Source of the DNA: Natrinema salinisoli
Lineage (GTDB): Archaea; Halobacteriota; Halobacteria; Halobacteriales; Natrialbaceae
Reading direction: 5' to 3'
NCBI RefSeq assembly: GCF_020405205.1
Contig: NZ_CP084469.1
Coordinates: 2,480,001-2,544,000, forward strand
DNA: 64,000 nt
Program-made: the position numbers and the translations under genes
Notes under the pieces: generated by a model
The model's database searches: none
What the model was told of the DNA's origin: nothing
What the model saw: only the letters and a program-made list of their open reading frames with translations
Shown: positions 1 to 64,000 of the stretch, in pieces
How the letters are laid out: every line of letters starts with the position of its first letter
Position numbering within the stretch: position 1 is the stretch's first letter

Positions 1-1
1 C

Positions 2-304
2 GAGAACGTCGCCTCCGTCTGGAACAACGGCGCCGTCATTCGGTCCTGGTTGCTCGAACTGTGTGAGGAGGCCTTCCGCGAGGAAGGGACCGACCTGGGC
101 ACCGTCGCCGATCGGATCGAAGGCGGCTCGACCGGCACGTGGACCGTCCAGGAGAGCCTCGAGCAGGAAGTACCCCTGCCGCTGATCTACACGGCGCTGT
201 CCGAACGGTTCGGGTCGCGGGCCGACGACGGCCGGTTCTCGCGGCGACTGGCGAACCGACTCCGGTACGGTTTCGGTCGACACGACGTCCCGCGGCGCGA
301 GTGA
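2..304 (+). CDS. gnd: 6-phosphogluconate dehydrogenase, C-terminal part (cut by window edge)
   Basis: The open frame runs from the first bases to a TGA at 302-304, giving the last 100 residues. The stretch VWNNGAVIRSWLLEL followed by an all-helical tail matches the C-terminal helical domain of the short (about 300-residue) 6-phosphogluconate dehydrogenases. That domain forms the dimer and part of the active site. The enzyme oxidises and decarboxylates 6-phosphogluconate to ribulose 5-phosphate, which in haloarchaea is the pentose-supplying oxidative route. The N-terminal Rossmann domain lies outside the window, so cofactor preference cannot be judged. The assignment rests on C-terminal family resemblance only. 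Confidence 0.8.
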   Translation, partial: ENVASVWNNGAVIRSWLLELCEEAFREEGTDLGTVADRIEGGSTGTWTVQESLEQEVPLPLIYTALSERFGSRADDGRFSRRLANRLRYGFGRHDVPRRE

Positions 305-471
305 CGGTTCGCTCGAGGGCGTCATTCCCGCGTCCTGGGGACGCACAACTACGCAACGCTACTTCAGCCGCTCGGGAAAATATTCACCACAGTTGTACAG
401 TAATTTAATCCAAGGCCTATCTCGTGAAATGTTGGGTCAGTTTCATTACACCCGCCTTCGCAGCAGGAGTT

Positions 472-783
472 ATGAAATCGATCGAGCAGACAGCCGTTTC
501 CGTTTCAGCCGACGATCAACTGAGCATGGCCGTCATCGATCTCGTTGCCCGGGCGACCGACACCGATCCGCTCGAGCTCGACCCGCTGTACGACGCGATC
601 GACCCCGACCTCCTCGACTCGCTTCCCGACTCGGACGGCTTTTCGAGCCTCGAGTTCTCCTATCACGGGTATACGATCTCCGTCGCGGCCGTCGACGACG
701 AAATCACGGTTGCGCTCGAGGGGAGACGGATTTCGGCCGATGACTCCTCGGGCGATCTCATTGGCGGCGAATCGTCGACGTAG
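472..783 (+). CDS. HalOD1 output-domain protein
   Basis: This 103-residue acidic protein has the typical HalOD1 layout. An N-terminal helix (SMAVIDLVARATDTDP) is followed by a D/P-rich turn with LDPLYDAIDPDLLDSL, then two beta hairpins (FSSLEFSYHGYTISV, DEITVAL). HalOD1 is a haloarchaea-specific domain thought to act as an output or signal module, and most genomes hold dozens. No enzymatic residues are known for it. I chose the ATG at 472 because the family begins just before this helix; an in-frame ATG at 424 would add 16 residues that do not look like the family. An AT-rich stretch at 380-410 could hold the promoter. It sits directly left of the probable origin, with no evident functional link. 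Confidence 0.75.
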   Translation: MKSIEQTAVSVSADDQLSMAVIDLVARATDTDPLELDPLYDAIDPDLLDSLPDSDGFSSLEFSYHGYTISVAAVDDEITVALEGRRISADDSSGDLIGGESST

Positions 784-853
784 GGCCGATCCAACAACGG
801 TCGGAACCGGCGAGCACCGGATTGGTCCGCGGCGATCACTGGCTCCGACAGAC

Positions 854-875
854 ACACACCACCGTTACAAGTGAA
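854..875 (-). repeat. origin recognition box, upstream copy 1
   Basis: The minus strand reads TTCACTTG, TAAC, GGTGGTGTGT. It is one of the best matches to the consensus and is inverted relative to the upstream copy at 1051. Confidence 0.85.
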
Positions 876-1000
876 GCTCCGGGTGATGGGGTGGCGGAGC
901 GGGCCGTTCTCGAGCAACTGGTCGATACCGACTGCCAGTCTGTACCCAAACATCGAAATCACGGGGTCCGCGTCTCCGATATGGCACAAACTGTCACCGC

Positions 1001-1017
1001 TTTAGATGAAAGCGTGG
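1001..1017 (+). repeat. degenerate origin recognition box
   Basis: TTTAGATGAAAGCGTGG resembles the downstream copy at 2681 (TTCAGATG then CCGTGG) and the half-box at 1087-1103 (ATCAGATGAAAGAGTGG). It lacks the terminal GTGTG, so it may be a weak site or chance resemblance. Confidence 0.45.
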
Positions 1018-1050
1018 ACTGTTCTCTGCACAACTACTACTAGACTAGCC

Positions 1051-1072
1051 TTCACGTGAAATAGTGGTGTGT
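1051..1072 (+). repeat. origin recognition box, upstream copy 2
   Basis: TTCACGTG, AAAT, AGTGGTGTGT. It lies about 80 nt before the orc1 start codon and about 33 nt before its TATA box. Confidence 0.75.
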
Positions 1073-1077
1073 CTGAG

Positions 1078-1103
1078 TTCACTTGCATCAGATGAAAGAG
1101 TGG
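1078..1103 (+). repeat. overlapping half boxes next to the orc1 promoter
   Basis: A perfect left half, TTCACTTGCATC, runs directly into a second degenerate box (ATCAGATGAAAGAGTGG). The element ends one base before the TATA box of orc1, a position suited to autoregulation by Orc1. Confidence 0.6.
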
Positions 1104-1104
1104 C

Positions 1105-1114
1105 TTTAAATATA
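1105..1114 (+). promoter_or_regulatory. TATA box of orc1
   Basis: TTTAAATATA lies about 26 nt before the ATG at 1135, so transcription should begin at or next to the start codon and the mRNA would be leaderless. A half ORB abuts it upstream. Confidence 0.7.
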
Positions 1115-1134
1115 CCATCTCTCTTGATACGGAC

Positions 1135-2361
1135 ATGCCTCGGTTCGAGCGGAAGCAGAACATCTTCCGGAACAAGGACGCGCTGGGGGAGTCGTACCAA
1201 CCCGAACGGATCGAAGAGCGGGACGACGAAATCGAGGCGTACATGGACGCGCTCCAGCCCATCATCGACGGCTGGGAGCCGAACAACGTCTTCCTCTACG
1301 GGAACACGGGCGTTGGCAAGACCGCCGTCACCGACTACCTCCTCGATGTCCTGCAGGAAGACGTCACCGAGTACGACGACGTCGATCTCTCGGTACTGAG
1401 CGTCAACTGCAAGACGCTCAACTCGTCGTACCAGGTCGCGGTCGAGTTAGTCAACACGCTCCGTCCAGCCGGTGCCGAGATCAGCACGACCGGATATCCC
1501 CAGCAGACCGTCTTCAAGAAACTCTACAGCGAACTCGAGGCACTCGGCGGAACCGTCGTCATCGTGCTCGACGAAATCGACTCCATCGGCGACCGCGACG
1601 AGTTGCTGTACGAACTCCCGCGCGCCCGCTCGAACGGCTACCTCGAGTCGACGAAAGTCGGCCTCATCGGCATCAGCAACGACTTCAAATTTCGCGAACA
1701 GCTCGATCCCCGCGTCCAGGACACGCTCTGTGAGCGCGAACTGCAGTTTCCGCCCTACGAGGCGTCCGAGCTGACCAACATCCTCGAGTCTCGAGCGGAG
1801 GTCGCGATCACCGAAGACGGCTGCGACGGCGGCGTGTTGAACCTCTGTGCGGCGCTCGCCGCTCGGGATAGCGGGAGCGCCCGGCAAGCGCTCGACCTGC
1901 TCCGACTGGCCGGCGAGGTGGCGGAGAACAACGACGACGACGCCATCCGGGAACACCACGTCGATCAGGCGCGGTCCAAACTCGAGCAAGAGCGCGTCGA
2001 GGAGGGAATGCGGGAACTGACGACCCACGGACGCCTCGCCCTCCTGGCGGTCGTCTCGAAAGCCGCCAAGGAGTCGACCCCCTGCCGAACGCGGGAACTC
2101 TATCAGGAGTACGAGGCCCTCTGTGAGTCCTCGGGAACCGATTCGCTCGCCCAGCGATCGGTCCACAACCACCTCTCCGATCTCCGGATGCTCGGCATCC
2201 TCTCGGCGAAGGAAAACCGGAGCGGCTCCCGCGGGAACTACTACAGCTACGAACTCGACGTTCCCTTCTCGAGCGCCGTCGACGCGATGGCCGACGTGCT
2301 CTATCTGGACGACGAGATCGAGACGATCCGCGATATCGCCCGCATGAACAGCGTCGTTTGA
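1135..2361 (+). CDS. orc1: Orc1/Cdc6 replication initiator
   Basis: This 408-residue archaeal Orc1/Cdc6 protein binds origin recognition boxes and loads the MCM helicase. Visible in order: a conserved N-terminal lead-in (YQPERIEERDDEIEAY, residues 21-36), Walker A GNTGVGKT at 56-63, Walker B VIVLDEID at 142-149, sensor-1-like GISND near 180, and a lid region with DSGSARQALDLLR. The C-terminal winged helix (about residues 290-400) contains the Q-R-S-V-H-N-H-L-S-D-L recognition helix. Length is normal for the family and both ATPase motifs are intact. The start is fixed by the TATA spacing. Haloarchaea carry many orc1 paralogues; the dense ORB sets on both sides argue that this copy drives its own origin. 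Confidence 0.95.
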   Translation: MPRFERKQNIFRNKDALGESYQPERIEERDDEIEAYMDALQPIIDGWEPNNVFLYGNTGVGKTAVTDYLLDVLQEDVTEYDDVDLSVLSVNCKTLNSSYQVAVELVNTLRPAGAEISTTGYPQQTVFKKLYSELEALGGTVVIVLDEIDSIGDRDELLYELPRARSNGYLESTKVGLIGISNDFKFREQLDPRVQDTLCERELQFPPYEASELTNILESRAEVAITEDGCDGGVLNLCAALAARDSGSARQALDLLRLAGEVAENNDDDAIREHHVDQARSKLEQERVEEGMRELTTHGRLALLAVVSKAAKESTPCRTRELYQEYEALCESSGTDSLAQRSVHNHLSDLRMLGILSAKENRSGSRGNYYSYELDVPFSSAVDAMADVLYLDDEIETIRDIARMNSVV

Positions 2362-2400
2362 GCCGGTCTTCCGACTCTCGGCGTCAGTCCGTAACCACCC

Positions 2401-2421
2401 CACACCACCGCTGCAAGTGAA
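2401..2421 (-). repeat. origin recognition box, downstream copy 1
   Basis: The minus strand reads TTCACTTG, CAGC, GGTGGTGTG, a full consensus match. It is inverted relative to the five boxes to its right and begins 40 nt after the orc1 stop. Confidence 0.85.
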
Positions 2422-2450
2422 CGTCGAACGACACGACGCCGGACCACCGT

Positions 2451-2471
2451 TTCACTTGTATCGGTGGTGTG
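2451..2471 (+). repeat. origin recognition box, downstream copy 2
   Basis: TTCACTTG, TATC, GGTGGTGTG, a full consensus match. With copy 1 it forms an inverted pair separated by 29 nt. Confidence 0.85.
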
Positions 2472-2534
2472 CCACCGCATCACATTTCTAACCGGACGCA
2501 ATTCCTCGATCCGGTCCCACGGCTGGCGAGCGGC

Positions 2535-2555
2535 TTCACGCGAACCCGTGGTGTC
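2535..2555 (+). repeat. origin recognition box, downstream copy 3
   Basis: TTCACGCG, AACC, CGTGGTGTC. It is a diverged copy with the same spacing between its two conserved halves. Confidence 0.7.
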
Positions 2556-2613
2556 TCGGATAGCCACTCGTCTCTCTTTCGCTCCGGTCATCGTACTGTG
2601 ATGGTGCCGCCTG

Positions 2614-2634
2614 TTCACATGCAGTGGTGGTGTC
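2614..2634 (+). repeat. origin recognition box, downstream copy 4
   Basis: TTCACATG, CAGT, GGTGGTGTC, with only a few differences from the consensus. Confidence 0.8.
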
Positions 2635-2680
2635 TGTGGGTCAGGATCTCGAGCGAAATTCCCCCGACAGAACCCGCTCG

Positions 2681-2701
2681 TTCAGATGCAACCGTGGTGT
2701 G
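2681..2701 (+). repeat. origin recognition box, downstream copy 5
   Basis: TTCAGATG, CAAC, CGTGGTGTG. It links the full consensus to the degenerate boxes near the orc1 promoter. Confidence 0.8.
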
Positions 2702-2729
2702 TCTCCGTCCCGATTCGTTCCTCTCACGG

Positions 2730-2750
2730 TTCACTTGAATCGGTGGTGTG
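2730..2750 (+). repeat. origin recognition box, downstream copy 6
   Basis: TTCACTTG, AATC, GGTGGTGTG, a full consensus match. It is the last box before the convergent pterin dehydratase gene. Confidence 0.85.
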
Positions 2751-2844
2751 TTGGCGCTCGATTCTCGATCTCACAGCTCGATCGTGAGGGAGTCCGCACT
2801 GACTCCGACATCTCGACGGCGGACCAGTTCCAGGGCCGTCGGCG

Positions 2845-3210
2845 CTACCCGTCCTCCTCGGGCTCGTAGTCGTCGTAGATCCGGTCCATCCGGGCGGCCA
2901 TCACGAAATCGGTCTTGTGGAGTCCGTCGATCTTGTGGGTCCACATCTCGATCGTCACCTCGCCCCACTCGAGTTGCATATCCGGATGGTGCCACTCTTC
3001 CTCCGCCAATTCGCCCACCTCGTACGTGAACTCGAGGGCGTCGCGGAAGTCCTCGAACGCGTAGGTGCCCTCGAGGTGGTGGTCGTCGACGACCGACCAG
3101 ACGTCGTCGCGGATCTCCGCTTGATAGTCGGCGTACTCCTCGGGCTCGAGGGGTTCGTCCTCGCTGGTACAGGCTTCGCACTCCTGATCGGCGAGCGCTG
3201 GCTCGGACAT
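2845..3210 (-). CDS. 4a-hydroxytetrahydrobiopterin dehydratase (PCD)
   Basis: This 121-residue protein of the pterin-4a-carbinolamine dehydratase family dehydrates the 4a-hydroxy form of tetrahydropterin made by aromatic amino acid hydroxylases, so that the cofactor can be recycled. The family signature is clear at about residues 72-108: [13 protein letters not shown], then [18 protein letters not shown], with the paired active-site His and the later W-T-H and D. The N-terminal 30 residues are an acidic haloarchaeal extension with two Cys (QECEAC). A TATA box on the same strand lies at 3291-3300. The gene faces the downstream ORB cluster and is not obviously in an operon. Confidence 0.92.
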
Positions 3211-3290
3211 GGGTCGGCGTACGACCGCGAGCGACGTGAAGATTTGTGCGGTAACTCAGGCTGCCGCGATCCGTGTTCGGTCGTGCCGCC

Positions 3291-3300
3291 CGTTTTATAC
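3291..3300 (-). promoter_or_regulatory. TATA box of the pterin dehydratase gene
   Basis: GTATAAAACG on the minus strand lies about 85 nt before the start at 3210. This predicts a leader of roughly 55 nt. Confidence 0.55.
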
Positions 3301-3394
3301 TGGCGTCCGCGTAACGACAGAGACACGGAATCTCACGATGGGAGGGGACAAACGCAACATCGCGGTTCGGTTTTTCGGCGGCGCGGGGAACTAC

Positions 3395-3475
3395 AGTTCG
3401 AATCGCTTCGCGTCCCTCTTCGTAAAGCGACTCTGCATCCCCGATCGTGACTAGAAGTACGTTAGTGTCCGTCAT
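3395..3475 (-). pseudogene. possible remnant of a small haloarchaeal regulator gene
   Basis: From the ATG at 3475 the first 27 residues (MTDTNVLLVTIGDAESLYEE, then GREAIRT) read as a convincing protein start with a beta strand and amphipathic helix. They resemble the beginnings of small haloarchaeal DNA-binding regulators. After that the frame turns into arginine-rich sequence of no recognisable type and runs into the pterin dehydratase gene region, so the rest appears lost. A perfect palindrome (3528-3545) next to a TATA-like AT-rich stretch lies just upstream, as expected for an autoregulated gene. The resemblance is from memory and is weak evidence. Confidence 0.3.
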
Positions 3476-3527
3476 AGCCTCTCACCCTCGGTATCGGATG
3501 GCCTGAACCGTTGCTTCGGAATATTAT

Positions 3528-3545
3528 GTTGGTTGTTCAACCAAC
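3528..3545. promoter_or_regulatory. perfect palindrome, probable operator
   Basis: GTTGGTTG, TT, CAACCAAC: 8-bp arms with a 2-bp centre. It lies between the start of the possible regulator remnant (3475) and the end of the PD-(D/E)XK-like gene (3583). Directly adjoining it is ATAATATT, which could be a TATA element for minus-strand transcription toward 3475. The size and symmetry suit a dimeric winged-helix repressor; the binding protein is unknown. Confidence 0.5.
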
Positions 3546-3582
3546 GGCAAAAATGTGACCGAAAGTCCCGAAACAAACCAAA

Positions 3583-4833
3583 TCAAACGGGCTCCCGAAG
3601 CGCCCACACGTCCGCGAGCGGCTCCAGCCGACTCGGCTCCGCCCCACGTTCAGTGAGGATCCCACAGTGGAACAGCATCGCCTTCAGTTGGAACACCGTG
3701 GGCGAGTGGTAGACTGATCCGTCCTCGAGCGCCGCGGGCCGAAGCTCGCCGTCCGTAGTCAGAACCCGACTCCGGACGCCGTCGGTCCCGCGGACGAACA
3801 GCTCGACGGTAAACGACGGATGCAACTCGTGCAAATACTCCACGACGTCGACGAGCGACGGCTCCGTGATCCCGTCCTCGTGCATGTGCTGGAGTTCGCG
3901 GACGAGCAGCTCCGTCGCCTCGTAGTCGAACAGCACGCGGCGGGCCAACTGGCCCCACGCCGGCGCGAGATCGACGAACCGTTTTCCCGATCGGTACCAG
4001 GTTTCAAACTCCTCGAGGGCCGCCTCGACGGACCCGTAGCGCGCCGTCGCGAACCGGACGACCTCCTCGCCGAGCGCGGTGAGTTCGATGTCTTCGGACC
4101 GAACGCCGTCCTCGATAAGACCCAGGAATTCCGCTCCCTGTCGAGCGCTATCGACGGCGCTGACGACCTTGTACTCGGACAGCAGCGATTCGGTATCGCC
4201 AGCCGCGTAGTGGGCCAGCGGATAGCCGAGGTAGTTCTTGGGATGGTTCAGGCCGAACGACGCGTCCGCGACACCCTGCGCGCCGGCCTGAAACCGGAGC
4301 GCCGTCGCCTCGGTCGTCGTCCGATTGCCGACGACGCGGGGCACCTCGAGCGGGTCCACGCGCCCCGCCGAATCGACGCCGAGCACGCCGACGTTCAACT
4401 CCCGCGCGAGCGTGCGGTCGGTCTCGGAGATCGACGCCGCCGGCGCGGCGAGGTAGGCCGCGTTGGCCTCGTGGAGCCGGTCGTAGGCCTGGAGGATCCC
4501 GCGCTGCGTATCGACACCGTCGCTCGTCTCCCCCTTCGCCTCGATGGCGATCAACGGCGGCTCGTCGCCGAGTCGTTCGACGGCGAGGAGGTCCGACTCG
4601 AGCGCTCGAACGCCCACGAGATCCGGATAGCCGCCGCCGATCCGGACGTGGTTGAACGGTGCCAGACAGTCGCGGACGGCCGCGTCGACGGGCTGTCCGG
4701 GGAGCCACTCGTCCCTCGAGAACTGGGTGTCGGCTACCGCATACGCGGTCGACTCGTCGTCTGTCGGAAAGAGCCGCCGCTTCGTATGGGCCAGCACCTG
4801 TGGTTCCGAGAGCGACCGAGCCGCGCTACTCAT
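3583..4833 (-). CDS. uncharacterised protein with PD-(D/E)XK nuclease-like core
   Basis: I do not recognise a named family for this 416-residue protein. Its N-terminal half has YPDLVGV (about residues 69-75) and, after a short strand pair, LIAIEAKG (about 94-101). This is the D...E-X-K spacing of PD-(D/E)XK nucleases, and RGILQAYDRLHEA follows as the expected helix. The C-terminal half is mostly helical, with repeated statements of winged-helix character (ELTALGEEVVRFA) and a domain ending VFQLKAMLFHCGIL. DNA cleavage or repair is therefore possible, but specificity is unknown. It stands alone on its strand with no operon partner, 800 bp from the ORB array. Confidence 0.6.
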   Translation of the reverse strand: MSSAARSLSEPQVLAHTKRRLFPTDDESTAYAVADTQFSRDEWLPGQPVDAAVRDCLAPFNHVRIGGGYPDLVGVRALESDLLAVERLGDEPPLIAIEAKGETSDGVDTQRGILQAYDRLHEANAAYLAAPAASISETDRTLARELNVGVLGVDSAGRVDPLEVPRVVGNRTTTEATALRFQAGAQGVADASFGLNHPKNYLGYPLAHYAAGDTESLLSEYKVVSAVDSARQGAEFLGLIEDGVRSEDIELTALGEEVVRFATARYGSVEAALEEFETWYRSGKRFVDLAPAWGQLARRVLFDYEATELLVRELQHMHEDGITEPSLVDVVEYLHELHPSFTVELFVRGTDGVRSRVLTTDGELRPAALEDGSVYHSPTVFQLKAMLFHCGILTERGAEPSRLEPLADVWALREPV

Positions 4834-5054
4834 GGTTCTCGATTGGACAGGAGCCCCAATAATGTTCTGGCGATCAGACGGCTCTACGGCCCGAGATCCC
4901 GTTCTCGGATGGAAACTGCACTGCTACGAGGACCGGTCGTCGAACGCGACACAGTATTTATCTCGTCTGACATGGTCGCCCCACCCATGGTTTGGAGTGA
5001 CATACCATGTGAAGTGCGACGATACCTGACCGCACCCGCTACCGAGGTGATACG

Positions 5055-6692
5055 ATGAGTTCGAAGCCGCGGAGCCGTTGGGGATGGGGGTTCGAGGGCG
5101 AGATGATCGACGAGACCGAACTCCGCGAGCGGAAGGAGTTCCTGGAGTCTACGCTCGGCTTTCCGGAGCGTCCCGTCCTCGATCCCGTCCCGCTGGCCGA
5201 CGCAACGATCCCCGATCCAGCGATCGAGATTCCCGACGCGCTCGCGGATTTCTGTACGTCGGACCGAGCCGTTCGAGCCAGGCGAACCTACGGCATGGCT
5301 CGTCCGGAGAACGTCCGGGCGTTCCACGGGGATTTCACGCCCGCCCCGGATATCGTCGCGCGACCGACGACGGAGACGGAGGTCGAGGCGGTACTCGCGT
5401 GGGCCTCCGAACAGCGCGTCGCCGTGTCTCCGGTTACCGGCGGCACCGGCGTCGCCGGTGGGACGGGGCCGCCGGAGGGAGGCGACCGCGCTGGCTACGC
5501 GGGTACGATCGCCCTCGATCTCAGGAACCTGAACGACGTCCTCGAGGTCGACGAAAAATCGCGAACCGCACTGATAGAGGGCGGCACCCTGGGGCCGGAT
5601 ATCAACCGCCAACTCGACGAGTACGGGCTTCACCTCCGGCATTATCCGCAGTCGTATCGGCTCTCGGGGCTCGGCGGATGGATCGCGACCCGATCCGGCG
5701 GTCACTACGCGACCAGGTACACCCACATCGACGAGCTCGTCGAGAGCGTCCGGATGGTCTGCCCGGCGGGAACGTTCGAAACCCAGCGGCTCCCCGCCCA
5801 CGGCGCCGGTCCGGACGCGAACCGGCTCGTCTGTGGCTCCGAGGGCAGTCTCGGCGTCATCACGCAGGCGTGGATGCAGGTCGAACCGCGACCCCAGTAC
5901 CGATCGGACGCAGCAGTGTACTTCGACGGAATCCTCGAGGCCGCGGAGGCGATACGCCGGATCGTTCAGGCGAAACTCTATCCCGCGAACTGTCGCCTCC
6001 ACGATCGCGTGGAGACGAGCCTGTACGGGATGGACGAGGTCGAAAACGAGCTCGTCATCCTGGGGTTCGAATCGACTGACCAGCCGACGGACCCAGCCCT
6101 CGATCGAGCGCTCGAAATCTGCGAGGCGGAGGGCGGAGCCTGTCCGGACGGACCGGACCATTACGGCCCGGGCTACGGCCACGACCGCCCCGAGGACAGC
6201 GACGTAGTCCGCTGGGGTGAGGCGTTCCAGCTCGGCGGCTCCGGGAGTACCGATCTCCCGCTTTGCGTCGTCGGCGGAACCGTCGAGACCGCGGTGACGT
6301 GGGACCGCTTCCCGGAGTTTCACGAGTCGATGCTCGCGGCCGTCACTGATGCGCTCGACGCAGAATGTGGTATGGGACACGTATCGACTCGCTTTACGCA
6401 CGTCTATCCGGACGGTCCCGCCGTTTATTACACGTTCCGCGCACCCGGCGATCCCGATCCCGATCGGCGGATCGAACAGTGGCGGCGGATCAAACGCGCC
6501 GGCCTCGACACCGTCATGGAGTACGACCTGACGCCGACGCACCACCACGCCGTCGGCCGGGATCACAAGGAGTGGTACGCGGAGCAGATCCCCGAAAACT
6601 ACGGGGAGGCACTGCGCGCAGTGAAAGGTGTCCTCGACCCAGCGGGGGTAATGAATCCCGGCGTCCTCGTCGATTCACCGGATCGCGACTGA
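5055..6692 (+). CDS. FAD-binding oxidase, alkylglycerone-phosphate-synthase-like
   Basis: This 545-residue flavoprotein belongs to the VAO/PCMH group. It starts with SRWGWGFEGE, typical of alkyldihydroxyacetonephosphate synthase (AGPS). A PCMH FAD-binding domain follows (about 95-280: PVTGGTGVAGGTG, RLSGLGGWIATRSGGHYATRY, then CGSEGSLGVIT). A C-terminal cap carries HHHAVGRDHKEWY near residue 500, matching the AGPS active-site His cluster. In eukaryotes AGPS makes ether lipids by exchanging the acyl chain of acyl-DHAP for an alkyl chain. Archaea make ether lipids by a different route, so the substrate here is unknown and may be a hydroxy acid or sugar acid. GAGGTGAT at about 5045 is a good ribosome binding site for the ATG at 5055. 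Confidence 0.8.
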   Translation: MSSKPRSRWGWGFEGEMIDETELRERKEFLESTLGFPERPVLDPVPLADATIPDPAIEIPDALADFCTSDRAVRARRTYGMARPENVRAFHGDFTPAPDIVARPTTETEVEAVLAWASEQRVAVSPVTGGTGVAGGTGPPEGGDRAGYAGTIALDLRNLNDVLEVDEKSRTALIEGGTLGPDINRQLDEYGLHLRHYPQSYRLSGLGGWIATRSGGHYATRYTHIDELVESVRMVCPAGTFETQRLPAHGAGPDANRLVCGSEGSLGVITQAWMQVEPRPQYRSDAAVYFDGILEAAEAIRRIVQAKLYPANCRLHDRVETSLYGMDEVENELVILGFESTDQPTDPALDRALEICEAEGGACPDGPDHYGPGYGHDRPEDSDVVRWGEAFQLGGSGSTDLPLCVVGGTVETAVTWDRFPEFHESMLAAVTDALDAECGMGHVSTRFTHVYPDGPAVYYTFRAPGDPDPDRRIEQWRRIKRAGLDTVMEYDLTPTHHHAVGRDHKEWYAEQIPENYGEALRAVKGVLDPAGVMNPGVLVDSPDRD

Positions 6693-6726
6693 GGGAGAGG
6701 CTCGGTCGACGAGCGGTCGATCGTGC

Positions 6727-6897
6727 TCACAACTCGATCTCGCTACCGATACCGGCGAGGACGACTCCAGTCCCGAGCAACGCGAAAACGACGCCGCCGA
6801 CCCACGGCACAGATCCGTACTCGACCAGCGCCGTGAGCCAGAGCGCGCCGACGAGGACCACGCCGCCCGCGACGATCAACTGAACGAACCGCTCCAT
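6727..6897 (-). CDS. small two-helix membrane protein
   Basis: This 56-residue protein is almost wholly two hydrophobic helices (VQLIVAGGVVLVGALWL and WVGGVVFALLGTGVVLAGI) joined by a short loop. I chose the ATG at 6897 because it gives a normal membrane-protein start (MERFVQLIVAGG); an upstream start at 6954 adds an unlikely segment. Function is unknown. It is convergent with the FAD oxidase gene, with 34 bp between stops. Confidence 0.6.
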   Translation of the reverse strand: MERFVQLIVAGGVVLVGALWLTALVEYGSVPWVGGVVFALLGTGVVLAGIGSEIEL

Positions 6898-7005
6898 GGA
6901 AGTCCGTTCGTCGCCCCGACTCAAGTATCCCGCCGCCCGAGCCGACTGCAGCACTCACCGTCCCGTCGAGCCAAGCGTTTGTATCTCGAGCCCGTTGCCA
7001 CGACT

Positions 7006-7392
7006 ATGACCGACGCGATACTCGTGTACGACGACGACTGCGGCTTCTGTACGTGGTGGGCCGACTTCTTCGACGAGCGGACGGAGCTCCGTATCGTCGG
7101 CTTCAGCGACCTCACCGACGACCTGCTCGAGCGGTTGCCCGAGAACTACGAGGAGTGCTCGCATCTGGTGGCCGACGACGGCGTCTACTCCTGTGGCGCC
7201 TCGCTCGAGGAGGCTGTCGTCCGCACCGACATAGCTGAACCCGCCGGTGACGTCGTCGAGTTCCTCCGGCAGTTCGAGGATTACGAGCGCTTCCGCGAGC
7301 GGTCCTACCGATGGATCGCCGACAATCGGGATCGCTGGGGGACGTACCTCTCGAAGACGCCGCCGGCGCGCCAGCAATCCGACGAGAGCTGA
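7006..7392 (+). CDS. DCC family thiol-disulfide oxidoreductase-like protein
   Basis: This 128-residue DCC (DUF393) protein carries the family name motif near the N-terminus, YDDDCGFCTWWADFF, with Cys-x-x-Cys at about residues 12-15. The fold is predicted to be thioredoxin-like. The pattern continues with the C-terminal YRWIADNRDRW helix common in the family. Its redox role is presumed from the Cys pair. The gene ends 16 bp from the end of the convergent lipase-maturation-factor gene, a pairing that fits the frequent association of DCC domains with HTTM/LMF-type membrane proteins. I chose the start at 7006 (MTDAILVYDDDC); a start at 6979 would add nine residues. Confidence 0.85.
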   Translation: MTDAILVYDDDCGFCTWWADFFDERTELRIVGFSDLTDDLLERLPENYEECSHLVADDGVYSCGASLEEAVVRTDIAEPAGDVVEFLRQFEDYERFRERSYRWIADNRDRWGTYLSKTPPARQQSDES

Positions 7393-7408
7393 GCGTACGC
7401 CGCTCGAA

Positions 7409-8869
7409 TTATCGCATTCGCGGGTCGCGACTTCGCAACTCCTCGAGCGAGACGGGATGCACGTACGTCCCGACGCGCTCGCGAGACCACCAGCGGCCGC
7501 TCGCGGCGCGTTGCTCGGGCGTCGTGTACCGGTAGCGGTACCGGATCGCCCGGACGTGCGTCGGCGGCTCGCCGTCGAACGGAGCTGCAGCGAGTAGATC
7601 GAACGTCTCGTCGTCGGCCTCGAGGAGCTTTACCAGCAAGCGGCGGAACCACGGACTCCGACGCGGGCTGGGCGACATGGCGGCGAACCACAGCTGCCAG
7701 TCGAGGCGGAGGTGATAGGGTGCGACCTGCGGCGGCCGGCGCTCGGGATCGGTCGGCTTCCCCTTGAAGCGGTAGGAGTGCCACTCCGTCTCGTGCGAAA
7801 TCTCTTCCTCGGTGGTCCCCTCGACGACGACCTCGTACCGGTCCCGCGTCACCGAGCCGAACGCGCCGTAGGTGTTGACCAGATGCAGCGGATCGAACGC
7901 GGTGTTCATCAGCTGGCGCTCCGAGAGCATGTTCTTCACCGGGCGAACGCTCAGAGCCACGACGAAGATGGCGAGCAGAATCGCCGCAGCCTCGAGATAG
8001 AGCGGCGTCGGCGCAGTCGCGGGCGCTGAAATCGGGAGCACGGACGCGATCACGCCGTCGCTGAACGTCGGAATCGCCAGCACGATCGTCAGCGCGTTCA
8101 GCCACGCGAAGTTGCCGGTGACCAGCAGCCAGCCCTGGAAGCCGATCGTCGCCAGCCCGGCCAGCGCCGACAGGGGTTGTGGCGCGAAGTAGAGGAAAGG
8201 GACCAGTAGTTCGAGGACATGGTTTCCGAACGTCTCCACGCGGTGAAACCGATCCGGCAGGTGGTGGGCGAACCAGCTCACCGGGTTCGGGATCGGCTGG
8301 GTTTCGTAGTGGTAGTCCATGCAGGTCAGGTCGCGCCAGCAGTCGTCCCCCCGGAGCTTGATCAGTCCGGCACCGAACATGTTACGGAAGAGCACCCACT
8401 GCAGCAGCAGGATGACGACGAACGGCGGTTCGACCGATCCCGACCCCAGGAAGATCGCGAGAAAGCCCGTCTCGAGTAACATCGACTCCCAGCCGTAGCC
8501 GTAGAACGTCTGTCCCGCGTTCACGAACGAGAGGTAGAGCGCCCACAGCGACGCCCAGAGGGCCATCGACGCGGGCGTCGCGTATCCGACCGGGAGCCAG
8601 TACGGCGCCCCAACCAGCGCCAACGTCGACAGCGCGACGCCCGTCCAGGCCGTGATCCCGATCGCCCGATCCGTCGGCACGAAATAGAAGAGGCTCGGCC
8701 GCTCCCGGAACGAGACGCCGTCGACGTACCACTCGAGGGGCAGCAACCCGTCTTCGCCGGCCAACGGTCGGAACTGGTTGGCTGCAACGAGAAAGGCGAG
8801 CAGGTACAGCAGTGCGAGCCCCCGCTGGAAGACGACCCGGACGAGCCAGTAGCTCTCCCCCTGCCACAT
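7409..8869 (-). CDS. lipase maturation factor family membrane protein
   Basis: This 486-residue polytopic membrane protein of the LMF family begins MWQGESYWLVRVVFQRGLALLY and carries FNAGQTFYGYGWES-type sequence (about 150-165) and NMFGAGLIKLRGDDCWRDL (about 197-215). These are followed by TQPIPNPVSWFAHHLP and the cytosol-facing YRFKGKPTDPERRPPQVAPYHLRLDWQLWF block. In animals LMF1 helps lipases fold in the ER; in prokaryotes the role is unknown. About nine helices are visible. The start at 8869 was chosen over one 49 codons upstream because the family begins at this helix. With the convergent DCC gene it may form a membrane thiol-redox pair, which is inference. Confidence 0.85.
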   Translation of the reverse strand: MWQGESYWLVRVVFQRGLALLYLLAFLVAANQFRPLAGEDGLLPLEWYVDGVSFRERPSLFYFVPTDRAIGITAWTGVALSTLALVGAPYWLPVGYATPASMALWASLWALYLSFVNAGQTFYGYGWESMLLETGFLAIFLGSGSVEPPFVVILLLQWVLFRNMFGAGLIKLRGDDCWRDLTCMDYHYETQPIPNPVSWFAHHLPDRFHRVETFGNHVLELLVPFLYFAPQPLSALAGLATIGFQGWLLVTGNFAWLNALTIVLAIPTFSDGVIASVLPISAPATAPTPLYLEAAAILLAIFVVALSVRPVKNMLSERQLMNTAFDPLHLVNTYGAFGSVTRDRYEVVVEGTTEEEISHETEWHSYRFKGKPTDPERRPPQVAPYHLRLDWQLWFAAMSPSPRRSPWFRRLLVKLLEADDETFDLLAAAPFDGEPPTHVRAIRYRYRYTTPEQRAASGRWWSRERVGTYVHPVSLEELRSRDPRMR

Positions 8870-9061
8870 ACGCGGCCGTAACTCCCCGAACGGGCAAAGG
8901 AGTGACGCGTCGTTCGCGTCCGGTTTCGATGTGACTACTCGCGAGTGTCTGTGGTTGCACAATAGGAAACTAATTGCGTCATATAGCAAGAACGGGCTCG
9001 AGCAGTGGAGCCGCAAACAGCTACGTCCCGCTCTCTGCGCTCTCTGCTGAGACTCCGTCAG

Positions 9062-10294
9062 TCAACCGTACCGAAACCGCAAGACACTGCCGGCGACAGC
9101 GACCACAAGTCCACCCGACGCGAGAATCCCAAGTCCCGGCGCGTACGAACCCGTGAGATCGTATAACGTCCCGACGAGCACCGGACCGAGGAACCCCCCG
9201 ATCTCCCCGACCGCGAAGATAAAGCCCACGGCGGTGCCGGTCAGTCGCGCGCCGATCCCCTCGAGTTCCGGCGGGATCGCTCGAATGAGCGGCGAGAGGC
9301 CGCCGAAGCCGAACCCGGTGACGACGACGCTTCCCAGCAACAGGAGGCCGAGATGGGTCGCGATCACGCCCGAAATACCGAGGCCCGCGATCAGCCCGCA
9401 GACCGTCAGCGCAGTCCGGCGCGCACCGAACCGGTCGGCGGCCGCGGGGACCGTCAACACGCCGACGACGTTGGCGGCGACGAGCAGGCTCGTCGTCCGT
9501 CCCGCCCGATCCGGCGAGTAGCCCCGGGCTTCGAGCAGCGTCGGGAGCCACCCCTGCATGCCGTGGGCGATCAGCAGGTACATCGTGCCGACGACGACCA
9601 CGAGCTGCAGTTCGCGGTGGGTCAACACGAGCGTGAGATCCCGGCGGATCGCCGCGAGCGAGAGCGACGAGTCCGCCGCGTCGGCGTCGTTGGCCGCGCG
9701 GTTGCGGGCGTCGATTCCCAACCGCCACGCGACGACGAACCACAGCAGGCCGTAGCCGATCGCGACGATCCCGCTCCAGAAGAAGAGCCCCCGCCAGCCG
9801 CCGAGGAATGGTCCCAGTATCGGCCGGCCGACGGCGAAGACGCTCGCCGTGCCGGCCGAGGCTCCGACGAGGTAGATCGAGGACGGAAAGCCGGTCTCCT
9901 CCGGCGGGAACAGCACCGAGACGAGTTTCGGTAATCCGAACGTGATCGCCGTCGCGCCGACGCCGATCAGCAGTGTGGTTGCGAGCAACTCCGGAAAGCC
10001 GACCGCGAAGCTGCGACCGACCTGCGCGATGCCGTATATTAACACGCCAGCCGCGAGGCTCCGACCCGGTCCGACACGGTCGACGACTACTCCGGTAAAC
10101 AGCGCGATTGGAATGTAGGTCAGCGGGACCGCGCCCGCGACGACGCCAGCCTGCGTCCCCGACAGGCCGAGTTCGTCGATGATCGTCGAGAGATACGCCG
10201 GCAGCGAGAACCAGATGAACATCAGGCACGTGTAGCCGACCGTTCCCACCACGACGGCGCTGTATGCGCGGCGACGACTCATCGAATCAGTCAT
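9062..10294 (-). CDS. major facilitator superfamily transporter
   Basis: This 410-residue carrier has twelve predicted helices in two halves. The MFS loop 2-3 motif appears as GVVVDRVGPGRSLAAG (about residues 60-75) and is repeated in degenerate form in the second half (AADRFGARRTALTVCG). The loop between helices 6 and 7 is short and acidic (NDADAADSS). It resembles nitrate/cyanate-type and anion-type carriers, but nothing fixes the substrate. The ATG at 10294 follows from the hydrophobic start. It is divergent from the PPOX-family gene, with about 107 bp between starts to hold both promoters. Confidence 0.85.
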   Translation of the reverse strand: MTDSMSRRRAYSAVVVGTVGYTCLMFIWFSLPAYLSTIIDELGLSGTQAGVVAGAVPLTYIPIALFTGVVVDRVGPGRSLAAGVLIYGIAQVGRSFAVGFPELLATTLLIGVGATAITFGLPKLVSVLFPPEETGFPSSIYLVGASAGTASVFAVGRPILGPFLGGWRGLFFWSGIVAIGYGLLWFVVAWRLGIDARNRAANDADAADSSLSLAAIRRDLTLVLTHRELQLVVVVGTMYLLIAHGMQGWLPTLLEARGYSPDRAGRTTSLLVAANVVGVLTVPAAADRFGARRTALTVCGLIAGLGISGVIATHLGLLLLGSVVVTGFGFGGLSPLIRAIPPELEGIGARLTGTAVGFIFAVGEIGGFLGPVLVGTLYDLTGSYAPGLGILASGGLVVAVAGSVLRFRYG

Positions 10295-10401
10295 CCGAAC
10301 GTGGATGGGTGACGCTGGCCCGAGTAGTTTATCGTACCGGTACGACTCCCCGGAGCGGCGGTAGGAGTACCCCTTTCCGTTCCCTCGTCGTGTGTGAAAC
10401 C

Positions 10402-10935
10402 GTGACGCCCGAAGAGCACGCCTTCCTCGAGCGAGCCCGCGTCGGTTCCCTGGCCACCGTCGACGACGCGGGCCGACCGCACGCGGTCCCGATCTGTTTC
10501 GCGCTGCTCGAGCGGAGCACTCCATCAGAGTCGGCGGACGCGAACGGGCCGGTCCACGAGAACAGCGGCGACGGCAGCCAGACCCGACTCGTCTCGGCGA
10601 TCGACGAGAAACCGAAGTCGACTCGAGAGCTCCAGCGCGTGCGGAACATTCGGTCGAATCCGACGGTAACGCTGCTCGTCGATCGCTACCGCGAGGAGTG
10701 GTCGCGCCTCGCGTGGGTACAGGTCCGCGGTCGCGCCCGAATCCTCGAGCCTGATATCGCTGCCGACCATCCCGACGCATCGATACGCAGCGACGGCGTG
10801 ACCGCGCTCGAGTCGAAATACGATCAGTACGCGGAGCACGATCTCGAGTCGCGTCCGCTCCTCTCGATCCGCGTCGGCCGAACCGTCTCCTGGGGGGCGC
10901 TCGAGGACGAGGCCGCGACCGCAAACGAAGAGTGA
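10402..10935 (+). CDS. PPOX-class flavin/F420-dependent enzyme (Rv0121-like)
   Basis: This split-barrel protein of about 177 residues belongs to the pyridoxamine 5'-phosphate oxidase-like group. It starts TPEEHAFLERARVGSLATVD and continues GRPHAVPICFAL, then AIDEKPKSTRELQRVRNIRSNPTVTLLVDRY, which is characteristic of the probable F420-dependent subfamily. The usual substrate is unknown. An unusual insertion of about 25 residues (STPSESADANGPVHENSGDG) lies between strands 2 and 3. No ATG fits the family start, so I chose GTG at 10402; GTG at 10390 is also possible. The gene is convergent with the P-type ATPase gene (10 bp between stops). Confidence 0.75.
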   Translation: MTPEEHAFLERARVGSLATVDDAGRPHAVPICFALLERSTPSESADANGPVHENSGDGSQTRLVSAIDEKPKSTRELQRVRNIRSNPTVTLLVDRYREEWSRLAWVQVRGRARILEPDIAADHPDASIRSDGVTALESKYDQYAEHDLESRPLLSIRVGRTVSWGALEDEAATANEE

Positions 10936-10945
10936 GAACGACCGC

Positions 10946-13468
10946 TCAGTCGGCCACGAGCGACCGTTCCGCGTTTCCGACGATGAGGAGCGCCCCCGCC
11001 ACGACCGCGACGGTCGTTACGAGCGGGTTCACGATACCGAGGGCGGCGGCCGGGATGGCGATCGCGTTGTAGACGAACGCGAGTCCGATGTTCTGCCTGA
11101 TCCGACCCCGTGCAGCCCTGGCCAGCGCGAACGCCTCCTCGACCGCGGCGAGGTCGTCGTCGACGATCGCGATGTCGGCCGCGTCGGCGGCCAGCGCGGT
11201 ACCGCTGCCGAGCGAGATGCCCAGATCGGCCGCGGCGAGCGCGGGCGCGTCGTTCGTCCCGTCCCCGACCATCGCCACGCGACCGTCGGTCTTCATCCGT
11301 TCCACCGCCGCCGTCTTCCCGTCCGGCGAGACGCCGGCGAAGACGTGATCGACGCCCGGATGCCGATCGAAGGCGTCGGCCGCCGTTCCGTCGTCGCCCG
11401 TCAGCACGACGACGTCGATCCCGTCCTCGGACAGCGCGGTGACCGTCTCGTCCCACTCCGCTCGCGGTTCGTCCCCGACGATCACGACCCCCTCCGCGGA
11501 CCCGTCTCGGCCGACGACGACCGGGAGCTGACCGGCATCCCGCGTCCGGTCGATCCGTGACTCGAGCCCGTCCTCGAGCGCCCAGTCCCGTTCCCGGAAG
11601 AGGTCGGGGTGACCGACCAGTATCGATCGACCGTCGACGGTGCCCTCGACGCCGGTCGCATGGGTCTGGAAGTCTCGAACCGTCAGTCCATCGGCCCCGG
11701 CCGAGCCGCCGTCGGCCCGAGTCGTCCGACCGTCCTCGTCCGTGCTCCCGTCGAAGGCCGCCGTGATCGCCGCCGCCGCGGGGTGGGCGGCCCGCCGCTC
11801 GAGGGCGGCCGCCGCCGCCAGGAGGTCGTCGGGCGCGTCGGCCTCGCGGACGGTCATCTCGCCGGTCGTGAGCGTCCCGGTCTTGTCGAAGACGACGACG
11901 TCGACCGCGCGGAGCCGCTCGAAGACCGTCTCGTCGAAGACGACGATCCCGCGCTCGAGGGCTTCCTGCAGGCTCGCGGCGACGGAGTACGGCGTCGCGA
12001 AGCCGAGCGCCCACGGGCTCGCGACCATGATCGTCATGAGGACGGCCAGGACGGTCGTCGTCGCGCTCGCGCCGGTCAGCAGGAAACCCACGCCGACGAC
12101 GGCGGCAGCGGCGAGGACGAGCGGCAGGAGGGTCGCGGCGAACTCGTCGGCGCGCCGCCTGACGCCGTGGTCGGCACTCTGGACGTTCCAGACGACCCGC
12201 GTGAGTCGTTCGATGCTGCTCGTCGTCCGCTCGCCGACGTCGACGACCGCCGCGTCGGTCGTCACGATCGAACCGCCGACCAGGTCGTCGCCCTCGCGTT
12301 TCGTCACCGGGAGGGACTCTCCCGTTACCACGGCCTCGTCGACGGTGCACTCGCCCTCCGCCAGCCGGCCGTCGACGGGGATCCGCTCCCCCTCGCGGAC
12401 GAGGAGCTGATCGTCCGACACCAGATCGCTCACGGGAATCTCCGTCGTCGATCCGTCGGCGGTGTACAGTCGAGCCGTATCGACCTGCGAGACGGTGAGG
12501 TCTGTCAACCGGTCCGTCGCCCGGCGTTTGACCGTCGCTTCGTAGTAGATCGCCCCCATCACGAGCGAGGCCACGACGATCGTCAGATCGAAGTAGAGAT
12601 CGTTGCGCCCGAGTCCCGAGACGAAGACGCTGTAGACGTACGCGCTGACGATGGTTAGCGCCGCGAGCAGGTCCGTCGTGGGTCGTCGCAGCTTCAGACT
12701 GACGTACGCGCCGCGGAGGAGCGGACCGCCGGTCAGATAGAGGATCGCCCCCGTCCCGACGAGAAAGAGCGGCAGGTACAGCGGCCCGCTGAAGCCGGTA
12801 AAGGCACCTTCGAAGTGCGAAATCGCGCCCCAGTCGGTAAACGAGGTCAGGAACATCGGGTAGAGGACGGCCACGAACGGCAACAGGAGGAAGGTCCCGA
12901 AGACGACGCCCACGACGTAGCGCATCTCGAGCATGTCCTCCGAACGCCGTTTCCGGAGCCCGGTCATCTCCCGCGAGCGCCGGGTGCCGCCCGTCTCCTC
13001 GTCGGCGGTCGCGTCCGCTCGCAAATACGCCGTGTAGCCGACTGTACTCAGTGCATCCTCGAGTTCGGCCGTCGAAAGCCGGTCGGGATCGTGATCGACG
13101 CGGATCGTCTCCGTGACGTAACTCGCCTCGGCGTTGGTCACGCCGTCGCGTTTTTCGGCGACGGACTCGAGGAACGACTCGTCGATCGCCGACTGCATGC
13201 CGTCGATCCGGAAGAACGTCCTGACGAGGCCTGAATCGTCCCCGTCCGCGGTCGCGGTCGGCCGCGGTTCCTCGGTGTGTGACCCGGTATCGCCGAGCGG
13301 CGAATCGGTCTCGGACTCGCCGCCGCTCGTCCCGAACGCCGCAGCGACGTCGCGACAGCCGGGCGAACAGAACCCGTCCGAGGCCGAGTCGCCGGTGGTC
13401 CTCGAGAGCAGCGTTCCGCACAACCGACAGCGATCCCGCCTGTCGTGTCCGGACCGTTGATCGCTCAC
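10946..13468 (-). CDS. P1B-type ATPase homologue lacking the usual metal-binding residues
   Basis: This 840-residue P-type ATPase has heavy-metal-pump architecture. It shows an N-terminal zinc-finger-like domain (C14, C17, C34, C38), an HMA-like domain (about 82-150), eight helices, TGES at 382-385, DKTGT at 528-532, His-Pro at 562-563 and GDGTNDAP at 735-742, so ATP-driven phosphorylation should work. The metal route is altered: the HMA motif is GMQSAID instead of GMxCxxC, the membrane CPC is SPW (484-486), and the usual Met/Ser-Ser in the last helix is absent, although Tyr-Asn (800-801) remains. The transported ion is therefore unknown. Translation starts at GTG (13468). There is no metal chaperone or regulator gene nearby. 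Confidence 0.9.
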   Translation of the reverse strand: MSDQRSGHDRRDRCRLCGTLLSRTTGDSASDGFCSPGCRDVAAAFGTSGGESETDSPLGDTGSHTEEPRPTATADGDDSGLVRTFFRIDGMQSAIDESFLESVAEKRDGVTNAEASYVTETIRVDHDPDRLSTAELEDALSTVGYTAYLRADATADEETGGTRRSREMTGLRKRRSEDMLEMRYVVGVVFGTFLLLPFVAVLYPMFLTSFTDWGAISHFEGAFTGFSGPLYLPLFLVGTGAILYLTGGPLLRGAYVSLKLRRPTTDLLAALTIVSAYVYSVFVSGLGRNDLYFDLTIVVASLVMGAIYYEATVKRRATDRLTDLTVSQVDTARLYTADGSTTEIPVSDLVSDDQLLVREGERIPVDGRLAEGECTVDEAVVTGESLPVTKREGDDLVGGSIVTTDAAVVDVGERTTSSIERLTRVVWNVQSADHGVRRRADEFAATLLPLVLAAAAVVGVGFLLTGASATTTVLAVLMTIMVASPWALGFATPYSVAASLQEALERGIVVFDETVFERLRAVDVVVFDKTGTLTTGEMTVREADAPDDLLAAAAALERRAAHPAAAAITAAFDGSTDEDGRTTRADGGSAGADGLTVRDFQTHATGVEGTVDGRSILVGHPDLFRERDWALEDGLESRIDRTRDAGQLPVVVGRDGSAEGVVIVGDEPRAEWDETVTALSEDGIDVVVLTGDDGTAADAFDRHPGVDHVFAGVSPDGKTAAVERMKTDGRVAMVGDGTNDAPALAAADLGISLGSGTALAADAADIAIVDDDLAAVEEAFALARAARGRIRQNIGLAFVYNAIAIPAAALGIVNPLVTTVAVVAGALLIVGNAERSLVAD

Positions 13469-13525
13469 GTGTCGTTCTGTGCGCTCGACCGCAATAACAG
13501 TGGCCGATGGCGATCCGGCTACGGG

Positions 13526-14659
13526 TCAGGTCGTGTCCAGATCGAGCCGTGAGAGGGACCACGACGAGATCGAACTCGACTCGAGGGCGAGTCCGTCTTC
13601 GAGATCGCGCGCGAGGAGTGTCCGAGCGGTCGGCTGGAGCAGCGCGGAGAGCGGGAACCGCGTGTCCGGGTAGAAGCGAAACCGCAGCGGTGCCGGCACC
13701 GTCTCCCCGAACGCCTCGACGTACCGTCGGTCCGCGTGATCGTCGAGCGCCGAGGCGAGCAGGCGGTCGAGCGCCTCCGCTTCGGTCGCGATCGCTCGAG
13801 GGAGCGCGTCGACGATCCGGGCGTGGTCGTCGACGGTCGAGACGACGAGCGCGGCGATCGGCTCGCCGTTCCGTCGGGCCACGTACGCCGCGTAGGTGTG
13901 AGCGGGGTTGTCGAACCGCCGGCGGAAGAACGCCGCGGTCCGGTGGGCGTGAATCGCGTCGGGGATGGAACGGCGATAGACCGCCGCGAGAACGTCGGCG
14001 GGAGGCGGTCGATAGCGTTCGACGTCGATATCGGCGTCGGAACCGACGAGAAGTCGGTCGGCGACCCGGTTGGAGGTCGAGACCGTGTTCCGGAGCGTCT
14101 CCCTGACCGCGGTGACCGGTCCGTCTCCTGCCGGGTGCGCGTCGGATTCGCCGCCCGCCGTCGGTCCGGCGTCGACACCCTTCTCGAGAGCCGTGAGCGG
14201 GTTCTGCGGGCGGTAGTAGGCGGGCACCGTACCGATCTCGCGCCAGCCGTGCGCGAGGTTGCCCGGTTTCGAGTTCTCGTTCGGGAAGTTAAAGAAAAAC
14301 GACGGGCCGTCGTCCGCGTACCGTTCGAGGGCCCGCTCGTTCAGTCGACCGAACAGCCCGCGCCTGCGGTGGTCCGGGTGGACCATCGTGTCGCAGGGCT
14401 GGAACGCAGTCCGGAGGAGACCGCCGACGCGCATCTCCTGGGCGAAGAACGACCGGAAGCCGACCGGCTCGCCGTCGGCGGTCGCCACGAGGATCGGAAC
14501 GTGATCGACGTACGGGTTCTCGGTGAACTTCCATCGGAACCACTCCGGCCCCCTGTCGTGTCCGAACACACTCTCGTACATCGAGAGGAACGGTCCCCGG
14601 TCGGCCGGCTCGAACGACCGGACGGTGTATCGCGTCGCCGTTCGCGTGGGCACATTCAT
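13526..14659 (-). CDS. GNAT family N-acetyltransferase
   Basis: This 377-residue protein has an N-terminal GNAT domain: VRSFEPADRGPFLSMYESVF (13-32), then the acetyl-CoA-binding turn HPDHRRRGLFGRL at about 94-106 and FFFNFPNENSKPG. A second region (about 200-377) has a similar alpha/beta pattern (FFRRRFDNPAHTYAAYVARRNGEPIAALVVS), so it probably has two GNAT-like halves. Such proteins often modify polysaccharide or amino sugar substrates, but the substrate is not evident. The ATG at 14659 gives the natural start MNVPTRTATRYTVR. It lies downstream of a beta-propeller gene on the same strand, separated by 313 bp. Confidence 0.85.
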   Translation of the reverse strand: MNVPTRTATRYTVRSFEPADRGPFLSMYESVFGHDRGPEWFRWKFTENPYVDHVPILVATADGEPVGFRSFFAQEMRVGGLLRTAFQPCDTMVHPDHRRRGLFGRLNERALERYADDGPSFFFNFPNENSKPGNLAHGWREIGTVPAYYRPQNPLTALEKGVDAGPTAGGESDAHPAGDGPVTAVRETLRNTVSTSNRVADRLLVGSDADIDVERYRPPPADVLAAVYRRSIPDAIHAHRTAAFFRRRFDNPAHTYAAYVARRNGEPIAALVVSTVDDHARIVDALPRAIATEAEALDRLLASALDDHADRRYVEAFGETVPAPLRFRFYPDTRFPLSALLQPTARTLLARDLEDGLALESSSISSWSLSRLDLDTT

Positions 14660-14972
14660 GGTGGAAGATCGGCTCACGCCCGATTTCGAGCGAACGGGAT
14701 CGGTCCCGCTGTGCGGTCGTGACGGGAGGACATCCGCCTCGGAGGGGCAAGTCGATTGGCCCTGAATACGCCGATCCGACAGGTCCGCGAAGGCCTCGGT
14801 GAATCAGACCGTCAACCGATCGAACTCGGGCCGCTCGCGCGGAATCTCGACGAACGGCGTCATGTCGAATACCGCGAGAATCAGCCGTCTCGAGGGCGGT
14901 CACGGGTTGCACATCTCCGTCTTCGTCTCTATCTCTGCCTCCGTCTTCGTCTCCCGTCGCTTCCCATCGATC
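14660..14972. other. 313-bp intergenic stretch, no gene seen
   Basis: This lies between two minus-strand genes and must hold the terminator of the upstream gene and the promoter of the GNAT gene. A pyrimidine-rich tract (tct/cct repeats, about 14918-14962) is the only unusual feature. I found no supported reading frame or RNA gene. Confidence 0.5.
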
Positions 14973-16295
14973 TCACCGCCGTTCGACGACGGTCCCCTCC
15001 TCGCCGACCGCGACCGCTCGATCACCGTCCGTATCGACCGAAACGGCGATGAGCGATTCCGGCGCGCGCGTCTCGACGTCGTCCCAGTCGCCCGCGGCGG
15101 TTCGCTCGTAGATCACGCCGTCCGCGTCGCAGGCGATGGTCTCACCCTCCCGTCGAGCGAGGCCGCAGATCGCCTCCTCGCCGACCCGTTCGGGCGTCCA
15201 CGTCGACTCCCCGTAGCGATGCACGACGCCGTCGTCCGCGCTCACTAAACAATCGCCCAGTCCCAGCGTCGCGACGGTCTCGAGCGTCCCGCCGGCTCCG
15301 TCGAGGCCGACGCGGTCGAACGAGGCCCCGCCGTCGGTCGTCTCGAAGACGCCGTCGTTCGTGTCACAGCAGTAGCCGACCGATGCGTCGGCGAGGGCGA
15401 CGCCGCTCAGACTCGAGCCGCCCCCCGGCTGGACCGGGTCGTCCCACGAGACCGCGCCGTCACGATAGCGCCCCCGGAGGACTGCGCCGGAGCCGTTAAT
15501 CAACAGGATCGTCTCGTCGTCGCTCGCCCCGCCGACGGCGACGCCCAGCCAGTTGTCGGTGATGTCCGCGGGGGCGGTGTAGTCCGTGTGGAGTCCCGTT
15601 TCGGCCTCGAGCCGACCCACCGCGCCGCTGTCGCCCGCGATCCAGATCGCCTCGCCCTCGGCGGTCGCGTCGACCCCGTGGAGCTCCTCGCCCTCGGCGG
15701 CCGGCCCGTCCTCGAGGGTAACAGTCCACGCCTCGGCTCCACCGCCACCGTTCACGGCCTCGCCAGTGAGAACCAGTCCGTCCTCACCCACCGCGTGGAC
15801 CGCTCCGGCTTCGGTCACGCAGACGTCCCGGAGCGTCGCTTCGGTCGGGACGTCGACGGACTCCCAGCCGAGGGCTCGATCTGCCTCGCGTTCTTGCTCG
15901 ACCGGCCCTGCATCGTCGGGGTCGGACTCGAGGTCGAGACTCCCGCCGTGTGGTACCGTATCCCCGCTGTCCGGAGCGTCGGTTTCGGAGGATCTCTCGG
16001 AGTCACCGCCCTCGAGCGACCCGGATTTCGTCGCCGATGATCGATCGTTCGTCGCCGCGTCGCGGTCGGTCGTCGACTCGCCGTCGGTTCGATCCGGCGG
16101 GGTTCCCCGCAGGTACAGCACGATCGGCGGCACGACGTACGAGGCGAGCGCGAGGACGATGAACCAGCGATGAAAGATCGTCAGCGTCCCGAAGGCGGTC
16201 AGCCCGGCCGCCGCGACCGCGTGAATCCACGTCTGCGTATAGCGCCGAAAGAACGAGAGGAAGTCGTCGCCGGAACGCGCGTCCTGAGTAGCCAT
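14973..16295 (-). CDS. membrane-anchored beta-propeller protein
   Basis: This 440-residue protein starts with two hydrophobic helices near the N-terminus (about 26-65: WIHAVAAAGLTAFGTLTIF and WFIVLALASYVVPPIVLYL). An acidic, Ser/Asp-rich linker follows (about 66-145), then a C-terminal region (about 150-440) with repeated strand motifs such as GEDGLVLTGEAV, DDGVVHRYGESTW and GEEGTVVERR, each ending in a G-x-V turn. This pattern is typical of YCF48/BNR-like beta-propellers. The propeller may sit inside or outside the membrane; two helices would place both ends on the same side. No catalytic residues are evident. Function is unknown; protein interaction is the usual role of such propellers. Confidence 0.65.
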   Translation of the reverse strand: MATQDARSGDDFLSFFRRYTQTWIHAVAAAGLTAFGTLTIFHRWFIVLALASYVVPPIVLYLRGTPPDRTDGESTTDRDAATNDRSSATKSGSLEGGDSERSSETDAPDSGDTVPHGGSLDLESDPDDAGPVEQEREADRALGWESVDVPTEATLRDVCVTEAGAVHAVGEDGLVLTGEAVNGGGGAEAWTVTLEDGPAAEGEELHGVDATAEGEAIWIAGDSGAVGRLEAETGLHTDYTAPADITDNWLGVAVGGASDDETILLINGSGAVLRGRYRDGAVSWDDPVQPGGGSSLSGVALADASVGYCCDTNDGVFETTDGGASFDRVGLDGAGGTLETVATLGLGDCLVSADDGVVHRYGESTWTPERVGEEAICGLARREGETIACDADGVIYERTAAGDWDDVETRAPESLIAVSVDTDGDRAVAVGEEGTVVERR

Positions 16296-16383
16296 TAGTC
16301 GAACCCCGAGCCTGCTCGACTCATCCTATCGGACTGGCGAGCAAAAACGTGCTGCAGGCACGGCCCCGACGGCGGCATCCCGA

Positions 16384-16719
16384 CTACTGCCCTCGAGGGA
16401 CGGTCTCGAGCGAGACGCTGAGCACGCCGTTGTTGTAGACCGCCTCGCAGTCGTCACCGACGACGAGACCGGTGGGAAGCGGTGTGAGGGTCCGCTCGGC
16501 GGTCCCGTCGTCGCGATCGACCGCGATCCGGAGGCGGCGCGAGCCGACTTCGACCCTCACGTCCTCGAGGGGAGCAGGGTCGACGTCGACGGCGACGCGC
16601 AGTCTGTCGGCCGGCCCGTCGTACTCGATCTGGAGCGGAAACGGAAACGACGCCACGTCGGAGGAGTCACTCGAGGACACGGGAGTGCGTTCCGACCGTC
16701 GTCGGAAACCTCCCCGCAT
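16384..16719 (-). CDS. small Hsp20-like domain protein
   Basis: This 111-residue protein has, after a basic N-terminus, a compact all-beta region (LQIEYDGPADRLRVAVDV, RRLRIAVDRDDGTAERTL) ending GVLSVSLET, the last strand typical of alpha-crystallin/Hsp20-like domains. It lacks the conserved A-x-x-x-n-G-v-L core of true small heat-shock proteins, although NNGVLSVSL is close. A chaperone-like or structural role is possible. It is alone on its strand, divergent from the membrane protein gene at 16850, with an AT-rich promoter region between them. Confidence 0.6.
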   Translation of the reverse strand: MRGGFRRRSERTPVSSSDSSDVASFPFPLQIEYDGPADRLRVAVDVDPAPLEDVRVEVGSRRLRIAVDRDDGTAERTLTPLPTGLVVGDDCEAVYNNGVLSVSLETVPRGQ

Positions 16720-16849
16720 GGATACGTGTACGTTTGATATACTCGACTATGTCGTCGGATAGTACGATCGATTAGACGGCCCGGAACGATCCACGGAACA
16801 AATACATCGAAACAACAGTAATATATGATGTTAGTTTTGATTCAACCAT

Positions 16850-17590
16850 ATGGAGAATAAACTCAATATTGGAGGTGCAATCAATTACGGGATCGGTCGA
16901 CTGACAACGCGCGGCGGGGCCATGCTCCTCACCGCGTACGTCCTCTTCCAGCTCGCCACCCTAGTGGGGTACCAATCGCTGCTCACAGGACTACTCTCGG
17001 AGTCAGCCGCCAATGACCAAATGTTGCAGAGCTTCCCGTTCGCTCTCGACCTTCCAATTTCGATCAGTGGCGGACTGCTTGTGCTTTTAGTTGTCGTCGG
17101 CTCCGTACTCAGTGTTGTGACGATGCGAGCGATCTATTCGGACATCGATAGCATTCCGACGGCCGAACACACCCGACGGCTCGTCCGAACGGTCGGTGTA
17201 ACGATCATCGTCGGCATTATCACCGTTTTGGCGATCTGGATCGGGTCGATATTCCTTCTGATCCCCGGCATATTTCTCGCGGTGAGCCTGATTTTTGCTA
17301 ACGCCGCGGTCATCATCGAAGACGCCGGCATCATCGAGTCACTCGAGCGAAGTTGGGAGCTCACGTCCGGCAATCGCATTCGCCTCTTCGCTCTCGGTGT
17401 AGTCGTATTTGGCGTATTTTTGGTCGGGTATTTCATTACCACTATCACCAGTATGTTCGCCCCCGCAGTTGGCGGTCTGCTATCGGCAATCATGTTTGGA
17501 TCGCTGACGCTGGTTCAGATCGCCGTGTTGGTCGGCGCATATCGGCAACTCGCCGACGGCGGCGAACAGGCCAGCTCCGCCAGTTGGTAA
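16850..17590 (+). CDS. polytopic membrane protein of unknown function
   Basis: This 246-residue protein has six predicted helices. It contains FANAAVIIEDAGIIESLERSWELTSGNR (about 148-175), a motif seen in haloarchaeal and bacterial membrane proteins related to the membrane domain of glycerophosphodiester phosphodiesterases. The I-E-S-L-x-R-S-W segment is the best family marker. No catalytic domain is attached. AT-rich DNA just before the ATG (about 16796-16848) holds the promoter. Its codon usage is less GC-biased than its neighbours. A membrane-shaping or stress role is speculation. Confidence 0.65.
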   Translation: MENKLNIGGAINYGIGRLTTRGGAMLLTAYVLFQLATLVGYQSLLTGLLSESAANDQMLQSFPFALDLPISISGGLLVLLVVVGSVLSVVTMRAIYSDIDSIPTAEHTRRLVRTVGVTIIVGIITVLAIWIGSIFLLIPGIFLAVSLIFANAAVIIEDAGIIESLERSWELTSGNRIRLFALGVVVFGVFLVGYFITTITSMFAPAVGGLLSAIMFGSLTLVQIAVLVGAYRQLADGGEQASSASW

Positions 17591-17619
17591 CGGCTGCTAA
17601 CTCGATGCGATCGCGGTTG

Positions 17620-17660
17620 GTGTCACACCGAATCGACATTTTTCGAGCGCGATAGCGTCG
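17620..17660 (+). terminator. possible terminator between convergent genes
   Basis: Between the stops at 17590 and 17666 there is a T5 run at 17639-17643 (acattttTcgag context) after a GC-rich stretch, consistent with an archaeal oligo-T terminator for the plus-strand gene. Confidence 0.35.
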
Positions 17661-17665
17661 ACGTC

Positions 17666-19255
17666 TCAGAGATACCCAAGATCCGCCAGCCGCTCTTTCG
17701 TCCCCTCGCGCATCTCGACCTCGTCCGACGCGTCGGTCTCGGCGAGCGGCTCGAATCGCTCCGCAAGTCGCCGCCGCAGCGTTCGAACCCGCGCCGGCTC
17801 CGCGTCGCTGATATCGGTCTGCTCGAGCGGATCGGTCCGAACGCGGTGCAACCGCTCGAACCCGTCGTCGCCGCGGACGTACTTGTACTCGTCCGTGCGA
17901 ACCGCTCGGAGCCGGCGGTCGAACGCGCGGACGCGGTCCGGAATCTCGCCGAAGCGTGCCTCGAGCCGCTCGATCGAGGGCTGGGGGGCGACGTACTCGG
18001 CGAAGACGGCGTCCCGGGACGCCGCAGTCGACTCGGGGTGGAGCGAGCGGCTCGACGACTGTTCCGAGAGTTCGGGGTCGTCGACGCCGGCCGTGTCGAG
18101 CAGCGTCGCGGGGAGATCGAGCAACTGGACGAGGTCGCGGCGTCGTCCCCCGTCGGTGAATGGGCCGCCGTGACAGACCAGCGGGATGTTGAGCAGCGTG
18201 TCGTAGAGGTTGTACTGGTGACCGAAGAAGCCGTGCTCGCCGATGTGTTCGCCGTGGTCGCCGCAGACGACGAAGAGGGTGTCCTCCCACTCGTCGGCGG
18301 CCTCGAGTGCGGCGCGGAGCCGGCCGAGCTGGTGGTCGACGTAGGCGAGTGCGGCCCGGTAGAGGCCCCGGAGCATGGCGAATTCGTGGTCGGAGATGTC
18401 GTAGTCCTCGCAGTCGTAGGCCCGGGGATCCTGCCTGATGGCGGTCGCCTCCTCGTAGCGGGCACCCTCGGGGAGGTACCGTTCCGCGTACTCCGGCGGC
18501 GGGTCGTACTGGACGTGTGGCTCGATGAAATTACAGAACAGGAAGAACGGGCGGTCGTCGGATCGATCCCCGAGCCAGTCGGCGATCCACGCCGTCGATC
18601 GGTCGGACCCGTCGTCGCCCGTCGGTTGCAGGAGTTCGCTGTAGAGGATGTTAGCGGCGTTGACGAAGGGATTGCCGTCGAAGAGTCGGTTCCGGGTCGC
18701 TGCGACTTTCTCCCGGAAGTCCTCGCCGCGGACGACAGCGCCCATGTCCGTGTCCGACTGGATGTACTGCCACCCCTTGCGGAGGTGCTCGAATCCGCGG
18801 TCGAAGCCGAACTCCTCGGTGATCCAGGTGTTGTTCGAGACGCCGATCGTCTGAAACCCCGCGTCGGCGAACGCCTCGGGGAGCGTTCGCAACTCGTCGT
18901 CGAGATAGGTGTGGCCGCCGTGGGTGCCGTGCTCGGAGGGGTAGGTGCCCGTGAAAAACGACGCGTGAGAGGGCAGCGTCCAGGGGGCGGTCGCGAACGC
19001 GTTCTCGAACGCGGTGCCCTCCTCGGCGAGCCGCGACAGCGTCGGCATCGGGTGTGTGTCTGCGGATCCGTCGCTCGAGGCCGTTCGCCTGCCCGGAGTG
19101 GCTCCCGTCCCGGCGGGGGCGGGACCTGACGCGTGGCGATCCGCCGGAAGCGACTGCATCCCGACGCTCTTCGCCCGGGCGGTATCGAGAACCACGAGAA
19201 CGACGTTCCGCACAGTACTATGTGACTCGTCGTCACGTCCGTTAGCGTCCGACAT
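17666..19255 (-). CDS. sulfatase-like hydrolase/transferase (alkaline phosphatase superfamily)
   Basis: This 529-residue protein has the superfamily metal motifs: VVLVVLDTAR (19-27), a second site with DHGEHIGEHGFFGH, and the active-site segment APWTLPSHASFFTG at about 90-103. In true sulfatases the nucleophile position is a Cys or Ser (C/S-x-P-x-R) converted to formylglycine. Here it is Thr93 in T-L-P-S-H, which is more like phosphoglycerol or phosphoethanolamine transferases and other phosphate-transferring members. A Gly/Ala/Pro-rich insertion (about 40-70) interrupts the N-terminal domain. There is no signal peptide, so it is probably cytoplasmic. The substrate is unknown; surface glycan or lipid modification is a reasonable guess. 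Confidence 0.8.
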   Translation of the reverse strand: MSDANGRDDESHSTVRNVVLVVLDTARAKSVGMQSLPADRHASGPAPAGTGATPGRRTASSDGSADTHPMPTLSRLAEEGTAFENAFATAPWTLPSHASFFTGTYPSEHGTHGGHTYLDDELRTLPEAFADAGFQTIGVSNNTWITEEFGFDRGFEHLRKGWQYIQSDTDMGAVVRGEDFREKVAATRNRLFDGNPFVNAANILYSELLQPTGDDGSDRSTAWIADWLGDRSDDRPFFLFCNFIEPHVQYDPPPEYAERYLPEGARYEEATAIRQDPRAYDCEDYDISDHEFAMLRGLYRAALAYVDHQLGRLRAALEAADEWEDTLFVVCGDHGEHIGEHGFFGHQYNLYDTLLNIPLVCHGGPFTDGGRRRDLVQLLDLPATLLDTAGVDDPELSEQSSSRSLHPESTAASRDAVFAEYVAPQPSIERLEARFGEIPDRVRAFDRRLRAVRTDEYKYVRGDDGFERLHRVRTDPLEQTDISDAEPARVRTLRRRLAERFEPLAETDASDEVEMREGTKERLADLGYL

Positions 19256-19550
19256 TGGTACCGTACTTCCACGGCAGACAGGGAAGGTCGTCGGCCCGGA
19301 GTATGCAGGGTATTATTCGGAGACACCGGCTGATTTCGCGTCGAAGACGCCCGAGTGCGGTAATATCCGATATCGGTTCGGCGGATAGCCCGACGACAGC
19401 GTCATATCGAGTAGTCTCCTGCCGGTCGAATCTTCATCCGGCTGGCGATCGTACACCCCGTGAGCGGACGCCGGTGGCCCGGTCGCTCCCGAGTCCGATC
19501 GCTACCGACTCGGACGCTGAGCCACCAGCACCATCGCTCGGAGACTTTCG

Positions 19551-20366
19551 ATGACTGCAAACCACGATCACGACGCGCCGATGGAGAGTTCGCTGGGCGA
19601 ATTCGCCGAGGTAGAGGACCTCGAGGATCTCGAATCGCTAGATGTACCGACCGAACGGATCGCCTCGATGGCGTCCGATGCGATCGGGAGCGGAACGGTA
19701 TCGCTGCTCGGTGGCGGGCTCCTGCTCGCCGCCGCGATCCGCTCGATGGCCGCCGACCGATCGCGGGCGATTCCGCTCGCGATCGCGGGCAGCGGGCTGG
19801 TCGGGTTCGGCCTTCACAGGCACCGCTCGAGCGACGAGCCGTCGCCGGAAGGCGTCCCGGACGTCGAGGGCGGAACCGAGGGGAAGGAAACCTCGGATCA
19901 GGCCAGTGCCGCCGCCGAGCGGGTCGATTCCGGCCGGGAATCCGAGATCGGAGCCGAGGGCGAGATTTCGGAAGAAGGGGGGATCGAAACCGCATCGGAG
20001 ACGGATTCGGAACCGGACTTCACCGACGAGCCGGACGAGGACCCGACCCAGTCGGGACCGACCCTCGACGAGTCGGAGGAAACGGACCCACGGCGCGAGA
20101 CCGACGCCGAGGGGACGGAGATCGACGTCTCGGATTCGGCGATGGCCGACGAGACCAGCGAGGCGACGGGGCCGACGCCCGAACAGGCCCAGCCGACCCA
20201 GACCGCGGATACCGAACCGGAAGAGAGTCCCGCGGCGGACGCCTCGGAGATGAAAGTCGAGCCGCCCGACGAGGACGGATCCGATTCCGAAACGGACGAC
20301 GGAGACACCGCGGGGGACGACGAAGACGCCGCAGGGGACGACGAGTCTGACGAGAGTGACCGCTGA
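19551..20366 (+). CDS. acidic-tailed protein with a short membrane segment
   Basis: This 271-residue protein has residues 1-45 acidic, then two short hydrophobic stretches (GSGTVSLLGGGLLLAAAIRSMAA and AIPLAIAGSGLVGFGLH, about 48-88). The remaining 180 residues are almost entirely low-complexity Glu/Asp/Ser/Thr. No catalytic motif exists. Such tails are common in haloarchaeal surface or membrane-associated proteins and may stay soluble in high salt. Part of the frame's length could be composition-driven, but the hydrophobic block and clean ATG support a real gene. Function is unknown. Confidence 0.55.
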   Translation: MTANHDHDAPMESSLGEFAEVEDLEDLESLDVPTERIASMASDAIGSGTVSLLGGGLLLAAAIRSMAADRSRAIPLAIAGSGLVGFGLHRHRSSDEPSPEGVPDVEGGTEGKETSDQASAAAERVDSGRESEIGAEGEISEEGGIETASETDSEPDFTDEPDEDPTQSGPTLDESEETDPRRETDAEGTEIDVSDSAMADETSEATGPTPEQAQPTQTADTEPEESPAADASEMKVEPPDEDGSDSETDDGDTAGDDEDAAGDDESDESDR

Positions 20367-20621
20367 CTCGCCAGCGAGAGTCACGGACTCCGCCCGGGTA
20401 GCCCACTGGTCATCAGCCGATGGTACACGGAAGGTCGTGGCCGATACGAACGAGAGAGACGCTTCGAAGAAGTCTCCGGCTCCACCGTTCCCTCCCGGGT
20501 GAACGTTCCGTCCTCACTCCTCTCGCCAGTCGAGAAGAGACACCTCACGTATCCGGCCCCTTCCGTCGAACCCGCGGTCAGGACACTCCACGGGGAATCC
20601 TGCAGCGGCGTGACCCTGCAG

Positions 20622-22280
20622 TCACGAGGTCGTGACCGTTCGCTCGAACTCCTGAATCGCGTCGTCGCTCCCCGCGACGATCACTTTGTCGTCGGCTTCG
20701 ATAGTGGTTTGCTCGTCGGTATGAACGGTGCCATTGCGTGAGACGCCGATCACGGTCCATCCCCGCTCGGGGTTGCGACGTGCATCCGCCAGTGAATCGC
20801 CGTCGAACGGCGCCGCATCGGATCGAATCAGGCGGATCTGGTTCGTCGGCGACATGACCTGTTCGCCGTGGACCTCCGCCGCGACCAGCCGAGCGGACAC
20901 CTGCTGGATGGAGAGAACGTAGTCAGCGCCCGCTCGAAACGCTGCTCTCATCTTGTCGCTATCGGTCACACGCGCGAGGATCTCGACGTCGCTCGAGAGC
21001 GAGCGGGCGATGGCGATGGTCATCAGTGCGGTCGAATCGGTGCCGACGGTGACGACCAGGGCCGACGCGTCGTCGATGCCGGCTTCGCGGAGCGTTTCCG
21101 GTTCGGTGACGTCGCCGACGATGTCGGGGCCCCGCTCCTCCGAGTCGTCGATAGTCGTCACCGAAACGTCCGCCGGGAGCGCCTCGACGGCCGCGGTTCC
21201 GCCCTCGCCGAAGCCGGCGACGACGAGCTGCGAGGGGGTCTGGATGCGCCGTGACCGAGCACCCGCGATCTCGTCCGTGATTTCGTCGATCTCGCTCCTC
21301 GGTCCGGCGACGACCAGCACGGTATTGGGCGTGAGTTCGTCGTCTGGTGACGGCGGCAGGTGCAACTCCCCGTCGAACCACCCGGCGACCAGCGTCAGGT
21401 TCGGGTGGTTCACGACCGGCGAGTCGCGCACTCTGACGCCGTGGAGCGGGCTATCCCGTCGGACGAGGATCTCGCGGACGTCGACCTCGTCGCCGTCGGT
21501 CCGGTCGGGAACGGTGACCGGCGTCGTCGCTTTCTCCGCCAGCCGCTGGCCGATCAGCGCGTGCGGCGCGACACTGCGGTCGACACCGACTTCCGCGAGC
21601 GCCGCCTTCCGGCGCGTCGATTCGGTGAAGCTGATCACGCGCAGGTCCTCGTTGGCCTCCAGCGCTGTCAGGACGATGCTCGCGGTTTCGTCGCCGGTGT
21701 CGGTGATGAGCAGCGACGCTCGCTCGATCGTCGCGCGGTCGAGGTCAGCCCGTTCCTCGGGATCGCCATGGATAGCCTGATAGCCGTCGTCCGAGAGCCG
21801 CTTCGCATCCTCCTCGTCGGACTCGATGAGGACGTAATCGATATCGAGTTTCTCGAGTTCGTCGAGGAGCAACTCGGTATCGTGCTGGTACTCCGCGATG
21901 ACGACGTGGTCGTTCTTGGTCGTGAGGCGGTCGGAGAGGTCCAGCGGCGTCCGTTCGAAGAGCGGAATGACCAGGATGCGCAGCGTGACGAACCCGATGA
22001 TGACCCCCGTCACCTGGATCGACACCATCAGAACGTTCATCACCGGCGTCGTCCAGGGAGAATCCGCTCCGAATCCGGTCGTCGTCATCGTCTCGACGAC
22101 CGTCTGGAACGACCGGAAGATCGACTGAGGGCGATTCTCGAGCGCTCGCATTCCCCAGTTGTAGACGACCGTGTAGAAGAGGACGACCGCGACGAGACCG
22201 ACCACGAATAGCACTAATAGCCGTTGACGTTGCGTCAGATCGCGTGGATGCAGTCCCTCGATGTCCCGAAGTTCGCGCAT
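20622..22280 (-). CDS. potassium channel with two TrkA/RCK modules
   Basis: This 552-residue protein has a two-helix pore (about 20-40 and 80-107) around the pore loop with selectivity filter TTTGFGA at 66-72. Two consecutive RCK regions follow: NDHVVIAEYQHDTELLLDEL with TrkA-C after it, and QLVVAGFGEGGTAAVEAL, again ending in a TrkA-C domain. The first RCK has an altered glycine motif (IAEYQHD), while the second has GFGEGG, as in nucleotide-binding Rossmann folds. It should be a ligand-gated K+ channel in the cytoplasmic membrane, matching the high internal potassium of haloarchaea. It is divergent from khtT-khtU, forming a potassium-homeostasis module. Confidence 0.9.
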   Translation of the reverse strand: MRELRDIEGLHPRDLTQRQRLLVLFVVGLVAVVLFYTVVYNWGMRALENRPQSIFRSFQTVVETMTTTGFGADSPWTTPVMNVLMVSIQVTGVIIGFVTLRILVIPLFERTPLDLSDRLTTKNDHVVIAEYQHDTELLLDELEKLDIDYVLIESDEEDAKRLSDDGYQAIHGDPEERADLDRATIERASLLITDTGDETASIVLTALEANEDLRVISFTESTRRKAALAEVGVDRSVAPHALIGQRLAEKATTPVTVPDRTDGDEVDVREILVRRDSPLHGVRVRDSPVVNHPNLTLVAGWFDGELHLPPSPDDELTPNTVLVVAGPRSEIDEITDEIAGARSRRIQTPSQLVVAGFGEGGTAAVEALPADVSVTTIDDSEERGPDIVGDVTEPETLREAGIDDASALVVTVGTDSTALMTIAIARSLSSDVEILARVTDSDKMRAAFRAGADYVLSIQQVSARLVAAEVHGEQVMSPTNQIRLIRSDAAPFDGDSLADARRNPERGWTVIGVSRNGTVHTDEQTTIEADDKVIVAGSDDAIQEFERTVTTS

Positions 22281-22493
22281 TTACTGTCCTCCAGTCACTA
22301 TCGATACCGTCTCTGATCGATTAAGTGGCCGGTTTTATCCGGTCTACCCGTTATCACTGCGTATCGGTCCTCGAGCGCGAGCGGTACGCCTGGTAATCGT
22401 TCTCCGAGCTCCTCGAGACGAACACCGGCGGGGACGACCGCGATCGGTCGACGGGACACGCCATTTATTGTCACGCCCTCGCTTTGATGACGT

Positions 22494-22988
22494 ATGACCG
22501 TCTACGAGAGCGACCTCCCCGGCGTCGGGAAGAAGTTCGAGATCGAACTCGATGACGGGGAGCGCCTCGTCATCGTGACCCACAACACGGGGAAACGAGA
22601 GGTGTACCTGAAAGCGGACGCGGATGCGGACAGCGAGAAGGTGTTCGAGGCGTCGGATCGCCTGGCCCGAAAGATCGGCACGATTCTGGAAGGGGCGTAC
22701 TTCCAGCCGGTGCAGGCCGACAACGTGGAGACGATGCTCGCCGACGATACCTACCTCGAGTGGTACAGCGTCTCCGAGACCGCCGAGGTCGCCGGCCAGA
22801 CCCTCGCTGAGGCGGATATCCGCGATCGAACGGGCGTCTCCATCGTCGCTATTCAGCGCGGCGAGGAGTTGATCTCGCCGCCGACGCCGGAGACGGTCCT
22901 CGAGGTCGGTGACACGCTGGTCGTCATCGGCGACCGCGAGGACTGCGCCCAGTTCGAGGAACTGCTCGGAGCCGGACTCGACGAGTGA
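22494..22988 (+). CDS. khtT: cation:proton antiporter regulatory subunit, KhtT-like
   Basis: This 164-residue protein has an N-terminal domain starting VYESDLPGVGKKFEIEL (the KhtT N-terminal signature) and a C-terminal TrkA-C domain (about 85-160: VAGQTLAEADIRDRTGVSIVAI, GEELISPPTPETVLEVGDTLVVIG). In Bacillus, KhtT binds cyclic di-AMP or responds to pH and controls the KhtU K+/H+ antiporter. Here it is followed after 34 bp by the antiporter gene on the same strand, supporting the same partnership. Regulation by c-di-AMP is plausible in haloarchaea but not shown by sequence. Confidence 0.9.
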   Translation: MTVYESDLPGVGKKFEIELDDGERLVIVTHNTGKREVYLKADADADSEKVFEASDRLARKIGTILEGAYFQPVQADNVETMLADDTYLEWYSVSETAEVAGQTLAEADIRDRTGVSIVAIQRGEELISPPTPETVLEVGDTLVVIGDREDCAQFEELLGAGLDE

Positions 22989-23022
22989 TCGCGACGACCC
23001 TTCCCGTCCGGGGTGAGCGCTA

Positions 23023-24354
23023 GTGGCGACTGAAACGGCGCTCGTCGACGTCGGCATCCTCTTCGCCGCGGTCGCCCTCGCCGGCGTGCTCTCCAGTCGG
23101 ATCGATCAGTCGGTGATCCCCTTTTACATCATCGTCGGCGTCTTGCTTGGATCGAACGTCCTCGGCGAACTCCCCGCCCTCGCCGGCAGCGAGGTCGGAA
23201 TCGGTGGGATTGCCGTCACCGTTCCCGAAGTCACGATCGGTGGCGTCGATCTCCTCGCCGCAGTCGGCGGCCTCGCGCTCGGCGAAACCGACTTCGTCGT
23301 CGTCGGCGCGGAGATCGGGATCGTCCTCCTGTTGTTCTTCCTCGGTCTCGAGTTCAATTTGAACCGGTTGATCGCAAGCAAGGACCGGATTGGCAAAGCG
23401 GGGTCCGTCGATCTCGTCATCAACTTCGGTATCGGGTTGGTGTTCGGCTATCTCGTCTTCGGAAGCTTCCTCGCGGCCTTCCTGACGGCGGGTATCGTCT
23501 ACATCTCCTCGAGCGCGATCATCACGAAGTCGCTGATCGATCTGGGCTGGATCGCCAACGACGAGTCCGAACCGATGCTCGGCACGCTCGTCTACGAGGA
23601 CCTGTTCATCGCGGTCTATCTGGCGATCGTGTCCGCGCTGGTCCTGGGTGGCGGTGATATCGGGGAAGCCGCGGGACAGATCGGGATCGCGGTCGGGTTC
23701 ATCGTCGCGTTGCTCGGGCTCGTCACCTTCGGAACCGGCTTCTTCCAGCGGTTTCTCGACGCCGATACGAACGAGTTCATCGTCGTCCGGGCGCTCGGCG
23801 TCACGATCCTCGTCGCCGGGATCGCGCTCGCACTGGGCGTCAGCGAGGCCGTCGCCGCCTTCTTCGTCGGCATGGCCTTCTCCTCGACCGATCACGTCCA
23901 CGACTTAGAGCGGCTGCTCGAGCCGCTTCGAGACGCGTTCGCGGCGATCTTCTTCTTCTGGATCGGGCTCGTCACCGATCCGGGATTGTTCACGCTCTCG
24001 ATTCTCGGGATGATCGTCGCCGCCGTGATCGTGACGACGCCGACGAAGCTCGTGAGCGGCTACCTCGGTGGACGGATATACGGCCTCGACGACCGCCGCT
24101 CGCTCCGGGTCGGGTTCGGAATGACCACCCGCGGCGAGTTCTCGCTGATCATCGCGAGCCTCGCCCTCTCCGGGGCCGGCAGCGGCATGGCAGCGGAGAC
24201 GGCCCAGACGATCTACGCCTTTACCGTCGGCTACGTCCTCGTGATGAGTATTCTCGGCACGTCGCTCATGCAGTACTCGAGCCGCATCGAACCCGTCGCC
24301 GTGTCGCTGCTCGAGCGGGCCCGCAGCGGAACGCCGCGGTCGACTGTCGACTGA
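23023..24354 (+). CDS. khtU: K+(Na+)/H+ antiporter, KhtU/CPA2 family
   Basis: This 443-residue membrane protein has 12-13 helices of the CPA2 (Kef/KhtU) type. Visible features are SSRIDQSVIPFYIIVGVLLGSN (first helices), FFLGLEFNLNRL, SSSAIITKSLIDLGW and GFGMTTRGEFSLIIASLAL, the family's conserved ion-site and R-G-E-x-S segments. There is no RCK domain attached, so KhtT provides regulation. It probably extrudes K+ in exchange for protons. The start is GTG at 23023, 34 bp after khtT. The product of the divergent channel gene would move the same ion in the opposite direction. Confidence 0.9.
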   Translation: MATETALVDVGILFAAVALAGVLSSRIDQSVIPFYIIVGVLLGSNVLGELPALAGSEVGIGGIAVTVPEVTIGGVDLLAAVGGLALGETDFVVVGAEIGIVLLLFFLGLEFNLNRLIASKDRIGKAGSVDLVINFGIGLVFGYLVFGSFLAAFLTAGIVYISSSAIITKSLIDLGWIANDESEPMLGTLVYEDLFIAVYLAIVSALVLGGGDIGEAAGQIGIAVGFIVALLGLVTFGTGFFQRFLDADTNEFIVVRALGVTILVAGIALALGVSEAVAAFFVGMAFSSTDHVHDLERLLEPLRDAFAAIFFFWIGLVTDPGLFTLSILGMIVAAVIVTTPTKLVSGYLGGRIYGLDDRRSLRVGFGMTTRGEFSLIIASLALSGAGSGMAAETAQTIYAFTVGYVLVMSILGTSLMQYSSRIEPVAVSLLERARSGTPRSTVD

Positions 24355-24628
24355 CCGGGGTGTCGCAGTCCGAACACCGAGCGGGCTCGCGGCCCGCCGG
24401 CGAATCGCTGGCAGCGATCGAGTCGGCATCGACCGCCAACTCGTCGGCTTCGGACGGGTCGTCGTCACCGTCGCGAAAACGAACCGAGAGTATCGACTGT
24501 TCTCGTGGGTTCACCGAGTACGGGCTAATTTGAGACGGGACGACTCTGATCCGAATCGACGACCGGGATCGGGGATGGGGTCGATATCTCGAGTAACGCT
24601 CCGAACGACCGCAACCGGTCGAGTGTCG

Positions 24629-25537
24629 TCAGATACCGCTGGCCCGTCCGGACCGGTAGTGCTCGGAGACGGCGACGAGCGCGGCGACGACCAGCCCGAG
24701 TGCCCCGCTTCCGGCGAGCACCGCGGCGGGCCAGAAGAAGCCGATGAGCGCGACGAGCGAGACGAGAGCGACGGCGATTACGGCGACTCTCGCGGTGAGC
24801 GGGCGGTCCTCCCGGATCGGCCCGCGGCCCGCGTCCAGCGCTCGAGCGAGGGCGGCGAGTTGCCAGCCGGCGAGGGCACCCAGCGACGCGCCGAAGAGGA
24901 GCAGGGCGTCGGCGTCCATCCCGCTCGGAACGAGGGCGGCGGCGCCGACGACGACCGCGAGACCGAACCCGAGCGTGCCGCGGTGGGCCGGATAGCGGTT
25001 CAGGAGCCCCCACGCGAGGAGGAGAAACGCCACGCCGACGGCGGCGCCCGCGACGACGTCGACGAGATAGTGGACGCCGAGGCCGACTCGAGAGAGGCAG
25101 ACGGCCGTCACGATCCCGGCGGCGCCGAGGTATCGACGGCGGCGCGTACTGACGCCGCTGTACTCGGCCAGACTCAGGTAGACGATGGTCGACATGAGGG
25201 CGTGACCGCTCGGAAACCCGTAGCCGGTCGCCGTCGCAGTGGCCTCGTACAGCGGGTGGAGGACCTCCGGAAGCGCCCCGACCTCCACGAGGACGCGGTC
25301 CGGTCGGGGGAGCGCGAAGAGGTGTTTCAGCCCCGTAATCAGCGAGAGGCCCGCTAACAGGAGCCCGGCGATGGCGGCGATTTCGTCCCGATTTCCGGTT
25401 TCGAACACGTAGAGCGCCCCGACGAGGGCGCTGAGAAACCAGACGTCGCCGAGCTGTGTCACCAGCCCGAGCACAACGACGACCCACTCGGGGGCGACCT
25501 CGCGGAACGCGTCGAACCAGCCGATTCCTCGAGCCAT
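24629..25537 (-). CDS. PAP2-family membrane phosphatase
   Basis: This 302-residue protein has the three PAP2 motifs: KHLFALPRPDRV (motif 1, about 70-81), GFPSGHALMS (motif 2, with catalytic His, near 110) and SRVGLGVHYLVDVVAG (motif 3, near 150). Six or more helices surround them, and a C-terminal extension of about 120 residues adds further helices. It would dephosphorylate lipid phosphates such as undecaprenyl/dolichyl pyrophosphate or archaetidylglycerol phosphate at the outer face of the membrane. I chose the ATG at 25537 (MARGIGWF) over a GTG two codons earlier. It is alone on its strand. Confidence 0.88.
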   Translation of the reverse strand: MARGIGWFDAFREVAPEWVVVVLGLVTQLGDVWFLSALVGALYVFETGNRDEIAAIAGLLLAGLSLITGLKHLFALPRPDRVLVEVGALPEVLHPLYEATATATGYGFPSGHALMSTIVYLSLAEYSGVSTRRRRYLGAAGIVTAVCLSRVGLGVHYLVDVVAGAAVGVAFLLLAWGLLNRYPAHRGTLGFGLAVVVGAAALVPSGMDADALLLFGASLGALAGWQLAALARALDAGRGPIREDRPLTARVAVIAVALVSLVALIGFFWPAAVLAGSGALGLVVAALVAVSEHYRSGRASGI

Positions 25538-25743
25538 ATGCACGTTACGTGCGACCGGCCATATAAACGATTCCGCTCGACCGGAGCCGTCTGACGGAGA
25601 TCGACTCGGGCACGCGTGCCGCGTCCGTCTGCGAGCGGCATTTCGATTCGGGAGAGAGTCACGCTAACGCGGGAAAACCCTCATTTCCGCGTCACCTGTA
25701 GGGTATCGGGACGCGCCACCGACCGGCGTTAGGAGGGTGTCCA

Positions 25744-27435
25744 ATGAGTGAGCATTCGGAACCGGAGCGCGAACGCATCGGCATCGATCCGGAGTACGAC
25801 CACCGCCGCGAGGACGGCGTCGACGAGGCCCGACTCGAGGCCCGACTCGACGAGTACGCGATTGGCCGGGACGATCACGAGAACGCGCCCGCGTTCGTGA
25901 TTCGTCCGGACGACGTACAGGAGGTAGTCTCGCTGCTGCGCGACGAAGCGGGGTTCGATCACCTCACCTGTCTCACCGCCCAGCAGTACGAGGACCGCTA
26001 CGAGTCGATCGTCCACATGACGAAGTACGATCGGCGGACCCACGAGGTGACGCTGGTCGTTCCCCTCCCGACGGACGATCCCGTCTGCGAGTCTGCCGAA
26101 CCCGTCTTCCGGACGGCCGACTGGCACGAGCGCGAGGCCTACGACCTCGTCGGGATCGAGTACGAGGACCACCCCGACCTCCGTCGAATTCTCCTCCCCG
26201 AGTCGTGGCAGGGGTACCCGCTCGCGCTGGACTACGACCAGGACAAACCGCAGGTCGTCAGCTACACCGAACACGCGAACCCGATTCAGGCGGACCACCG
26301 CGTCGCCGAGTCGGATACGATGTTCCTCAACATCGGGCCCCACCACCCGGCGACCCACGGCGTGCTCCACCTCGAGACGGTGCTGGACGGCGAATCGGTC
26401 GTGGACGTCGACCCCGACATCGGCTACCTCCACCGCTGCGAGGAGCAGATGTGCCAGCAGGGGACCTACCGCCACCAGATCATCCCGTACTCGAACCGCT
26501 GGGATTACACGGCGAACCTCCCCAACGAATGGGCCGTAGCCCGCGCGATCGAGGACATCGCCGACATCGAGGTCCCCGAGTACGCGCAGGTCCTGCGGAC
26601 GATGGGCACCGAGTTCGGGCGCATGCTCGGTCACTTCCTCGCGGTCTCGACGTTCGCGCTGGACGTCTACGGCGACTTCACCGCCATCTTCCAGTACGGG
26701 ATGCGCGACCGGGAAGTCGTCCAGGACATCCTCGAGGACCTCACCGGCCAGCGGATGATGTTCTACTTCTTCCGACTGGGCGGCGTCTGCTGGGATCTGC
26801 CCGAACCCCGCGAGGAGTTCATCGAAAAGTGTCGGGATTTCCTCGACGAACTCCCCGCCAAGGTCGACGAGTACCACGACCTGCTGACCGGCAACGAAAT
26901 CTTTCAGGTCCGCACAATCGACACCGGCATCTTAGAGCCCGAAGTCGCCAAGAGCTACGGCGTGACCGGACCCGTTGCCCGCGGCTCCGGCATCGAGTAC
27001 GACATCCGCCGGGACGACCCCTACGGCTACTACGACAACCTCGAGTGGGACGTCGTCACGCAGGACGGCTGTGACAACTACGCGCGCGTCCTAGTCCGCC
27101 TCCGCGAGGTCGAGGAGTCCGCCAAGATCATCGAGCAGTGTCTCGACCTGCTCGAGGAGTGGCCCGAAGAGGAGCGGACGGTCCAGAGCAACGTCCCGCG
27201 AACGCTGAAACCGGACGCGGGGACCGAGACCTACCGCGCCGTCGAGAGCGCGAAAGGCGAACTCGGGATCTACATCCGCGCGGACGGCTCGAACTCGCCC
27301 GCCCGATTCAAGATTCGAAGCCCCTGTTTCCACAACCTCTCGGCACTGCCCGAGATGTCCGAAGGCGAATACGTCGCCGACCTGATCGCGTCGCTGGGCA
27401 GTCTCGATATCGTTCTGGGGAGCGTCGATCGCTGA
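25744..27435 (+). CDS. nuoCD: NADH dehydrogenase-like complex subunit CD (fused NuoC-NuoD)
   Basis: This 563-residue fusion covers two adjacent peripheral-arm subunits of complex I. Residues about 30-180 are NuoC (30 kDa), with the signature REAYDLVGIEYEDHPDLRRI. From about 197 it is NuoD (49 kDa): GPHHPATHGVLHL, the Cys-poor hydrogenase-like core, GPVARGSGIEYDIR and the C-terminal SLGSLDIVLGSVDR. In complex I NuoD lines the quinone pocket with a His in HPATHG and a Tyr; both H and W-D-Y are present. No other nuo gene is within 25 kb on either side in this window, so this may be an orphan or second copy rather than part of the main operon. Length is normal for the fusion. Confidence 0.88.
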   Translation: MSEHSEPERERIGIDPEYDHRREDGVDEARLEARLDEYAIGRDDHENAPAFVIRPDDVQEVVSLLRDEAGFDHLTCLTAQQYEDRYESIVHMTKYDRRTHEVTLVVPLPTDDPVCESAEPVFRTADWHEREAYDLVGIEYEDHPDLRRILLPESWQGYPLALDYDQDKPQVVSYTEHANPIQADHRVAESDTMFLNIGPHHPATHGVLHLETVLDGESVVDVDPDIGYLHRCEEQMCQQGTYRHQIIPYSNRWDYTANLPNEWAVARAIEDIADIEVPEYAQVLRTMGTEFGRMLGHFLAVSTFALDVYGDFTAIFQYGMRDREVVQDILEDLTGQRMMFYFFRLGGVCWDLPEPREEFIEKCRDFLDELPAKVDEYHDLLTGNEIFQVRTIDTGILEPEVAKSYGVTGPVARGSGIEYDIRRDDPYGYYDNLEWDVVTQDGCDNYARVLVRLREVEESAKIIEQCLDLLEEWPEEERTVQSNVPRTLKPDAGTETYRAVESAKGELGIYIRADGSNSPARFKIRSPCFHNLSALPEMSEGEYVADLIASLGSLDIVLGSVDR

Positions 27436-27569
27436 ACGGGATTGTCTCGAGCTGGTCGTCGTTGATCTCTTCCTCGAGACAGTGTCCGCCGGATCGGATC
27501 CGACTTCATCGGGCCGATGGTGCCGGTAGCACGAACCTATTAGACCCTGACTGCGCAATTCACCGGCGT

Positions 27570-28721
27570 ATGGAAAACGGAGCATTCGAGGGATACGGCG
27601 GGCGACACGTGCCGGAACCGCTTCTGGAACCGCTCGAGCAACTCGCGACGGCCTACGACGACGTCGCGAACACCGAGGCGTTCCAGTCCGAACTGCGCGG
27701 CCTGCTCGAAGAGTTCGCGGGCCGACCGACGCCGCTGTACTACGCGCGAAACCTGAGCGATCGCTACGGGGCCGACATCTACCTCAAGCGGGAGGATCTG
27801 CTCCACGGCGGTGCGCACAAGATCAACAACTGTCTCGGGCAGGCGTTGCTCGCCAAACGGGCGGGTCGCGACCGCCTCATCGCCGAAACCGGGGCCGGCC
27901 AGCACGGCACCGCGACCGCGATGGTCGGTGCCCTGCTCGACCTCGAGACGGAGATCTACATGGGCAAAAAGGACGTCGAGCGCCAGGAGATGAACGTCTT
28001 CCGGATGCGGCTCATGGGTGCCGAGGTCAACGAGGTCACCCGCGGCGACGAGGGGCTGGCCGACGCCGTCGACGCCGCGCTCGAGGACTTCGCCGAGAAC
28101 GTCGAGAACACCCACTACCTGGTGGGAAGCGTCGTGGGTCCCGACCCGTTCCCCCGGATGGTTCGGGACTTCCAGAGCGTCATCGGCCGGGAGGCCCGCG
28201 AGCAAATGCAGGAGCGGACGGGCGAGCTGCCCGACGCCGCGGTCGCCTGCGTCGGCGGCGGTTCGAACGCGATCGGCCTCTTCCACGCCTTCCGCGACGA
28301 TCCGGTCGACTTCTACGGCGCCGAGGGCGGCGGGAAGGGATCCGACTCGAGCAAACACGCGGCCCCGCTCGCGAAGGGGACGGACGACGTCATCCACGGG
28401 ATGAAGACGCGCGTCATCGACGACGACGTCGACGTCCACTCCGTTTCGGCGGGGCTGGACTACCCCGGCGTCGGCCCCGAACACGCCATGTTTCGGGCCG
28501 TCGGCCGCTGTGAATACACGGGCGTCACCGACGACGAGGCGCTCGCGGCTTTCCGCGAACTGAGCGAAACCGAGGGGATCATCCCCGCACTCGAGTCCAG
28601 CCACGGGATCGCTCGCGCGATCGAACTCGCGGAGGCCGGCGAGCACGACACCATCCTCGTGAACCTCTCGGGTCGCGGCGACAAGGACATGGAGACGGCG
28701 GCCGCGAAGTTCGATCTCTGA
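27570..28721 (+). CDS. trpB: tryptophan synthase beta subunit (TrpB), isolated copy
   Basis: This 383-residue PLP enzyme condenses indole and serine to tryptophan. It starts NGAFEGYGGRHVPEPLL and has the PLP lysine in HGGAHKINNCLGQAL (K84), ETGAGQHGTATAM, the phosphate loop GGGSNAIG and ESSHGIARAI. It is a complete TrpB1-type subunit. It is not near trpA or trpC in this window. A TATA-like CCTATTAG (about 27536-27543) sits 28-30 nt upstream, suggesting a leaderless transcript. Haloarchaea often carry more than one trpB; an isolated one may salvage indole. Whether it is the main or extra copy cannot be decided. Confidence 0.93.
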   Translation: MENGAFEGYGGRHVPEPLLEPLEQLATAYDDVANTEAFQSELRGLLEEFAGRPTPLYYARNLSDRYGADIYLKREDLLHGGAHKINNCLGQALLAKRAGRDRLIAETGAGQHGTATAMVGALLDLETEIYMGKKDVERQEMNVFRMRLMGAEVNEVTRGDEGLADAVDAALEDFAENVENTHYLVGSVVGPDPFPRMVRDFQSVIGREAREQMQERTGELPDAAVACVGGGSNAIGLFHAFRDDPVDFYGAEGGGKGSDSSKHAAPLAKGTDDVIHGMKTRVIDDDVDVHSVSAGLDYPGVGPEHAMFRAVGRCEYTGVTDDEALAAFRELSETEGIIPALESSHGIARAIELAEAGEHDTILVNLSGRGDKDMETAAAKFDL

Positions 28722-28772
28722 GCCGCGATCCCGGTGTCGAGTCGTGACTCGAGCCACCCGCGTACATCGCTG

Positions 28773-29183
28773 TTAGAGGTGTGCTCGAACCTGATCCCGA
28801 AGGTCTGCTGCTTCGTCGGGGTCGAGCCGATCGCGCGACAGCGATAGCGTCACGTCGTCGTCCTCGAAACGGGGCAGGAGGTGGACATGTGCGTGGTCGA
28901 CGGTCCCGACCAGCGGCCCGCTCGTGTGAAAGACGCTGAACCCGGTCGGTTCGAGCGTCGTCTCCAGTGCGCGCGCGACGGTTCGAACCGTCTCGAAGAC
29001 GGCCGCCGACGTCGACTCGTCGATCATCACGACATCGTCCTCGTGAGTCCGGGGAACGACGAGGCTGTGGCCCGTTACGGCCGGGTTTTCGTCGAGAAAC
29101 GCGACCGTTCGCTCGTCTTCGTGGAGCACGTGTGCCGATCGATCGCCGGCCGCAATCTGGCAGAACTCGCAGTCGTCGTCCAT
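28773..29183 (-). CDS. HIT family protein
   Basis: This 136-residue protein has the histidine-triad motif DHAHVHLLPR (His97, 99, 101) and the upstream GHSLVVPRTH segment with a second conserved His. C5-x-x-C8 at the N-terminus may bind zinc with two histidines, as in Hint/Aprataxin-type proteins. It probably hydrolyses nucleoside-phosphoramidate or dinucleoside polyphosphate substrates. It is convergent with trpB and is followed on the same strand by a glycosyltransferase gene upstream. Confidence 0.92.
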   Translation of the reverse strand: MDDDCEFCQIAAGDRSAHVLHEDERTVAFLDENPAVTGHSLVVPRTHEDDVVMIDESTSAAVFETVRTVARALETTLEPTGFSVFHTSGPLVGTVDHAHVHLLPRFEDDDVTLSLSRDRLDPDEAADLRDQVRAHL

Positions 29184-29248
29184 AGCCGAACTCTATTCCG
29201 GACCGACATATATCCATCTCCACCTGACGGAACGCTCAGCGCCGAGGT

Positions 29249-30310
29249 CTACAGAACGCCGTGTTCGTCCTGTAAGGTCCGATATAGCTCGAGATACTGC
29301 TCACCCACCGCCGACCGGTCGTACTCCTCGAACGCCTCGTCGTACGTGCGATGTTCGAGGTCGCCCGCCTCGAGGATCGCCGCCGCGAGTTCGTCCTCGC
29401 TGGTCGTCCGGAACCCTCGATCCCAGCCCTCGACGAGTTCGTGGGCGCTCGAGTTCGCGTGGTACTCCACGATGCCCACACAGCCGGCGGCGATCGCCCA
29501 CAGCATCTCCGTCGGAAAGACGCAGTGGTCGGCCGTCTGCGCGAAGACGTGCGCCCCGCGATAGGCCGCGATCCGTTCCTCGAGGTCGAGATCGCCCGCG
29601 AACGTCACGCGATCCGCGATCCGAAGGTCGCTCGCGAGTTCCTCGTAGGCCTCCCGCTCGGGGCCGTCGCCGACGATTTTCGCCTCCCAGTCGCGACCCC
29701 TGTGTTCGGCCAGCGCCAACAGCAGGCTCTCGAGGTTGGCACCCCCGTCGAGTCGTCGGGAGTAGATCACGTCGACTTCATCGCCCGGTTCGACGTCCCG
29801 GATCCGTTCGCAGTCGATCGGGTTCGGAATCGTCTCGACGATATCGCCGTTCGCACCGAGTTCGCGGACCCACGTCCCGACCAGCTCCGACGGCGTGACG
29901 ATCCGGTCAGGTCGGCCCGTCGCGAACCGGCTCCCCCGCGTATTCAGGACGCCGCCGTCGCCGTACCACTCGAGGACGAGCGGCGAGCGCGACAGCGTCG
30001 CGCCCCACTTGGCCGCGGTGACCTGACTCGGGGGCTCCGCGCTGACGTGGATCACGTCCGGGTTCGAAGCCGCGAGGACGAACGGGAGTCGGAAGAGGAA
30101 CGAACTCCGGGCCTCGGGACCCGTCGAAACCGCGTGATAGGTGATTCCGTCCCGTTCGAACGTCGACTCCTCGCCCGCCCAGAACCCGGCACAGTAACAG
30201 TGGACGTCGTGACCGCGTTCCGCGAGTAGCTCGAGGACGGTCCGAAACCGCCGGTTCGTCTCGGTATCGCGGTGATGAGCCGTTTCGAACGAGACGAACG
30301 CAACGTGCAT
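29249..30310 (-). CDS. glycosyltransferase family 4 (GT-B fold)
   Basis: This 353-residue GT4-like protein has an N-terminal Rossmann domain (HVAFVSFETAHHRDTETNRRF, ... SNPDVIHVSAEPP) and, in the second half, IPNPIDCERI, VIYSRRLDGGANLESLL, AKIVGDGPEREAYEELA and FPTEMLWAIAAGCVGIVEYHANSSAHELVEG. This contains the E-x7-E-like nucleotide-sugar site. It would transfer a hexose from a nucleotide-sugar donor to a lipid, protein or surface glycan. The motif order is normal and length typical. It stands on the same strand as HIT but is not tightly coupled. Confidence 0.88.
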   Translation of the reverse strand: MHVAFVSFETAHHRDTETNRRFRTVLELLAERGHDVHCYCAGFWAGEESTFERDGITYHAVSTGPEARSSFLFRLPFVLAASNPDVIHVSAEPPSQVTAAKWGATLSRSPLVLEWYGDGGVLNTRGSRFATGRPDRIVTPSELVGTWVRELGANGDIVETIPNPIDCERIRDVEPGDEVDVIYSRRLDGGANLESLLLALAEHRGRDWEAKIVGDGPEREAYEELASDLRIADRVTFAGDLDLEERIAAYRGAHVFAQTADHCVFPTEMLWAIAAGCVGIVEYHANSSAHELVEGWDRGFRTTSEDELAAAILEAGDLEHRTYDEAFEEYDRSAVGEQYLELYRTLQDEHGVL

Positions 30311-30396
30311 CTGCTCGCAGAATGCGACCGGGAGGGTAAAAACCCTCCCTGTTTCAGTCGACCGTGGGTACCGAAGTCACCTCCCCGTTCGATCCG

Positions 30397-31044
30397 TCAC
30401 GCGTCGATCTCCTCGCCGAAAACGAGATCCTCGAGGAACGAGCTGATCCCCTCGAGGAAACCGACGTCGGTGCCGTCGGCGGTATCTTCATCGGCCGCCT
30501 CGTCCGCCGCGTCCGAGTCAGCTCCATCCGCGTCATCGCGGTCGGTATCGGACTCGGTGTCGTCATCGTCCTCGCCGTCCTCTTCGTCCGGTTCATCACC
30601 CCCGTCGCTCTCTCGCTCTTCGTCCTCGCCGTCGTCCTCCAGGTCGTCGCCCCCGTCTCTGTCACTATCGTCCGCCTCGTCTTCGCCCCTGCTATCGCCA
30701 TCCCCTCTCTCGTCTCCGTCGACGTCCGCCTCGGTCTCGGTGTCACCGTCGGTCTCGTTTTCGTCGTCCGGTTCGGTGTCCTCGTCCCCGGCTGCACCCC
30801 TCTCGGTCGAGTCGCTCTCCGACTCGTCGGACTCAGCATCGGACCCACCCGCAGCAGTCTCGCCGTCGCTGCTCTCTCCTCCATTCAGCGGTTCCGTTTC
30901 ACCGTCACCACCGGGTTCGTCGGCCGAATCAGTCACGAACGGCTCCGGGCCGATGGCCGCCACGATCAGGCCGAACGCCGTGAGGATGATCACGATCGTC
31001 ACGAGAATCGGCACAACCGATGAGGAACCGGACTCACCTGCCAT
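30397..31044 (-). CDS. single-helix protein with a long acidic tail
   Basis: This 215-residue protein has one clear transmembrane helix at 10-31 (VPILVTIVIILTAFGLIVAAI). Some 150 residues of nearly pure Asp/Glu/Gly/Ser follow, and the protein ends in an amphipathic helix (VGFLEGISSFLEDLVF). The conserved-looking two ends around a low-complexity middle suggest a real membrane-anchored protein rather than a chance frame. Function is unknown. The extreme charge is consistent with a haloarchaeal surface or spacer protein. Confidence 0.55.
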   Translation of the reverse strand: MAGESGSSSVVPILVTIVIILTAFGLIVAAIGPEPFVTDSADEPGGDGETEPLNGGESSDGETAAGGSDAESDESESDSTERGAAGDEDTEPDDENETDGDTETEADVDGDERGDGDSRGEDEADDSDRDGGDDLEDDGEDEERESDGGDEPDEEDGEDDDDTESDTDRDDADGADSDAADEAADEDTADGTDVGFLEGISSFLEDLVFGEEIDA

Positions 31045-31244
31045 CGACCGTTACCGCCACGCTACATGGCTTTGTTAGTCGCAACCATCGTCGACCGTTC
31101 CACGCTTCGATCGGGAGTTATCACATCTCGCTCGAGTCGCGGAGCCGATTTCAATCGGGTGTAGCCGATCCCTACCCGTAGACTCCCGAACCGGCGACCG
31201 AACGGACCGAAACGACTACCGCCTCGAGTCCGTACGGCCCTCTC

Positions 31245-33065
31245 ATGAGCGGTTACGACATCGAGCGCTATCTCAACGTTCGTAGCGCCTACGGCGCCTC
31301 GTTCGGCCCCGACGGTGAACGGCTCTCCTTCCTAATGAACACGACCGGGACCTCGCAGGTCTGGACCCTCGAGGAGCCCCGGGGCTGGCCCGAGCAGCGG
31401 ACCTTTTACGAGGAGCAGGTGAGCTTCGCATCGTGGTCGCCCGAGCGACCGGAACTGATCTTCGGGATGGACGAAGGTGGCAACGAGCGCGCCCAGCTGT
31501 TCCGTCTCGACGCCGAGACGGGGAAGATCGAGACCCTCACCGCGATGCCCGACGCGAAACACCGCTGGGGTGGCTGGAGTCACGACGGCGATCGGTTCGC
31601 CTTCACCTCGAATCGCCGCGACGAGTCCGTCTTCGACGTCTACGTGCAGGGTCGCAACGAACGGGGCGACGACGCGGAACTCGTCTACGAGGGCGACGGC
31701 TGGCTCTCGCTGTCGGGCTGGAGCCCCGACGACTCCCGCCTGCTCGTTTCGCAGGCTTACTCCAACTTCGACCAGGACCTGTACGTCCTCGACCTCGAGG
31801 CCGGCGAGCCGGACATCGAGCACCTCACGCCTCACGATGGCGACGTCCGCTACCAGAGCGCGAGCTGGGCACCCGACGGCGAGGGGGTTTACCTCGTGAC
31901 CGACGATGGCGAGGCCGACACGCTCTATCTGGCGTATCTCGACCTCGAGAGCGGTGACATTCAAACCGTTATCGACGAGGATGGATGGAACGTCGACGGC
32001 ATCGCGCTGGACGACGACACCGGCCGGTTCGTCTGCTCGCGGAACGTCGAAGGCTACACCGAGTTGACCGTCGGGGAGTTCGACGCCGACGACCCCACGG
32101 CGTTCGAGACGTTTCCGGAACCCGACCTGCCCGGCGGGATCTCCGGCGGCGTGAGCTTCGGTCCCGACGCCGAGCGGTTCGCCCTCTCGACGTCCGGCGA
32201 CACCGTCAACACGAACGTCTTCGTGGTCGACCTCGAGAGCGGCGCGGCCGAACGGTGGACGAGCGCGCCGACGGCGGGCATCCCTCGCGAGTCGTTCGAC
32301 GGCTCCGATCTCGTCAGCGTCGAGAGCTTCGACGGGCTCGAGGTGCCCGGCTTTCTGTCCCTTCCCGACGACCACGAGGAGGGAGAAACGCCGGTCATCG
32401 TCGACATCCACGGCGGTCCAGAGAGTCAACGCCGACCATCGTTCTCGAGCGTCAAACAGTACTTCCTCGACCGTGGCTACGCCTACTTCGAACCGAACGT
32501 CCGCGGCTCGTCGGGCTATGGCTCGGACTACGCAAGCCTCGACGACGTCGAGAACCGGATGGATTCGGTCGCCGACATCGAGGCGTGCGTCGAGTGGCTG
32601 CAAGATCATCCGGCCGTCGATCCCGACCGAATCGCCGCCAAGGGCGGCTCCTACGGCGGCTTCATGGTACTCGCCGCGCTGACAGAGTATCCCGACCTCT
32701 GGGCCGCCGGGATCGACGTCGTCGGCATCGCGAACTTCGTCACCTTTCTCGAGAACACGGGCGACTGGCGACGAGAACTCCGCGAGGCGGAGTACGGGTC
32801 GCTCGCGGACGATCGCGAGTTCCTCGAAGAGATCTCGCCGATCAACAACGTCGAGCGGATCGAAGCGCCGCTGTTCGTCCTCCACGGCGAGAACGATCCC
32901 CGCGTCCCGGTCGGCGAGGCCGAACAGATCGCCGAGAAAGCGGCCGAGCAGGGCGTTCCAGTCCGGAAACTGATCTTCGAGGACGAGGGCCACGGCTTCT
33001 CGAAGCTCGAGAACCGCATCGAGGCCTACTCCGAAATCGCGGAGTTCCTCGACGAACACGTCTGA
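31245..33065 (+). CDS. S9 family (prolyl oligopeptidase-like) serine peptidase
   Basis: This 606-residue protein has an N-terminal seven-bladed propeller region (about 1-350, repeats such as WSHDGDRFAFTSNRRDES and SWAPDGEGVYLVTDDG). A C-terminal alpha/beta hydrolase follows with the nucleophile elbow GGSYGGF (Ser469), HGENDPRVP (Asp) and EDEGHGF (His). It should cleave short peptides in the cytosol; no signal peptide is present. Family resemblance is to acylaminoacyl-peptidase and dipeptidyl-peptidase types. Its downstream neighbour egsA is convergent, 27 bp away. Confidence 0.93.
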   Translation: MSGYDIERYLNVRSAYGASFGPDGERLSFLMNTTGTSQVWTLEEPRGWPEQRTFYEEQVSFASWSPERPELIFGMDEGGNERAQLFRLDAETGKIETLTAMPDAKHRWGGWSHDGDRFAFTSNRRDESVFDVYVQGRNERGDDAELVYEGDGWLSLSGWSPDDSRLLVSQAYSNFDQDLYVLDLEAGEPDIEHLTPHDGDVRYQSASWAPDGEGVYLVTDDGEADTLYLAYLDLESGDIQTVIDEDGWNVDGIALDDDTGRFVCSRNVEGYTELTVGEFDADDPTAFETFPEPDLPGGISGGVSFGPDAERFALSTSGDTVNTNVFVVDLESGAAERWTSAPTAGIPRESFDGSDLVSVESFDGLEVPGFLSLPDDHEEGETPVIVDIHGGPESQRRPSFSSVKQYFLDRGYAYFEPNVRGSSGYGSDYASLDDVENRMDSVADIEACVEWLQDHPAVDPDRIAAKGGSYGGFMVLAALTEYPDLWAAGIDVVGIANFVTFLENTGDWRRELREAEYGSLADDREFLEEISPINNVERIEAPLFVLHGENDPRVPVGEAEQIAEKAAEQGVPVRKLIFEDEGHGFSKLENRIEAYSEIAEFLDEHV

Positions 33066-33092
33066 GCGACGGCTCGCGAGCGCGCTCGGCGA

Positions 33093-34154
33093 TCAGTCGA
33101 TGACGCCGGTCTTCGTCGCCACGTCCCGAGCGGCCCGCTCGTTCATCCCGTCGCCGAGGATCGTGTACCGGTCACGAATCTCGTGGCAGGTCGTCAACGC
33201 CTCCAGCACGGTCTCGTCGTCGATTCCCAGTTCCGCGGCGGTCGTCGGCGCGTCGATACTCGAGAGGGCGTCTCGGATGTCGCGCCAGATGCCCTGATCC
33301 CCGCCGTGGAGATACGCAGTCATGATCGACCCGACGCCGACCTGGTGGCCGTGGAGAGCCGCGTCGGGTGCCAGCCGGTCGAGCTGGTGGGAGAAGAGGT
33401 GTTCGGCCCCGCTCGCCGGCCGCGAGGAGCCGGCGATGCTCATCGCGACGCCCGAGGACATGAGCGCCTTGGTGACGACCCAGGCGGACTCCTCAAGCCC
33501 CGGCCGGATGAGATCCGCGTTGTCGACGAGAATCTCGGCGGTCATCTCCGAGAGCGCGGCGGCGTACTCGGAGTACTCGACGTTCTTCAGTCGATTGGCG
33601 AGCCGCCAGTCCATCACCGCGGTGTAGTTGGAGATGATGTCGGCACAGCCGGCGGTCGTCAGTTCCCACGGCGCGTCGGCGAGAATCCCCGTGTCAGCGA
33701 CGACCGCCAGCGGCGGTTCGGCGGCGACGCTGTGGCGGGAATCGCCGTCCGGGACGGAGCCGCGATTGCTGACGATTCCGTCGTGGCTCGCTGCAGTCGG
33801 CACCGAGAGAAAGCCCATATCGAGGTGGTGGCTTGCCAGTTTCGCGATGTCGATGGCCTTCCCGCCGCCGATCCCGACGAGGTAGGAGGCCTCCTCGGCC
33901 TCGGCGGTTTCGATCACCCGTTCGACGGCGTCGAAGGTCGCTTTCTCGATCGTGACGATCGCGGGATCGATCCCGGCGGCCTCGAAGTCGGCCGCGATGG
34001 GATCTGCGGCGACGGTTCGGGGCGTCGGACTCGTGACGAACAGCGGCCGCCCCTGGAGGTGGAGATCGTCGACTACGTCGACGACCTCGTCGCGGACGCC
34101 GTGGCCGACGACGACGTTTCGCGGAAGGCGGATCCACGTCGACTTCTCGAACAT
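33093..34154 (-). CDS. egsA: sn-glycerol-1-phosphate dehydrogenase
   Basis: This 353-residue enzyme reduces dihydroxyacetone phosphate to sn-glycerol-1-phosphate, the backbone of archaeal membrane lipids. Features: VGIGGGKAIDIAKLA (NAD(P)-binding), VPTAASHDGIVSNRGSV, and Zn ligands in NYTAVMDW, SGAEHLFSHQL and LHGHQVGVG. I chose the ATG at 34154 (MFEKSTWIRLPRNVVVGHGV), which matches the family start; a start at 34238 would add an unlikely arginine-rich extension. It is essential in archaea and supports the archaeal identity of the window. Confidence 0.96.
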   Translation of the reverse strand: MFEKSTWIRLPRNVVVGHGVRDEVVDVVDDLHLQGRPLFVTSPTPRTVAADPIAADFEAAGIDPAIVTIEKATFDAVERVIETAEAEEASYLVGIGGGKAIDIAKLASHHLDMGFLSVPTAASHDGIVSNRGSVPDGDSRHSVAAEPPLAVVADTGILADAPWELTTAGCADIISNYTAVMDWRLANRLKNVEYSEYAAALSEMTAEILVDNADLIRPGLEESAWVVTKALMSSGVAMSIAGSSRPASGAEHLFSHQLDRLAPDAALHGHQVGVGSIMTAYLHGGDQGIWRDIRDALSSIDAPTTAAELGIDDETVLEALTTCHEIRDRYTILGDGMNERAARDVATKTGVID

Positions 34155-34285
34155 ACCGGTTCCCACACACCCCCGGGACATGTGCTTTTCCTCGTCGGCG
34201 CGTCGATCGACGGCAACTCGAACGACTCTCCGCGACACCGTCGACGGCGCGGCGGCTCGAGCGGCTCCGAGAACCGGAGTCCTGA

Positions 34286-35275
34286 TCAGAGCGTTTCGAG
34301 AATCCCGAGAACGCGCTCCTCGGCCTCCCGATCGGGGCCGGTGTCGTCACCGTCCCGGTCGCTGTCGAGGTGTGCGTCGACCGACCGCCCCATCGCCTCT
34401 TCGAGCGGCGTCGACTCCCAGCCCAGCGCGGCCAGTTTCGCGGTCGAGAGGACGTGCGGATACGTCCGGTAGAGCGGGTAGTCGTCGAGTTCGAGCTCGC
34501 CGGCCGCGAGTTCGCGCGGGCCGGCGTGGACGAGATCGACGTCGGTATCGAGAGCGTTCGCGATCAGATCGACCATCTCCTCGAGCGTGACGAGCCGCCG
34601 GTCGCCGACGTTGTAGGCCTCGCCGGCCGTCCCCCCTTCGGCGACGATTCGCAGGGCGCTGGCGACGTCCTCGACGTAGACGCGGTGTCGGAGGTTCGTC
34701 CCGTCGCCGGGGATCACGACCCGGTCGAAGCGGTTCACGCGGTCGATCCACCAGTCCAGCCGCTCGGTGTAGTCGTGCGGGCCGTAGACGATGGGCGGTC
34801 GAACCGCCATGGCGCGGATCCCGTCCTCGGCCGCTGCGAACACTGCCCGGTCACCCTCGGCCTTCCGGTTGCCGTAGGTTTCGAAGGAATCGTCGGTCGC
34901 TTGATCGGCTGTACACGGGTGCAACGGCGTCTCGTCTTCGCGCTTCGGGATCGCTTCGCGACCGTAGGCCGCCCCGCTCGAGACGTACACGTAGGCCTCG
35001 CAGTCCGCGAAGATCCGGGTCGCGGCGCGGACGTCTTTGGGGTGGTAGGCGACGCAGTCGAAGACGGCGTCGGGATCGACGGTCGTCGCCGCCGCTTCGA
35101 GCGCAGTGTCGTTCGTGCGGTCGCCCTCGATGTGGTCGACCCGATCGTCGTCCGCGAACGGGTTCTCGCGATTGCCACGGGTGAAGATCGTCACGTCGTA
35201 TGCGTGGTCCAGCAGGTCGTCGACGAGGTGGCGGCCGATGAAGCGAGTGCCGCCAATTACGAGTGCGCTGTCCAT
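34286..35275 (-). CDS. NAD-dependent epimerase/dehydratase (extended SDR)
   Basis: This 329-residue protein starts with the Rossmann motif VIGGTRFIGRHLVDDL (about 6-21). It has YVSSGAAYG near 115, catalytic Tyr-x-x-x-Lys in YGNRKAEGD (about 145-150), and LRHRVYVEDVASALRIV and AYNVGDRRLVTLEEMVDLI, as in nucleotide-sugar epimerases and some RNA-binding CSP41-like members. The substrate is not determined. I chose the ATG at 35275; upstream in-frame sequence is not protein-like. It lies on the same strand as egsA, upstream, with 131 bp between. Confidence 0.9.
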   Translation of the reverse strand: MDSALVIGGTRFIGRHLVDDLLDHAYDVTIFTRGNRENPFADDDRVDHIEGDRTNDTALEAAATTVDPDAVFDCVAYHPKDVRAATRIFADCEAYVYVSSGAAYGREAIPKREDETPLHPCTADQATDDSFETYGNRKAEGDRAVFAAAEDGIRAMAVRPPIVYGPHDYTERLDWWIDRVNRFDRVVIPGDGTNLRHRVYVEDVASALRIVAEGGTAGEAYNVGDRRLVTLEEMVDLIANALDTDVDLVHAGPRELAAGELELDDYPLYRTYPHVLSTAKLAALGWESTPLEEAMGRSVDAHLDSDRDGDDTGPDREAEERVLGILETL

Positions 35276-35572
35276 GTGCGACCGTCGCGCCTGCGGGGCA
35301 AAACCCTGGCGAACGAGCGGGTTGCAACCGGTGACGAACGGCCGAAACGTGGTCTGTTGCCGATCACGAGGAAGGGGATCGACGCCGTCAGGAGAGGGTT
35401 CTTTCGTACCGTTCGTCGTCGCCCGGTTCGAGATGGCAGCACAGCCCCGACCGGATCGCATTCGAGCGTCTCCCCTCGAGTACCCGCTACCAGTGATCAG
35501 CACGCCGATCTGAGGTCTGATCAGTCACCGAAACCACCCTCGTTTTTGTCGCCGCTGTCCCGACTGCTTCGT

Positions 35573-35983
35573 ATGACCGGGACGTACGTCCTCGTGATCG
35601 GAGTGACGGAGGCGACGACTATCGAGGTCGGTGCGCTCGGAGACCGGGAGTTCACCGCAGGCACGTACGCCTACGTCGGGAGCGCGTTCGGCCGCGGTGG
35701 ATTCAGTCGGATCGATCGCCACCGCGAGCTCGCCGCCGGCGATCGCGAGACGCGCCACTGGCACATCGATTACCTGCTCGGAGATTCCGGGACCCGACTC
35801 GAGACCGCGATCACGTTCCCCGACGCCGACCGGGAGTGTGAACTCGCGGGATCGCTTCCCGGAACGCCGGTTCCCGACTTCGGGGCGTCGGACTGTGACT
35901 GCGGCTCGCACCTCCTCGGGCCGTCGGACACCGATACCGTCATCGATGCAACAGTCGGTGCCGGCGGCATCGTCGACGGATAA
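35573..35983 (+). CDS. DUF123 GIY-YIG-like nuclease-family protein
   Basis: This 136-residue protein starts MTGTYVLVIGV and has the GIY-YIG-like pattern of DUF123 (Y...AGTYAYVGSAFG...GFSRIDRHR). Conserved HWHIDYLL and a C-terminal CDCGSHL follow, with Cys/His residues that could bind metal. DUF123 is widespread in archaea and some bacterial endonuclease III fusions, but its activity is unproven. I chose the ATG at 35573; the frame extends far upstream without sensible protein. Confidence 0.85.
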   Translation: MTGTYVLVIGVTEATTIEVGALGDREFTAGTYAYVGSAFGRGGFSRIDRHRELAAGDRETRHWHIDYLLGDSGTRLETAITFPDADRECELAGSLPGTPVPDFGASDCDCGSHLLGPSDTDTVIDATVGAGGIVDG

Positions 35984-36033
35984 CACCCGACGTTCGCCCC
36001 CGAGTTATTAGGGATGCCTGTGAAACGGTAGCC

Positions 36034-36654
36034 ATGGCCAATTCAGATTCCGACGCCGAGTCAGCGAGCGATCCCGACCCCGAACTCAGCGACGACGCGA
36101 TGGCCCGGTTCCCCGTTCCGGAATTCGACGACCTCCCCGAAGATCTCCAAGATCGAATCGCGGAGGAAACCGACCGCGCCGGGTTCACCCCGAACGTGTT
36201 CTCGGCGTTCGCGTACAAGCCTTCCCACTTCCGGGCGTTCTTCCAGTATCACGACGCGCTCGTCGAGGACACGGCCCTCGAGCGCGAGGAGATCGAGATG
36301 ATCGTCGTCGCCGTCTCCGGCGTCAATCACTGTTATTACTGCAACGTCGCCCACGGGGCGCTGGTTCGAATCTACGCCGAGGATCCGACGCTGGCCGACC
36401 AGCTGGTCGCGAACTACCGGACCGCGGACATCAACGACGCCCATCGAACGATGCTCGACGTCGCGGTCACGCTCACCGAACGGCCGACCGAGGTCGAACC
36501 GGCGGATCTCGAGGCGCTACGCGACGCCGGCTTCAGCGAGGAAGCGATCTGGGACATCGCGGCCGTCACCGCCTACTACAACATGAGCAATCGCATGGCG
36601 ACGTTCGCCGAGATGCGGCCGAACGACGAGTTCCACACGCTCGGCCGCGAGTGA
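36034..36654 (+). CDS. AhpD-like (carboxymuconolactone decarboxylase family) peroxidase-related protein
   Basis: This 206-residue all-helical protein has the redox motif GVNHCYYCNVAHGAL with C100-x-x-C103 and His107, as in AhpD-type alkylhydroperoxidases. The N-terminal about 25 residues are an acidic haloarchaeal extension. It probably detoxifies organic peroxides or acts with a thiol reductant. It is downstream of the DUF123 gene (50 bp) and convergent with gltB. The subgroup name peroxidase-related enzyme fits the length and C-x-x-C/H pattern. Confidence 0.88.
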   Translation: MANSDSDAESASDPDPELSDDAMARFPVPEFDDLPEDLQDRIAEETDRAGFTPNVFSAFAYKPSHFRAFFQYHDALVEDTALEREEIEMIVVAVSGVNHCYYCNVAHGALVRIYAEDPTLADQLVANYRTADINDAHRTMLDVAVTLTERPTEVEPADLEALRDAGFSEEAIWDIAAVTAYYNMSNRMATFAEMRPNDEFHTLGRE

Positions 36655-36785
36655 CCGGCGGGTCCCACCCCGTTCCCCCGTCTCGGACTCCAGTAGCCGA
36701 TCGGATCGCGACCGCTTTCGCTGTCGGGTATCGAAACCGCGCACAGAAACGAAACCGTATTGCGACCGCTCGAGACGAACGGCCG

Positions 36786-39700
36786 TCAGTCGTCGCTCGC
36801 CGCGAAACTGGTCGACTCGGCTTCGGCCGCCACTTCGGGCGCACCGGGAAGTTCGTTGCGGACGTCGTCGCTCCCTTGCTCGGTGATCGCCTCGTAGTAG
36901 GCCTCGGGCATGACCTTCACGAAGGCGTCGAGCGCGCGGTCCCAGTTCTCGAGCAGGAGTTCGCCACGATCGGAGCCGGTGTAGGCGACGTGGTTCTCGA
37001 CGAGTCGGCGGAGCATCCGTTCGTCTTTCTCCTCGAGTTCGTCGTGGAGCGAGACCATGCCGGTGTTGGCCTTGGCCTCGAACTCCTCGTCGGGATCGTA
37101 GACGTAGGCGACGCCACCGGACATCCCCGCAGCGAAGTTCGTTCCGGTTTCGCCGAGGACGGCGACGACGCCGCCGGTCATGTACTCGCAGCCGTGGTCG
37201 CCGACGCCTTCGACGACTGCCTTGGCTCCGGAGTTGCGGACAGCGAAGCGCTCGCCTGCGACGCCGTTGACGTACAGTTGCCCGTCGGTCGCGCCGTAGA
37301 GCGCGACGTTGCCGATCGAGACGTTCTCGGTCGGGTCGTAGGCGGCGGTCTCTGGCGTCCGGATCGTGAGTTTCCCGCCCGAGAGTCCCTTGCCGACGTA
37401 GTCGTTGGCGCTGCCGTCGAGGTGCATCGAGACGCCGCTGGCGAGGAACGCGCCGAAGCTCTGCCCGGCGGTTCCCTCCGCGTCGATGGTGATCGTGTCC
37501 TCGGGCAGACCGGGTTCGCCGTAGCGGCTGGTGATGCGGTTCGAGAGCATCGCACCGACGGTCCGGTCGACGTTCGTCACGTCCGTCTCGAGCGAGACGG
37601 GATCCTGATCCTCGATGGCGTCGGCCGCGGCCTCGATAAGGTCGCGGTCGAGCTGATCCTCGAGTTCGTGGTCCTGCTCGCGGATCTTGCGGCGGACGTC
37701 GCTGCCGGGGTCCGCGAGGACCTCGGAAAGGTCGACGTTGCGGGCCTTCGGGTGGTCGACGTCGGTGCGCTGTTCCAGAACGTCGACCTGCCCGATCATC
37801 TCGTCGACGGTCTCGAAGCCGAGTTCCGCCATGATCTCGCGCAGCTCCTGGGCGATGAACGTCATGTAGTTGATGACGTGTTCGGGCTCGCCGGGGAACC
37901 GCTTGCGCAGGTCCTCGCGCTGGGTTGCGACGCCGACCGGACAGGTGTTCTTGTGACACTGCCGGGCCATCACGCAGCCGCCGGTGACGAGCGAGGCGGT
38001 CCCGAAGATGTACTCCTCGGCACCGAGCAGGGCGGCGACGGCGACGTCGCGTCCGGTCTTCATCCCGCCGTCGGTGGAGACGCGGATGCGATCACGGAGG
38101 CCGGTTTCACAGAGCATCTGGTTTGCCTCGGCGAGGCCGAGCTCCCAGGGGAGGCCGGCGCTCTTGATCGAGGTTCGCGGTGAGGCCCCGGTCCCACCGT
38201 CGTGGCCCGAGATGTGGACCACGTCGGCGTTCGCCTTCGCGACTCCCGCCGCGACCGTTCCGATGCCGGCTTCGGAGACGAGCTTGACGTTGATGTCCGC
38301 CTGCTCGTTTGCGGCTTTGAGATCGAAGATCAGCTGTTTGAGGTCCTCGATCGAGTAGATGTCGTGCAGCGGCGGCGGCGAGATCAGACCCACACCGGGC
38401 GTCGACTTGCGAACGTGGGCGATCATCTCGTTGACCTTCGAGCCCGGAAGGTGGCCGCCTTCGCCGGGCTTGGAGCCCTGGGCCATCTTGATCTGGAGCT
38501 CCTCGGCGTTCGAGAGATACGTCGAGGTAACACCGAAGCGGCCCGACGCCACCTGCTTGACGTTACACTCGCGTTCGGTGTCGAAGCGCTCCGGCGGTTC
38601 GCCACCTTCGCCCGAGTTACTCTTACCCCCCAGGCGATTCATCGCGATCGAGTTGTTCTCGTGGGCTTCCGGCGAGAGCGAACCGAGGCTCATCGCCGCG
38701 GTCGAGAACCGCTGGACGATGTCCTTGATCGGCTCGACCTTCTCGACCGGGATCGGGTCCCGGTCCGAGTCGAACTCGAGCAGCCCCCGAAGCGTCTGGA
38801 GGTTCTGCTGTTGGTCGTTGATCTTCTCCGCGAACTCGCCGTAGCGCTCGTAGTCGTTCGAGCGGACGGCCTGCTGGAGCGCACCGACGGTGTCGGGGTT
38901 CCACTGGTGGTGAATTCCGTTCGAGCGGTGTTCGAACTCACCGTGGCGGTCGAGGGTCGACTCCTCGCCGTCGCCGTCGAAGGCGGTCGCGTGGCGTTCC
39001 CGAAGGTCTTCTTCGATCTCCGCGAGGCCGATCCCTTCGGTACGGTTCTCGGTCCCCTCGAAGTACTCCTCGACGAGATCCGACTCGAGGCCGACCGCTT
39101 CGAAGATCTGGGCGCCCTGGTAGCTCTCGACCGTCGAGATGCCCATCTTGGCCATGATCTTCAGGAGGCCGTCTTCGACCGCGCCGACGTAGGCGTCGAT
39201 CGCGACCTCGGTATCGGCTCCGTCGGGGCCGGCGGTGATGTCCTCGATCGTCTGGTAGGCGAGGTACGGGTTGACCGCGCCGGCGCCGTAGCCGACCAGC
39301 GTCGCGAAGTGGTGGACGGTCCGCGGATCGGCGGACTCGACGACGAGTCCGACGTGGTTGCGCAGCCCGTTGCGCACGAGGTGGTGGTGGACGGCACCGG
39401 TCGCGAGCAGGCTCGGAATCGCGACCCGGTCCTCGTCGACGGTCCGGTCCGAGAGGACGATGATATCGTGACCGCCGTCCTCGATCGCCTCGACGACGTC
39501 CTCGCGGACGCGTTCGATCGCCGCCTCGAGGTCCGTCCCGAGTTCCTCGCTCTCCGGATCGTAGGTGATGTCGATCGTCGCGGCCGTGATGCCGTTCGCC
39601 GAGCAGTCGCGGACCGACTCGAGTTCGGCGTCGGTCAGGATCGGCGAGTCGAGCACGAGCTGGCGGGCGTGTTCGGGCGATTCGTCGAGCAGGTTGCGCT

Positions 39701-41345
39701 GGAAGCCCAGCCGGCTCTCCATCGAGGTGACCAGTTCCTCGCGGATGTAGTCCAGCGGCGGGTTGGTGACCTGCGCGAACAGCTGCTTGAAGTAGGAGAA
39801 CAGCGGTCGGTTGAAATCGGTGAGGACCGACAGCGGCGTGTCGTCGCCCATCGAGCCGACGGGGTCTTTCCCCTTCTGGGTCATCGGCTCGATCATGTTC
39901 TCGAGTTCGTCGTGGGTGTAGCCGAAGGTCGCCTGGTAGTCGCGCAGGCCGTCGACCGCCCGCCGGGGTGTGCGGTCGTTCGTCGTCTGAATGTCGTCGA
40001 GGTGAACCTGCTCCTGTGCGACCCACTCGCCGTAGCGGTCGTCGGTGAGGTCGTCGAAGACTTCCTCGTCGGGAATGACACGTCCCTCGCTGGGGTCGGC
40101 GAGGAACAGCTGGCCGGGCTTGAGGCGGCCGCGCTCTTCGATGTCTTCGGGTTCGGTCTCGAGCGCGCCGGCCTCGCTGGCCATGATCAGGCGGTTGTCC
40201 GTCGTCACGTCGTACCGGCAGGGCCGGAGGCCGTTCCGGTCGAGGACGGCACCGACGCGTTCGCCGTCCGTCGCCGCGACGAGGGCGGGGCCGTCCCACG
40301 GCTCGACGAGCGAGGCGTGGAAGTCGTACCAGTCTCGGCGGTCCTCGTCCATCGCGTCGTCGCCGCGCCAGGCCTCGGGGACGAGCATCCGTAGCGCGTG
40401 CTCGAGGTCCCGGCCGTCCTGCATCAGGAGTTCGAGGGCGTTGTCAACGCTCGCGGTGTCGGATTGGTCGGGATCGTCGATGATCGGCTTGACCGCCTCG
40501 AGGTCCTCTAAGACCTCGCTCTCGATGTCCGTCTCGCGGGCGCGCATCCAGTTGATGTTGCCCTGGATGGTGTTGAACTCGCCGTTGTGGATGATGTTCC
40601 GGTAGGGATGGGCGAGGTGCCAGGCGCCGAGCGTGTTCGTCGAGAAGCGCTCGTGGACCATCACGAACGTCGACTTCATGCGCTCGTCGGTGAGATCGGG
40701 GTAGTACGCGGGGACCTGAACGCCCTTCAGCAGCCCCTTGTAGACGATCGTCTTCGAGTCGAGAGAGACGACGTAGAAGCGCTCCTTGTTCTCGATGTCG
40801 GCGTCCTCGACGGCGTTCTCGAGCGCGCGGCGAGCGACGTAGAGGCGGCGGTCGAAGTCGTCGCCGGAGACGTCGTCGTCGGGCGCGACGACGACCTGGT
40901 AGACGCCGGGTTCGGAATCGACGGCGGTCTTCCCGAGGTCGTCGTTGTTCGTCGGGACGTCCCGCCACTCGAGGACGCTGAGATCGTAGGTCTCGAACGT
41001 GTCTTCGACGAGAGAAACGAGTTCCTCGCGTGCATCCGCATCCTGTGGAAGAAAGAGCGAGCCGACGGCATAGGTGTCGGGAAGATCGGTCTCGAGAACG
41101 CTTTCGAAGAACGAGTCGGGGGTCTGAAGCATGATTCCGGCCCCGTCGCCGGTGTTCTGTTCCGCCCCGGTCGTCCCGCGGTGTTCGAGGTTCCGCAGCA
41201 GTTCGAGCCCGTCGGCGACGATGTCGTGACCTCCCACCCCATCGAGGTCCATGACGACACCGACACCACAGTTAGACCGCGCGTCCCTGGGGTCGGCGAG
41301 CCCCTCGGTCCGCTCGGTTGATGACGCTATATGTGGCTGTGACAT
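36786..41345 (-). CDS. gltB: glutamate synthase large subunit
   Basis: This 1519-residue enzyme converts glutamine plus 2-oxoglutarate to two glutamates. Domains in order: class-II glutamine amidotransferase with nucleophile Cys26 in SNCGVGVVMDLDG (with a propeptide before it, presumably removed); the central linking domain; the FMN domain with GQGGKSNSGEGGEPPE-like sequence; and the 3Fe-4S cluster cysteines in CVMARQCHKNTCPVG. The C-terminal GXGXG helix follows. No small NADPH-binding subunit gene is adjacent, so ferredoxin may be the donor, but this is inference. TATA at 41367-41374 on the same strand suggests a leaderless start. With glutamine synthetase it assimilates ammonia. Confidence 0.96.
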   Translation of the reverse strand: MSQPHIASSTERTEGLADPRDARSNCGVGVVMDLDGVGGHDIVADGLELLRNLEHRGTTGAEQNTGDGAGIMLQTPDSFFESVLETDLPDTYAVGSLFLPQDADAREELVSLVEDTFETYDLSVLEWRDVPTNNDDLGKTAVDSEPGVYQVVVAPDDDVSGDDFDRRLYVARRALENAVEDADIENKERFYVVSLDSKTIVYKGLLKGVQVPAYYPDLTDERMKSTFVMVHERFSTNTLGAWHLAHPYRNIIHNGEFNTIQGNINWMRARETDIESEVLEDLEAVKPIIDDPDQSDTASVDNALELLMQDGRDLEHALRMLVPEAWRGDDAMDEDRRDWYDFHASLVEPWDGPALVAATDGERVGAVLDRNGLRPCRYDVTTDNRLIMASEAGALETEPEDIEERGRLKPGQLFLADPSEGRVIPDEEVFDDLTDDRYGEWVAQEQVHLDDIQTTNDRTPRRAVDGLRDYQATFGYTHDELENMIEPMTQKGKDPVGSMGDDTPLSVLTDFNRPLFSYFKQLFAQVTNPPLDYIREELVTSMESRLGFQRNLLDESPEHARQLVLDSPILTDAELESVRDCSANGITAATIDITYDPESEELGTDLEAAIERVREDVVEAIEDGGHDIIVLSDRTVDEDRVAIPSLLATGAVHHHLVRNGLRNHVGLVVESADPRTVHHFATLVGYGAGAVNPYLAYQTIEDITAGPDGADTEVAIDAYVGAVEDGLLKIMAKMGISTVESYQGAQIFEAVGLESDLVEEYFEGTENRTEGIGLAEIEEDLRERHATAFDGDGEESTLDRHGEFEHRSNGIHHQWNPDTVGALQQAVRSNDYERYGEFAEKINDQQQNLQTLRGLLEFDSDRDPIPVEKVEPIKDIVQRFSTAAMSLGSLSPEAHENNSIAMNRLGGKSNSGEGGEPPERFDTERECNVKQVASGRFGVTSTYLSNAEELQIKMAQGSKPGEGGHLPGSKVNEMIAHVRKSTPGVGLISPPPLHDIYSIEDLKQLIFDLKAANEQADINVKLVSEAGIGTVAAGVAKANADVVHISGHDGGTGASPRTSIKSAGLPWELGLAEANQMLCETGLRDRIRVSTDGGMKTGRDVAVAALLGAEEYIFGTASLVTGGCVMARQCHKNTCPVGVATQREDLRKRFPGEPEHVINYMTFIAQELREIMAELGFETVDEMIGQVDVLEQRTDVDHPKARNVDLSEVLADPGSDVRRKIREQDHELEDQLDRDLIEAAADAIEDQDPVSLETDVTNVDRTVGAMLSNRITSRYGEPGLPEDTITIDAEGTAGQSFGAFLASGVSMHLDGSANDYVGKGLSGGKLTIRTPETAAYDPTENVSIGNVALYGATDGQLYVNGVAGERFAVRNSGAKAVVEGVGDHGCEYMTGGVVAVLGETGTNFAAGMSGGVAYVYDPDEEFEAKANTGMVSLHDELEEKDERMLRRLVENHVAYTGSDRGELLLENWDRALDAFVKVMPEAYYEAITEQGSDDVRNELPGAPEVAAEAESTSFAASDD

Positions 41346-41366
41346 ACACGCACCTAGCCGGAACCA

Positions 41367-41374
41367 GTATAAGA
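41367..41374 (-). promoter_or_regulatory. TATA box of gltB
   Basis: CTTATACT on the minus strand lies 22-29 nt upstream of the gltB start, so the transcript should be leaderless or nearly so. Confidence 0.6.
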
Positions 41375-41585
41375 GGCTAATCCATTATGACTAAGCGTAT
41401 TATTAACACATATAGTCTAATATAAGGTATACTGAAAACCCTTAATCACGGTTGACCCCGCGAGAGAGCTGTCGCTGGTTTCGACCGGGACCCGTCTCGG
41501 AGAAGGACGTCCGTCACTGCCACTCGTCGAACCCCCCACCGGAAAGATCAACTTCCCGGTAGCGGGGAAATGTCAGAGGCACGTA

Positions 41586-41609
41586 GTGTTCACCCACCAG
41601 AGTGAACAC
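41586..41609. repeat. inverted repeat in the gltB-island gap
   Basis: GTGTTCAC, CCACCAGA, GTGAACAC: perfect 8-bp arms around an 8-nt spacer. It could be an operator or a small hairpin. The arms resemble the TTCAC half of the origin boxes but without the rest of the consensus. Confidence 0.45.
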
Positions 41610-41884
41610 CACATGGTTCTAATGAATTTCCTCGGGTAAACAATCTCGGGTTAAACGATTAGGGTTGTGTGAAACGGTCACTCAAGAACGGCCGATCGAG
41701 ACCGGTCGGTCCGGGGGTCAGTTGGTAATTCACTCACTCGAAGAGAGAACGACGGCCCAATTGGCTCACCGTCCTCCGTCTTGCGTGTCCGGGTTGCTCA
41801 TCCTCGACTGTTCGTCTGTCCGGATGGGTCTCGGCTTCAATAGCCACAGTACGTGAGCCCCTGATTCCAACGCGAGATGGCGAT

Positions 41885-42403
41885 TCAGTAGTGCCCTATG
41901 ACTCGAAGTACGCCGAACTCGATCCCCGCGAGCAACAGCGTGGCGACGAGAATAATGGGGAAAACGATGACAAAATGAATGATGATACTGCTACTCTCGT
42001 GGCTGACGGTGAACATCGCCCAGAAGACGTTGTACGTGACAGCGAAGACCCCGAGTGTTGGACTAACCAACAACCCACGGCCGAACAACCAAAGTGCCGG
42101 TAGTATCATTCCAGTTAGCAGTAACCAAAATACGACGAGTACCGCAGGAGCTAACAGTACATCGAGCGGACCGGTGAGGTCGGCCCTCATATCGTTTAAA
42201 CCGGGATCGAGAAACAACTGTCGTATGATCCACATACAAAAAAACAGCGCGCCCCCGAGGAGACAGCTAGCGAGAAACGTTCGTCTGGACTCGGTCACTC
42301 GCGATCGGAAATAGTAGCCGAGGCCTGCTACGAGCGCCCCGACGATGCCAGCTATCTTGAGTATCGTTTGTTCGTCCAAAAACAGTGCTGATGACGTGTC
42401 CAT
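41885..42403 (-). CDS. five-helix membrane protein of unknown function (AT-rich island)
   Basis: This 172-residue protein has about five hydrophobic segments (near 14-31, 43-65, 80-103, 108-130, 137-163) and no recognisable catalytic or transport motif. The only notable residues are Cys47 and Cys56 in helix 2 and one His near the C-terminal end (VIGHY). It starts with an ATG at 42403, with a TATA-like AT stretch at 42423-42431, predicting a leaderless transcript separate from the upstream gene. It lies in the low-GC island between gltB and proS, just downstream of a Tat-exported protein gene on the same strand. A partner role (immunity, transport or anchoring) is possible but unproven. Confidence 0.6.
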   Translation of the reverse strand: MDTSSALFLDEQTILKIAGIVGALVAGLGYYFRSRVTESRRTFLASCLLGGALFFCMWIIRQLFLDPGLNDMRADLTGPLDVLLAPAVLVVFWLLLTGMILPALWLFGRGLLVSPTLGVFAVTYNVFWAMFTVSHESSSIIIHFVIVFPIILVATLLLAGIEFGVLRVIGHY

Positions 42404-42528
42404 ATTTATACCCTATATACCATTAAATAATAAATCTTTTGTATTTATCATATAAATATTATTTGAATATTCAGTTTTAAATTCCGGAACCGGACACCGA
42501 AGCAAGGCACCGATAACCGCCAGAGAGA

Positions 42529-43782
42529 TTAGAAGCCCAGCATGCAGGCGCAGGGCCGTGCCACCGAGGAACTGTGATTGTGGGAGTGGTGTTCTTGGTG
42601 CCGGGTCCCGTTTTCAGCGTCCGATTTTCCTTCGGTACTGAATCCACAGAACAAACCTGTGCACGGGATCTCGAAACCGTCGTTGAGGATCGCAGCTATT
42701 TTCCCGTCGTGCGTATCGACACCACTTCTTCCTGCCTGATACAGTGATGATCCGGCTTTACCATCATCGCTGGCGTTGTCGTTGTTCTCCCAGCAATCTC
42801 GGACCTCACTTCGGGATTTGTTGTATCTCCAGTCGATCTCGTCAATCGGAATCCTCCCACGAACTTTATTATGATCCTCAGGATCGCGGTGGACCTGTCC
42901 GACGACGTCGAACGAACTGTTGGAAGAGCTCACGTCGTACAGGCGGATGTGCACTTGGGAGGCAACCCGCCAGTCGGCACGCCTCATAACGTGCCGATCT
43001 GTTTCGACGACATCTCCATCGTAATTGAGATATCTCGATTGCGCGTAGGGATTGTCGTTTGAACCTCCGGGTATTAAGGGGAGATCGCCGGCAAGATCGA
43101 GGATAGCATCTAGGCCCGATGTCCAGCCACAGGCGTCTTCCATGAATTTGCCAACTTTGGTAGCGTCACCATCCTTGAAAGCAAGATTCGTTGGTGCTGT
43201 TCGCTCCTTTGGATCTCGCCGCGCCCTGCTCTTAGAAGAGTAGTTGTACAGCGGGATATCGTCGATGGCAGTGTGATACTGCGGAGCCAGGTCGCCACCG
43301 AACATCGGATGGTTGGTGTTTCTCTGTGTTTTGATCTTCGCTTCGGCCCGATTGTGTTCGGTGCTCGTGCCGATGACCTTCGTCGTTTCTGTCGTGTACG
43401 TCAGACCATCGTTTTGAACGATCTCTTCGGAGAGCCACTCCTCGGCAATATAAACTGGTTCCTCCTCGAACACGGGATCGCCAAAATGTTCAGCGAGGTC
43501 CTCACTCCGGAAGATCCGCTCGTGAACGAACACATCGTCGTTGTACCGCTGAATTTCGCCTTTGAGTGTTCCTTTGGCCTCGACGGGCACTCCCTCTTTG
43601 TTTCCTGGTTCGGCGGCACCGAGTGCGGTGTATTCTCTATCGTCGTCCTCTGCGGCGACCGATCCCAAAGTAGCCAGAGAAGCCGTGCTCGCCAGACCAG
43701 TCAGGAACGTCCGCCGACCATTCATATCCGATCCAGTGTTGTCCTCGTTACCTATACTACCTAAATTATCTCTATCTACCAT
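42529..43782 (-). CDS. Tat-exported protein with a Cys/His-rich C-terminus (AT-rich island)
   Basis: This 417-residue protein has a twin-arginine signal at 23-44 (RRTFLTGLASTASLATLGSVAA), so it is folded before export. The mature part contains a region (about 196-330: PTNLAFKDGDATKVGKFMEDACGW and, later, VHIRLYDVSSSNSSFDVVGQVHRD) that resembles, weakly, LssY C-terminal-type domains. The tail is distinctive: C374 and C379 (PCTGLFCGF), then a His cluster (RHQEHHSHNH, 394-403) and C411/C413 (PCACMLGF) at the very end. The cysteine-rich C-terminus behind a larger Tat-borne body recalls microhalocin precursors such as HalC8 in layout, but not in sequence. I chose the ATG at 43782 because a TATA element lies about 30 nt upstream; Met20 is an alternative. 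Confidence 0.6.
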   Translation of the reverse strand: MVDRDNLGSIGNEDNTGSDMNGRRTFLTGLASTASLATLGSVAAEDDDREYTALGAAEPGNKEGVPVEAKGTLKGEIQRYNDDVFVHERIFRSEDLAEHFGDPVFEEEPVYIAEEWLSEEIVQNDGLTYTTETTKVIGTSTEHNRAEAKIKTQRNTNHPMFGGDLAPQYHTAIDDIPLYNYSSKSRARRDPKERTAPTNLAFKDGDATKVGKFMEDACGWTSGLDAILDLAGDLPLIPGGSNDNPYAQSRYLNYDGDVVETDRHVMRRADWRVASQVHIRLYDVSSSNSSFDVVGQVHRDPEDHNKVRGRIPIDEIDWRYNKSRSEVRDCWENNDNASDDGKAGSSLYQAGRSGVDTHDGKIAAILNDGFEIPCTGLFCGFSTEGKSDAENGTRHQEHHSHNHSSSVARPCACMLGF

Positions 43783-44146
43783 CGCAATATTTGGTAGTTA
43801 TTTCAAGTGGATAAATATTACTATTTTATTGGATTTTAAATTGTCACTAACCGCCGTATACGGAGAAGGCGGCGGTTTTGGTCGTGACAGAAGATCGTCT
43901 AGCAGTACGTCCGAGATTTGGTCGTGTCGCTGAACCGTTTAGACTTCCAAGTCAATCAAGCAAAGACGCTCTTCCGTAGTCTATCGGAAGGAATTGACAG
44001 CAATGCGATCAATGAGGCCGTTTGAGGGAATACGATATCCATGCGTACCGTCACCGGATTTTTACAGCAGAAATGTGGCTACAAGAACCTATATTTAAAA
44101 GAAGACGACCCGGGAAATAGTTGCCCGCTGTAAGCTGGTAAAAGAC
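43783..44146. other. 364-bp AT-rich gap with the promoter of the Tat protein
   Basis: The part at 43783-43845 is AT-rich and contains a TATA-like element at 43811-43818 for the minus-strand gene. The part from about 43918 shows a plus-strand frame fragment (SLNRLDFQVNQAKTLFRSL, then SEGIDSNAINEAV and stop) that looks like a decayed protein end of unknown type. The last 60 bp hold an AT-rich run (tttaaaag) after the proS stop, a possible terminator region. Confidence 0.45.
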
Positions 44147-45628
44147 TCAGTACGACTTCGCGAAGTATGCGATCTCGTCGGCGGGATCGCCACAGACCCC
44201 GCATTCGTCGTGGTCGGGTTCGGGGACCTCGCCGGCCGTCGAGCCGCCCTCGTCGGCCAGCGGCTGCATGACGATCTCGGCGGCGATCTTTTCCTTGATG
44301 ACCTCCTCGCAGGCCTCGTCGCCACACCACGGCGTCTTCACGTAACCGCCGTGTTTCCCGATCGTCCCGAGGATCTCCTCCGGACTGTGGGCTTCGCGAA
44401 CGTTTTCCTCGAGGTTCTCCTCGGCTGCCTCGTAGAGTTTGTCGAAGATTTCGTCCAGGTGCTCGTCGACCGCGTCGACGATCTCGTCGCGATCCTCGAC
44501 GGATTCGGCGTTGTCCGGGCGGTGGACCAGCGTGACCTCCTCGTCGTCGACCTCGTGGGGGCCGATCTCGAGTCGAAGGGGAACCCCGTTGAGCTCGTGC
44601 TCGTTGAATTTGAAGCCGGGATTGCGCCCGTCGCGGTCGTCGAGATCGACGCGGACGCCGGCGTCCTCGAGATCCTCGGCGATCTCCTCGGCGTACTCGA
44701 GGACGTCGTCTTTGGTATCCTCCTGCCAGATCGGGACGATCGCGACCTGCGTGGGCGCGACGGTCGGCGGAAGGACGAGTCCCTGATCGTCGGAGTGGGT
44801 CATGACGAGCGCGCCGATCGCACGCCAGGAGAGGCCCCACGAGGTGGTGTAGGCTGTCTGCTCTTTCTCGTCCTCGTCGGCGAACGTGATGTCGAACGCC
44901 TCGGCGAAGCTCTGCCCGAGGTTGTGGCTGGTTCCCCCCTGAACGGACTTGCCGTCAGGCATCAGCGCTTCGACCGTCGTCGTCGTATCCGCGCCGGGGA
45001 ACTTGTCGTGTTCGGGCTTCTTGCCGCGCAGGACCGGAATCGCCAGCACGTCCTCGTAGACGCGCTCGTACTGGCCGAGACGGGTCCAGACCTCCTCCCA
45101 CGCGCCCTCGTTACTCGCGTGGGCGGTGTGGCCTTCCTGCCAGAGGAACTCCTTCGTCCGGAAGAAGGGCTTGGTCTCCGTCGCCTCCCAGCGGACGACC
45201 GAACACCACTGGTTGAGCCGCATCGGCAGGTCGCGGTGGCTGCGCGTCCAATCGGCCATGAAGGGCGCGATGATCGACTCGCTCGTCGGGCGGACGGCCA
45301 GCCGTTCCTCGAGTTCGTCGTGCCCACCCTGGGTCACCCACGCGACCTCGGGATCGAACCCTTCGACGATGTCTTTCTCCCGCTCGAGGTAGCTCTCGGG
45401 GATGAACATCGGGAAGTAGACGTTGTCGACGCCGGTCTCCTTGAACCAGCCGTCGAGGGCGTCCTGAATGGCCTCCCAGAGGGCGTAGCCGCGCGGTTTC
45501 GTGACGATGAACCCGCCCATCGGCGCGTAGTCCGCGAGATCCGCTTTCTGGACGACTTCGGCGTACCACTCGCCGGGTTTGTGCGATTTCGACTCGGTGA
45601 TCCCGAGTTCTTGACTCTCGTCGCTCAT
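44147..45628 (-). CDS. proS: prolyl-tRNA synthetase, archaeal/eukaryotic type
   Basis: This 493-residue class II synthetase attaches proline to tRNA-Pro. Motif 1 region YAPMGGFIVTKPRGYALWEAIQ, motif 2 VRPTSESIIAPF with RWEATETKPFFRTKEFLWQEGHTAH, and motif 3 (SWGLSWRAIGALVMTHSDDQGLVLPP) are all present. The anticodon-binding domain follows, and the C-terminal zinc-type domain has WCGDEACE and CGVCGDP. The end in Y-F-A-K-S-Y is the archaeal-type Tyr terminus. Length and domain order are normal. It borders the AT-rich island. Confidence 0.96.
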   Translation of the reverse strand: MSDESQELGITESKSHKPGEWYAEVVQKADLADYAPMGGFIVTKPRGYALWEAIQDALDGWFKETGVDNVYFPMFIPESYLEREKDIVEGFDPEVAWVTQGGHDELEERLAVRPTSESIIAPFMADWTRSHRDLPMRLNQWCSVVRWEATETKPFFRTKEFLWQEGHTAHASNEGAWEEVWTRLGQYERVYEDVLAIPVLRGKKPEHDKFPGADTTTTVEALMPDGKSVQGGTSHNLGQSFAEAFDITFADEDEKEQTAYTTSWGLSWRAIGALVMTHSDDQGLVLPPTVAPTQVAIVPIWQEDTKDDVLEYAEEIAEDLEDAGVRVDLDDRDGRNPGFKFNEHELNGVPLRLEIGPHEVDDEEVTLVHRPDNAESVEDRDEIVDAVDEHLDEIFDKLYEAAEENLEENVREAHSPEEILGTIGKHGGYVKTPWCGDEACEEVIKEKIAAEIVMQPLADEGGSTAGEVPEPDHDECGVCGDPADEIAYFAKSY

Positions 45629-45841
45629 TGTGTCGACATGCAGTCAGCGCGGGCTTAAAGGGCACGAAGGACGGCCGGCTCTCGTGGTACCCGACAACGA
45701 CCTTCATACGGTCGTTCGAACGGTCATCGATGGGTCTCGAGACCGAATCGAGAACTACTGTCGACGGCGCTCGCCAATTATTCGCGGGCGCTCCGCGAGT
45801 AAATTTGAAACGTTTGTCTCGTTTTCTCCGGTTTTCACACC

Positions 45842-45848
45842 TTTATAC
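45842..45848 (+). promoter_or_regulatory. TATA box of the quinone oxidoreductase gene
   Basis: TTTATAC lies about 28-30 nt before the ATG at 45875, predicting a leaderless transcript. A second TTTATATA at 45859-45866 is too close to the start to be used for this gene. Confidence 0.55.
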
Positions 45849-45874
45849 GGCTGAGCCATTTATATACGGTCGAT

Positions 45875-46849
45875 ATGAAAGCAATCGAAGTTCAGGCCTA
45901 CGGCGGGAGCGACGAACTGTCCGTCGTCGACGTCCCGACGCCGGAGCCCGACGCCGGCGAGGTCCGAATCGACATCGAAGCGGCCGGAATCAATTTCGCG
46001 GACATCATGCAGCGCGAGGGGCAGTACCCTGACGGTCCCGAAGCGCCCTACGTTCCCGGCATGGAAGCCGCGGGAACGGTCGACGCGGTCGGCGACGGCG
46101 TCGAGGATCTCTCGGAAGGCGACCGCGTCGTCGCGATGCTCGACGGCGGCGGCTACGCCGAGTACGTCACCGCCGACGCGGAACTGCTCTTCCCCATCCC
46201 CGACGCGATGAGCTTCGAGGAGGCCGCCGGCTTCCCCGTCCAGTTCCTCACCGCCCACGCCTGCCTCTTCGAGTGGGGCGGCCTCGAGGACGACGAGTCC
46301 GTCCTGATCCAAGCCGCGGCCGGCGGGGTCGGCACCGCCGCCGTCCAGCTGGCGTCGAACGCCGGCGCAGAGGTCTTCGGCACCGCGAGCACGCAAGAGA
46401 AGCTCGACCTCGCGGCCGAGCTGGGCTGTGACCACCCGATCAACTACACCGAGACGGACTTCCGAGAGACGGTCGACGAGGAAACCGACGGCCAAGGTGT
46501 CGACCTCGTCCTCGAGAGCGTCGGCGACGACGTCTTCGATCGCAGCCTCGACGCGATGGCCCACTTCGGCCGCATGGTGACCTACGGCGTCGCCAGCGGC
46601 GTCCCCGCCGAAGTCAGCAACCGGCGGCTGCTCTTCGAGAACAAGACGATCAAGGGGTTCCACCTCGGACAGGCCTCCTTCCGCGCTCCGAACAAAGTCA
46701 TGAAGGCGATTCCCGAGCTTACGGACGGCTTCGCGAGCGGCGATCTCGAGATCATCCTCGGACAGTCGTTCGACCTCGAGGACGCCGCCGAGGCCCACCA
46801 GTACATCGAGGATCGGAAGAGCTCCGGAAAGATCGTCCTGAAGCCCTGA
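45875..46849 (+). CDS. NADPH:quinone oxidoreductase family (MDR, zinc-independent)
   Basis: This 324-residue medium-chain dehydrogenase/reductase has the N-terminal catalytic domain (AGINFADIMQREGQYP) and the Rossmann motif AAAGGVGTAAVQLA near 149-162. No zinc-binding Cys/His set is present, as in quinone reductases of the QOR/crotonyl-CoA-like group. It is expected to transfer two electrons from NADPH to quinones or enones. It is convergent with the NUDIX gene; a GC-rich hairpin at 46932-46951 lies between them. Confidence 0.9.
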   Translation: MKAIEVQAYGGSDELSVVDVPTPEPDAGEVRIDIEAAGINFADIMQREGQYPDGPEAPYVPGMEAAGTVDAVGDGVEDLSEGDRVVAMLDGGGYAEYVTADAELLFPIPDAMSFEEAAGFPVQFLTAHACLFEWGGLEDDESVLIQAAAGGVGTAAVQLASNAGAEVFGTASTQEKLDLAAELGCDHPINYTETDFRETVDEETDGQGVDLVLESVGDDVFDRSLDAMAHFGRMVTYGVASGVPAEVSNRRLLFENKTIKGFHLGQASFRAPNKVMKAIPELTDGFASGDLEIILGQSFDLEDAAEAHQYIEDRKSSGKIVLKP

Positions 46850-46931
46850 AATAGCCGCTCGACACCAGCCGTTCCCTACGTCTCTGAACGAGATCCATTA
46901 GGCCGACGAAACCGGACTGAAATCGGATTTG

Positions 46932-46951
46932 CGGGGCCTTTGAGTGCCCCG
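46932..46951. terminator. GC-rich hairpin between convergent genes
   Basis: CGGGGC, eight-nt loop, GCCCCG forms a 6-bp stem. No T-run follows, so termination is only a possibility. Confidence 0.3.
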
Positions 46952-46982
46952 TTCGGTACGACTGGCCGAGATGCAGAACCCC

Positions 46983-47507
46983 TTATTCGTCGTCGACAGC
47001 GGTCTCGAGCGAGACCTCCCACTCGAGGTCGTGATCCACGAAGTCGGCCTCGTCGAGCGGTTCCCCGCCCTCGAACCGGAACTCGCCGACCGCGGTTTTC
47101 CCCTCGAGGATCCCCGGTAGCCACAGCCGGTCGTCCTCCCACATCTGATCGTAGGGCACGTTCTCGATCGAAACCCATTCGGGATGGGCTTCCGCGGAAG
47201 ACGTCGGCTCACCGGTAAACGAGCGGGTTCGATACACGTGACAGAACGTGTGCGTCTCGCCGTCGAGGCGGAACGTGAGTTCGCCGGCCTTCTCGAGGTC
47301 CCGGACCTCGAGGCCGACCTCCTCGCGGGTTTCGCGGACGGCGCATTCGCGTGGGGTTTCGCCGGGTTCGCACTTGCCGCCGGGGCCGTTGTACCAGCCC
47401 TCACCGAGTCCGCGGCGTTTCTCGATCAGGAGGACCTCGCCATCGGATTCGTCGGCGGTCGTGGGGTCGCCGCCACGGAGCGGGAAACACAGCGTCGCCT
47501 CGATCAT
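46983..47507 (-). CDS. NUDIX hydrolase (MutT/MTH1-like)
   Basis: This 174-residue protein has the Nudix box GGKCEPGETPRECAVRETREEVG at about 40-62 (G-x5-E-x7-R-E-x-x-E-E pattern intact). Preceding WYNGPGGK and the W-x-x-x-x-x-W patterns at 115-130 (MWEDDRLWLPGIL) are typical of 8-oxo-dGTPase MTH1 relatives. It would hydrolyse oxidised or other nucleoside diphosphate derivatives. I chose the ATG at 47507 (MIEATLCFPLRGG); an upstream start at 47642 would include repeat DNA. Confidence 0.9.
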   Translation of the reverse strand: MIEATLCFPLRGGDPTTADESDGEVLLIEKRRGLGEGWYNGPGGKCEPGETPRECAVRETREEVGLEVRDLEKAGELTFRLDGETHTFCHVYRTRSFTGEPTSSAEAHPEWVSIENVPYDQMWEDDRLWLPGILEGKTAVGEFRFEGGEPLDEADFVDHDLEWEVSLETAVDDE

Positions 47508-47820
47508 ATTTGGAGGTTCGTTTGGAGGAAGAAAAACGTAGGTTATCGCTCGAGTCGATCGGGCCCATCCTGTACAGGAACATCGATACTGAAAGAGTCG
47601 TTCTGCTATCGTGGCAACGGGGAATAACCACGCCCTCCCCAACCGATTCGCTCGCTCCGCTCACGGTTCCCGATGGTCACCGTTCGCTTTTCGAGGCGCT
47701 CACTCTGTTCGCGCCTCGCACCGCTCGCTCATCCCTCGCGCGAGTTCAAGCGGCGGTTCGCCGTCGGCTCACCGCCGCTTCGCACGCGCCACCGCAATAC
47801 ATCGGCGAAGAATAACGGTT
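47508..47820. other. 313-bp gap containing dispersed repeat copy A
   Basis: The NUDIX promoter lies in the left part. From 47606 a repeat begins (CTATCGTGGCAACG, then CCACGCCC and CCGATTCGCTCG) that is shared with copies B and C near 54.8-55.1 kb; its tail around 47725-47743 again matches. A short direct stretch of Cys-free coding-like sequence on the plus strand is not convincing as a gene. Confidence 0.6.
47606..47743 (+). repeat. dispersed repeat, copy A
   Basis: Core CTATCGTGGCAACG followed by CCACGCCC-x-CCCCA and CCGATTCGCTCG, then after a variable middle GCTCATCCCTCGCGC. Copies B (54805-54863, inverted) and C (55017-55097) share these blocks. The variable middle is longer in copy A. 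Confidence 0.7.
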
Positions 47821-48711
47821 TCACTCATCGGCGTTCGAAAAGACGAACTCCCGAAGCAGTTTCCCCGCCAGCGCGGCCGCTTGCCCGTCGTCACGGTCGT
47901 TGACTTCGACCACGTCGAACCCGCTGGCCTGCGGGGCGACTGCGCGAACCACGTCGCGGAGTTCGCGGGGCTCGAGGCCGAACGGCTCTTTCGTCCCGGT
48001 TCCCGGCGCGTAGCCGGGGTCCGCGGCGTCGATGTCGACGCTCAGGTAGACCTCGCGATCCGCGAGTCGGTCGCCGGGCGTCCACTCGCTCACCGCCTCG
48101 GGCGGAACGACGGTCACGTCGTCGTCGGCCGCTCGCTCCCACTCGGCTTCGCTGCCAGTGCGGGCACCGAGGACGATCGCCTCCTCGACCGAGTCGACGT
48201 CCTCGAGGATCCGCCGAGTGACGGCGGCGTGGGACAGCTCCTCGCCGTCGTAGGCGTCGTACAGATCCAGGTGGGCGTCGAGACAGACGAAGACCTCTGG
48301 TTCGACCGCACGGACACCCGCGAGCGAGACGGTATGTTCGCCACCCAGCGTCAGGGGGACGGCGTCGTTCCAGACCGCTTCCCGCAGAGTGCTCGCAAGG
48401 TACTCGAGATAGGCCTCGACGTCGGGCCACGCGCGGACATCGCCCTGATCGAGGACGCCGAGTTCCGAGAAGTGCTGGTCCGTCCGGTGATCGTAGTCGT
48501 CGAACGGTTCGGCAAAAGAACGGATTCGCGCGGGACCGAATCGGGTCCCCGGCTGAAAGGTCGTCGTGGCGTCCAGGGGCGCACCGACGACCACGAAGTT
48601 CGCGCCTCCGCGGTCGGCCGTCCGGCCTCGCGCGTCGGTTTCGCCTCCGCGGTCAGGATCGTGTCCTCCCGCGTCGGTCCCCTCGCGTTCGTCGGTCGCC
48701 CCGGGAAACAT
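47821..48711 (-). CDS. speB: agmatinase/arginase family (linked to aIF5A modification)
   Basis: This 296-residue ureohydrolase has metal ligands in GGEHTVSL, CLDAHLDLYDAY and SVDIDAADPGYAP, as in agmatinases. The N-terminal 38 residues form an acidic, low-complexity extension. The start ATG overlaps the stop of aIF5A (TAATG at 48709-48713), so translation is probably coupled. In Haloferax volcanii an agmatinase adjacent to aIF5A is reported to act on agmatine-modified aIF5A on the way to deoxyhypusine; the same role is likely here, but free agmatine hydrolysis is possible. Confidence 0.92.
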   Translation of the reverse strand: MFPGATDEREGTDAGGHDPDRGGETDARGRTADRGGANFVVVGAPLDATTTFQPGTRFGPARIRSFAEPFDDYDHRTDQHFSELGVLDQGDVRAWPDVEAYLEYLASTLREAVWNDAVPLTLGGEHTVSLAGVRAVEPEVFVCLDAHLDLYDAYDGEELSHAAVTRRILEDVDSVEEAIVLGARTGSEAEWERAADDDVTVVPPEAVSEWTPGDRLADREVYLSVDIDAADPGYAPGTGTKEPFGLEPRELRDVVRAVAPQASGFDVVEVNDRDDGQAAALAGKLLREFVFSNADE

Positions 48712-49085
48712 TAGACGATCTTTCGCTGGTCTTCCATCTCGAGGTATTCGATGTTCTCGTCGGGGGAGACATCTTTGTCCTCGGGAACGCGCATCGTGAT
48801 CGTTTCGTAGGTCTCGAGGTCCATGACCTGCATGTCGGCGCCGTCGACGGAGACGACCTGCCCCTGTTTGCGCTCGATGATCGGAACCCAGATCTTCGCG
48901 TCGACCGGCTGGGAGAGCGATCGTTTCCGGCCGTCGAAGACGCCCTCCGCCTCGACGCGGGCCTTGGCGCTGCCGTGTTTGCCCGGCTTCGCCGTCGAGT
49001 AGGAGTTGATCTTACACGGCGTGTCGTCGATCATTACGTAGCTTCCTTCCTGGAGTTCGCGAACTTCGGTCTGCTGTTTCGCCAT
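48711..49085 (-). CDS. eif5A: translation initiation factor aIF5A
   Basis: This 124-residue protein has the modifiable lysine in [20 protein letters not shown] (the K of PGKHGSAK, near residue 36), followed by an OB-fold C-terminal domain ([18 protein letters not shown]). It promotes translation elongation and termination and carries hypusine or deoxyhypusine in archaea. Length is normal. A TATA-like GGTTTATGC lies about 30 nt upstream, suggesting a leaderless transcript. It is the first gene of a two-gene operon with the agmatinase. Confidence 0.95.
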
Positions 49086-49279
49086 GTCCCGGGGTAATCA
49101 ATCGACGTGCATAAACCGTTTGGAATGCGTGCTGCGGCGAGTTCAGGCCGACTGCGGGTTCGCTCGGCCGGCGTCGCGGAGAGATCGATAGTTACCCGTC
49201 GATCGACGGCACGATCGCGACTCGAGGGCGAGGGTCCGTCGACGAACGAGTGATGACCTCGATGGACTCCGTCACCGAA

Positions 49280-51271
49280 TTATCGATGCTGACCGAGGCC
49301 GTCGGGGATGACCTCGGGATTCGGTCCGTCTACCGGACGACCGCCCCAGCCATCCAAAGTCGCCTCGACTGCGTCGGCTTCGCCGACGAGTCGGTCCGTC
49401 GTGATATGTTCCTCGTGGCGAACGGCCTCGCGGCCGACCCGGCCCGCGAGGTGGCGAACGTCGCGGATACTGAACCCCTCCGTCGCGTCGGCCACCGCAC
49501 CGAGATCGACGTCTTCCGCGACGATCCCGTCCGGGAGCGCGTCGGCCAGAATCGCAGCGCGGGTCCTGCCGTCCGGCGGCGGGACCTCGATCCGCTCGTC
49601 GAAGGTCCCCGCGTGGAGCACGTCGACGTTTACCCGCTCGACCGCCCGCGCGGTGCCGATGACGAGCACGTCGTCCTCGAGCGTCGGCAGGAGCGTCGCC
49701 AACCGTGTCGCGACGCGTCGGATCGCTCTCGACCCGCCCGACGCGGGTGCGAGTTCGTCGAGATCGTCGAGGACCAGCACACTCGGTGCGATCGACCGCG
49801 CGTCCTCGATGATCTCCGCTACCCGATCAGCCGGATCGTCGACGCCCTCCCGGCGGAACCGATCCGGACTGATCTCGACGATCGGGCGATCGAGTTCCGC
49901 GGCGATGGACCGGGCGAGCGTCGTCTTCCCCGCGTCCGGCGGGCCGTACAGTAACGCACCGTCGACGGGCGCGACGCCGTAGCGCTCGTAGCCGTCGGCG
50001 TTGTGAATCGGATCGAAGAGCCGCCGCTCGATCGCGGCCGTGAGATCGTCCATCCCCGGCAGGTCGTCGAAGGGGACCGGGTCCTCGGTCGACGAACGCC
50101 CGAGATCCTCGTCGAACCGATCGTCGTAGCGGTCGAGCCAGCCCGGAATACTGGTATCGATCTCGTCGACCGCCTGCCGGAGATGCGACTGCCTGACCGA
50201 CGTCTCGTCGGCGATGGCGTGGCGGATCGCGACGTCGGCGAGCATCGTCACGTCGCTCGAGGCGTAGCCGGCGGTCGCGTCCGCGATCGCCTCGAGGCTC
50301 ACGTTGTCGGCGACCGGCGCGTCGGCCAGCTCGAGGCGGAGGATCTCCAGTCGCGCCTGCCGATCCGGCGGCGGCACCTCGACCCGCTCGTCGAACCGGC
50401 CCGATCGCAGAATGGCGTCGTCGACGTCGTCGAGGTAGTTCGTCGCCGCGAAGACGACGATCTCCGAGTCGTCCTGGCTCTCGAGTTCGGTCAGCAGCTG
50501 GTTAACCATCTGCTGTTCGCTCGTGGCCATTCGCCCCGAGCGATCGCTGGCGATCGCGTCGATTTCGTCGATGAACACCAGACAGGGCTCGTTCTCGCGA
50601 GCGGCGTCGAACACTTCCGCGACGTTGTCGGCGGCTTCGCCGATGTACTTGCTCGTGATGTCGGCGGGCGTGACCTCGATGTAATTGTAGTCAGTTTCGG
50701 CCGCGACCGCGCTCGCGACGAAGGTCTTCCCGCATCCCGGCGGCCCGTGAAACAGGACGCCGTTGACCGCACCGATCCCGTAGCGGTCGTAAACGTCACG
50801 CCGAGTCAGCGGGTCGATCACCCGATCGCGTAACGTGTCCGTGAGGTCGTCCATCCCGCCGACGTCCGAGAAGTCGTGGCCCGGCGGATCCGTATTGAGG
50901 TCGTCCGCGTCGAGGGCAGTGTCGTCGCCCTCCCCCTCGCTTTCCCCCGATCCGTTCCCGGCTCCGTTGCCTGAGGACTGGCTGCGAACGCCTGCGATAC
51001 CGCTCCGATTCCCGACGAACAGCCAGGCCAACGTCGCCGTCGGCGGTGCGAACGCGAGCGCGAGATCGCCGGTCGCGACGACACCCACAACACCGACGAC
51101 GTAGGCCAAGCCGAGCAACAGGCGGTCGATCTGGGTGGCCGCCACCCAGGACACCGTCCGGAGAACGACCGCGAGCGTCCCGAAGGTGAGCACGACCGCC
51201 AGAAGCGCGTTCGATCCGGGAACGAGCCCGCTCCAACCCCCAGCCTGTGCGACAGTCAATAATACAACCAT
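49280..51271 (-). CDS. membrane-anchored protein with two AAA domains
   Basis: This 663-residue protein starts with two or three helices (about 21-45, 50-85), then an acidic linker and two AAA+ domains. D1 (about 133-380) has Walker A GPPGCGKT (176-183), Walker B LVFIDEID (231-238), pore-like KYIG and an arginine-finger segment RSGRFDER. D2 (about 400-640) has Walker A GPPDAGKT (443-450), but its Walker B is LVLDDLD (Asp503 instead of the catalytic Glu) and its finger segment is GTFDER without the Arg. D1 is probably the working motor and D2 structural or slow. It resembles CDC48-like proteins, but with a membrane anchor instead of an N-domain. A role in membrane protein extraction is a guess. 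Confidence 0.85.
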   Translation of the reverse strand: MVVLLTVAQAGGWSGLVPGSNALLAVVLTFGTLAVVLRTVSWVAATQIDRLLLGLAYVVGVVGVVATGDLALAFAPPTATLAWLFVGNRSGIAGVRSQSSGNGAGNGSGESEGEGDDTALDADDLNTDPPGHDFSDVGGMDDLTDTLRDRVIDPLTRRDVYDRYGIGAVNGVLFHGPPGCGKTFVASAVAAETDYNYIEVTPADITSKYIGEAADNVAEVFDAARENEPCLVFIDEIDAIASDRSGRMATSEQQMVNQLLTELESQDDSEIVVFAATNYLDDVDDAILRSGRFDERVEVPPPDRQARLEILRLELADAPVADNVSLEAIADATAGYASSDVTMLADVAIRHAIADETSVRQSHLRQAVDEIDTSIPGWLDRYDDRFDEDLGRSSTEDPVPFDDLPGMDDLTAAIERRLFDPIHNADGYERYGVAPVDGALLYGPPDAGKTTLARSIAAELDRPIVEISPDRFRREGVDDPADRVAEIIEDARSIAPSVLVLDDLDELAPASGGSRAIRRVATRLATLLPTLEDDVLVIGTARAVERVNVDVLHAGTFDERIEVPPPDGRTRAAILADALPDGIVAEDVDLGAVADATEGFSIRDVRHLAGRVGREAVRHEEHITTDRLVGEADAVEATLDGWGGRPVDGPNPEVIPDGLGQHR

Positions 51272-51328
51272 TACACAGCACGTGACGTGAATCCAACAAA
51301 ACGATTCTGGTCTCGGTCGCGACGCCCG

Positions 51329-52405
51329 TTACGACCACCGAAACCCGTCCCGCGCGGCCGGCGGCTCGAGCGGACTCGCCGGCAATCCGTCCCCGACCGC
51401 GGGATCGTTGTAGGCCCGCGGCGCGACGTCGTTGGGACCGTCGGGATAGAACAGCGACGCCAGCAGCTGGATCTGGCCGCGCCCGACGCCGAGTTCGAAC
51501 TGGCCGCCGCCGTAGAGCCGAACGTCGCGCTCGTCGCAGTAGGCGAGCGTCTCGAGGAGCGACTCGAGCGAGCCAAAGCGCGAGGGCTTGATATTGAGCC
51601 AGTCGGGCTCCCACGGCAGCGCCTCGACGTCCGCGACGCCGTGAATCGGGGCGTCCCAGGAGACGCGGGACCGAACGTCCGGCTCGTCGAACAGCGGTCG
51701 CGTCTCGTCGGTCAGCGCCGGATCCTCGACGACGGCCTCGGGAAACGCCTCGAGGACGCGTTCGTAGAGGACCGGATCCGCGGGGGTGTCGACGTCCGTC
51801 CCCTCGTAGCGGCCTTTCAGGTCGATGATTCGGACCGCGTCCGCGCCGACCGCGTCGTCGACGGCCGCGACGAGGTCGTCGTCCCACGCAGGAATCGGGT
51901 CGAGCTTGAACTCGAGGTCGGGCACCTGCTCGCGCAGGGACTCGAGCCGGTCGGTCGTCGGCGGCTCGCCGAGCCGGGTGCTGGCGACGAACCGGACGGG
52001 GTCGGCGGACCGACCGAGCTCACTCCCGAGGTCGCTGGCGGACTGCCGGAGCGCCAGATCCAGCGCGGCGCTCTCGAGGCCCCACCGCCGGTAGTTCCGA
52101 AACACCTCGCGCTCTGGGGGCTTCGCCGGGAAGCAGTCGACCGACTCGAGGTGCGTCGAGAACGAGTCGAGCGTGTACTCGCCGGTGAGATCGGGAAGGC
52201 CCGATTCGACCAGCGAATCGTGATCGTCGGCTTCGTAGGTGACGTCCTCGCCGCGGCCGGCGACCGGGTCGCCGTCCGGACCGGGACCGGACAGCGCGAA
52301 CTCGGTCGTGACGCGCGTGAAGTCGCTCGAGGTCTCGCGTTCCAATCGCTCGGTCGACACCTCGTCGATCGCTACCGGCAGCTCCGCGATCCGATCGTAG
52401 TCCAT
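51329..52405 (-). CDS. enolase-superfamily enzyme of unknown substrate
   Basis: This 358-residue protein matches the enolase superfamily. It has an N-terminal capping domain, then a barrel with K167 (FKLD), metal ligand D195 in RIIDLKG, E227 in VVEDPA, D251 in SWDAPI and K273 in LNIKPSR. The catalytic set of muconate-lactonizing/OSBS-type members is therefore essentially complete. YGGGQFELGVGRG near 294-306 is another conserved strand end. The substrate is not clear, and sequence identity to named families is not recognisable to me. It shares strand and direction with the double-AAA gene (57 bp downstream) and the UbiB gene. Confidence 0.82.
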   Translation of the reverse strand: MDYDRIAELPVAIDEVSTERLERETSSDFTRVTTEFALSGPGPDGDPVAGRGEDVTYEADDHDSLVESGLPDLTGEYTLDSFSTHLESVDCFPAKPPEREVFRNYRRWGLESAALDLALRQSASDLGSELGRSADPVRFVASTRLGEPPTTDRLESLREQVPDLEFKLDPIPAWDDDLVAAVDDAVGADAVRIIDLKGRYEGTDVDTPADPVLYERVLEAFPEAVVEDPALTDETRPLFDEPDVRSRVSWDAPIHGVADVEALPWEPDWLNIKPSRFGSLESLLETLAYCDERDVRLYGGGQFELGVGRGQIQLLASLFYPDGPNDVAPRAYNDPAVGDGLPASPLEPPAARDGFRWS

Positions 52406-52526
52406 ACCGGTCGTTTCGTGTCCGGGATGGAAAGAGGCTTGGAGGCCGCCGTTGGCCGTCCACTATCGACGGTTCGAGAGATATCCCCCCGTTCCATCCA
52501 CCTTCGGTTGCAACGAGCGCCCGGCG

Positions 52527-54233
52527 TTACTCCTCGCCGCGACGCTGGCGAAGGTTCTGTCGCGTGAACTGGGGCTTCGCGCCGATCGATTTCGGCGAGC
52601 GGAAGGATCGATAGAGCTGGATCAGCACGATCACCGCGACGACCGCCGCGACGATCGATCCCCGAGGCGCCTCGAGGGCGTACAGGACGCCCGTCGAGAA
52701 CAGGGACATCGTGAGCAACATGCCGTAGACCAGTCGCTTCGCGAGTTTGTCGAAGACGTTCTCCTTGTCCTCGAGGCCGATGCGGACGTAGAGGTCGTCG
52801 CGGTCGAGCCGGTCGAGCGCGCGCTCGGCCTTGGGAGCGATTCGAGTCAGGGACTCGCCCGTCCGACGGAGTTGTTTTCCCGTCTCGTCGACGTACTGGC
52901 GGACGGTTTCCTCGCGATAGCCCTGCTCGGTCAGGAAGCCGGTCGCGGTCGAGATGAAATCGAAGTCCTCGTCGAGTGTGACGCAGACCCCTTCGACGAC
53001 GGTGGCGACCCGAAGGACGAGCGCGAGGTTCTTCGGGAGACGAAGCGGGAACTCGTAGATCGAGTCCTCGATCTGTCCGACGATCTGGTTGACCCGGTAC
53101 TGTTCGATGTCCTCGCCGCGGGCGTCCTGGATGGCGATTTCCATCACCTCGGCCATCACTCCGCGATCCGCGTCGGGGCTCAGCGTCCCGATCTCGACGA
53201 GCGCGTCGAGGATGCCGTCGATGTCCTGATTGGCGACGGCGATGTAGAAGTCGACGATCTTGTCCTGAACGAACGAGTCGACCCGCCCGGACATCCCGAA
53301 GTCGTAGAAGACGATCTTCCCGTCGTCGGTCACCGCGAGGTTCCCCGGGTGAGGATCGGCGTGGAAGACGCCGTCCTCGATGATCATCTGCAGGTACGAT
53401 CGCTCGAGGTTCTCCGCGATCTCCGTCCGGTCGATCCCCCTGCGCTCGAGTTCCTCGACGTCGTTGATCTTCGTCCCCTCGATGTACTCCATCGTGAGCA
53501 CGCGCGGCCCGGAGTGACTCTCGATCACGGTGGGGATGCGAAACCGATCGTCGCCCGCGAAGTTCGATTTGATCTCGGTGAGCATCTCCGCCTCGCGCTC
53601 GTAGTCCATCTCCTCGCGGATCGTCTTCGAGAACTCGTCGGCCAGGTTCTCGAGCGAGAACGAGCGGGCCTCGTCGACGAAGTACAGCAGGATCGGGAGC
53701 GACCACTTGATGACCCGCAGATCGGCCCGGACGAGGTCCTCGATACCCGGGCGGCGGATCTTCACGGCGACGTCGTGACCGCCCGCCCGACCCGTATCGG
53801 CGCGTATCGCCTCGGTCTCGGCGTCGATGCGCGCTCGATAAACCTGTCCCAGGCTCGCACCGCTGATCGGCTCGGTATCGAACTCTTCGAACCGGTTCTC
53901 GAGGGGTCCGAGTTCCTCCTCGAGCACTGCTTTCGCACCGGGCCAGGCCGCCGGCGGCACGTCGTCTTGCAGCGACGAGAGGACCTCGATGTACGCGGGC
54001 GGGAGCACGTCCGGGCGAGTTGACAGCAACTGGCCGAGTTTGATGAACGTCGGTCCCAGGGTCAACAGCGACTCGAGCAACAGTTCGGCCCGACGGCGGT
54101 GGGTCTCGGGATCGACCCGTCGGGGACGGCCAAATAGAAGGAACCGGCGGCGGTCACGGGCGAACGCGAGCAATAGCGGCAGGAAGTGCCACGCGACGAT
54201 GGCGAATCGTTTATAGGCGCGGAGTGAAGCCAG
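52527..54233 (-). CDS. ABC1/UbiB-family kinase, probable CTG start
   Basis: This 548-568-residue protein has the ABC1 atypical-kinase core: LGPTFIKLGQLLSTRPDVLP (KxGQ motif), EPISGASLGQVYRARI (AAAS-like Gly-rich loop), HADPHPGN (catalytic HxDxxxxN-like) and YDFGMSG. Two C-terminal helices follow (LLTMSLFSTGVLYAL, IVAAVVAVIVLIQL). It probably regulates isoprenoid or quinone metabolism. No ATG or GTG fits: the conserved N-terminus LASLRAYKRFAIVAWHFLPLL lies before a TTG at 54173. It follows GGGGTGA (54240-54246) with six-nt spacing and a CTG at 54231-54233, which I take as start. An in-frame stop precedes it. It follows the Hsp20 gene (16 bp). Confidence 0.82.
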   Translation of the reverse strand: MASLRAYKRFAIVAWHFLPLLLAFARDRRRFLLFGRPRRVDPETHRRRAELLLESLLTLGPTFIKLGQLLSTRPDVLPPAYIEVLSSLQDDVPPAAWPGAKAVLEEELGPLENRFEEFDTEPISGASLGQVYRARIDAETEAIRADTGRAGGHDVAVKIRRPGIEDLVRADLRVIKWSLPILLYFVDEARSFSLENLADEFSKTIREEMDYEREAEMLTEIKSNFAGDDRFRIPTVIESHSGPRVLTMEYIEGTKINDVEELERRGIDRTEIAENLERSYLQMIIEDGVFHADPHPGNLAVTDDGKIVFYDFGMSGRVDSFVQDKIVDFYIAVANQDIDGILDALVEIGTLSPDADRGVMAEVMEIAIQDARGEDIEQYRVNQIVGQIEDSIYEFPLRLPKNLALVLRVATVVEGVCVTLDEDFDFISTATGFLTEQGYREETVRQYVDETGKQLRRTGESLTRIAPKAERALDRLDRDDLYVRIGLEDKENVFDKLAKRLVYGMLLTMSLFSTGVLYALEAPRGSIVAAVVAVIVLIQLYRSFRSPKSIGAKPQFTRQNLRQRRGEE

Positions 54234-54249
54234 TCTCGGTCACCCCGTG

Positions 54250-54612
54250 TTAGCCGTCCTCGTCGACGATATCGATCGTCGTCTCCCCGCTGGCACCGCG
54301 TTTCGGGAGCCGCAACTCGAGGACGCCGCGGGTGACCGTCGCCTCGGCGCTGGCGTCGGATGCGTCCTCGGGGAGCGGGAGGTCGACGTCGCGGAACAGC
54401 GACCGATTCTCCTCGACGTACTGGTAGTCGCCGGTGGGCTCTTTCTCGCGGTGGGCGTCGATGAAGATCCGACCGTCCTCGATCGCGAGGTCGAGCGACT
54501 CGGCGGAGACGCCGGGGACGTCGAGCACGAGCAAGTAGGCGTCCTCGCTCTCGAGCAGATCGAAGAAGACGTCCTCGGAGAGGTCCCGCAACGCGTCGCG
54601 GAGCGCTGACAT
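54250..54612 (-). CDS. Hsp20 family small heat-shock-like protein
   Basis: This 120-residue protein has an alpha-crystallin-like domain: DAYLLVLDVPGVSAESLDLAIEDGRIFIDAHRE (about 23-55), then ENRSLFRDVDLPLPEDASDASAEATVTRGVLELRLPK with the R-G-V-L-E-L-R-L-P-K core. The N-terminal arm is short, as common in haloarchaea. It would act as an ATP-independent holdase. I chose the ATG at 54612 (MSALRDALRDLSEDVFFDL). It is followed on the same strand by the UbiB kinase gene, so the two may be cotranscribed. Confidence 0.9.
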   Translation of the reverse strand: MSALRDALRDLSEDVFFDLLESEDAYLLVLDVPGVSAESLDLAIEDGRIFIDAHREKEPTGDYQYVEENRSLFRDVDLPLPEDASDASAEATVTRGVLELRLPKRGASGETTIDIVDEDG

Positions 54613-54765
54613 GGATACGGGTTCGAACGCCGATACGAAAAACCCCGCGGTCGCGGCGATCCGTCGACGCGCCGCGAGCGGTCCGTAGATGTCACTGCCG
54701 GTCTCGTGGAGCGGGAGTTGCATCGCACTTCGAGCCGACTAGGCACTACTGTAGTGGCGCGCGCT

Positions 54766-54799
54766 GTCAGGTGGCCGAGTGAGAGCGAGGCCACCTGAC
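54766..54799. repeat. 11-bp perfect hairpin
   Basis: GTCAGGTGGCC, 12-nt loop, GGCCACCTGAC. It sits just left of repeat copy B, 153 nt before the Hsp20 start. It may be the edge of the dispersed element or a terminator-like structure. Confidence 0.5.
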
Positions 54800-54804
54800 G
54801 ATGC

Positions 54805-54863
54805 TGCGCGAGGGATGAGCGAATGACCGACGGGAACGAGCGAATCGGCTGGGGAGGGCGTGG
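54805..54863 (-). repeat. dispersed repeat, copy B (inverted relative to C)
   Basis: Reverse complement matches copy C (55039-55097) over 59 nt with two mismatches; it also matches copy A in its CCACGCCC and CCGATTCGCTCG blocks. B and C are 175 nt apart and could form a long hairpin. Confidence 0.75.
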
Positions 54864-55016
54864 TGACCCCCTGCTGCAACGATATCGAACCTGTCTACCT
54901 TCTTCTGGAGAGAGAGGGTGAATGGTTACTCGATCGTCCAATTCATACTCGAATAGAACGACGTACTCGAGGACGGATTCGGCTCGAGAGTGATCGAATG
55001 GAACGGAATCGTCCAG

Positions 55017-55097
55017 CTATCGTGGCAACGCGGAATTTCCACGCCCACCCCAGCCGATTCGCTCGTTCCCGTCGGTCACTCGCTCATCCCTCGCGCA
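55017..55097 (+). repeat. dispersed repeat, copy C
   Basis: Starts CTATCGTGGCAACG as copy A and continues CCACGCCC, CCGATTCGCTCG and GCTCATCCCTCGCGC. It ends about 190 bp before the moeA start codon. Confidence 0.75.
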
Positions 55098-55288
55098 ATA
55101 TCGCGCCCGCCCTCGCTAGCACTCGGTCGGGGCGCTCACGGATCGCTTCGCTCTCCGTTCGCTTCCGAGACGCTTCCAATAGTCGCGTCTCACGGACAGC
55201 GCGCGCCACCGCATTCCCGTTCCTCGAGTCGGACGGTCGAACCGCGGGTTCCCCCACGTTTTTGCCGTCCGGCGACTCGCATCCTCGT

Positions 55289-56611
55289 ATGGAAGGAGCC
55301 GACCGCGAGCGCACGGAGGCCGGGTTCAAGGTACGGACGCCGGTGGACGAGGCGCGCCGGATTCTCAGGGAGGCCGTCGAGGGGAGTGGGGACGGTGATG
55401 CGGACGTGCCGTGTGGGACCGAAACCGTCGACGTCGACCGCGCGGACGGCCGCGTCCTCGCGGCACCGGTCGCGTCCGCTCGAGACGTGCCCCACTACCG
55501 GCGGGCGGCGATGGACGGCTACGCCGTTCGGGCCGCGGACACGTTCGGGGCCAGCGATCGATCGCCCGAGGTGCTTCGAGTCACCGAGCCCGCGGGCGAT
55601 CCCGACGGGGACGAGCACGCCACCGCCGACCGCATCGATCCCGGAACGGCCGCGCGGGTCCACACCGGCAGCGCGCTCCCCGAGGGAGCCGACGCGGTCG
55701 TCATGATCGAACGGGTGACCGAAGTCGAGACGACCGGCGAGCTCGAGGTCGAGGACGCGGTCGCGGAGGGGGAAAACGTCGCACCGGTGGGAGAGGATAT
55801 CGAAGACGGCCAGCACCTCTACGAGGCGGGACACCGGCTCCGCCCGTCGGATCTCGGACTCCTGCGGTCGGCCGGCTACGGGCGCGTCGCGGTCGCACAG
55901 CAACCAACGGTCGGCGTGATCCCGACTGGCGAGGAACTCGTTGAGGGCGACCCCGGGCCCGGCGAAGTCGTCGAGACCAACGGACTCACCGTCTCACGGC
56001 TGGCCCAGCGCTGGGGCGCTCGCGCGACCTACCGCGACGTCGTCACCGACGACCCCGAATCGCTGCGGGTCGCCATCCAGCGAGACCTGACGAAAGACGT
56101 CGTCGTCACGACCGGCGGCTCCTCCGTGGGTGAGCGCGACCTCTTGCCGGAGGTGATCGACGAGCTGGGAGAAGTCGTCGTCCACGGCGTCGGGCTCAAA
56201 CCCGGGCATCCGGTCTGTCTCGGTGTCGTTCAGGACACCCCGGTGCTCGCACTTCCGGGCTACCCCGTCGCCTGCATCGTCAACGCCGTCCAGTTCCTCC
56301 GGCCGGTCCTGCGCTGGCTCGAGGGAACCACCCCTGATCCACACCCCACCACGCGCGCCCGACTCGAGCGCAAGATCCCGAGCGAACCCGGAACGCGAAC
56401 GTTCGCGCGGGTGCAACTCGAGGTACGCGAGGAGGGTGAAGCGGACGATCGCGACGAACCGGAATACACCGCGATTCCGACCCGAGCAAGTGGCTCGGGC
56501 GTGCTTTCGAGCGTCGCGCTGGCCGACGGCTGGGTGGTCGTGGACGACGACCGCGAGGGGATTCCGGCCGGCGAGACGGTCGCCGTCGAGGACTGGGAAC
56601 CGAACGGCTGA
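55289..56611 (+). CDS. moeA: molybdopterin molybdotransferase MoeA (first copy)
   Basis: This 440-residue enzyme inserts molybdate or tungstate into the adenylylated molybdopterin. It shows DVPHYRRAAMDGYAVRA (domain 1), VHTGSALPEGADAVVMIE, GEDIEDGQHLYEAGHRLRPSD, then the MPT-binding domain with PTGEELVEGDPGPGEVVETNG, TTGGSSVGERDLLPEVI and VGLKPGHPVCLGVV, and a C-terminal beta domain. Length is normal. I chose the ATG at 55289 (MEGADRERTEAGFKVR), which precedes the conserved core by about 25 residues. A second moeA follows at 58038, with a serine hydrolase between them on the other strand. Confidence 0.93.
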   Translation: MEGADRERTEAGFKVRTPVDEARRILREAVEGSGDGDADVPCGTETVDVDRADGRVLAAPVASARDVPHYRRAAMDGYAVRAADTFGASDRSPEVLRVTEPAGDPDGDEHATADRIDPGTAARVHTGSALPEGADAVVMIERVTEVETTGELEVEDAVAEGENVAPVGEDIEDGQHLYEAGHRLRPSDLGLLRSAGYGRVAVAQQPTVGVIPTGEELVEGDPGPGEVVETNGLTVSRLAQRWGARATYRDVVTDDPESLRVAIQRDLTKDVVVTTGGSSVGERDLLPEVIDELGEVVVHGVGLKPGHPVCLGVVQDTPVLALPGYPVACIVNAVQFLRPVLRWLEGTTPDPHPTTRARLERKIPSEPGTRTFARVQLEVREEGEADDRDEPEYTAIPTRASGSGVLSSVALADGWVVVDDDREGIPAGETVAVEDWEPNG

Positions 56612-56698
56612 CCGCGACGAGCGTCGTTGTTTTCCTCGCGACCTCGTGACGATCAGGAGGCCGAGAGCCGCGACGACGTTCCGGTGATCGACTCCGGA

Positions 56699-57826
56699 CT
56701 ACCGAAGCGCCTGTCGAACTGCATCCGCCAGCCCGTTCACGCGGGCGACGTGTTCGTACGAGCCCTCGCGAACCCCGTTCGTGACGTACGAAAATCCGAT
56801 GTTTTCCTCGGGGTCGGCCCAGCCGACGCTGCTCCCCAGCCCGGCGTGGCCGAACACGTGGTCGGGCGAGAGCGAGCCGTACGGCGCGACCGTCGTGCCG
56901 CCCTTCCAGAAGCCGAGCGCGAACCGGCCCTCGCGACCGATCGTGCCGTCCGCGTCCGTCTCGGCCTGTACTTGCGCCAGCTGCTCGACGGTCCCGGGTT
57001 GGAGAACCTGCGTCCCCTCGAGTTCGCCGCCGTTGGCGAGGCAAGCGTAGAACCGGGCCATGTCGCCCGCGGTCCCGATCCCGTTGGCGGCGGGGATCAC
57101 GGCACGGTGGATCTCCTCCGCGTTGAACGGGGCCGCGACCTCGGCGTTGTCCCCGAGTCCCTCGCCGGGATCGCGACAGCGGTCGAACGCCTCGAAGCCG
57201 ACCAGCGTCGCCACGTCGTCGTCCTCGTCCTCCCGGAGCCCGATCCCGGTGTCGTCCAGGCCGAGCGGGTCGAACACGCGTTCCTCGGCGGCCTTTTCGA
57301 TCGGCGTGCCCGAAACCCGACGGACGAGTTCGCCCACGAGCCAGCCGAAGGTCAGGGCGTGGTAGGCCGGTACCTCGCCCGGCGGGTAGTTCGGCTCCAT
57401 CTCCTCGAGTTTCTCCACCGCGGCGTCCCAGTCGCCCCAGAGGTCCGGTCGGTCGTCGATCTCGCCCTGGTTGAGCCCCGCGGTGTGGCTGAGCACTTGC
57501 CGAACGGTGATCTCGGCCTTTTCGGTCCCGTCGTCGGCGAACTCGGGCCAGTGGTCGACCACGCGATCGTCGTACTCGAGCTTCCCCTCTTCGACGAGCG
57601 AGTGCAGAGTCACCGCAGCGTAGGGTTTCGTACTCGAAAAGAGGATATGACGCGTCTCGCGGGTCTCGTCCGGACCGGCCGGCGCTTCGACGCCACCCGC
57701 GAGGTCGATCACGGGCTCGCCGTCGACGTAGACGGCCAGCTGCGCCCCGTGGTGAAGCCCGACCTCGAGGTGACGATCGAAGAGATCGGCGATGCGCTCG
57801 CGATCCGTTTCGGAAATTCGTGACAT
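56699..57826 (-). CDS. beta-lactamase-family serine hydrolase
   Basis: This 375-residue protein has the nucleophile motif FSSTKPYAAV (S-x-x-K, near 67-70), the second motif Y-x-A/N at YHALTFGW, and a C-terminal HVFGHAGLGSSVGWAD, the H-x-G-like third motif. It belongs to the class C/esterase-type group (EstB-like). It is probably an esterase or peptidase; beta-lactam resistance is not implied in an archaeon. No signal peptide is visible. I chose the ATG at 57826 (MSRISETDRERIADL) over a start 20 codons upstream. It is convergent with the first moeA. Confidence 0.9.
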   Translation of the reverse strand: MSRISETDRERIADLFDRHLEVGLHHGAQLAVYVDGEPVIDLAGGVEAPAGPDETRETRHILFSSTKPYAAVTLHSLVEEGKLEYDDRVVDHWPEFADDGTEKAEITVRQVLSHTAGLNQGEIDDRPDLWGDWDAAVEKLEEMEPNYPPGEVPAYHALTFGWLVGELVRRVSGTPIEKAAEERVFDPLGLDDTGIGLREDEDDDVATLVGFEAFDRCRDPGEGLGDNAEVAAPFNAEEIHRAVIPAANGIGTAGDMARFYACLANGGELEGTQVLQPGTVEQLAQVQAETDADGTIGREGRFALGFWKGGTTVAPYGSLSPDHVFGHAGLGSSVGWADPEENIGFSYVTNGVREGSYEHVARVNGLADAVRQALR

Positions 57827-57902
57827 GGGTCGCACCTCTTCGGGCGGACGCTTAATCGTTGTCGTACGAGAACATATCACAGCCACACCGCGGCGACGTT
57901 TT

Positions 57903-58014
57903 TATAGTAGTCGTTGAAAATCATTGCACTCCCGCTCGCGAATCAGCGGCCAGCACGGTTCGTACTAGCCGCTCGAGTGCGAGCGGTGAGTAACTCGTTT
58001 CAACGACTACTATA
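57903..58014. mobile_element. MITE-like element with 17-bp perfect inverted ends
   Basis: TATAGTAGTCGTTGAAA at 57903-57919 and its exact reverse complement at 57998-58014 bound a 112-bp stretch with no coding capacity. The inner flanks also show partial symmetry (ACTCCCGCTCGC versus GCGAGCGGTGAGT). It sits 24 bp upstream of the second moeA, probably within its promoter region. No transposase is present. I did not identify a target-site duplication. Confidence 0.7.
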
Positions 58015-58037
58015 GCCCCGGCGTCCGAAAGACCGCT

Positions 58038-59954
58038 ATGAACCGCAAGGAGTTTCGCGATCTCGCGTCCCCCGACGAGGCGCGCGAGGCGATCGACTCG
58101 CTCTCGCTCGAGGGGGGTATCGAGCGGGTTTCACTCGAGGACGCGCGCGGTCGGGTGCTCGTGGCCCGACTCGACGCCGAGCTCGACGTCCCCGGCTTCG
58201 ACCGGGCGAGTCTGGACGGCTACGCCCTCCGGGCCCGGGACACGTTCGGTGCCGACGAGGCAGACCCCGCTCGCCTCGATATCGTCGGCGAGGTCCACGC
58301 GGGTGCGGAACCGGATGTCGCGCTCGAGGCGGGCGAGGCGGCGGAGATTTCGACCGGCGCGGTGATGCCCGACGGGGCCGACGCGATGGTGCCGGTCGAG
58401 CGCACTGATACCGACGCTGGCGGCGACGAGGTCCTCGTCCGCACCTCGGTCGCACCCGGCGACAACGTCATGTTCGCGGGCGCGGACGTCGCCGCCGGCG
58501 AGCGCGCGCTCGGTCCCGGAACGACGATCACGCCCCGCGACATCGGCCTGCTGTCGGCGCTGGGGGTCGACGAGGTCCCGGTTCGAGCCGAGCCCCGCGT
58601 CGGCATCGTCTCGACGGGGGACGAACTCGTGCGGCCGGGCGAGGAACTACACAGCGAGCGCGGGGAGATCTACGACGTCAACAGCTACACCATCGCCGCA
58701 GGGGTCGAGGACGCCGGCGGCGAAGCGGTCCTCTACCCCCACGCCGGGGACGATCAGGACGAGATGGAGCGGATCCTCCGCGAAGCCGCCGAGGAGTGCG
58801 ATCTCGTGCTCTCGTCGGGTTCGACCAGCGCGAGCGCGGTCGACGTCATCTACCGCGTCATCGAAGAGCGAGGGGAGTTGCTGCTCCACGGCGTGAGCAT
58901 CAAGCCGGGGAAGCCGATGCTGATCGGACGGCTGGACGACTCGGCCTACGTCGGGCTGCCCGGCTATCCCGTCTCCGCGATGATGGTCTTCCGGACTTTC
59001 GTCGCACCGGCCATCCGCGAGGCCGCCGGGCGTCCCGAACCCGCAGCGGCGACCGTCGCCGGACGGCTGGCTCGAGAGGAACGCCACGAACAGGGCCGCC
59101 ATCGGCTCATGCCGGTCGGCCTTGTCGGGAGCGGGCCGTCGGAGACGGCCCGAAACGGAGGCGGAGAATCCGCCGAAGGGGACGGGGACGGCGAGACGCT
59201 CGTCTACCCCGTCGACAAGGGCAGCGGCGCGACGACGAGCCTTGCCGACGCCGACGGCGTCGTGGAAATCGGCCCGGAAACCGACTACCTCGAGGCGGGC
59301 GAATCCGTCACGGTTACGCTGTTCTCGCCGGACGTCCGGCCGCCGACGGTGTTCGGTGTCGGCGAGGACGACCCCGCGTTTTCGCGAGTCCTCAACGGAC
59401 TCGAGAACCCGCGCTACCTCGCGGTCGGCAGCCGGCCCGGCCTGCGACGGCTCCGCGAGGGCGTCCCCGACGCGGCGGTGGTCGCGGGACCGCTCGATAG
59501 AGACGTCGAAGCGGACGAGATCGGCCGCTGGGACCGCGAGTGGGGACTGGTGGTCCGAGCCGGCAATCCCGACGAGATCGAGGGGCTCGAGGACCTGGTC
59601 GATCGCGACCTCCGCTTCGTCAATCGGACGACCGACTCCGGATTGCGCTCGAGCCTCGGCGGTGCGGTCGCCGACCTCGCGGACGAGCGGGGAACGGATC
59701 GCCACGAACTCGTCGACGCGATCGACGGTTTCGACCTCGGGCTCCGCGCCCACGAGAGCCCCGCCCGAAAGGTCATCGCGGGCGATGCCGACGCCGGCCT
59801 CGGGCTGCGCGAGACCGCCGACCGCCTCGATCTCGGCTTCGTCCCCCTCGGTGAACAGCCTGTTCGCGTGCTCGCGAATCGCGATCGGACGGGGAAGGAG
59901 GGGGTGCGGGAGCTCGAGCGAGCGCTCGAGGACGTGTCGTCGCGACGGAGATAG
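58038..59954 (+). CDS. moeA: MoeA fused to a periplasmic-binding-protein-like domain (second copy)
   Basis: This 638-residue protein has residues about 1-400 as MoeA: FDRASLDGYALRARDTFGADEADP, TGAVMPDGADAMVPVERT, STGDELVRPGEEL, LVLSSGSTSASAVDVIYRVI, GVSIKPGKPMLIG. Residues about 415-638 form a PBP-like/LysR-substrate domain (LVVRAGNPDEIEGLEDLV, VNRTTDSGLRSSLGG, HESPARKVIAGDADAGLGLRETADRLDLGFVPLG) typical of archaeal and bacterial MoeA fusions, possibly sensing molybdate, tungstate or the cofactor. It starts with the ATG at 58038. With the 440-residue copy it may separate Mo and W insertion, but this is only an inference. Confidence 0.93.
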   Translation: MNRKEFRDLASPDEAREAIDSLSLEGGIERVSLEDARGRVLVARLDAELDVPGFDRASLDGYALRARDTFGADEADPARLDIVGEVHAGAEPDVALEAGEAAEISTGAVMPDGADAMVPVERTDTDAGGDEVLVRTSVAPGDNVMFAGADVAAGERALGPGTTITPRDIGLLSALGVDEVPVRAEPRVGIVSTGDELVRPGEELHSERGEIYDVNSYTIAAGVEDAGGEAVLYPHAGDDQDEMERILREAAEECDLVLSSGSTSASAVDVIYRVIEERGELLLHGVSIKPGKPMLIGRLDDSAYVGLPGYPVSAMMVFRTFVAPAIREAAGRPEPAAATVAGRLAREERHEQGRHRLMPVGLVGSGPSETARNGGGESAEGDGDGETLVYPVDKGSGATTSLADADGVVEIGPETDYLEAGESVTVTLFSPDVRPPTVFGVGEDDPAFSRVLNGLENPRYLAVGSRPGLRRLREGVPDAAVVAGPLDRDVEADEIGRWDREWGLVVRAGNPDEIEGLEDLVDRDLRFVNRTTDSGLRSSLGGAVADLADERGTDRHELVDAIDGFDLGLRAHESPARKVIAGDADAGLGLRETADRLDLGFVPLGEQPVRVLANRDRTGKEGVRELERALEDVSSRRR

Positions 59955-60098
59955 CGGCGAACGACGAGTACGTCGAACGGATCCACCGGACCGTTCCGGT
60001 ACGAGAGCGGATACTGTCGGACTCGTCCGGTATACCGCGACGAAACCCGTGTCCGATCGAGGCCGCCGTTTTTGGTTACTCGCTCCCTACGAGCAGCC

Positions 60099-61067
60099 AT
60101 GCGAATCGTCACGACGCTTCCCTCGGCGACCGAAACCGTCGCCGCACTCGGTCGCGAGCCGGTCGGCGTCTCCCACGAGTGCGATTATCCGCCGAGCGCC
60201 GCGTCGGCGCCCGCCGTCACCAGCTCGCGAATCGACGCGTCGGGCTCGAGCGGCGAGATCGATCAGCAAGTCCTCGAGACCGCCGACACCGAGGACGGCG
60301 TCTACGACGTGGATATCGAGACGCTCGAGGATCTAGACCCGGACGTGATCGTCACGCAGGGGATGTGCGACGTTTGTGCGGTCGACGTTGCGGTCATCGA
60401 AAATGCCGCCGACCGAATTCAGGCGGACCCCGAGATCGTGCCGACCGATCCCCACAGCGTCGGCGACGTGCTCGACGACCTCGAGCGGATCGGCGCGGCG
60501 ATCGGCCGCGAGGAGCGCGCCCGGGAGGTGCGGCGGGAACTCGAGTCGCGGATCGATGTGATTCGGAACAGAACCGCAGGTATCCCGGCCGAGGACCGCC
60601 CCCGCGTCGCGATCTTCGACTGGACCGACCCCGCGATGATCGCGGGCCACTGGACCGCCGAACTCGTCGACTGGGCCGGCGGCGAGTACGGGCTGGCCGG
60701 CGTCGGCGAGCCTTCGCGTCCCCGTGAGTGGGACGACATCCGCGCGTACGATCCCGAAATCGTGATCGTCGCGCCCTGTGGCTTCGGCCTCGAACAGATC
60801 AGAGAAAACAGAACGGATCTCACCGAGCGCGAGGGCTGGGACGAACTGTCGGCAGTCCAAGACGACCGCGTCTGGGCGATGGACGGCGACCACTACCTCA
60901 ATCGGCCCGGCCCGCGGCTGGTGGACACGCTCGAGGCGCTGGCACCGATCGTCCGGCCGGAGCTGTTCGACGGACCGGCTGCGGACGTCGCAGTGCCGTT
61001 CGAGGAACTCGAGGCGTTCGGAACCGGCACACGAAAGTCGGAAACGGCGGTCGACTCGAGCCCGTGA
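60099..61067 (+). CDS. cobalamin-binding-protein-like (BtuF/periplasmic-binding class III fold) without signal peptide
   Basis: This 322-residue protein starts MRIVTTLPSATETVAALG (the class III binding-protein lead seen in BtuF: a P-S-A-T-E motif). It continues LDPDVIVTQGMCDVCAVD (Cys pair near 96-99), FDWTDPAMIAGHWTAELVDWAGGEY and a C-terminal domain with YDPEIVIVAPCGFGLEQ. No signal peptide or lipobox precedes it, so it is probably cytoplasmic, unlike BtuF. It may bind a corrinoid or other ligand. Its last 4 bases overlap the GTG start of the JAMM gene, so the two are cotranscribed. Confidence 0.82.
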   Translation: MRIVTTLPSATETVAALGREPVGVSHECDYPPSAASAPAVTSSRIDASGSSGEIDQQVLETADTEDGVYDVDIETLEDLDPDVIVTQGMCDVCAVDVAVIENAADRIQADPEIVPTDPHSVGDVLDDLERIGAAIGREERAREVRRELESRIDVIRNRTAGIPAEDRPRVAIFDWTDPAMIAGHWTAELVDWAGGEYGLAGVGEPSRPREWDDIRAYDPEIVIVAPCGFGLEQIRENRTDLTEREGWDELSAVQDDRVWAMDGDHYLNRPGPRLVDTLEALAPIVRPELFDGPAADVAVPFEELEAFGTGTRKSETAVDSSP

Positions 61068-61483
61068 TCGTTCTGCCGACCGCCGTTCGAGAGACGATCC
61101 TCGAGCGCGCCCGCGAGGGCGACCCCGACGAAATCTGTGGCGTTCTCGGCGGCGAATACGACCCTGACGGACGGAGTCGCGTGCGATCGCATTACCCGGC
61201 CGAAAACGTCGCCGAAACACCGCGGACGCGGTACGAGATCGATCCCGAGGAACAACTGGCGATCTTCGACCGCCTCGAGGACCGCGGCGAGGAGATCGTC
61301 GGCTTCTACCACTCCCATCCCCGCGGCCCGCCGCGGCCGAGCGCGACCGACGCCGCACGGGCGACCTGGCCCGATCGATCCTACGTGATCGTCTCGCTCG
61401 AGCCCCTCGAGGTGGAATCGTGGCGGTGGCGGACGGACGGTACTGACGGAGAGTTCGAGCGGGAACAGATCGTCGTCGACTGA
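61064..61483 (+). CDS. JAMM/MPN+ metalloprotease, desampylase-like
   Basis: This 139-residue protein has EICGVLGG (Glu at about residue 23) and HSHPRGPPRPSATD at about 86-99, the JAMM zinc motif (H-x-H-x10-D). It resembles HvJAMM1 of Haloferax, which removes ubiquitin-like SAMPs from proteins. The start is GTG at 61064, overlapping the stop of the upstream gene (GTGA). The pairing with a BtuF-like protein is unusual to me and suggests a shared regulation or metal/cofactor context. The motif is complete, so an active enzyme is likely. Confidence 0.88.
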   Translation: MIVLPTAVRETILERAREGDPDEICGVLGGEYDPDGRSRVRSHYPAENVAETPRTRYEIDPEEQLAIFDRLEDRGEEIVGFYHSHPRGPPRPSATDAARATWPDRSYVIVSLEPLEVESWRWRTDGTDGEFEREQIVVD

Positions 61484-61638
61484 TCGGGGACCGGTCTCGC
61501 AGGGCGACATCCGCTAGCAAAAGCGCGTCGTACCGGGTGCCCCCGCTCCCGGCGACGCGGACGGTTGCCGGCTCCCGTCACCGATGGGTTGGCACTCGTC
61601 GAATGTCATTCTTTCGCAGGTCGCGAGTGACAGTCGCG

Positions 61639-61666
61639 ACGGAGTGACAGTATGACTGTACTCCGT
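61639..61666. repeat. hairpin ACGGAGT...ACTCCGT
   Basis: ACGGAGT then G, ACAGT, ATG, ACTGT, ACTCCGT: an almost perfect 12-bp stem with a 3-nt loop and one bulged G. It lies between the convergent JAMM gene (stop 61483) and the unknown gene ending at 61716, a sensible site for a terminator or repeat. Confidence 0.5.
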
Positions 61667-61715
61667 TCGTTCGTCGTTCGAACGGATACCGAAGCGACTC
61701 CCGCTGCAGTCGGTA

Positions 61716-62156
61716 TCACTCGTCGTCGGCGTCCTCGAGTTCGTCGGCCCGTTCCCTCGCCCCCGCAGCCTGCTCCCGGAACTCCTCGATCCGCTTTTGC
61801 AGCTCCTTTCCGGCGGTGTATTTGAATTCGTCGGGCATCATTCCGTACTCGATGTCGAGCGTGATCATCGTGTCACAGCCCTCGACGATCTCCGGCGCCC
61901 AGCTCCCACGTGCCAGCTTCGACTCGTCGGTGATCACGGCCTCGCCGTCCTCGACGTCGATGAACGCGCTCACGATGTTCCAGATGTTCGGATCGCTCGA
62001 GCTGACCTCGTCGAACAGTCCCTCGAGTCGCGAGTCTTTGATCTCCTCGTCGCGCAGTTCCGCGAGGAGGTCCTCGAGGGCGTCCGCGATTGTTTCGTAC
62101 TCGGCGGCCTCCTCGCGGAGGTCGGCCGGTGATTCGTCCGAACCGGTCCCCGTCAT
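61716..62156 (-). CDS. uncharacterised acidic coiled-coil protein
   Basis: This 146-residue acidic protein is predicted mostly helical: LREEAAEYETIADALEDLLAELRDEEIKD (about 12-42) and a C-terminal coiled coil (KELQKRIEEFREQAAGARERADELED). The middle has IWNIVSAFIDVEDGEAVITDESKLARGSW and GCDTMITLDIEYGMMPDEFKY, which look conserved. I do not recognise a family. I chose the ATG at 62156 (MTGTGSDESPADLREEA). Confidence 0.65.
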   Translation of the reverse strand: MTGTGSDESPADLREEAAEYETIADALEDLLAELRDEEIKDSRLEGLFDEVSSSDPNIWNIVSAFIDVEDGEAVITDESKLARGSWAPEIVEGCDTMITLDIEYGMMPDEFKYTAGKELQKRIEEFREQAAGARERADELEDADDE

Positions 62157-62308
62157 CGCGACTCCTCCGTTTCGTCGACGTCGGCGGTCATATACCGAAT
62201 GGTATCGGCTTGGACACCGTAAACGTACGCTTCCGGTCCGCGATCCGACGGAGGGTCGTCGTCCGCGCCCCACCGGTTGCGGTCGGGACGCGAGACGGAT
62301 CCGTCTCC

Positions 62309-63385
62309 TCAATCGTCGTCGCTTCCCTCTCTATCGTACGCCGTTTCTCGAGTCGCGTCCAGCACGAACGGTCCTTCCTCGGGCGTGCGTTTCGTGACGT
62401 TTGCGGCCCGGAGGACGTAGGACGTGAGGACGGCGTAGGGCGCGAGTGCGACCGTGTAGGCGAAACTGATGAAGACCGTCAGCGGCGTGTAGCCGAGGAC
62501 GGTGACGTCCGGAAACAGCCCCGAATCGAGCGCGAGCAGGACGTAGGTGATGAAGACGATCGTCGGCAGCGAGACGGTCAATAGCGTCGTCGAGAGGTCC
62601 GAGAGCTCGAGTTTGTAGTACAGCGTCTTGAAGTACTCCCGACAGACCATGAGCGTGTGCAGCGTGTCCATGATGTCCTCGATGACTCGCTTCTCGGCGG
62701 CGGTGAGTTCCTCGCCGTACTCCGTGAGGATCCGCCGCGCCTGGTAGAGCTGCCACGACGAGTCGTAGTTCAGGCCCGTGAGGAGTTCGTCCGTCGAGCC
62801 GTTCGGGACTCGAGCGAGGGTCGTCAACACCTCCTCCGTGTTCGCGTGGATATCGGCCTGTAGCCGATCTATCTCCTCGCGGTACTCCCGGCCCGCAGCC
62901 CCCTCGAGGCGCTGTAACTCGTCCGCTCGCTCCTTGACCGACCGGAGAACGACCGCGGTGAACTGACCCGGCCGCGCCGGGCTCACGTCCACGATGTCTC
63001 GGGCCTCGAGTCGGCCCTGGAAATCGATCGTCGTGTCGACGCGCTCGGACTGATCGCCGAGCGAGGTAAGTTCCTGCGAGATGCCGACCGCGGCGATCGA
63101 GACGACGATCGAAACGAGCAGGATGGTTCCCGAAAGCAGCGTATTGAACACCGTCTGGACCATCGTCGTCTCGCTCAGGAGGTCCTGATACCCGAGCGGC
63201 CAGATCCCGCTCATGACGAGCAACACGGTGAAGACGGCCGCGAGTAACCCGGTCGCGACCCCCTCGCGATTCCCGTCGAACAGGACCCACCGCTTGACTC
63301 TGTTCTCGCTCGAGCGGTCGATTCGCCGCCTCGAGGGGCCGATCCGATCCCGGGCAGAGCGAAGCAGTGACTCGCCGTCGATCAT
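62309..63385 (-). CDS. polytopic membrane protein with a central helical domain
   Basis: This 358-residue protein has an N-terminal basic segment, two helices (about 44-63 and 76-100), a cytoplasmic helical domain (about 110-235, DELQRLEGAAGREYREEIDRLQADIHANTEEVL), and two C-terminal helices (about 262-285, 295-320). No catalytic motif is seen. It may be a haloarchaeal channel- or sensor-like protein. Function is unknown. Confidence 0.65.
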   Translation of the reverse strand: MIDGESLLRSARDRIGPSRRRIDRSSENRVKRWVLFDGNREGVATGLLAAVFTVLLVMSGIWPLGYQDLLSETTMVQTVFNTLLSGTILLVSIVVSIAAVGISQELTSLGDQSERVDTTIDFQGRLEARDIVDVSPARPGQFTAVVLRSVKERADELQRLEGAAGREYREEIDRLQADIHANTEEVLTTLARVPNGSTDELLTGLNYDSSWQLYQARRILTEYGEELTAAEKRVIEDIMDTLHTLMVCREYFKTLYYKLELSDLSTTLLTVSLPTIVFITYVLLALDSGLFPDVTVLGYTPLTVFISFAYTVALAPYAVLTSYVLRAANVTKRTPEEGPFVLDATRETAYDREGSDDD

Positions 63386-63627
63386 CGGTAGATGCCCGAC
63401 AGTCTCGACGGGTAAATAGCTACTACCGGGTGTCGCTCGCCGTACGTTTCCGGACCGGACTCGCCGCGAGGGGACGAACGCGCCGTTCCGGAGGGGATCT
63501 CCGTCCGGTCGTCGCTTCAGGTTGTAGCGACCGCTCGCGGGCAGTACCGGCTATCAGACCCTCGTCTCGAGCGGTCCAGAATTCGTCCCGGAGAGACTGC
63601 GACGACCGACGATCGACGCCCCAGGCG

Positions 63628-63879
63628 CTACCGATCGTCGTCCGGCTCGGATTCGGGTTCTTCGGCGACCGTTCCGACGACCCGTTTGGCGAGGAGTTCC
63701 GGGATGTCGGTGGGCATCGTCAACCAGTGTTGGATCACGACGAGCCCGATCGCGAGCCCGATGAGGGTCGCGCCGATCGCCGTCTGCCCGTTCGTGAGCA
63801 TATCGATTCCGGCGAGCGCAGCGGGGATCGCGAGCACGAGCGTGCCCGCGAGTTTGATCGTATCGATGATGCCGGCCAT
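63628..63879 (-). CDS. small two-helix membrane protein
   Basis: This 83-residue protein has helices IIDTIKLAGTLVLAIPAALAGIDML and GQTAIGATLIGLAIGLVVIQHWLT, then a short cytosolic tail ending in acidic residues (EEPESEPDDDR). The pattern M-P-T-D-I-P after helix 2 looks conserved in small haloarchaeal membrane proteins of unknown function. No motif indicates activity. Confidence 0.65.
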   Translation of the reverse strand: MAGIIDTIKLAGTLVLAIPAALAGIDMLTNGQTAIGATLIGLAIGLVVIQHWLTMPTDIPELLAKRVVGTVAEEPESEPDDDR

Positions 63880-64000
63880 TAGGGACCGATAGTCCGGGTA
63901 CTGCCAAAAGGACGACGACCGACGGCGACCGCTCGCGACTCGAGATCCATGACGTGTCCGCGCCTCAGTTGTCGAGGCAACGTCACGGAACTGGAACGCG

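What the first reader, a model, noticed from the sequence alone, without database searches (positions are those of the whole stretch)
41346..44146. AT-rich island between gltB and proS with a Tat-exported Cys/His-rich protein and a membrane partner
Both genes are in a 2.8-kb region of much lower GC than the housekeeping neighbours, with a decayed frame fragment at its right edge, all typical of transferred DNA. The Tat-exported protein ends in a tail with C374, C379, a His cluster and C411/C413, and the 172-residue five-helix protein downstream could be an immunity, anchoring or transport partner. The layout recalls, but does not match in sequence, the HalC8 microhalocin precursors. This is my best candidate for an undescribed secreted-effector or metal-binding system.
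Basis: partly seen in the sequence, partly recalled or inferred. Interest (0 to 1): 0.65.

Follow-up and report, generated by a model that had tools for sequence, protein, structure and literature searches.

The report
Secreted archaeal toxin-like protein with membrane partner
Two neighbouring genes of a salt-loving microbe make an exported protein and a small membrane protein that recur together across many archaea and look like an undescribed toxin with the protein that protects its maker, although nobody has yet tested this.

Summary
Both genes are real, conserved and AT-rich, and they sit in a slot between proS and gltB that is close to empty in 24 of 29 Natrinema genomes. The conserved part is the ~300-residue core, with invariant H278, H298, D300 and H304 across 49 relatives, methanogens included. 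A relative's core is modelled confidently (pLDDT 90, pTM 0.88) and matches no solved or viral fold.

The two genes do travel together, although the partner varies widely. In 31 of 37 loci (24 of 27 after collapsing close relatives) a small polytopic membrane gene follows directly, against 0 of 163 control genes. Three genomes keep an intact partner but have lost the effector. Three loci carry tandem partner arrays of up to four genes. One locus has a 79%-identical core with an unrelated partner.

Best explanation: an exported antagonistic effector (halocin-like in role, not in family) with a cognate membrane immunity protein. No match in Pfam, NCBIfam, PADLOC or PDB sequences. Toxicity and immunity are inferred, not shown.

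The parts
42529..43782 (-). Tat-exported effector-like protein, 417 aa (possible internal start at M20, 43725); twin-arginine signal at R23-R24
   Evidence: ORF; RR invariant in A1; dN/dS core 0.13
42871..42957 (-). Invariant motif Q276-x-H278-x-R280 ... H298-x-D300-P-x-x-H304 of the core
   Evidence: H278, H298, D300 and H304 invariant in 49 sequences; Q276, H278, R280, H298, D300 and H304 invariant in 28
42532..42687 (-). C-terminal Cys/His tail (residues 366-417), not conserved in the family
   Evidence: only in the window and N. mahii; dN/dS about 0.8 on few sites
41885..42403 (-). Polytopic membrane partner, 172 aa, proposed immunity protein
   Evidence: intact orphan copies in G067 and G069
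43811..43842 (.). AT-rich 32-nt repeat upstream of the effector gene (possible promoter element, inferred)
   Evidence: 75% direct repeat of 42452-42483
42452..42483 (.). AT-rich 32-nt repeat upstream of the membrane gene (possible separate promoter, inferred)
43967..44021 (.). Relic of an IS1595-family transposase at the right edge of the insert
   Evidence: 82% identity over 55 nt
41665..44146 (.). Extent of the insert relative to empty proS-gltB slots
   Evidence: similarity to empty slots ends at about 41663-41671; the right limit is the proS stop

Best explanation
The pair is a secreted antagonistic effector with its cognate immunity protein. Step 1 (signal shown in sequence): the 417-aa protein carries a twin-arginine signal and should be exported folded. 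Step 2 (inferred): its conserved core, an enzyme-like domain with three invariant His and one Asp on two neighbouring strands, acts on the outer face or membrane of related archaea, perhaps as a hydrolase or metal-dependent enzyme on a lipid or envelope target. Step 3 (inferred): the small 4-6-TM protein in the producer's cytoplasmic membrane blocks the effector or shields its target. Step 4 (pattern shown, cause inferred): competitors keep or collect partner genes without the effector because those genes protect them, which gives orphans, arrays and partner swaps at recombination-prone slots.
For: Pairing: 31 of 37 loci, or 24 of 27 after collapsing cores above 85% identity, have a 90-260-aa gene with at least 3 TM directly 3' on the same strand, against 0 of 163 control genes (Fisher p about 1e-27); methanogen relatives show it too. 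Orphan partners: G067 and G069 hold only the partner, intact, at the same slot, and at another locus G061 keeps an intact partner beside a ~50-residue effector remnant with 2 stops. Arrays of non-identical partner paralogues: four in L077, three in L083 (one frame broken), two in L082. Partner swap: L076 and L079 cores are 79% identical but their partners are unrelated. The partner diverges faster than the core (dN 0.100 against 0.036; lower identity in 84 of 95 pairs). Distribution is patchy: 14 of 125 family genomes, plus plasmids. Orphan immunity genes and arrays are the documented signature of effector-immunity displacement in Vibrio T6SS (PMC5361080).
Against: No toxicity, immunity or secretion data exist. 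One GC-rich chromosomal Natrinema lineage (L034, L069-L071) keeps the core without a small polytopic partner (its next gene encodes a 2-TM protein), and L078, L120 and L068 show none. Some relatives of the core in other archaea are fused to PPC or NosD repeat domains in large secreted proteins, which would also suit an extracellular enzyme or adhesin. A swap to an unrelated partner beside a 79%-identical core (L076/L079) strains strict cognate specificity. Membrane segments were called by hydropathy only.
Confidence: 0.56

Rival explanations
1. A secreted enzyme or binding protein with a membrane partner that anchors it, receives its signal or takes up its product; no antagonism is involved.
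For: Fixed gene order across haloarchaea and methanogens; fusions to PPC and NosD repeat domains; the core is more conserved than the partner; the chromosomal lineage L034 lacks the partner.
Against: Intact partners persist where the effector has been lost in three genomes; partners form arrays of diverged paralogues and can be swapped for unrelated ones, which a dedicated anchor or receptor would not be expected to show.
Confidence: 0.27
2. A halocin-like precursor in which a protease releases the C-terminal Cys/His tail as the active peptide.
For: HalC8 and HalH4 release active C-terminal parts (PMC12893001). The tail has 4 Cys and 5 His in the window protein and keeps all four Cys in N. mahii. 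A Tat precursor with a hydrophobic Cys-rich end sits next to the N. mahii copy.
Against: The tail is absent from every other relative. dN/dS is about 0.8 in the tail against 0.13 in the core. Relatives with a different tail (L029, L030) or none (L031, L033) keep 78-80%-identical partners.
Confidence: 0.06
3. An envelope-level virus defence or superinfection-exclusion pair.
For: Accessory, low-GC, patchy and in a variable slot.
Against: No PADLOC match; no relative found in viral contigs with single-protein queries; orphan partners and partner arrays are not typical of such pairs.
Confidence: 0.07

Closest known systems
Halocins (HalC8, HalH4, HapP/HFX_0892 precursors)
   Same: Exported haloarchaeal proteins in accessory loci; HalC8-like and HalH4 precursors also start with a twin-arginine signal (sequence); two HalC8-like loci also have a small 2-TM gene directly downstream.
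   Different: No family-level similarity: HalC8-like and HalH4 sequences score only 17 bits or less with the family model, as a shared signal peptide would. The conserved unit here is a 300-aa core with H/H/D/H, not a Cys-rich or helical peptide, and the partner is a separate polytopic gene.
T6SS effector-immunity modules and immunity arrays in Vibrio (PMC5361080)
   Same: Effector followed by immunity gene; orphan immunity genes and arrays of non-identical immunity paralogues; replacement by recombination.
   Different: No secretion apparatus nearby; Tat signal instead; archaeal; unrelated proteins.
LssY C-terminal domain (PF14067)
   Same: Weak similarity in two members (E 0.064); from memory, LssY_C also carries an HHxR motif followed by an H/D-rich motif.
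   Different: Below the curated cut-off; the PF14067 model finds no family member in 61 haloarchaeal genomes.

Membership tests
Secreted toxin-immunity pair (by role) | Effector carries an export signal | tested here: met
   RR signal invariant in the haloarchaeal alignment A1; secretion itself not shown
Secreted toxin-immunity pair (by role) | Dedicated partner gene linked to the effector | tested here: met
   31 of 37 loci against 0 of 163 controls
Secreted toxin-immunity pair (by role) | Orphan immunity genes and immunity arrays | tested here: met
   G067, G069, G061; L077, L082, L083
Secreted toxin-immunity pair (by role) | Effector is toxic and the partner neutralises it | not testable with these tools
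   needs expression and overlay tests
Halocin C8 family | Cys-rich C-terminal peptide of HalC8 type | tested here: not met
   4 Cys in an unconserved tail; no NCBIfam or Pfam hit; tblastn of a recalled HalC8 peptide finds other loci only; HalC8-like precursors score 17 bits or less
Halocin H4 family | Sequence similarity to HalH4 | tested here: not met
   4 bits with the A3 model, using a HalH4 sequence recalled from memory that agrees with the primers in PMC6759562
LssY_C (PF14067) | Match above the curated cut-off | tested here: not met
   best E 0.064 in 2 of 49 members; no hits over the cut-off in 61 and 197 genomes
Known anti-phage defence proteins | Match in PADLOC-DB | tested here: not met
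   none
Metal-binding Cys/His tail protein | Cys/His tail conserved in homologues | tested here: not met
   tail only in the window and N. mahii

The most novel reading that the evidence does not exclude
A previously undescribed family of archaeal antagonistic enzymes, spread over haloarchaea and methanogens, with a fold that has no solved counterpart and a His3-Asp active site, paired with several unrelated families of exchangeable polytopic membrane immunity proteins kept as orphans and arrays.
Probability: 0.33. Interest if true: 0.8.

Novelty: new variant of a known kind. Interest (0 to 1): 0.6.

Why it matters
Few archaeal antagonistic proteins have been assigned genes, and immunity to halocins is poorly understood. 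This two-gene unit is widespread, recognisable by an invariant H...HxDxxxH motif, and found in genera with genetic tools or near relatives, so the toxin-immunity idea can be tested directly. A confidently modelled domain without a counterpart among solved structures is also a good target for structure determination.

Tried and rejected
Cys/His tail as metal site or released peptide: rejected because it is not conserved. Membership in HalC8 or HalH4: rejected. The N. mahii neighbouring cassette resembles HalC8 precursors in layout only; blastp E is 0.33 or worse, so it is not called a homologue. LssY_C and AftA_C: sub-threshold leads. PDB by sequence: nothing. The first fold with 14 sequences was poor (pLDDT 40) and was not used. 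Rfam: nothing. Partner families A9 and A10 compared with A8: unrelated by hhalign. The proS 3'-end repeat as a general integration site: found in N. mahii (265 nt, 98%) and G067 (35 nt), but not in the window, G069 or the empty slots, so it is recorded as a lead. Makarova et al. 2019 (mBio 10.1128/mBio.00715-19), the survey most likely to mention such genes, is not in the library, so prior mention of the family cannot be excluded.

Full report
OBSERVATION. Both reading frames are present where stated. The 417-aa protein begins with a twin-arginine signal (MNGRRTFLTGLAS...) and has C218, C330, C374, C379, C411 and C413; the 172-aa protein has 5-6 hydrophobic segments. The insert is 51% GC against 66% for the rest of the window, and GC3 is 0.59/0.63 against 0.88 in proS and gltB. 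Against the N. mahii copy (92% identity) the core has dN/dS 0.13 and the membrane gene 0.33, so both are real, selected genes. The right-edge fragment includes a 55-nt piece 82% identical to an IS1595-family transposase gene.

THE SLOT. The window lies in a genome of the same genus as N. mahii, the nearest named record. All 29 genomes of the genus have the proS 3' end. Twenty-four have a short proS-gltB gap of 387-1065 bp, in one (G077) no gltB was found downstream, two carry both genes (this window and N. mahii), and two (G067, G069) carry only the membrane gene. The similarity of the window to empty slots ends at about 41663-41671, so the insert is about 41665-44146 and the left 320 bp of the reported island are ancestral. 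In N. mahii the slot also holds a second Tat-precursor cassette, with one internal stop codon, a hydrophobic Cys-rich end and an 88-aa membrane gene, bracketed by a 265-nt, 98% duplicate of the proS 3' end. In G067 the last 35 nt of proS recur downstream of the partner. No such repeat is seen in the window, in G069 or in the empty slots.

THE FAMILY. Neither window protein matches Pfam or NCBIfam above a cut-off, PADLOC or PDB sequences; PHROGs gives only a 15-bit hit of no weight. Profile searches find the Tat protein's core across haloarchaea (14 of 125 genomes of its family; 53 of 391 genomes of the class at E 0.001 including signal-peptide-only hits; more) and distant relatives in other families of the phylum that I take to be methanogens and related lineages. 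Public plasmid records mostly call them hypothetical proteins. The Cys/His tail occurs only in the window and N. mahii and evolves close to neutrally (dN/dS 0.81, but only 8 changes). Two relatives (L029, L030) end in a different short Cys/Pro tail, and L031-L033 have none, while their partners stay 78-80% identical where compared. The tail is therefore not the family's working part. Across 28 haloarchaeal members Y181, P197, Q276, H278, R280, H298, D300 and H304 (Y and P by alignment) are invariant. Across 49 members including the distant ones H278, H298, D300 and H304 remain.

STRUCTURE. With 49 sequences the core of relative L026 (32% identical to the window protein) gave pLDDT 90.4 and pTM 0.88: a mostly beta protein in which the residues equivalent to H278 and R280 lie on one strand and those equivalent to H298 and D300 on the next (mapped from the alignment; distances were not measured). 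Foldseek found no PDB match at E 0.001 or better (best 0.07, TM-scores below 0.25) and no viral match. The fold has no close solved counterpart. Whether it is new cannot be said without AlphaFold DB. LssY_C (PF14067) is a weak lead (E 0.064 in 2 of 49).

THE PARTNER. In 31 of 37 loci a same-strand gene of 90-260 aa with at least three predicted membrane segments follows within 300 bp. After collapsing cores above 85% identity this is 24 of 27. None of 163 control genes from the window and 25 Natrinema loci has such a neighbour by the same rule. The distant relatives show the same layout (151-aa membrane genes at the effector stop in L098 and L105). The partners are far more variable than the cores. 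The window-type and the large haloarchaeal partner family are related (hhalign 83%, E 9.5e-6), but two other groups are not detectably related to that large family, and L076/L079 share 79% core identity with unrelated partners. Exceptions: the GC-rich chromosomal lineage L034/L069-L071 (followed by a 2-TM protein), L074 (followed by a large 10-TM protein), L078, L120 and L068.

SIGNS OF IMMUNITY. (1) Partners survive without effectors: G067 and G069 at the proS slot, with intact frames (dN/dS 0.34-0.74), and G061 at another locus, where a 168-aa partner (161 of 168 residues identical to its G060 relative) follows a ~50-residue effector remnant with two stops. (2) Partners form tandem arrays of diverged copies: four in L077 (54-86% identical), three in L083 (one frame broken), two in L082. 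(3) The partner diverges faster than the core. (4) In Vibrio T6SS loci the same combination of retained orphan and arrayed immunity genes marks effector displacement (PMC5361080). These patterns are hard to explain if the membrane protein merely anchors or senses the secreted protein.

MECHANISM. I infer that the exported core acts on the envelope of related archaea and that the polytopic protein protects the producer's membrane or target. The invariant His/Asp set suggests an enzyme or metal site. Shown: export signal, pairing, orphan partners, arrays, invariant residues and the model. Inferred: secretion, toxicity, target, immunity and catalysis. The AT-rich repeats upstream of each gene (75% alike over 32 nt) may be separate promoters, which would let the partner work alone.

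COMPARISON AND NOVELTY. In role it resembles halocins and other effector-immunity pairs. It is not a member of the HalC8 or HalH4 families as tested (HalC8 peptide and HalH4 sequences were recalled from memory, the HalH4 one agreeing with primers in PMC6759562). Two HalC8-like plasmid loci also have a 68-aa 2-TM gene directly downstream, so a small membrane neighbour may be a shared design. The 2019 mBio survey of archaeal toxins could not be read, so an earlier mention of this family is possible.

Noticed in passing
L022:9817-11000 (N. mahii): Second cassette in the same proS-gltB slot: Tat precursor with one in-frame TGA, a hydrophobic Cys-rich C-terminus and an 88-aa membrane gene, bracketed by a 265-nt 98% duplicate of the proS 3' end. 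HalC8-like in layout, not in sequence.
   Followed up: partly
L037 (G067), about 120 nt downstream of the partner gene: The last 35 nt of proS, stop codon included, recur downstream of the orphan partner; with N. mahii this hints that cassettes enter at the proS 3' end.
   Followed up: partly
L077 (oriented 4167-5857) and L083: Arrays of four and three diverged partner paralogues behind one effector; the related genome G211 keeps only a 76-residue effector remnant and no partner genes at the same flanks.
   Followed up: partly
L101, L102, L107: The core domain occurs inside large secreted proteins of another archaeal family, fused to PPC repeats or NosD beta-helix repeats.
   Followed up: partly
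L182:3304-3510, L183:3299-3505: HalC8-like precursor genes in Halobacterium salinarum and Haloferax larsenii are directly followed by a conserved 68-aa 2-TM gene of unknown function.
   Followed up: partly
L034, L069, L070, L071: GC-rich (0.67) chromosomal Natrinema lineage of the same core with all invariant residues but followed by a 134-aa 2-TM protein; a divergent 3-TM gene lies upstream in L034.
   Followed up: partly
L079 vs L076: 79%-identical effector cores carry unrelated membrane partners, an apparent partner swap.
   Followed up: yes

Follow-up and report, generated by a model that had tools for sequence, protein, structure and literature searches.

Several described families of small mobile elements resemble the one reported here. 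In the available part of PMC2229807, which covers RUP, Correia and ERIC, the RUP element of Streptococcus pneumoniae is 107 bp long, with an end TA and inverted ends like those of IS630-Spn1; it lives in another host and has 9-bp ends, and for the present element no partner insertion sequence (IS) was found in the host. The Correia/NEMIS elements of Neisseria, as portrayed in the accessible portions of the same source and of a MITE review (PMC10969869), have long inverted ends, an end TA with target duplication, two length classes set by an internal piece, and described promoter effects on neighbouring genes; the likeness is one of description, and sigma70-like promoters are concerned there, an archaeal TATA box here. 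Among haloarchaea, the part consulted of PMC3119063, which covers the MITEs, PATEs and SMRs of Haloquadratum, describes SMR-A of Haloquadratum walsbyi as about 110 bp long with prominent inverted ends, and SMRs as having no target duplication and ends unrelated to known transposons. The present element also resembles the insertion sequences ISNpe3 and ISNma7, with which it shares inverted ends starting TATAGT, a C-TA-G target and similar DNA inside the right end. In contrast to these IS, which are 1059 bp long and carry a transposase, it has no coding part, and it has TTGAAA where the IS ends mostly have TTAGAA.

The window, that is, the whole stretch of 64,000 nucleotides that was analysed, had been reported in a preliminary description to hold a 112-bp stretch with perfect 17-bp terminal inverted repeats, 24 bp from the start codon of a second moeA gene, and these particulars held. 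The left (57903-57919, plus strand) and right (57998-58014, minus strand) repeats, each including a TA, are 100% complementary over 17 nt and separated by a 78-nt spacer, and they are the only matches to the 17-bp ends in the 64-kb window at up to three mismatches, where 0.03 would be expected by chance. The last base of the stretch is 58014 and the moeA ATG begins at 58038; this gene (58038-59954, plus strand; MoeA_N, MoCF_biosynth, MoeA_C and PBP_like domains), hereafter moeA2, is preceded by another MoeA-like open reading frame at 54860-56611, and its divergent neighbour (56699-57826, minus strand) encodes a protein of the Pfam Beta-lactamase family (PF00144) according to the domain search. 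Because the outer TA on either side (57903-57904 and 58013-58014, neither assigned to a strand) represents the duplicated target, the element proper is the non-coding 108-bp segment 57905-58012 (plus strand), with arm A on the left and arm B on the right.

Consensus comparison delimited the subterminal parts of arm A (57920-57934, plus strand), whose family consensus resembles the right end of the ISNpe3 group, and of arm B (57980-57997, minus strand). The stretch can fold as a single long hairpin and, when 8 flanking bp are added at either end, reaches -63.6 kcal/mol (z -7.85), a value that none of 200 shuffled sequences equalled. An inner hairpin (57946-57972, plus strand), delimited from the fold and from the comparison of forms, is absent from a 75-bp form of the element. 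It is bracketed by two direct copies of CCGCTCG (57932-57938 and 57969-57975, both on the plus strand), 37 bp apart, which is also the difference in length between the 112- and 75-bp forms. At one orthologous site the copy is 112 bp long in the host and 75 bp long in the sister genome G043, so one form can give rise to the other in place; the change from 112 to 75 bp may have been a deletion through slipped replication. The 112-, 84- and 75-bp sets have in common their ends and two differing inner arms, with the consensuses GTCATTGCAC and CGATTTACNC, and differ in their middles.

Other copies of the ends, predicted beforehand, were present both in the host and in related genomes. A search of the host genome with the 17-bp end, allowing up to three mismatches, returned 34 ends versus 4 for a reversed control pattern. 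These host copies comprise six of 112 bp (starting at 1017626, 1082457, 2095039, 2537903, 3745392 and 4190190, the fourth being the moeA2 copy), four of 75-76 bp (1918916, 2086130, 2582572 and 3580108) and eight diverged ones of 71-84 bp, next to two genuine-looking solo ends (2405195 on C1 and 349202 on C2). Matches occurred in 13 of 41 genomes searched, with per-genome copy numbers that are lower bounds, and all 13 belong to one genus. In the GTDB species collection, from which, as in the identity search with IS copy L139, records of or near the host genome may be omitted, the exact paired-end pattern found 96 stretches; the matches listed (80 of the 96) fall in Natrinema, Natronorubrum, Natronosalvus, Natronolimnohabitans, Halomicrobium, Halostella, Natrarchaeobius and one Euryarchaeota MAG. 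At the search sensitivity used, the 112-bp form matched three plasmid records, all from Natrinema, and none from phages.

Some copies lie in particular arrangements. In Natrinema thermotolerans and Natronolimnohabitans innermongolicus, 84-bp MITEs occur as tandem pairs 1-8 bp apart (L160 1696-1864, L166 3971-4143, L175 7395-7570, L185 2921-3090, L197 2447-2619 and L199 3838-4010), which look like the result of one 84-bp MITE inserting at the terminal TA of a second one. Genome G003 has two copies in opposite orientation within 1.1 kb (L286 1017-1128 and 2027-2138), flanking a gene that by eye looks like one for a ThiF/MoeB/UbaA-type E1 protein; this pair could be a composite or a product of chance. 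On the second contig of the host, a solo MITE-like end (L098 3703) stands about 50 bp before an ABC-transporter-like gene. No partner end was found near it at up to four mismatches, and a larger element there was considered and set aside, the genes being ABC-transporter-like with no transposase recognizable by eye.

The moeA2 region was present in all 29 genomes of the genus that were searched, and the insertion at moeA2 is common to the host and its sister G043. The prediction of an empty site with target duplication was upheld at four sites and failed at two. All ten aligned empty moeA loci have exactly one TA at the site, and a single TA was likewise seen in 4/4 empty loci for the copy at 2582572, in the one empty locus for the copy at 1082457, and in 3/3 for the L106 site. 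In contrast, the TA is missing from two uninserted sites of the host, which has ATC where the TA is expected at the L099 site (L267) and CT at the L103 site (L243); sites lacking the TA could reflect point changes or excision footprints. The host's CT and ATC do not differ in length from the target. Alignment at two further L103 loci was too poor to reveal a TA, the copy at 2086130 has a TA in one of two diverged loci, G043 keeps just a remnant at position 1918916, and the L102 site, for which no joined empty allele was obtained, is not part of the TA comparison.

A comparison with the inverted ends of resident transposases had also been proposed. The ends do resemble those of the ISNpe3/ISNma7 group, but the host genome yielded no such transposon. 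Within the family, 75 of 125 genomes have DDE_3 (IS630) transposases, and searches of the host genome returned neither a DDE_3 match nor a DNA match to L139, an IS copy with 82.5% and 82.2% identity to the annotated ISNpe3 and ISNma7; the sister G043 retains a truncated 594-bp piece of an ISNpe3-group IS. At 27 of 30 DDE_3 loci (one from each of 30 genomes, chosen as its best match and so not a random draw), ends starting TATAGT lie 1040-1070 bp apart and show 2 to 6 mismatches to the 17-bp MITE end. None of the IS ends seen is identical over the 17 bp, the best having two mismatches, and the ends of ISNpe3 and ISNma7 themselves start TATAGTA. Beyond the shared repeat, the arm A consensus matches the IS right end better than nearly all shuffles, with 1 (112-bp form) and 0 (84-bp form) of 5000 as good, versus 1251 and 1337 for the left end. 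Arm B was equalled by 69 and 203 of 5000 shuffles on the left end and by 8 and 46 on the right; since it too scores better on the right end, there is no simple one-to-one correspondence between arms and IS ends. The element lacks a DDE_3 transposase, as expected for a MITE, and is therefore not itself an IS630 insertion sequence.

Other partners were sought among lower-scoring DDE_3 loci. The 14 stretches collected, one of them cut by a contig end (L289) and two not DDE_3 loci (L286 and L288), included 12 with a DDE_3 match, and an end pair appeared in one alone, L281, which is of ISNpe3 type with ends 934 bp apart. Nor was an autonomous element with TGAAA ends found among the collected loci by the criteria used, the long pairs returned by that search having ISNpe3-type ends or such ends mixed with a nearby MITE end. 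Two ISNpe3-type elements (L117 1363-2503 and L138 797-2009) are flanked at short distance, on one side or on both, by MITE-like ends and look as if inserted in or beside 84-bp-type MITEs. The transposase genes of ISNpe3 and ISNma7 (L274 348-1348 and L275 348-1348) are annotated at 1001 bp, a length not divisible by three, and many DDE_3 open frames among those listed span only about 180 aa, which together suggest a frameshift between two frames.

We regard the stretch, with high confidence, as a MITE of the IS630/Tc1-mariner kind, because it has inverted ends, copies elsewhere, single-TA empty alleles at four sites and ISNpe3/ISNma7-like ends; short and non-coding, it belongs to a dispersed set with TA duplication at empty sites and transposon-related ends. 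The identification made in the preliminary description is thereby confirmed. The family is a new one of a known, IS630-type kind, possibly described elsewhere: a search of literature mostly outside subscription journals returned nothing on ISNpe3, on IS630 with Natrinema or on IS630-linked MITEs in halophilic archaea, and among titles on haloarchaeal or Natronomonas MITEs none on the present family was seen, ISfinder being outside the scope of that search.

Target preference was analysed on 158 copies, those that had 400 bp or more of flank and no more than four end mismatches in all, the remainder being dropped. The TA is preceded by C in 120 of the 158 and followed by G in 122, both in 93, whereas in the same DNA 238 of 11181 TA sites have the C-TA-G context. 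The ISNpe3-group IS have the same target, with C before the TA in 19/22 cases and G after it in 21/22. Gene positions came from a crude, purpose-made gene caller, and whether a copy lies within a gene was judged on its joined flanks, since the MITE ends contain stops. On this basis predicted genes are avoided (13 of the 158 copies versus 74/238 C-TA-G sites, p 3e-8) and stop codons are hit often (26/158 copies versus 19/238 C-TA-G sites, p 0.015, and versus 206/11181 TA sites, p 1e-16), with p-values that are optimistic because some of the 158 copies represent the same site in sister genomes (e.g. L010 and L104). The interval 20-30 bp before predicted starts is not enriched (4/158 versus 250/11181 control TA sites, p 0.78; 10/238 among C-TA-G sites), and family-wide start-proximal targeting is accordingly not supported.

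Where the MITE has inserted into a stop codon, the reading frame continues through four codons of the element's end before reaching TGA in 26/26 cases. The IS ends have TAG (58) or TAA (2) at the same place (60/60), and 309 of 316 MITE ends have a stop there, a count conditioned by the MITE ends, though not the IS ends, having been picked partly on TGA. The presence of three different stop codons at one place suggests selection for self-repairing insertion. A C-TA-G or TTAG target in a GC-rich archaeon would often lie within a stop codon or TATA box, and the end sequence would restore both: read outward, it offers a TATA-like box with the spacing unchanged. On this reading, the MITE and its IS630 relatives could have ends built for harmless landing. 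We nevertheless consider this doubtful, because no stop occurs in the second frame of these ends (0/60 IS, 0/316 MITE) and start-proximal sites are not enriched.

At moeA2, the suggestion that the element could carry or alter the promoter proved apt in that the insertion lies within a conserved TATA box and supplies a TATA-like replacement, from which an effect on expression may follow. Haloarchaeal genes are commonly leaderless, and the A+T peak at -30 to -26 in 469 gene upstream regions, defined with the same crude gene caller, is at the place expected for the TATA box of such genes. The motif TTT[TA]TA is found at -29 (23 loci) or -30 (1 locus) from the ATG in 24 of 26 related moeA2 loci, these being the ones among 30 fetched in which the start could be placed by alignment, with genome G041 counted twice; the two loci without it are those of the host and G043, both MITE-bearing. 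This box ends in the target TA. The original box, TTTTTA (57899-57904, plus strand), conserved at -29 in related genomes, is now 110 bp further from the gene. The MITE end and its TA read CTACTATA, which puts a TATA-like hexamer, ACTATA (58009-58014, plus strand), at -29 to -24, the old box position. By a motif learned from the 469 upstream regions, the best 8-mer of the replacement, TATAGCCC at -27, reaches the 55th percentile among gene upstream regions and the 89th among shuffled ones, and native boxes rank at the 99th (L064) and 85th (L082) percentiles. ACTATA is not clearly enriched at the TATA position (2/2345 versus 5/8911 further upstream). As the replacement box scores below the native box by the learned motif, the likely outcome, judged from sequence, is a leaderless promoter that still works, though less strongly. 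Of the two ends of the insertion in G043, the one towards moeA is intact and the far one has 4 changes in 17.

The last observations bear on the idea that selection has kept the insertion as a promoter module for moeA2, as opposed to its being a neutral passenger. Its placing in the TATA box, its supply of a TATA-like hexamer at the same spacing and the intact moeA-side end in G043 speak for this, but they concern a single site, four changes against none is a weak difference, the family shows no enrichment 20-30 bp before starts and the replacement box falls short of the native one; we hold it to be unlikely. Still less credible is a haloarchaeal small mobile repeat of the Haloquadratum kind, without target duplication or transposon kinship. 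The length of about 110 bp and the prominent inverted ends agree with the description of SMR-A in the part seen of PMC3119063, and the two uninserted sites without the expected TA would fit as well. However, TA duplication accounts for the four insertion sites with clear empty alleles and the ends resemble those of the ISNpe3 group, so that both traits said to be absent from SMRs were found here; moreover, SMR-A targets PATEs and IS605-type elements according to the same partial source, whereas the present copies prefer C-TA-G.

The strong fold raises a further alternative, a structured RNA or regulatory hairpin (leader, attenuator or processing site) kept for its fold and spread by duplication instead of transposition. 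Paired changes do occur in the 84-bp subfamily, at 8 of 24 pairs (reached by 5/500 shuffles), with a covariation score that none of 500 shuffles attained, and the 112-bp set has nine double-change cells (2/500 shuffles) and a covariation score reached by 14/500. In that same set, however, the double changes fall in just 2 of 34 pairs, no better than shuffles (237/500), and paired changes might also come from one transposase binding both ends or from template switching at the palindrome. Rfam returned no match in 57800-58100 at E values up to 1, and the TA target duplication and the fixed target context speak against a hairpin spread by duplication. We consider this explanation highly improbable, and retain the identification as an IS630-type MITE.

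For the history of the moeA2 copy, we infer that a transposase of the ISNpe3 group, supplied in trans, inserted a relative of the element at the TA within the TATA box of moeA2, duplicating that TA. This would have happened in the common ancestor of the host and G043, and the source of the transposase would later have been lost from the host. With a TATA-like hexamer exactly at the old box position, a leaderless moeA2 mRNA is probably still made, perhaps more weakly, and the displaced old box may drive a second, longer transcript whose leader would include most of the MITE hairpin.

If the ends do allow harmless landing, which we doubt, a TA-targeting element could spread in a compact, GC-rich genome at small cost to its genes. 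The family ties haloarchaeal MITEs to a named transposon group, and moeA2 offers a natural experiment in which the TATA box of the same gene is found with a MITE in two genomes and without it in 24 loci.
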